From: a virus
DNA: 21,099 bases
Reading direction: 5' to 3' (one strand)
Virus record (IMG/VR): IMGVR_UViG_3300021371_000123
Coordinates: 1-21,099 of that record
Of the stretch, positions 1-21,099 are shown one piece after another. Made by a program: the position numbers and the translations under genes. The notes beneath the pieces were generated by a model that saw only the letters and a list, made by a program, of their open reading frames with translations, did not search any database and was not told the DNA's origin. Each line of letters begins with the position of its first letter. Within the stretch, counting starts at the first letter, position 1.

Positions 1-154
1 CACTAGCGCCTATCACACCAGTAGCGCCTCCCGGACCTTGAGAACCAGTAGCACCGTCTACACCAGTAGCGCCTATAGCACCAGTAGCGCCTGAAGGACC
101 GTCTGGACCACTAGCGCCCTCTACACCCGTAGCACCCCGTGGACCCGAAGCACC
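1..154 (-). repeat. Collagen-like Gly-X-Y coding repeat
   Basis: The end of the tail-tip frame encodes 17 consecutive Gly-X-Y triplets (residues 1819-1869), rich in GAT, GAS and GPx, and the next base continues with G. In DNA this is an imperfect 9-nt periodicity built around GGC/GGT-GCT-ACT. Such repeats in phage fibres form a trimeric triple-helical stalk between the tail and the receptor-binding tip. The repeat is cut by the window edge, so its full length is unknown. Confidence 0.95.
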
Positions 155-3100
155 CGGTATATTCTTACCAATAGAAAGTCTTTTTACTACGGATGTCTGA
201 TTTGCTTCAGAATCTCGAATAGTTACAGTAAAGTCTACAAAAGCGTTTTGAGCGTCTGCAAGAGTCGGATTTCCAAAATTACTTATTTCTCCGTAGTCTA
301 CAGAAGTTCTAGGGTTAGGTATAGGGCTAGGTATTACTTCAACTGGAGCTTGGCAGTTAGTTGCAACTATATTAGATACAAAGAACACTAAACCGGGGTA
401 AGTTACTTCCGGCACATAGCTACCATTAGTTACTAAAGTTCCTGATAAATCTGCAAAAGTTTCGGGACTTACCGAAGTTTGTACTTCCAAAGTATTAGTT
501 TCATTAAAGAGAGTAGAGCCTTCAACAGTAACAACGATTGTAGTACCGTCATCATTGTTTTCTGAGGTTGATACTACGGTACCTTCGACCAAGCTGACTT
601 TTTGTCTTATTAAATCCCCTTCAACAAGACCTAATCCGGTTGCGCCTACCAAAAGACTTACTGTATCACTATACGTTAATGCCGTAGAGCCAGAAGTCGC
701 AAATATTTGGGTAGTAGTAGCTTCATAGTCTATTGCAGTTCCTACCAAGCTTCCCGAAATTCCTGACTCAGTAGTAGGAAAGTTAGGGGTTACAGTTAAA
801 GTATTGTTTGTAAAACCGGTAACTTCATATGTGCCATCATTAGAAGGGCTAACAGTGCTACCTGTTAAAGTTATGTTAGTTCCTACCGCATTGAAAGGAT
901 GGTCGGAGCCAGTATTAATAGTATTTCCTGCTACAGAAGCATTTGTAAGAGTAAATGCTGACTGCGATACCACTACGTTTGCGTTACTATTGGTTAGATC
1001 TACGCTAATAGAAGACAGCCCTATTAAAGATAGTCCTTCAATTCCCGATACTCTAGATGCCTCAAGTAACTGTGCCATTCCACGATCATCAGGAAAGAAG
1101 TCTCCAAACAGACTGATGCCAGATACTGAGGTAGCTCTATTTGTTCGACGTATTCTTACCCAGTAATAAAATTTGGAAGAGTCTGTATCATTTATTAAAG
1201 ATAAAATAGAGTCTACATACCGCTCTTCTTTAGTGGTGCCAACAAGAGTGGCTCCAGTACCTGCTACATAAGGGACATCCTCAGCAGTGTTACCTGGAAT
1301 TTCAAGAGTAGAATAAGGAGGATTATCAGAAGGAGTTCCATAATAATCAGGCTCTGTTCCTCTCCAGATTTCGTATACATCTGTGTTTGTATTAAATCCC
1401 GATCTTTCAGGAGACTCCCCTTTTCCGGGATAGTCCCACGCGAGCTCAATACCACCTTGCTTGTTACTTGTAGCAGTAAGATTTGAAACCACTTCGGGTC
1501 TGCCTATAGTGGCGACTCCGGGAGGGGCTGGATTAAACGAGCCAGTCTCTGATTCGCCTTCTGGAACTAAATAGGCATCATTATTATGCTCTTCTGCAGT
1601 AATCTTTACTAAACAATCCTGTGTTAAAGTAAGATTATTAATTCTAAACGGCTTATTGGTATAACCAAGCCGCTCATTTGTAATATAAATTAACTCACCC
1701 GCTAAAAGTAAGTAGCCTTTTGGACCTATTGTAAAGCTTATTTTTAAGCTATACCGAGATTCCTCAAGAGCTTGTTTAGCCGCTAATCTAGCATTATAAT
1801 AGTTTGTTATACCCGGTGCTTTTACATCGCCTTTCTTGGGTATATTTCTATCTTCTTTTAGATAAGTAGAGTTTAAGAAAGTTACTGATCTATTTTCAAA
1901 TCTATTCTGGGGATCTGGTATAGATGCACTAACAGTATTATAAGTACCTTTATTTCCCGCATCTTCAATATTGATAGTACCGATAATATCATCTTCTGTA
2001 ATTATAGAAGGCGTACTTGTTCCTAAAGTAGGTATACTATCAGGCTGGCGAGATTTAACGTCTAAGTCATATCTACCATTATTGTATCGGAGTATTCCGT
2101 TAAAGTGGCTAAGAATACTATTTACGTTGTCGAATACTGATTTTGCGGTATCAACAACAATATTAGTTTGGTGTCTAGTTACATAGTCTTGGTCTTGATC
2201 ATTCCAACCCAGATATCTCCAGTAAGGAACATCATCTGAATCATATAGGGAGTAGCCGTCTACAAGATTTCCTCCTGTCCCTCGGAACTTGACAATGGCA
2301 TTGCCCGCGAAAGAGTCTCCAATATAGTCTGCATCAGATCCGCCTCTCGGATAGTTAATTTCTAGAGTATCTTGATTTCCTCGATTCATTCTACGAAGAG
2401 TTACTTCGTTACTTGCAGCCAAGTAAGTGTACGTAGTTGCGGCGTTGTCAGGAATAGGAGCTGTGTTAAACACTGTTCCAGCAGTGTCTACTCTCACCAC
2501 TCTAGTCACACTCCCGGAATTAGGCTCATTTATATAGAAAAGTTCTCGTTCTCCCCAAGCCTTCCAATTATTCCACTTAGAAATAATTTTTCCTAATATA
2601 TCAGTAAATATGACTTCGGTAGTATCGGTCTCAGATATATAAGTTGCAGACTTTACAGTTCCTCGGAAGTTTTTATAGTCTACATTATTATTAGTCCAGC
2701 CGTCTTCAAAGATATCACCTACCTGAACAGGCGCACTTGCACCTCCAGTAGTCTGGTCTCCTCTAAAATGAACCGTTACATCAGATCTAGTATCACACTG
2801 GCGAGCCGTTTCTTTAAAAGTATCTAAATTAATGTCTTCTTTTAAGCTGAGTCCCCTGCCGTAACGAGAGTTCGTCATATAGTCAAGAAGCTGTAACGCA
2901 GGGTTATTAGTAACTCGTCTGTCTTTAGGAGCAATAATTCTTACTTTATCGCCCTGAACAGGAATATAATCAACGTCCCAAGGAGAGTCAACTATCGCTA
3001 CTTTTCTATTATTAGAACCTGCATTAGTTAAGTAGTCTATAACAGTTCGTATCTGAACGTGAGAGCTTCCATCCGCGTCAATTCTAGTAAGTTCGATTTG

Positions 3101-5608
3101 CGCACCTATATAAAAATCGTCTACTGCAGAAGCATTCACAGATCCTACAGTATCGGGTATAGCAACGGTATTTACGAGTACTAGAGCAGTTAAACTGCTA
3201 GAAGATACGTCTTGAGTTCCTACACTCTCAATGGTCCCATTAGTGCTTGTATTTGCTGTAGGAGTTGCCGAAAGTAAATTAAAGATAGGAGCAGTACCTA
3301 ACTCATTAAGGTCAGCCTCGCCTAAACTATCTAGTAGTTCTGCGGCGAGCGCCATTTGAACTTCTGTAGAAGCGTTTACATCTGCAACCGTACTGTTAGA
3401 ATCGACAGTGACATCTGTTCCTTGATTGTTTGATCCTGAAGAAGTAGAAACGACTGTCTCTTCTAGAGTTTCTGGAACAGTACCTAAAGGCAAATACTCA
3501 TGTGTGTCTGCTATGAAGTATGCGCGCGTGCTAGCATCTCCATTTTTGGAAATAGAGAAGCGGCTTAATCCGGGATCTTCCGTAAATCTAACTTTATACT
3601 GAATTACTCCATTTTCATCTTTGTCATCGTAAATGGCAGCAATTCTTAAATTACCCTGGCTAACTCCGTCCTCATCGTAGTAAGGAATAAGTTGAATTTT
3701 ACCCCAGTTTGACAAATCAGCACTAGTTTCCACCGGGTCAAGGCGGTAGCTATAGTCATAGTTATGACAATCTACCAACTTCCCTTTAACTACGAAGTCT
3801 AGCTCGGGGATTTCTGTTTCGCCTTCGTTAATTTTATACTTTGCAACTACATAAGCTGTATCAAGAACTCTATGGTTAGGGCCCCAGTAGCGTGCTTTGT
3901 CGCCATCAAAGTAAGCACTTTGGATCTTAAACTGATTATTTAAGGCTTTTGCTAGTAGAAAGTTATCCGCTCGCTGGTTAGGCTTGCCCGCGTAAAAAAT
4001 AAGTCTCGCATCAATTGGGTCATCAAAAGTTCTACCAAACCCGTGTCTAACACCTATACTAGAATTTTGTGCTACAGCATTCGGACGTCTTCCGGGCGTC
4101 TCCCATTGACCTGTAGTAGGGTTATAAACTGCATTTCCTGTTGGGGGGATTTGCCCTCGATCATTCGATGGATCCCACCACAGATCTTCCTCATAATCAT
4201 CAGTTGGATAAGTAATATTTGTTGAGGTAGCAAAAGGATTTTCTCCAAGAAGAACATCGCCTCTATCCATTCGGCCAGTACATAATACTGCTACAGCGTT
4301 ATCTTGTCCTCGTGTGCTACGAGTGTCCGAGTCATTTTCACTAAGACAAATACTACTTTGTCCATCAAAGTATATATCAAAAAGACTATGTACTTCACCC
4401 TCGCACAGAGCATAAGCTATGTAAACTTCTGTAGAATCGTTTTTATCCGTATCTACGAAGAATGGAATAGCGTCTACTTGCTGAACACCGTAGACTATGG
4501 GGAGATATTTTGCAGACAGGTTAAATCTTAAGTCAGCTTCTCTATCTACTTCTACTTGGTACTCTATCTGCTTATAGGATTTTTTAAGCCCAAACCAGCT
4601 ACTTTTCTTTTTCAGCTTATATCTAGTTTCTTTTACTTGATAAATAGCAATAAGATTAATTGCTTGCTCAGAGTGCATAAACCCTAAGTCAGTAGCATAT
4701 TCTTTTCTTTTTACGGCACCTAAATCAGATAGGCCACTAGAGCTTAAAGCTCTGTGCTCTGTATCAGAAGTAATTCTGCCATTAACATTTATAAAGTCAC
4801 CCCAGTGGCTAGTAACACTCCAAGAAACCGTAGGCTTGCCTAAAACGTCTTCTTTTTGTTTGCCGCTAGCAATAATGCCTTTAAATACTAAAAAGGGTGC
4901 ACTCAATATTTCACCAGTATCTGGATTAATATGTGCTTTATATATAAAAACTTCTCGATTAATATATCGAGAGTAGGTGGGATCTTCTCTGTCTATTATT
5001 AAGCCGCTTAATTCTCTATTGTTTAAAGAAAAGTCAAGGCCAGAAGTAGATCCCGAAGTAACAGTTAATACGCCATCTACTACTGTATAATGGGCTGTTT
5101 TATTATCGTTCGAGAACCTATCTAATCTAAAAGTTATTCCTGAGTTCCAAGAAGCGTCCTCACTTTTAATTTCGTGACCTTCAATAAAGCCAAGATCAAC
5201 CCAATCTTCTCCAGAGGTAATTTCAAGAGTATCACTAACCGTATTTATAGTGATAGTAAGATTTGAGACGGATGTAGAGAGTGCGGCGGCATCTAGAGTA
5301 ATAGTAAAGTTAGAGGCTCGTGCCTCGATAGTTTCCGTAATATTAGATAGATTGAGTAGCCTGTTTGCAAGATAAGTCTGCGTTTGATTTAACTGCCCAT
5401 CTGCGTTTTCACTTCCATCGTCAAATTTTATATCGTAAGAGGCATCTGTTACATAAGTATATGTAGTTCTATCTCTAGAAGGTATATCGGCAGTAATCTT
5501 TAGAGGCTTCTCAAATTTTACGAGGTGCGCATATACAAAGACTTCCCCCTCTAGTAAAGAGTCTCTTAAATCGGTGTTGCTTCCGTTGTCTAAGTTTCTA
5601 AATGTCAT
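1..5608 (-). CDS. Tail-tip / central hub protein (TipJ-type) with C-terminal collagen-like fibre, partial
   Basis: This frame reads from an ATG at 5608 to the window edge without a stop, giving at least 1869 residues; the 3' end is missing. Residues about 1-270 look like a distal-tail (Dit/DUF2163-like) module (SRYINREVFIYKAHI near 214). LPIVYGVQQVDAIPFF near 371 and NPALQLLDYMTNSRYGRG near 900 are typical of lambda J/TipJ hub proteins, which cap the tube and anchor fibres. A fibronectin-III-like domain lies at about 1365-1490, beta-rich Thr/Ser/Val sequence at 1500-1810, and Gly-X-Y triplets from 1819. The start ATG overlaps the upstream stop as ATGA, with only a weak AAGAAG ribosome site, so translation is probably coupled. 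Position directly after the tape measure and minor tail gene fits. I infer host recognition at the missing C-terminus. The hub assignment is firm; the domain borders are approximate. Confidence 0.92.
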   Translation of the reverse strand, partial: MTFRNLDNGSNTDLRDSLLEGEVFVYAHLVKFEKPLKITADIPSRDRTTYTYVTDASYDIKFDDGSENADGQLNQTQTYLANRLLNLSNITETIEARASNFTITLDAAALSTSVSNLTITINTVSDTLEITSGEDWVDLGFIEGHEIKSEDASWNSGITFRLDRFSNDNKTAHYTVVDGVLTVTSGSTSGLDFSLNNRELSGLIIDREDPTYSRYINREVFIYKAHINPDTGEILSAPFLVFKGIIASGKQKEDVLGKPTVSWSVTSHWGDFINVNGRITSDTEHRALSSSGLSDLGAVKRKEYATDLGFMHSEQAINLIAIYQVKETRYKLKKKSSWFGLKKSYKQIEYQVEVDREADLRFNLSAKYLPIVYGVQQVDAIPFFVDTDKNDSTEVYIAYALCEGEVHSLFDIYFDGQSSICLSENDSDTRSTRGQDNAVAVLCTGRMDRGDVLLGENPFATSTNITYPTDDYEEDLWWDPSNDRGQIPPTGNAVYNPTTGQWETPGRRPNAVAQNSSIGVRHGFGRTFDDPIDARLIFYAGKPNQRADNFLLAKALNNQFKIQSAYFDGDKARYWGPNHRVLDTAYVVAKYKINEGETEIPELDFVVKGKLVDCHNYDYSYRLDPVETSADLSNWGKIQLIPYYDEDGVSQGNLRIAAIYDDKDENGVIQYKVRFTEDPGLSRFSISKNGDASTRAYFIADTHEYLPLGTVPETLEETVVSTSSGSNNQGTDVTVDSNSTVADVNASTEVQMALAAELLDSLGEADLNELGTAPIFNLLSATPTANTSTNGTIESVGTQDVSSSSLTALVLVNTVAIPDTVGSVNASAVDDFYIGAQIELTRIDADGSSHVQIRTVIDYLTNAGSNNRKVAIVDSPWDVDYIPVQGDKVRIIAPKDRRVTNNPALQLLDYMTNSRYGRGLSLKEDINLDTFKETARQCDTRSDVTVHFRGDQTTGGASAPVQVGDIFEDGWTNNNVDYKNFRGTVKSATYISETDTTEVIFTDILGKIISKWNNWKAWGERELFYINEPNSGSVTRVVRVDTAGTVFNTAPIPDNAATTYTYLAASNEVTLRRMNRGNQDTLEINYPRGGSDADYIGDSFAGNAIVKFRGTGGNLVDGYSLYDSDDVPYWRYLGWNDQDQDYVTRHQTNIVVDTAKSVFDNVNSILSHFNGILRYNNGRYDLDVKSRQPDSIPTLGTSTPSIITEDDIIGTINIEDAGNKGTYNTVSASIPDPQNRFENRSVTFLNSTYLKEDRNIPKKGDVKAPGITNYYNARLAAKQALEESRYSLKISFTIGPKGYLLLAGELIYITNERLGYTNKPFRINNLTLTQDCLVKITAEEHNNDAYLVPEGESETGSFNPAPPGVATIGRPEVVSNLTATSNKQGGIELAWDYPGKGESPERSGFNTNTDVYEIWRGTEPDYYGTPSDNPPYSTLEIPGNTAEDVPYVAGTGATLVGTTKEERYVDSILSLINDTDSSKFYYWVRIRRTNRATSVSGISLFGDFFPDDRGMAQLLEASRVSGIEGLSLIGLSSISVDLTNSNANVVVSQSAFTLTNASVAGNTINTGSDHPFNAVGTNITLTGSTVSPSNDGTYEVTGFTNNTLTVTPNFPTTESGISGSLVGTAIDYEATTTQIFATSGSTALTYSDTVSLLVGATGLGLVEGDLIRQKVSLVEGTVVSTSENNDDGTTIVVTVEGSTLFNETNTLEVQTSVSPETFADLSGTLVTNGSYVPEVTYPGLVFFVSNIVATNCQAPVEVIPSPIPNPRTSVDYGEISNFGNPTLADAQNAFVDFTVTIRDSEANQTSVVKRLSIGKNIPGASGPRGATGVEGASGPDGPSGATGAIGATGVDGATGSQGPGGATGVIGAS

Positions 5609-6357
5609 TGTACTTCTTTAACTTTTAGTGAGAGAGAGTAAAGGTTGTCGCTGCTCAAGGAATAAGTAATAGTGTCTGTGCTTTGAGTTACTTTAATTTT
5701 TGGATTGATATAGTTAATAACAGAGTTTGGGCTAACCTCTTTTTGAAGAGGAGGTATAAAGCTTATTCTTAAATCATTTGTCGCAGGTTGGGTACCGGAA
5801 TAATCTTGCCGAGTCTCTACCCGAGTAATTTTGTATGCTTTTGTGTGATTAGAGTTTAAAGGGTCACTAATAGTGAACATATCTCCTGGGCGTAATTGGC
5901 CGTTGTTCGCCGAATTATAGTTTGGGCTCGTATTAAAGCTATCTATTTGTATTTGAGTTCGTCCTGCATCGTAAGTCACAGTACTTTCTGTCTCAAAAAC
6001 GTAACCTCCTGCGGCAAAAGTGCCGTCTTGTGGGTTATCGTATTGTGGCAGTGGAACAAAGAACGGCTTAAGCATACCCTGTTTTTGAAGCAAAAAACTA
6101 TATACAGTATTAAACTCATCTTCAGTCAAGGGATTATACTTTATAGATACTTCGAAAGCCTGAGCTGCTTTTGAACGAGCGACTAAAGTACCTGAATTAG
6201 TTTTATTTGTCATTGTTTTAAACTTAGACTCTACAGTGACCGAGGAGTACCCTGGACCTGTTGAATAACCTAAGTTTCCAGAAGATGCGCTACCATCATA
6301 AGCAATTGAATTGCTAGGATTTGGTAATACATCTGAATAATTTGTAAAAGATCCCAT
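5605..6357 (-). CDS. Putative minor tail / distal-tail-type protein
   Basis: A 250-residue protein encoded between the tape measure and the tail-tip gene, where lambda-like phages carry M/L or a distal tail (Dit) protein that joins tube to tip. The N-terminal half has a Dit-like pattern: a Ser/Thr/Gly-rich start, LVARSKAAQAFEVSIKYNPL near residues 59-78, then an acidic helix and FLLQKQGMLKPFFVPLPQYD near 88-107. The rest is beta-rich (FISFIPPLQKEV-type strands, GDMFTISDP). The ATG at 6357 lies 2 nt after the tape measure stop; AGGG about 7 nt upstream is a weak ribosome site. The stop TGA overlaps the next ATG. I rely on position and general character; I cannot choose among gpM-like, gpL-like and true Dit. 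Confidence 0.62.
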   Translation of the reverse strand: MGSFTNYSDVLPNPSNSIAYDGSASSGNLGYSTGPGYSSVTVESKFKTMTNKTNSGTLVARSKAAQAFEVSIKYNPLTEDEFNTVYSFLLQKQGMLKPFFVPLPQYDNPQDGTFAAGGYVFETESTVTYDAGRTQIQIDSFNTSPNYNSANNGQLRPGDMFTISDPLNSNHTKAYKITRVETRQDYSGTQPATNDLRISFIPPLQKEVSPNSVINYINPKIKVTQSTDTITYSLSSDNLYSLSLKVKEVQ

Positions 6358-6359
6358 TA

Positions 6360-9300
6360 TTATGCCCTAACCATTCCACCAGATGTATCGCCGTACAGTT
6401 CGGTTTCTACTTCTTCAAAGAATCCATTGCCATAAGAGTTAGCCGACTCTCTAAGCATTCCAATAATATTTCCACGCTGTCCCGTAAGCACTTCTTCAAC
6501 TCCTGAAGCATCAATAGTATTAATATTAAATGTCGCGTTCACTGGAGCTCCTTCTGCTAAGCCAGAGTTAGGTACTACCGTCCCCGGAGTACTTGGAACA
6601 AATAATTCTGGACCCTGTTCGCCAACAACATACCCTGTAGTAGGGCCGCCCATAGCTCTATACTGTGCACCCATAAAGGCTGGCTTAAAGTTTTCTGGGC
6701 CTCCCATTCCTTGAGCACCCCTAAAGTAAGCTAATTCTCCACTAGCTGACTGTGTCTTAGCCAAGTCTACGGAAGTCTTTCTCTCCCCAACTGCTATATT
6801 AGTCGGGCCGCTGCCAGCTTGAGGGGCATTTCCTCCCCCTTGATAGCTTGTTCCCGAAATAATTGCTAACTGTGCCGCGCCTAAAGCAGCCATCATACCT
6901 GCTAATACAGGACCCATTATTGGGCCTCCCTCTGCCAAGGCTCTAGTGATAGCTGCTGCTGTATCAATAATTACAGTAGCCATCTTTATCTTTTTGTCCA
7001 TCTCAAATTGCTTCTTTTTCATCGCTTCTTTTTTAGCTTCAAGTTTAGCAATTTTTGCTAGAGACTCTTTTGATTTTCCGTCTCTCTTTTTCTCTGCCTC
7101 AATTTCTTTGTCTATTCCAGCAATTTTTGCTTGAGAAGCGGCTTTAGCAATGTTACCTATTGCACTGACTATACCACCTACTGCCGCTATTTTATCAGCA
7201 GTATCTGCCCCTTTGTCGCCTAAAACAGCTAAAGAGTCTGTTATAGCAAAGGCTCCTTCTGCAATAGCAGCTACTAATTCTCCGTCCGGTCCTAAAGATT
7301 TTAAGTTGTCTATCATAGGCTGGAGCTGGGCTTGGGTTGCTTCGAGACCTGCTCTAAATTGAGCAGTATCAATACTAGACAAGCCTTTCGAAGTCTCTTC
7401 AGCGATGGCTATGACTTTTTCTGAGTAAGCTTTAAAGCTTTCTGCATCTCCTTCAGTCGGAGGGGTTAAGGCGGCCATCTTTGCTTGTTGCATCTCTATA
7501 AAAGCACTTTTTGCTGTTGCTGCCGCAGCACCAATTCCCTCAAAGCCTCCTGCAGAGAAGAAATTTTGTGACCTATCTTCTGTCGTATCACCCTGCCCTG
7601 CGGCGGCGACTATCTTATCGCTTTGTTGGATTAGTGCGGCAATAGAGGCTTCATTTAGTCTATTTATAGCTTCAGTTGTTTTTCTATCAATGTTATTGCG
7701 AGCAGATTGTTCGGCGTTGGCAACATCTTCTCTTTGAGCCTGTAGATCAGCTGCTCTTCTTTCTTGCGCAGTCATAGCCTCAGCGCCCGCAGCAGTACTT
7801 GCAGCAGTACTTGCAGCAGTACTACCTCCTGTGGTATCTTGTTCCCCATTGCTTGCTACACCGCCGCTGGAAGAGGACGTTCCACCAGTAGCCGCATCTG
7901 TAATCGCATCAGCTGCTCCTAGCAACGCCTCTACTACACCTAACTCTGCATTAATGACCGCGTATTGTGCAACTATTAAATCAGTATCTAACTTTTTCTT
8001 CTCTTCTAAGAATTTCTTTTCGGCTTCGATATTCTCCAATCGAACTTTTAACTGGTCCCCTACGGTTACTTCAAACTTACCTGTTTTGACAAGACCATTT
8101 AACTTTGCATTAAATTCTCGAACAGCTTTACCCGCATCAAAATCAATTTTAAGGTTGGATAATTCAGCTTTTAGCCTCTCCGTTTCGCTCTTACTTTCTT
8201 TGACCGCAGTATTATACTCGTCCAAATTACTGATTAATCCAGATAAGGCACCAGAACCCTTCTCTGCTACCTCGTCTACAGTTAGTCCAAAGCTTTTTAA
8301 TAACTCTTCGTTTTGTGCTACTAAGCCCGCATATTCTTTTGAATCTTGACCAGCTGACTTTAAAGACTTTTTCAAAGAATCTAATGCAGTTACCGCGTTT
8401 CGAGCGGAAGCGTCAAGATCACTTAATGGATTTTTCTTATCAAACTTTTGTAAAAACTTATTGCTTTGTTCTTGAAGAGCTTGGAAAGAAGAGCTCAACC
8501 CTTCGATGTTATTAGTTAAGTTTTGAGTGGAGCCTTGTACACGATTTACTCGAAGCTGTATTATTTCCATTGCTTCGCTGACGCCAACACCTTCTTTAAT
8601 TAACTTTTTAAAGGCGGCAATAATCCCTGCGTTACCAAACTCTTTCTTTAGAGCGTTTTCCAGTACTGAATTAGCTTCCGCGGCTTCCGTAAGAGTGTCG
8701 GAAAGTTGCTGTATTCCTGCCTGAAGACCTGCTTCTATTTTATACGCATCTGTAATTGCCTTTCCAGCATCTTCGGCAGTCTTTATAGTTGCGTCGACTC
8801 CCTCTTTTACTACTGTTGTTATAACATTAACACCGCTTTCAACTGCTCCTACGGCAGTATCATAGGCTTCTGAAATATTATCGCCCAAAGAGGCTGCTAA
8901 CTCTTCCATAGCTGCTGCTGTCTCGGGGAACGTCTCTTTGAAAGCTTGGAATGCTTTGTTTAAGGGTCCAAGAATAATGCTCGCAAAATTTTGTAATCTT
9001 TTAACTATTTTATCTAGTATTCCACCTACAATATCACCCACAGCACTTACTGCGGCTTTAACTTGGTCAAAAGAAGGAACCAGACCTAAAAGTGTGTCTT
9101 TAAGAAAAACTGCTACAGTTTTAAACGCATTGAATTTAGAAGCAAGAGTATCCAGTATTTTTGTGCCTACAAATGCAGCAGCTGCAGTATATAGCTTTTT
9201 AAATATACCGGCTACAATTACAATAGGATCAACGACTTTACGAATAGCTCTTTGTAACCTCTCCATAATGGACGCGTTTTCCGCCAAAGGAGCATTAAAC

Positions 9301-11393
9301 TCTCTAAATTCCTCAGCTGCCATTTGGAAGCCGTCCGCAGTTTCTGTCATAACTCCTGCAGCAATTTTTGCTTCTTCTCGGAACCTTCGGGTGGCCGCTT
9401 CGGCGGCTACTGCTGCTTCGATATTTTCTCGTTCGGCAACTGTAAGAGCATTCACTGTTGCTCCTAACTCTGATGTAGACTTTTTGGTGAGAGCCTGTTC
9501 TACTTTTTGCGCTCTAGTAATATTAATGAAGTTTGCTTGTGTTTTATTTAAAATCTCGGTTTTCTTTGCTAAACCTTCTTGAACAGTCCCCATCTGCTCG
9601 AGACCCTTGTTTGTAGGGAATATAAACTTATATACAGAAACAAGTGCCTGTCCTAATAAGCCAAGAACAAAAAGGATCTGTCCCAAGAAAGGAATTGCAT
9701 TCGTGATCGCAGCACCGAAGAGACGAACACCCGCACTAGCAACTCCAAGCTTAGCTCCCAGACCTCCTAGTCTTTGAGCTAAATTACCAAACCGCGTGCC
9801 AAGCTTTCCTTGAAGCTTCGATATTAGCTCATTATTCTCTAAAAATTCTATATTTTCGGCTTTTATATCTTCGAAGCCTTCTTTGTATTCTTTGTAGCCT
9901 TGGGAAGCTTGACCGAATCCTGCAAAAGCTCCGCCCGCTCCAATATCTGAGACTCGTTGTCCCAAAGAGCCTTCTTGATCTGCTCGCCTTTCATTCCTTG
10001 CAAGTCTTAGCGAAGCTTCGTTTCTTTTTTCTTCTGCGTCAACTAAATTGCTTAATGCTTTTTGTTGTTTTTTCAGAGCTTTAAGGTCATCTTCGTGATT
10101 TTTAAGAGTTTTTCGGCTTTTATCCGTAATTACTATTTCACCAGACTTAATCTTTTCGATCTTTTTTATCTTTCTATCCAAGGAGGCATTAATAGCTTTT
10201 TCGGTGTCAAGTATTTCTTCTTTGCTAACTTTTTCTTTATTAGCTAGTTTTGCTTGGAAATTTGCAAACTTTCCTCTTTTAGAAAGAGCATCGGTATTAA
10301 CTACATCGGCTTTAGCTGCTTTTACGAAAGCTTTATTTTCTTTAGAGGCGTCCTTTGCTGCTCTTTTTGCGGCATCTGCGGTTGCAATATACTTATCACC
10401 TAGTCTTGTTAGTACAGGAAAAATTTGTCCTATAATTGTGCTTCCGAATAAAACTAGAGTACCTACCAAAGCGGTAGTGTTATTGGCTAAGACAGCGAAT
10501 ATTGGTCCTCCGATGGTAGAGAAAACTCTAAGGGCGCTTTTTGTTAAATCGTCAAACGATGCAGCTAACTGGGTATACACATCAGGCTTAACTACACCAT
10601 CAAGTATCTTAAATTTCTTTTCGCCTTGTTCAAGAGTAGCATTCAAAAATGCTTGGCGTCTTTCTGCTTGGCTTAAATTACTTGCTGATTTTCCAAGAGT
10701 GTTGGCATAGGCTTCTACAGCGTCATCTAAACGAACAAAGATACCTAATTCGTCCAGAATTTCTGGTTCAATTTTTGCAGTACCTCTAACAAGTCGGTCA
10801 ATCGCATCAGGTAAGTTTCTTCCCAATGCAATAGAAGCATTTTTTGCTACTCCCGCAAGTCTTTCGATTTCAATAGTAGAGAACCCTGCGTTAATACCGG
10901 CGGCAGCCGCTGAAGCGGCCTGTTCAGTTGATAGTGCCCCGTCAGTAATATCTTTTAAGCTCTGTACTACAATAGAAGAAGTTCTTCCAGAAGTGGCTGC
11001 AATTGCTTCGAAGCCCTCTAGCAGTTTCTGAAACTGTGCCGCTCTTTGAAGAGCGCCGAAAGCAGCAGTAGCCGCAAAGATGTTTGCAGCAAGAGTAGCA
11101 TATGCACCTACAAGACCAGAGGATCCTCCTCCTATAGCTTGTCGTTGCTTGCTGAACGCTTTTGTACCGTTGGCTGTAGCGCCTGCTACACCTTTCTGGC
11201 CTTTGTTATAATTCTTGGAACCCGCCGCGAGCTCGTCTGTGGCTTTTTTATTCTTTTTCTTAGACTTAGTATCTTTTTCAGTAGCCGTAGAGGACTTATT
11301 TATAGAGTCACCAAGCTCCTCCACACTGCGCTGGACGAGCTTGATATTTTTACCTTCAACGATTACTTCTAACAGTACGGAGCTATCTGCCAC
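6360..11393 (-). CDS. Tail tape measure protein
   Basis: A 1677-residue protein, the second longest in the window, which sets tail length and is ejected with the DNA. It has a Lys-rich N-terminus, then Ala-rich helices (SEQ near 90-111 is GLVGAYATLAANIFAAT), and hydrophobic stretches at about 297-325, 557-595 and 1476-1508 that may act in membrane passage. Long helical, Lys/Glu/Gln/Ala-rich segments lie between them, with an STAA repeat near 1192-1202. Near 1590-1611 it carries GEQGPELFVPSTPGTVVP, a signature common at tape measure C-termini. The start is GTG at 11393, overlapping the upstream frame by 11 nt with a poor GAAGAGA ribosome site, which suggests translational coupling. It follows the chaperone pair as expected. 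At the usual about 0.15 nm per residue the tail would be about 250 nm. Confidence 0.96.
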   Translation of the reverse strand: MADSSVLLEVIVEGKNIKLVQRSVEELGDSINKSSTATEKDTKSKKKNKKATDELAAGSKNYNKGQKGVAGATANGTKAFSKQRQAIGGGSSGLVGAYATLAANIFAATAAFGALQRAAQFQKLLEGFEAIAATSGRTSSIVVQSLKDITDGALSTEQAASAAAAGINAGFSTIEIERLAGVAKNASIALGRNLPDAIDRLVRGTAKIEPEILDELGIFVRLDDAVEAYANTLGKSASNLSQAERRQAFLNATLEQGEKKFKILDGVVKPDVYTQLAASFDDLTKSALRVFSTIGGPIFAVLANNTTALVGTLVLFGSTIIGQIFPVLTRLGDKYIATADAAKRAAKDASKENKAFVKAAKADVVNTDALSKRGKFANFQAKLANKEKVSKEEILDTEKAINASLDRKIKKIEKIKSGEIVITDKSRKTLKNHEDDLKALKKQQKALSNLVDAEEKRNEASLRLARNERRADQEGSLGQRVSDIGAGGAFAGFGQASQGYKEYKEGFEDIKAENIEFLENNELISKLQGKLGTRFGNLAQRLGGLGAKLGVASAGVRLFGAAITNAIPFLGQILFVLGLLGQALVSVYKFIFPTNKGLEQMGTVQEGLAKKTEILNKTQANFINITRAQKVEQALTKKSTSELGATVNALTVAERENIEAAVAAEAATRRFREEAKIAAGVMTETADGFQMAAEEFREFNAPLAENASIMERLQRAIRKVVDPIVIVAGIFKKLYTAAAAFVGTKILDTLASKFNAFKTVAVFLKDTLLGLVPSFDQVKAAVSAVGDIVGGILDKIVKRLQNFASIILGPLNKAFQAFKETFPETAAAMEELAASLGDNISEAYDTAVGAVESGVNVITTVVKEGVDATIKTAEDAGKAITDAYKIEAGLQAGIQQLSDTLTEAAEANSVLENALKKEFGNAGIIAAFKKLIKEGVGVSEAMEIIQLRVNRVQGSTQNLTNNIEGLSSSFQALQEQSNKFLQKFDKKNPLSDLDASARNAVTALDSLKKSLKSAGQDSKEYAGLVAQNEELLKSFGLTVDEVAEKGSGALSGLISNLDEYNTAVKESKSETERLKAELSNLKIDFDAGKAVREFNAKLNGLVKTGKFEVTVGDQLKVRLENIEAEKKFLEEKKKLDTDLIVAQYAVINAELGVVEALLGAADAITDAATGGTSSSSGGVASNGEQDTTGGSTAASTAASTAAGAEAMTAQERRAADLQAQREDVANAEQSARNNIDRKTTEAINRLNEASIAALIQQSDKIVAAAGQGDTTEDRSQNFFSAGGFEGIGAAAATAKSAFIEMQQAKMAALTPPTEGDAESFKAYSEKVIAIAEETSKGLSSIDTAQFRAGLEATQAQLQPMIDNLKSLGPDGELVAAIAEGAFAITDSLAVLGDKGADTADKIAAVGGIVSAIGNIAKAASQAKIAGIDKEIEAEKKRDGKSKESLAKIAKLEAKKEAMKKKQFEMDKKIKMATVIIDTAAAITRALAEGGPIMGPVLAGMMAALGAAQLAIISGTSYQGGGNAPQAGSGPTNIAVGERKTSVDLAKTQSASGELAYFRGAQGMGGPENFKPAFMGAQYRAMGGPTTGYVVGEQGPELFVPSTPGTVVPNSGLAEGAPVNATFNINTIDASGVEEVLTGQRGNIIGMLRESANSYGNGFFEEVETELYGDTSGGMVRA
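7789..7822 (-). repeat. 12-bp tandem repeat in the tape measure gene
   Basis: The unit GCAGCAGTACTT (plus strand) occurs two full times and a third time lacking the last 2 bases. It encodes a short STAA-type Ser/Thr/Ala repeat in a low-complexity linker of the tape measure protein (about residues 1192-1202). It is in frame and a multiple of three, so slippage would change length by four residues without breaking the gene. Confidence 0.85.
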
Positions 11394-11796
11394 GATTATT
11401 TCTCTTCATCTTGTCGTATTCACGCTTGAGTCTTTCTTGAGACTTCTTGATTGCGTGAGCGTCAAGCCTTAACAATGCTTCCATCAATAGGTCTACATTG
11501 TCAACTTTAAAGATTTCTAGCAATATAGGTAAGTTTGTAAAGTCTTTACCTATATATCCAATTTCAGGATATAGTCTATCCCCCATCATATTGAATATAT
11601 TTATCGCATCAATTATAACTTCTGGTAAATCTTCGTCCCCTGGCGGACACTCCTCTATATTAGGTTCTTTACCGAGTTGTTCTCGCATTTCCAAGTATTT
11701 ATCCTTGGTCATGCCTACATCATTATTAGTCTGCCACTTCTCCAGCCTTTGCCACATCTCCTCTATCTGGTCCTGAACGAAAGTTATCGAGGTCAA
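11383..11796 (-). CDS. Tail assembly chaperone, downstream frame (GT-type extension)
   Basis: An open frame directly before the tape measure gene that overlaps the end of the upstream chaperone gene. It encodes an acidic then basic, helical protein (EEMWQRLEKW near residues 13-22, IIDAINIFNMM near 61-71, a Lys/Arg-rich C-terminus). In siphophages the equivalent T frame is made only as a fusion to the upstream G protein by ribosomal frameshifting, and the fusion binds the tape measure protein. Here the second frame is +1 (or -2) relative to the first. The frame is open only from 11799. A fusion through TTTC at 11779-11782 would be about 262 residues. It could instead start independently at TTG 11796, preceded 6 nt upstream by GAGG. 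The position makes the role likely; the expression route is inference. Confidence 0.7.
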   Translation of the reverse strand: MTSITFVQDQIEEMWQRLEKWQTNNDVGMTKDKYLEMREQLGKEPNIEECPPGDEDLPEVIIDAINIFNMMGDRLYPEIGYIGKDFTNLPILLEIFKVDNVDLLMEALLRLDAHAIKKSQERLKREYDKMKRNNRGR

Positions 11797-12172
11797 ACAC
11801 TACCTCGTTAATCCAGTTATCAAACTCAGTAGAGTTTTGAACAAGAACTTCGGCTTGTTCTGAGTCATAGGGAAGCTCTGAGTCAGGATCATTATCACCT
11901 AAATCAACTAATAGCAAATCTTCTAGGTAAGATAGCTTAAAGCCTTTCCAACCTTTAATAGTAGCTTGTGTAAATTCACGAACAAACTTTTCTTCGTCTA
12001 AAACTTCTTCTGGCTGTCGTGTCTTACGGTCAAACTTTGTAGAGACACACCGCTTTCTTAAAGCAACTAATTCCTTTCGAGAAAGGTTAGCAATTTTTAT
12101 TTCTAACCCGGAGCATCCGGGAAAATCGATCCAAGCAGACTTTGAGTCTACCATTAAGTCTTTTAACTTCAT
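11726..12172 (-). CDS. Tail assembly chaperone, upstream frame (G-type)
   Basis: A 148-residue protein lying between the tube genes and the tape measure, where lambda-type phages encode gpG. It is mostly helical and charged, with a core LSRKELVALRKRCVSTKFDRK near residues 30-50, then FVREFTQATIKGWKGFKLSYL near 63-83 and a very acidic DLGDNDPDSELPYDSEQAEV tail; the latter order (TIKGWKG..., then acidic, then a C-terminal helix) is common in such chaperones. Start ATG 12172 has AGGAG 5 nt upstream, the best ribosome site in this part. The stop at 11726 lies inside the next frame. In related phages the protein coats the tape measure during tail assembly and is absent from the virion. No sequence-specific motif proves this; context carries the call. 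Confidence 0.75.
   Translation of the reverse strand: MKLKDLMVDSKSAWIDFPGCSGLEIKIANLSRKELVALRKRCVSTKFDRKTRQPEEVLDEEKFVREFTQATIKGWKGFKLSYLEDLLLVDLGDNDPDSELPYDSEQAEVLVQNSTEFDNWINEVVFDLDNFRSGPDRGDVAKAGEVAD
11779..11782 (-). other. Candidate programmed frameshift site (TTTC) between the chaperone frames
   Basis: The overlap open in both frames is only 11726-11799. Within it the zero frame reads AAC TTT CGT. A tRNA-Phe (anticodon GAA) on TTT could re-pair with TTC after a +1 slip, its preferred codon, joining the frame that reads GTT CAG GAC. I see no good heptanucleotide for a -1 slip, and -1 would enter the wrong frame; no convincing -2 site was found either. The site is a candidate only. Confidence 0.35.
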
Positions 12173-12180
12173 TAAAACTC

Positions 12181-13098
12181 CTAATATGTAAAATAAGTAT
12201 TTAAATCCGCACTTTTTGTAAGGCGGTAATCATAATTTTGAGTAAATACGTCTCCAAACGTAACTCGGTTAGTAAATGAGCAAGCATCTACCATATTTAA
12301 GTCAAGCTGATAGTTTAAACTAGATAAACCTGCTTGAATCCTTATAGTAGTGTCTTGCTGCCAAGTTTGAACATTTGAATTAGACGAATTTACGGACTTG
12401 CTAACATACTGCTGAATACTACCGCCTAAGTTCCTCTTAGATATACTAAAGTTTTCGGGATATGTAGTATTAGAGGCATCTGTTACTAACAGACCCTTTT
12501 GTATAGTGTTGTTGGCTGTCCAGTTTATTTCGTTCTGTACTTCGAGAGACGCACCTAAAATATTGTCCAAACTATCTGACCCTACAGTAACTTTAAACTC
12601 CCTAGACATTGCATAAGTCGGGGATGGGTCAAAGTTAGTGTCTGTTCCGGTAAATGCGCCTTCTATTCTGGTAAGCCTAGAGCCTTCTCCAGTTAATCCG
12701 ACTTTCATTATTCCGTTTCTTGGGACAGTAAAAGTACCTCCAGTAAATACGCACTTCTCTATCTTGTAGTAAACTTGAGGACTATAATCCGAGTAAACAA
12801 AGTATAGATTGAACGTGTTAAAGGTATTTCCATTATAGTTCAACAACAAATCAAGTGGTTTGTGTTGGTGGGTAGAAACTTCATCTAACATAAATAGAGT
12901 GAAGTCAAAATTAGCAGGGTTTGCTTTTGTAATTGTGGATCCTTCAAATAAAGTATTTAAAGAATGTAGAGTTCTCTTCTCAGGGTTTCCCTGCTTAAAT
13001 GTTTGGTTAAACGATACTTCACGCTCTGTGTGTAGACGATAAAAAGTACCGTCATACTCCATCCAAACTAATCCCTGTCTTTGAAACTCGAAACTCAC
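12181..13098 (-). CDS. Second tail-tube-like protein
   Basis: A 305-residue beta-rich protein that follows the major tail tube gene. Its N-terminus (FEFQRQGLVWMEYDGTFYRL) resembles that of the upstream protein (LQFQRNADVYIELMD): both have FQR, then V, an aromatic or hydrophobic residue and E, then a strand and an SF.Q segment. Both also hold a TGG.F.V strand in the middle. This suggests two diverged copies of a tube fold, as in phages with a separate minor tube or tube-tip protein. The start is GTG 13098 with AGGAG 4 nt upstream (13103-13107). It has its own consensus promoter and leader hairpin just upstream. What it does beyond tube or tube-end structure cannot be told; a baseplate-proximal tube protein is plausible. 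Confidence 0.6.
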   Translation of the reverse strand: MSFEFQRQGLVWMEYDGTFYRLHTEREVSFNQTFKQGNPEKRTLHSLNTLFEGSTITKANPANFDFTLFMLDEVSTHQHKPLDLLLNYNGNTFNTFNLYFVYSDYSPQVYYKIEKCVFTGGTFTVPRNGIMKVGLTGEGSRLTRIEGAFTGTDTNFDPSPTYAMSREFKVTVGSDSLDNILGASLEVQNEINWTANNTIQKGLLVTDASNTTYPENFSISKRNLGGSIQQYVSKSVNSSNSNVQTWQQDTTIRIQAGLSSLNYQLDLNMVDACSFTNRVTFGDVFTQNYDYRLTKSADLNTYFTY

Positions 13099-13102
13099 TT
13101 GA

Positions 13103-13107
13103 CTCCT
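13103..13107 (-). promoter_or_regulatory. Ribosome binding site deciding a GTG start
   Basis: AGGAG sits 4 nt before GTG 13098 within GGGAGAGGAG. No ATG lies near, so this site fixes the GTG as the start. The GGGAGA portion (13107-13112) is complementary to part of the hairpin arm just upstream. Confidence 0.75.
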
Positions 13108-13111
13108 CTCC

Positions 13112-13141
13112 CAGAAAATAAAGGGGAGAAAGTTCTCCCCT
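13112..13141 (-). terminator. Strong hairpin with U-rich tail in the tube-gene gap
   Basis: Perfect 9-bp arms AGGGGAGAA and TTCTCCCCT (13122-13141) are separated by 2 nt, so about 7-8 bp form with a small loop. On the minus strand the hairpin is followed by TTATTTTC. That fits an intrinsic terminator for transcripts arriving from the major tail tube gene. It begins about 4-6 nt downstream of the predicted start of the promoter at 13152-13180, so it would also lie at the very 5' end of that promoter's RNA, where it might instead act as a protective or regulatory leader hairpin. Confidence 0.6.
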
Positions 13142-13151
13142 AATTTTCACA

Positions 13152-13180
13152 ATTATACTAAATGAGTAGATAATTGTCAA
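13152..13180 (-). promoter_or_regulatory. Perfect consensus sigma70 promoter upstream of the second tube gene
   Basis: On the minus strand TTGACA (13175-13180) and TATAAT (13152-13157) are separated by exactly 17 nt (13158-13174), a full match to both boxes and the optimal spacer. The start would fall at about 13144-13147 in an A run. It lies 18 nt past the major tail tube stop region and reads into the second tube gene, chaperones, tape measure and tip genes. Confidence 0.9.
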
Positions 13181-13200
13181 GTGTTATTTTTCTTTAGCTC

Positions 13201-14337
13201 TTATGCCTTATAGATGATTGTAGCTTCATCGGTAGAATCTACATCGCCGCTAGCTACCTGACCGTGGAAGGTTACTTCAAGAGTAAGAAGATCTTCTACG
13301 TTAATTACAGGAATTTCGAGGTGAGCTGTGGGTAGATCGAGAGAAAGACGTGGTGTCGACGCAGTTTCTCCGCCTACGTTTACGGCCATATCAAATACAT
13401 TACGAATTGTAGTTGTATCTGCTACCAAGTCCGCAAAAAGCTCTCCTGACTTACTATTTGCTTGGTCATTATCAAAGTAGCAATTTAGTGAGCCAGTAAT
13501 TGTACGAGCGCCAGTAATGTTAGCTAGTGGTGAGTTTACATTGCCAAGCTCCTCTGGTGTGAGGAAAGTAATGTTGTTCTCTACTGAGAAAGAGCCACCA
13601 GTCAAAACAATACTATAAGCATCGTCGGGGGATGTGTCAGTTCTGTTCATAGTAACTGTAGAAATACGGTTACGAATAAAGTTATCGGATCCAGTAGTAC
13701 CAGTAGTAATTGCAGAAGCCAAGTTAGTAGGTGTAGAAGTTTGTAGATCCTCTAAGTCTTGTGCAAAACCAGACCAAGAAATAGTAGCAATACCGTCAAT
13801 ATCAAAATCAATTGATGCTGAGTTAACTACTGCCTTGTTCATACGAAAATACTGCTTATTAGTTCCATCTTCAAATGCAAATACAACATTCCAGTTATCT
13901 GGCATAGCTGACAAGTTAGAAGTTCCAAAACCAAAAGTGTTAGTTCCGACTGCCGTAGCGTTAGTAGCACTTGGGCTAAAGGTATCATTGTTATAAATGC
14001 CGCCACCAAGGTCTGGACTATTTGGGGTATAGTCTTTTCCACCCATTAACATAGCCCAGAGAGCCATTTCGGGAGCAACTACTGTACCGTCACCTACTTC
14101 AGGGCGAATATAAGTACTGAAACTCCATTCTGCTGGTGCCAAGCTATCATTAAATAGCAATCGAGCACGTCGAGAAGTTTCGCCAGCTTCGTTTACTGTA
14201 ATCTCGCTTGAGTTAACCGCCTGGCTGAAAGAGAATCCCTCCAACACAGGCACTTTCCAAGTCTCTGTAACACCTGCGCGAGCAGTGTCCATTAACTCGA
14301 TATATACGTCTGCATTTCTTTGAAATTGTAATGCCAT
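13201..14337 (-). CDS. Major tail tube protein
   Basis: A 378-residue beta-rich, acidic protein encoded just after the tail terminator gene, the normal place for the tube subunit that forms stacked rings of a non-contractile tail. Starting at ATG 14337 it reads MALQFQRNADVYIELMD, then a WKVPVLEGFSFSQ strand and SEITVNEAG, a pattern seen in tube proteins of other long-tailed phages. Later parts include a TGGSFSVENNITFLTPEELG segment and a TLEVTFHGQV C-terminal strand. A longer frame begins five codons upstream at ATG 14352, but that ATG forms part of the GGAG ribosome site that serves 14337 at 9 nt spacing, so I chose 14337. Two small hairpins precede the ribosome site and a promoter follows the stop. 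Confidence 0.85.
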   Translation of the reverse strand: MALQFQRNADVYIELMDTARAGVTETWKVPVLEGFSFSQAVNSSEITVNEAGETSRRARLLFNDSLAPAEWSFSTYIRPEVGDGTVVAPEMALWAMLMGGKDYTPNSPDLGGGIYNNDTFSPSATNATAVGTNTFGFGTSNLSAMPDNWNVVFAFEDGTNKQYFRMNKAVVNSASIDFDIDGIATISWSGFAQDLEDLQTSTPTNLASAITTGTTGSDNFIRNRISTVTMNRTDTSPDDAYSIVLTGGSFSVENNITFLTPEELGNVNSPLANITGARTITGSLNCYFDNDQANSKSGELFADLVADTTTIRNVFDMAVNVGGETASTPRLSLDLPTAHLEIPVINVEDLLTLEVTFHGQVASGDVDSTDEATIIYKA

Positions 14338-14352
14338 GAGTTTTATCTCCAT

Positions 14353-14388
14353 TAGCAGTTAAACTGCTATCTTAACCTGTGAAGGTTA
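14353..14388 (-). other. Tandem small hairpins before the major tail tube gene
   Basis: Two inverted repeats fill the gap and touch the upstream stop codon: TAACCT/AGGTTA with loop GTGA (14373-14388) and TAGCAGTT/AACTGCTA around one central base (14353-14369). The second ends directly before the GGAG ribosome site of the tube gene. No U-run follows either, so they look like RNA processing, stability or translation elements rather than terminators. Confidence 0.5.
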
Positions 14389-14838
14389 GTAACGAACCTC
14401 GCAAATTATTTCTCCAACACCTAGCGGTTCGAGAGCACCTTCATCCGAGTCTAAGCTTACGATTGTTATCTGATGCGTATACTGCGAATTATTATCCAAG
14501 TCTTTATATTCAAGACGAGAATTTTGCTCTAAAACTGTTTCGATGTCTTCTAATAATTTTTCTAATGCAAAGACCGCGTTTTCTTCCTGTACATAAACTC
14601 TTATGGTTATGGTAAGAAACCGATCTTTATAACCTCCCCCTTGGTACTCACGACTTTCTGCACCTGCACTAACGTGCACTGCGGGAAAATCCTGAACTTC
14701 GTCCCAAAATTTAAGGCGAGGAAGCACATTATTGTAGAGGTTACTTCTAAAAGGGGAGTTTCCATTAATAAGCTTTAGCTTATTTTCTATAGCTTTTACG
14801 ATAGCCATACGGCGTGTTGTATAGTCTCGCTCTGCCAT
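14386..14838 (-). CDS. Tail terminator / tail completion protein (gpU-like)
   Basis: A 150-residue protein encoded between the neck gene and the tube gene, the usual place of the ring that stops tube growth and attaches the tail to the head. It starts with a basic helix (RRMAIVKAIENKLKLING near residues 9-26), then PRLKFWDEVQDFPAVHVSAG, REYQGGGYKDRFLTITIRVYV near 64-84 and an acidic helix LEKLLEDIETVLEQ, an alpha-beta order found in this family. ATG codons stand in tandem at 14841 and 14838. AGGAG is 6 nt from the second but only 3 nt from the first, so I took 14838. The tandem ATGs overlap the upstream TGA as ATGATGA, so coupled translation is likely. Confidence 0.72.
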   Translation of the reverse strand: MAERDYTTRRMAIVKAIENKLKLINGNSPFRSNLYNNVLPRLKFWDEVQDFPAVHVSAGAESREYQGGGYKDRFLTITIRVYVQEENAVFALEKLLEDIETVLEQNSRLEYKDLDNNSQYTHQITIVSLDSDEGALEPLGVGEIICEVRY

Positions 14839-16223
14839 CATACTCTCCTAGTATAAAATCTTCCGACTAATAGCTCTGCTGCGATTTCTCGAATAGATCT
14901 ATCAATCACTTTTCTAGGGTCTCTTTCTTGAGACCCCTGTAAGTATCCCGGCTCAAAAGTCTGATATGGATATTTACTATAAGTATATCCAATGCTAGGA
15001 AACCCTTTAGTTGTTCGCGTAACATCAGTAATCTGAACTGAGCTAGCGAATCGTCCCGTTCTGTATATTAGGCCGGGAGCTCCCATATTTTTAGCCACAG
15101 CGGCAGGTAGCTTTTTGTTTAGTAAGGCCGCTAAAGTAATATCAGAGTTTGCTGATGATCTTCCTGGCCTTGCTTTTTTGATAGGTAATTTACCTACCGT
15201 TGCTTTTTTCTGCTTGCCTTTCTTTGCAGGCTTAGATACTTTCTTTTTAGCAGTAGAGTTTGAATAATTAGGTTTTGTGTTTGAAGTCTTTGGCTTCTTA
15301 ACGTTTTTATCTAGTTTTACTGAGTCTTGAAAAGACTTAATTACTTTCTTTCTTTCAATCTCTAATCTGCTATCCGAACCGGGTCTTTTTGCCCAATGTT
15401 CTTCTTCGTTTAATCTTATTAAAGCTTTTTTAATTTGTTCTACGAATTTTTGCTTTGCCTCTCTTTGCTTTGTAGAGTCTTTTCCTCGATTAAGTTTTGC
15501 CGCTCTTAATCCAGTTAATACAGTTGTCTGATCTTCTGTATCCTTTTTAGAAATAAATAGTTCAATTCCTAAATCTGCTAAGTCTTCGCTTGTAATAGCT
15601 GTTTTTGACTTTGCTTCGTTTCTGTCAGAAATCTTGGTAGATAGCCTAGCCTTTGATTGTGATACTTCTTGCCTAGATATTACGCTCCCAGCTTTGTGAT
15701 CTAAGTCTAAAAAGTTATTTCCTCTTAACTGTTTTGGACTTTCTGCGCCGAGTCTAGCTGACTCTTGTTTTAAGGCTCTATTCAATGCCGTTACTAATTT
15801 TCCTTTGGCATTTTTGTATCCTTCTTTTAGAGTTTCGAAAACGGTAAGCTCATCTACATATCTTCTTTCTCTGACACTAAACCCACCTTTAACAGTAGTG
15901 GTTATTGCTGAAAAAGCGCCTTTATTTCCTCGTATATCAACATTATCCTTGCCTCCTGCAAACTTAATAATGTTATCGTAAGCATCCCCGACTAAATCTT
16001 TTGCTCCAGCCTTCACCACGTCTTGAACAACAGGAGACTGTATAACTTCTGGAGGTGCGTACTGGCCTTCAAATAGTTGGTTATTTATTTCATTTCTGAC
16101 ACCAACTTGAGAGCTACTATACTTATGTACCTCATTTTCGGAGGTTAGTCGAACAAAGTCACCTTCTTCTTTTAAGATTCGTAATTCTTCTTTTAGAATA
16201 CGCTCTAAAAATGCTTTAGACAT
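14838..16223 (-). CDS. Large neck / tail-completion protein (gp10-like C-terminus with long N-terminal extension)
   Basis: A 461-residue protein encoded between the head-tail adaptor and tail terminator genes. The last about 105 residues fit a neck protein: AALLNKKLPAAVAKNMG, YRTGRFASSVQI, then YTYSKYPYQTFEPGY and PRKVIDRSIREIAAELL. Neck proteins of this position are usually about 100-200 residues; this one has about 350 more in front. The extension begins with a charged helix (FLERILKEELRILKEEGD), holds NNFLDLDHKAGSVISR in the middle, and ends in a Lys/Ser/Thr-rich linker at about 308-354. Start ATG 16223 overlaps the upstream stop by 8 nt; GAG sits too close to be a good ribosome site. A GTG at 16274 would add 17 residues without a ribosome site and is rejected. 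The role of the extension is unknown. Confidence 0.62.
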   Translation of the reverse strand: MSKAFLERILKEELRILKEEGDFVRLTSENEVHKYSSSQVGVRNEINNQLFEGQYAPPEVIQSPVVQDVVKAGAKDLVGDAYDNIIKFAGGKDNVDIRGNKGAFSAITTTVKGGFSVRERRYVDELTVFETLKEGYKNAKGKLVTALNRALKQESARLGAESPKQLRGNNFLDLDHKAGSVISRQEVSQSKARLSTKISDRNEAKSKTAITSEDLADLGIELFISKKDTEDQTTVLTGLRAAKLNRGKDSTKQREAKQKFVEQIKKALIRLNEEEHWAKRPGSDSRLEIERKKVIKSFQDSVKLDKNVKKPKTSNTKPNYSNSTAKKKVSKPAKKGKQKKATVGKLPIKKARPGRSSANSDITLAALLNKKLPAAVAKNMGAPGLIYRTGRFASSVQITDVTRTTKGFPSIGYTYSKYPYQTFEPGYLQGSQERDPRKVIDRSIREIAAELLVGRFYTRRV

Positions 16224-16818
16224 CTCTATACAAATCAAGAACTCGTCGAATGTGGTCAGGAAAACCTGAGTCACCTACAAGAGTCGCTGCAGCTCCTTCA
16301 CGGGTCGTAGACCCAATAGTTTGGTTCTGCTTATATTCTTCTTTGTGGTAGTATGTAACTAAATCTGCTACCGCAAGTTTTAAATCTTGGGGGGTACTTG
16401 TATATCCTGCGGTATAAGTTACTTTTACAGAACCTACACCGTGTGGCCAATTTTTATACTGACCACTGACCGTAGTTCGAATAACAGTTTCTGTGAGATC
16501 GTCAAAGTACCAATCGTATCTATTATTAGTCCCGTTTCTATAGAGTTCTGTGTACTCGTCTGACTGAGTTTTTCTTTCAAATACGCCAGTAATCTCAATA
16601 ACAGGAGTTTCTTCTAACTGCACCTGTGCAGTAGAATATTGAATATCAAATAACTCAGTTTTACCCGGAGATGCAACATAAGTGTCAAAAGTCTGTCCAG
16701 TATACGATCGTACAAGTGTGCTCACGCTCGTCAGCAGTTGCTCGAACTTATCGTCATTCTGTGTAGAATTAATTCCTTCTAACAGCTTATAATCATCAAG
16801 AGTAAGTAAATTTGCCAT
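16216..16818 (-). CDS. Head-tail adaptor / connector protein (HK97 gp6-like)
   Basis: A 200-residue protein encoded right after the capsid gene. N-terminal helices (LLTLDDYKLLEGI, FEQLLTSVSTLVRSYTGQTF) are followed by beta strands with ETPVIEITGVFER, then VKVTYTAGYTSTPQDLKLAVADLVTYYHKEEY near residues 140-171, the pattern of the gp6-type adaptor that binds below the portal and forms the dodecameric or tridecameric connector ring. ATG 16818 has only a weak GGGA at 7 nt. The stop overlaps the next ATG by 8 nt. A UUCG-type hairpin stands between this gene and the capsid gene. The family call is from pattern and order together and is fairly safe. Confidence 0.82.
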   Translation of the reverse strand: MANLLTLDDYKLLEGINSTQNDDKFEQLLTSVSTLVRSYTGQTFDTYVASPGKTELFDIQYSTAQVQLEETPVIEITGVFERKTQSDEYTELYRNGTNNRYDWYFDDLTETVIRTTVSGQYKNWPHGVGSVKVTYTAGYTSTPQDLKLAVADLVTYYHKEEYKQNQTIGSTTREGAAATLVGDSGFPDHIRRVLDLYRDV

Positions 16819-16837
16819 TTAATATCCCAAAGGAATG

Positions 16838-16857
16838 GGGAGTCCCGAAGGACTCCC
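16838..16857 (-). other. UUCG-tetraloop hairpin after the capsid gene
   Basis: On the minus strand GGGAGTCC and GGACTCCC form an 8-bp stem closed by C(TTCG)G, an unusually stable tetraloop. It begins 8 nt after the end of the major capsid gene. The sequence downstream is CATTCCTTTGG, not a clean T-run, so a 3'-end stabiliser or RNase block of the abundant capsid mRNA, or a leaky terminator, fits better than a strong intrinsic terminator. Confidence 0.55.
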
Positions 16858-16865
16858 GCAAGTTT

Positions 16866-18908
16866 TTACCAAGTGTGTGCAACAACCTGGCCACCAGCAC
16901 CATCAGCAAAGAGGTTCTTAAATCCTCGACGCTGAGTAGCAACTAGTACGCGACGCTGTTCTGCAACTTGATAGTCTGAATCGACTGTAACACCACGAAG
17001 TTGTGGAATTACGAAGTTGCGAGCATTTACAGCTACGCCCCAGTAGTTACCTTGAGTCTTTCCACCAACAAACTCGTCACATACAACTACGGGTGAGCCG
17101 TAGATGTTAGCGATTTCACCAGTGACACGAGTAGCTCGCTGATCACCGACTTCGTTGATTGGCTGGAAGTCTCCATCGTCAAGCAAGTCGTAGTACGCAT
17201 CAAGAGAGATGACGAACATTACATCACCAGGACGACGACCATACTTGCCCATAGCTTGGCGCATATTCAACAGGTCCGCTGAAGTAGCAGTAGCTTGGCC
17301 AGCTGAACCAAGGTCAAGAACCTTAGAATCATCTGCAGCAAGCTTAACAAGACCATCGTAAGAAGTACCGTTTGCAGCTACCTGACCAGAAACTCCACCA
17401 AGAAGCAGAGAGTTTTCGATAGCTCGTGCGTGGGCACGTACCATAGCTTCACGGATCAGAGGAAGAATTGGCATAATTGCATCTTCTTCTGTTTCGTTAG
17501 CGATGTAAGAACGAGAGATAAGACGTGCAGTTGTAAGAACAACTTGGTCCATGTCGATACCTGCGTTAGAACCGGGAGAAGTGCCATTACGCTCTTCAAG
17601 AGTTCCACCAAAGCCGTCACCGCTAGTAGGATCGAAGCTGTTGTTCGCCCAATCAGCATAGCCAGCATCAGGCATTGTAGGTACGATCATAGACGATGAA
17701 GTCATATTGATCTTACGGAACATTGGATCGAGAACTAGCTCGAGCTCGATGTCACGCTCAACGGCTGTTGAAACGATCTGCTCGAAGTCATCGCCGGGAA
17801 CTCGTACACCAGAATTAGCGTTAGCAGCCTTCTCGAGGACTTCACGACCAAACTTAGTGTTCTCCATACCTTTCTTAGTTACTACACCAAGAATGTGTGC
17901 ATTTACCATATCTTCTTCAGATACAGACTTCTGTGAACGATCTGCGAATACACGCTTAGACTCGTTGATTTTTTGAATTTCGTCAGACTTCTGAGTCAAT
18001 TCTTCTTTAAGTTCGCCAATGATACGTGAGTAGTCAGCGTCCTTTTCATTCATCTTAGCTTCAACATCAGCTAAGAGCTTTTCTGTACCTGATTGTACAG
18101 CAGTTACGATGCGAGCTTCTTCTGCAGACTTTTGCACTTCAGCTTCTTCAGCAGCTTTTTGCTCTGCTTCCAATGCTTTTGCTTCCTCTGCCTTACGCTC
18201 AGCTTCTTTCATTGCCATAGCAGTAGCCGTCTTCTCGACAGCAGATGCTACAATGGCGTCGATATCAATATCACTCATAGTTTTCTCCTGTGCTAGGGAT
18301 TCTTCTAATCCCTTTGGCATTGACTCGTCGGATTTTCCGAACTCAATAGTTACGCTATCTTCGGTCTCCCGAACATTGCGTATATGTTTCTCTTCCGAGG
18401 AGTCTTCTAGTTTGAAAGATTTTTTGAATTCTTCATAATCCGTTTCCGAATCAAAAGATTTCGCAAGAGAAAAGGTTGCAGCCTGGTTAGCAGGAACCGT
18501 TACTACTGAAACTTCCAATAGTTCTGCGTCCTTTATCTTATATCCGTCGGTTTCCACCATATAATCCGCATCCTTGACTCGGAAACCAACTGAAAAAGCT
18601 CCAAGAACGCCTTCTTTAATCAATTCACCTACGTGACCGGCTGATTTAGCAATTTTTGCTTTTAACTGCAAACCATTGTCATTAGTACCAAGCTGAACTG
18701 CTCGGCCAATCGGTTGATTGTAGTCGTGATTAAAAAGAATTACGGGATTGTTTAGATAATTATCGAGACCGCCTTTAGTCCAAGCGGCAGTTTCAATAAC
18801 ATCGCCTACTCGATCAGTACCATTGGTACTTGCCATTCCGGTGATATGAAGATCGTCTCCGTCTTCAAACGCCTTGAAAGTCGAGCCTATGTGGAAAATT
18901 TTATTCAT
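16866..18908 (-). CDS. Fused HK97-type prohead protease, scaffold and major capsid protein
   Basis: One 680-residue frame holds three parts that many phages encode separately. Residues 1-about 155 are a U35-family prohead protease: NPVILFNHDYNQPIGRA with candidate catalytic His61, GAFSVGFR with Ser106 and ELLEVSVVTVPAN with Glu132. Residues about 211-320 are a Glu/Ala/Lys coiled coil like the delta/scaffold domain. Residues about 335-680 have an HK97 capsid pattern: ERDIELELVLDPMFRKI, RAHARAIENSLLLG, YGRRPGDVMFVISLDAYY, GSPVVVCDEF and a C-terminal RRGFKNLFADGAGG. The protease normally removes the scaffold and itself during head maturation. ATG 18908 overlaps the upstream stop by 8 nt. An internal ATG at 18278 (Met211) with a strong ribosome site could make a 470-residue scaffold-capsid product. 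Cleavage sites are not visible by eye. Confidence 0.93.
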   Translation of the reverse strand: MNKIFHIGSTFKAFEDGDDLHITGMASTNGTDRVGDVIETAAWTKGGLDNYLNNPVILFNHDYNQPIGRAVQLGTNDNGLQLKAKIAKSAGHVGELIKEGVLGAFSVGFRVKDADYMVETDGYKIKDAELLEVSVVTVPANQAATFSLAKSFDSETDYEEFKKSFKLEDSSEEKHIRNVRETEDSVTIEFGKSDESMPKGLEESLAQEKTMSDIDIDAIVASAVEKTATAMAMKEAERKAEEAKALEAEQKAAEEAEVQKSAEEARIVTAVQSGTEKLLADVEAKMNEKDADYSRIIGELKEELTQKSDEIQKINESKRVFADRSQKSVSEEDMVNAHILGVVTKKGMENTKFGREVLEKAANANSGVRVPGDDFEQIVSTAVERDIELELVLDPMFRKINMTSSSMIVPTMPDAGYADWANNSFDPTSGDGFGGTLEERNGTSPGSNAGIDMDQVVLTTARLISRSYIANETEEDAIMPILPLIREAMVRAHARAIENSLLLGGVSGQVAANGTSYDGLVKLAADDSKVLDLGSAGQATATSADLLNMRQAMGKYGRRPGDVMFVISLDAYYDLLDDGDFQPINEVGDQRATRVTGEIANIYGSPVVVCDEFVGGKTQGNYWGVAVNARNFVIPQLRGVTVDSDYQVAEQRRVLVATQRRGFKNLFADGAGGQVVAHTW
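18276..18289 (-). promoter_or_regulatory. Internal ribosome binding site and ATG within the protease-capsid gene
   Basis: AGGAG (18285-18289) stands 6 nt before the in-frame ATG 18278 (Met211), a spacing better than that of the gene's own first ATG. It lies at the border between the protease part and the scaffold coiled coil, and the new product would begin MSDIDIDAIVASAVEK. This is what one expects if capsid subunit is made in excess over the fused protease. Confidence 0.7.
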
Positions 18909-19215
18909 GCTCTTCTTCCTTATCTGCTCTTGCTGTTCGTAGAGCCGCTAACGGATCTACTTCTGGCTTAAGCTCTGGAGCCGGTGAGGGCTCAGGGGTT
19001 GCAGGGGTATGTACAACCCCCAGTTTCTTATCATAGATTTCGTGCCAACGATCGGAGTGTGTCTTCTTAAGTCTACGGACCATTAGTCGTAAACCTTGTG
19101 AACTAAGACGCATTCTTTCACGTTTAGCGCGAACTCTAATTTCTTTCATACCGAGCTCTTCTCCGGCTTCTACAAACCAGCTGAAGACGAGTTCAGGGTA
19201 ATCGCTACGATTCAT
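18901..19215 (-). CDS. Small unknown protein between portal and protease-capsid genes
   Basis: A 104-residue protein I do not recognise. The first half is helical and strongly basic (MKEIRVRAKRERMRLSSQGLR, then RRLKKTHSDRWHEIYDKKLG); the second half is a Pro/Glu-rich linker and an acidic end (KEEEHE). That charge split could suit a DNA- or capsid-binding head protein, which is inference only. Tandem ATGs lie at 19218 and 19215; AAGGAG is 6 nt from the second and 3 nt from the first, so I took 19215. The frame stays open upstream to 19425, but that part is out of phase with the portal gene, reads as an antisense-like shadow and lacks a ribosome site. It overlaps the portal stop by 11 nt and the capsid-fusion start by 8 nt. 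Confidence 0.62.
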   Translation of the reverse strand: MNRSDYPELVFSWFVEAGEELGMKEIRVRAKRERMRLSSQGLRLMVRRLKKTHSDRWHEIYDKKLGVVHTPATPEPSPAPELKPEVDPLAALRTARADKEEEHE

Positions 19216-20410
19216 CATTTTCTCCTTCTTCGGGGCGGCCACCTTCTGACGGGTTGACCGCTGACCCGGCGATGTTCTGAGGTACTCGAATGTCATCGAA
19301 CCCTTCTTGAGCATCATAGTTAATAGCGGCTCGAGCTTCATTTGGAGTAAGTATTCCTGCATTGACCAAAGAAGTATAATAGGCTGCTGCATCACGAAGC
19401 TCAGGTTGAAGGGCTGGAATATCACTTACGTCGGAAGCAATCTCATAGCCAAAGAACCGCTCAATAGCCGAGTTGATTTTATCAAGAATCGGCAAAACTG
19501 TTTCTAAATAGTAAAGTCTATGGTTAGGTCGCAGGTTAGCATTATTACCAGAATCAAGAAGAATTGGGGGAATGCCTAGAGTTTTTAAAACTTCTTTCTC
19601 TGCTGACTCAATCGAAGTCTCAAAGTCCATTTCTCTGAAGTTGACATTTGAAATTTTATCAAGTTCCATACCACCATCTAAAATTAGGGGTCGTCGTCCT
19701 CCACCATCTGGACGATAGCGCATAACCCAAGACTGAATCATTCGCTCTTTATTTTTCTCACTAATAATGGAGGGCGACTTAATTACAAGTCCGGGCACTG
19801 CTCCATTCTTAAAGAAGTTATCTTGAAACTCTCGCATTTTTGTAAGCTGCTGCATAGTACGGCGAGAGGCGCGAAGGCGGCTAGTTCCACGATAGATACT
19901 ATCGAAACTATTCTCTTTTATATGGATAATTTCTGAAGTACTATAGTCTACACTGCTTTGGAAAGTATACCCAGCAACATAAGTTGTCTTATCGGGTTCA
20001 ATATCCATATAATTAGCTGGAATGTGATACAGAGAAATCCCATCATAATAAATAAAAATATTCCCGTCTAGAATATAATCAAGGATGAGGTTTCTCTTGA
20101 AAGTCGATATATCCTGAAACGGGTTTGGTTGTTTATTTAGTAAAAGATTTACTCTCGATCGGCGCAAACCTTTTTGAACAGGGTCTAATCCTTGAATAGG
20201 AACCCCTACTCTAAATGGGACTTCTGCTGCATCATCAGTAATCATATTCACACCACGATTAACGACTTCAAGCGTTTCGTAGTACGAAGTATAACTTCTA
20301 GGGACTTCGCGAGACCCAATAGGGCCTGACCCCTCTAGGCTGTATACGATTTCCTCTTGTGCGGGATTTAGCTTTTCAGTTCGTCCCAATAGTCTGTCAT
20401 ACCAAGCCAT
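19205..20410 (-). CDS. Portal protein (HK97 family)
   Basis: A 401-residue protein forming the dodecameric DNA entry ring of the head. From ATG 20410 it starts MAWYDRLLGRTEKLNPAQE. Family landmarks follow: a helical YETLEVVNRGVNMITDDAAEVPF region, SEIIHIKENSFD with IYRGTSRLRASR, a FQDNFFKNGAVPGLVIKSP strand-helix, then LILDGGMELDKISNVNFREMDF and the KTLGIPPILLDSGNNANLR loop before the LYYLETVLPILDKINSAIERFF crown helix. The frame is open from an ATG at 20479, but that stretch overlaps the HNH gene, has no ribosome site and does not look like portal, so 20410 is preferred; its own ribosome site is weak and the 14-nt overlap with the HNH stop suggests coupling. The end is Gly/Glu/Asp-rich. Confidence 0.93.
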   Translation of the reverse strand: MAWYDRLLGRTEKLNPAQEEIVYSLEGSGPIGSREVPRSYTSYYETLEVVNRGVNMITDDAAEVPFRVGVPIQGLDPVQKGLRRSRVNLLLNKQPNPFQDISTFKRNLILDYILDGNIFIYYDGISLYHIPANYMDIEPDKTTYVAGYTFQSSVDYSTSEIIHIKENSFDSIYRGTSRLRASRRTMQQLTKMREFQDNFFKNGAVPGLVIKSPSIISEKNKERMIQSWVMRYRPDGGGRRPLILDGGMELDKISNVNFREMDFETSIESAEKEVLKTLGIPPILLDSGNNANLRPNHRLYYLETVLPILDKINSAIERFFGYEIASDVSDIPALQPELRDAAAYYTSLVNAGILTPNEARAAINYDAQEGFDDIRVPQNIAGSAVNPSEGGRPEEGENDES

Positions 20411-20774
20411 GTTTGTCTCGTTGAATCTCCACCCATCGCTTCTGTTTTTCTGCAGTATGAAGCGGTGGATTCCTTCCATATATGGAATGTAATTGTAGAT
20501 GATGGTCGTGGCAGAGAGTTACAGTCTCCTGGTACATCTCAGCCCAATTATCATCAATAAACTCGTCTCGCCAAATAGTAATATACTCATCCGTGTAATG
20601 CTCAGGTCTCAACTCTACTTTTTCCTTTAACCATTTTTCTAGTAGAGGAGTTAGCGTGTAAAAGTGATGAAAGTCTAGCTTAATCTTTACACCACAAATT
20701 CTACAGTCTGAGCCCTTTTCGTACCTTGCTTTGGCACGGTCTCGAATGTACTTAATTTTATCTCTTTTCAGCAT
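20397..20774 (-). CDS. HNH homing-type endonuclease
   Basis: A 125-residue protein with a zinc-ribbon HNH pattern: CRIC at Cys24/Cys27, DFHHF with His36/His37, and a second cluster CHDHHLQLH with Cys88, His89, His91, His92 and His96, followed by YGRN. Such small HNH enzymes stand beside the terminase genes in many phages (HK97 gp74 is the best known) and aid packaging nuclease activity; others are selfish homing enzymes. Position between TerL and portal supports the packaging role, but I cannot tell the two apart. The ATG 20774 lies 7 nt after the -10 box of a near-consensus promoter, so its mRNA may be leaderless; there is no ribosome site. The stop overlaps the portal start by 14 nt. Confidence 0.8.
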   Translation of the reverse strand: MLKRDKIKYIRDRAKARYEKGSDCRICGVKIKLDFHHFYTLTPLLEKWLKEKVELRPEHYTDEYITIWRDEFIDDNWAEMYQETVTLCHDHHLQLHSIYGRNPPLHTAEKQKRWVEIQRDKHGLV

Positions 20775-20781
20775 TTTTCAC

Positions 20782-20810
20782 ATTATATCGACCTATGAGT
20801 AAAAAGTCAA
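20782..20810 (-). promoter_or_regulatory. Near-consensus sigma70 promoter before the HNH gene
   Basis: On the minus strand TTGACT (20805-20810, 5 of 6) and TATAAT (20782-20787, 6 of 6) are 17 nt apart. Seven nt separate the -10 box from ATG 20774, so the start site falls on or next to the ATG. The sequence after the -10 box, GTGAAAAATG, matches TGTGAAAATT after the -10 box of the promoter at 13152-13180. Confidence 0.85.
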
Positions 20811-20831
20811 GAATTATTTTTCGCAAGGTCT

Positions 20832-21099
20832 TTAAAACGTCGGAGCACTCTGTTCAAAACTATAGAGAGCGTAGCGTAGTGCGTCCGCCATATGAGAAGA
20901 AGAGTCGTGCAAGGGTTTCTCCCTCATCAAATTAGGGTTTGGGTCCCAGCGATACTGGTCAAGGCATCTTAGAACCTGTTCACAACTTTGATGAACAATT
21001 AACTTATCATTATCTACCAGCGAAGCCACCATCCCAATTCCGTCGAGAACAGATTTCTTTGCATTCGTAGTAGTAATATCATAATTTTGTGCAAGATCA
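20832..21099 (-). CDS. Terminase large subunit, C-terminal end, partial
   Basis: Only the last 88 residues are in the window; the frame is open to the right edge and lacks its start. The segment is the end of the RNase H-like nuclease domain that cuts the concatemer after the ATPase has packaged a head. Key features are VLDGIGMVASLVDNDKLIVHQSCEQVLRCL (helix and strand) and HDSSSHMADALRYALYSF, where the Asp of the SSSHMADALRYA motif is one of the metal-binding acidic residues of the family. The protein ends SAPTF at TAA 20832. It is the first of the packaging genes; a small terminase subunit must lie outside the window. Confidence 0.9.
   Translation of the reverse strand, partial: DLAQNYDITTTNAKKSVLDGIGMVASLVDNDKLIVHQSCEQVLRCLDQYRWDPNPNLMREKPLHDSSSHMADALRYALYSFEQSAPTF

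Follow-up and report, generated by a model that had tools for sequence, protein, structure and literature searches.

A conserved internal start at the protease/scaffold border suggests two nested in-frame cistrons in a phage protease-scaffold-capsid fusion gene

In phage lambda, an in-frame internal start within the protease gene C yields the C-terminal scaffold part of that gene, Nu3. By analogy, C/Nu3 is the closest precedent for the locus described here, in which an in-frame start with a putative ribosome site also lies inside the protease gene at the scaffold border. Lambda encodes its capsid in a gene of its own, E, and its internal product consists of just the scaffold, whereas the internal product predicted here includes the capsid. 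The proteases differ as well, lambda C being of the S49 type according to its gene table entry and the protease of our locus of the S78 type. Another likeness is found with the T5-type pb11/pb8 pair of Demerecviridae, where a homologous protease and scaffold-bearing capsid share the order seen here and a ribosome site precedes the capsid start, but where a stop separates the two as distinct genes in 21 of the 25 loci examined, whereas our locus is one gene.

Passages of three papers describe one gene for protease, scaffold and capsid in small actinophages and in Pseudomonas phage MD8 (PMC7302621, PMC5513430, PMC8508860). Those passages do not mention an internal start, and none of the three main texts contains the word 'internal'. 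The actinophage and MD8 fusions belong to different families from ours, being either members of phrog_2263 or fusions of a protease with Phage_capsid_4. A literature search that reached few subscription papers brought up no protease-capsid fusion with a described internal start. Such a fusion poses a stoichiometry puzzle, as every shell subunit comes with its own protease. The puzzle would disappear with a conserved internal start, which would also let a phage tie the delivery of the protease to the assembly of the shell. Such a start also predicts a capsid-precursor N terminus in many phages annotated with one fused protein, cultured actinophages included.

The window, that is the whole stretch of DNA analysed, is the IMG/VR virus record IMGVR_UViG_3300021371_000123 with a length of 21,099 bases. 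On its minus strand, which carries all features given below, a single open frame of 680 aa (16866..18908) encodes a protease-linker-scaffold-capsid fusion. The main start ATG (18906-18908) is preceded by a Shine-Dalgarno-like AAGGA (18917..18921). The S78 prohead protease domain spans aa 22-149 (18462..18845), where Peptidase_S78 (PF04586) matches with an E value of 1.3e-16, and TIGR01543 (HK97 prohead protease) scores 71.9 bits on the fusion ORF against a cut-off of 59. H61 and S106 of the protease, which we take to be the catalytic residues, are invariant in 171 fused relatives. The protease is followed by a hypervariable in-frame linker (aa 166-210, 18279..18413), a delta/scaffold domain of about 150 aa (17829..18278) and the major capsid domain (16869..17828), the C-terminal part matching phrog_267, a major head protein family, and the capsid chain 5tjt. 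The prohead protease/MCP fusion family NF045541 scores 44.4 bits over aa 52-270 only, below its curated cut-off of 525 bits. A portal gene lies upstream of the fusion gene and head-tail and tail genes lie downstream. The end of an ORF of 174 aa (18901-19425), which has no match in the PHROGs search, overlaps the start of the fusion gene, and this overlap suggests translational coupling of the two.

At the protease/scaffold border the first-pass annotation had pointed to an ATG at 18278 with AGGAG at 6 nt that opens a frame of 470 residues. Direct reading of the sequence confirms this: the ATG (18276..18278) is codon 211 of the fusion ORF (M211), the 6-nt spacer AAAACT separates it from AGGAG (18285..18289), and 470 codons run from it in the frame of the fusion. 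The Shine-Dalgarno pairing energy at the border ATG has a median of -6.6 kcal/mol in 171 distinct relatives compared to -1.5 for the 2706 other in-frame ATGs, and a value of -6.4 is reached at 88% of border ATGs versus 3.4% of the others. Ranked by strength among the internal ATGs, the border ATG comes first in 109 of the 171 ORFs and within the top three in 169. The border site exceeds chance. Folding at the internal starts (mean of -9.4 kcal/mol) is slightly less than at random in-frame sites (-10.8) and more than at main starts (-6.4). When the sequences are recoded synonymously, 14% of draws per sequence pair as strongly as observed, so that a single sequence is weak evidence and the case rests on conservation. 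This figure leaves some room for the reading that the full-length fusion is the sole product and that the ATG and AGGAG are incidental coding. The same reading has a second form, in which the two are left over as a relic from a time when the capsid had its own gene; the relic is plausible since split T5-like relatives carry a site at the same place.

To describe the conservation of the site, we collected 270 loci, counting the window but no T5-like records, using seeds from four lineages; the relatives are the best 80 of 470, 521, 506 and 414 in four scans. The fusion is open in 269 of the 270 loci, 258 of them complete one-frame fusions and 11 fused but truncated, which departs from the separate protease and capsid genes of HK97/T5-type head modules. 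The remaining locus (L108) is interrupted by a TGA inside the protease, within the conserved GF-VKDAD motif, in a gene that is otherwise fused; we took this one-base change as a sequencing error or a broken copy. Two different fused genes (L278 and L279, on contigs C42 and C43 of G001) occur in one gammaproteobacterial MAG and are probably those of two phages binned with it.

The 258 complete loci correspond to 171 distinct proteins and 56 distinct upstream 24-mers. The 171 include near-duplicates that differ in where they were trimmed; these do not inflate the parsimony counts given below. The first-pass annotation had staked its proposal on the site being kept in fused relatives, and the proposal passes this test: all 171 have the ATG with a GGAG or AGGA core 6-9 nt before it. 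The site is GGAG at 6 nt in 77 relatives, AGGAG at 6 nt in 68 and AGGA at 7 nt in 19, with GGAG at 9 nt (5 relatives) and AGGA at 8 nt (2 relatives) being rarer. The bases of the spacer vary while its length stays at 6-9 nt. Despite the hypervariable linker, the residue after the border Met is Ser in 169 of 171 relatives and Asp in the other 2.

Mean identity between random pairs is 28% in the linker, 71% in the protease and 58% in the scaffold-capsid part. Within this variable region all 171 relatives have G at -10 and A at -8, with zero changes on the tree. The codon at -12 to -10 is CAG in 55 relatives, ACG in 47, ATG in 30, AAG in 26, GAG in 11 and AGG in 2, and parsimony on the tree counts 16 amino-acid changes and 0 third-base changes for it; over 623 columns the median number of third-base changes is 23 and the 5th percentile is 9. 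No two-fold column among the 103 compared (median of 16) has fewer synonymous changes than the aligned Glu codon before the spacer (E208 in the window), which has 1. A codon that changes its amino acid 16 times and its third base 0 times indicates that selection is acting on the nucleotides at the border site. A relic would be expected to decay in a linker of 28% identity, yet base -10 stays unchanged through the 16 amino-acid changes of its codon, and we consider it very improbable that the fusion is the only product and the site incidental or left over.

The conserved purine core could instead serve ribosome pausing at the domain border, or act as an mRNA signal, without initiation. Shine-Dalgarno-like sequences within genes can pause ribosomes, which speaks for such a role. 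Pausing, however, requires neither an ATG at near-fixed spacing from the core, with spacer bases that vary and a length held at 6-9 nt, nor a Ser next to it, and the same position is the start of the capsid gene in split relatives. We therefore regard a role without initiation as quite unlikely and an internal start as the better reading of the site. In the 30 relatives in which the codon at -12 to -10 is itself ATG (for example L095 and L097), this ATG has its own GGAG upstream wherever the upstream sequence was listed, and these relatives may have tandem internal starts four codons apart.

Residues 18-461 of the predicted 470-aa product align with residues 25-450 of 8ho3, the T5-type major head protein precursor of 458 aa (E value of 1.1e-51). 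The mature T5 capsid chain 5tjt also matches by sequence (E value of 1.6e-46), with its residue 1 at residue 151 of the internal product. By these sequence matches the product is an HK97-fold capsid with an N-terminal scaffold domain. An alignment to 8ho3 that begins near the N terminus, together with the start of 5tjt at 151, places the internal start where a separate capsid precursor would begin.

The first-pass annotation had also proposed comparing the site between relatives with split and fused genes. The 25 T5-like loci examined comprise 21 with split genes, 2 without a protease ORF and 2 that are fused (L365 and L366). A Shine-Dalgarno-like site of -4.1 or better precedes the capsid start in 21 of 21 split loci. 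The stop codon of the protease lies between this ribosome site and the capsid start, at -5 to -10, in 11 of the 21, a count in which the stop given to L351 is a distant one, even though L351 and L353 have identical junction sequences. In JSF10 the protease and capsid genes share a frame and are separated by one stop. Losing or gaining a stop would interconvert the fused and split layouts, in either direction. A midpoint-rooted capsid tree, which took in 16 fused relatives of the 270-locus set plus L365 and L366, has its 18 fused and 22 split sequences on opposite sides. L365 and L366 form the deepest fused branch; they were found after the conservation counts and served as a check outside them. 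There AGAGGA lies 7 nt before a border ATG, and the ORF has no stronger internal ATG than this one. The separate 470-residue scaffold-capsid product put forward by the first-pass annotation thus gains support from conservation, from the T5-type alignment and from the L365/L366 branch, and is retained as a prediction. The linker of L365 and L366 (ORF aa ~228-255) includes the stretch EELILEIAKELDILK, which on visual inspection resembles the C-terminal tail of proteases from split T5-like loci, such as VLEKLALALGIRKEN before the stop in L081.

The fused frame is kept as well. The linker occurs in 22 lengths, and each of its at least 33 length changes has preserved the frame, although a one-step change would turn 2152 of the 5501 linker codons into a stop and the +1 and +2 frames of the linker hold stops in 299 of 342 cases. 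A frame kept through these length changes and open in 269 of 270 loci suggests that the fused form is also under selection. A need for two separate proteins only would leave the gene free to gain a stop, so that selection seems to act in favour of the internal start and of the fusion alike. One could argue that initiation at 18278 does occur and that the fused form is a by-product without a role of its own, given that phages of the HK97 and T5 types assemble heads with a separate protease and capsid precursor. We find this unlikely because the frame has survived at least 33 length changes and is maintained in 269 of 270 loci, where a stop would separate the genes as in the 21 split relatives. 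A sequencing or assembly error that hides a stop codon deserves a mention, as the window is an IMG/VR virus record and L108 shows that single-base stops are found in such data; with 258 complete and 11 truncated loci fused and 1 not, this explanation is refuted and we give it practically no weight.

Taken together, we consider it very probable that the gene consists of two nested in-frame cistrons, one for the fused protease-scaffold-capsid protein and one for the scaffold-capsid precursor, both products being predicted from sequence. Ribosomes starting at 18908 would make the 680-aa fusion. Those loading at AGGAG 18285-18289 and starting at 18278 would make the 470-aa precursor. We hypothesize that the short form would provide most shell subunits and that the fused form would enter the growing shell via its own scaffold-capsid part, bringing the protease into the prohead. 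Once inside, the protease would cut off the scaffold domains. The first-pass annotation had proposed that the gene yields few fused copies and many capsid subunits. Its internal start at the border stands, while the ratio is unsupported: Shine-Dalgarno energies at the main and internal starts are similar (medians of -7.1 and -6.6, n = 167), in a comparison where the choice of main start is biased towards strong sites.

We extended the analysis to other protease-capsid fusions, namely 25 members of phrog_2263 and 6 protease/Phage_capsid_4 fusions, five of the latter having a Clp protease and one (RcKemmy) an S78 match. Left out of the counts were L283, L299 and L302, L284 and L287 (no usable fused frame) and L281 (no fused frame on the plus strand). 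The small-actinophage fusions examined also have a border start, like the window. A border start of -4.3 or better is found in 22 of 25 phrog_2263 members (ATG or GTG) and in 6 of 6 Phage_capsid_4 fusions (ATG), compared to 16% of non-border sites in phrog_2263 (65/409, ATG and GTG) and 8% in Phage_capsid_4 fusions (9/106, ATG). L320 and L337 have no clear border start and that of L333 is weak (-3.8). For phrog_2263, the best ATG of the ORF falls in the border in 15 of 25 cases against 5.0 expected (P about 1e-5). For the Phage_capsid_4 fusions this ranking is not significant (1 of 6 against 0.8 expected); the one notable feature there is a border ATG of -5.6 or better in 6 of 6, versus 8 of 106 other ATGs.

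A synonymous-shuffle test of the border starts in 15 unrelated fusions is not significant (Fisher P of 0.75). The test used 15 representatives of 25 usable ORFs, 9 further ORFs without the motif being dropped. It is a weak test: the site is already spelled by the amino acids, GTG counts are high, and at least two ORFs (L329 and L333) had their protease motif placed wrongly. Its result nevertheless counts against a general rule. Under such a rule, fusion genes with unrelated proteases, arisen more than once, would be nested cistrons that keep a border start, the capsid would be made mainly without the protease and annotations would misname the main product. On balance we lean towards this rule, which is likely, although the result for the family of the window itself is firmer.

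Elsewhere in the window, an ORF of 1869 aa (2-5608) is open at the contig end and its C-terminal part is a collagen-like Gly-X-Y repeat of the GATG type; it is probably a tail protein. A small ORF (20397-20774) with a CRICG...HHF...HH pattern presumably resembles an HNH nuclease and would sit between a terminase-like end and the portal gene.
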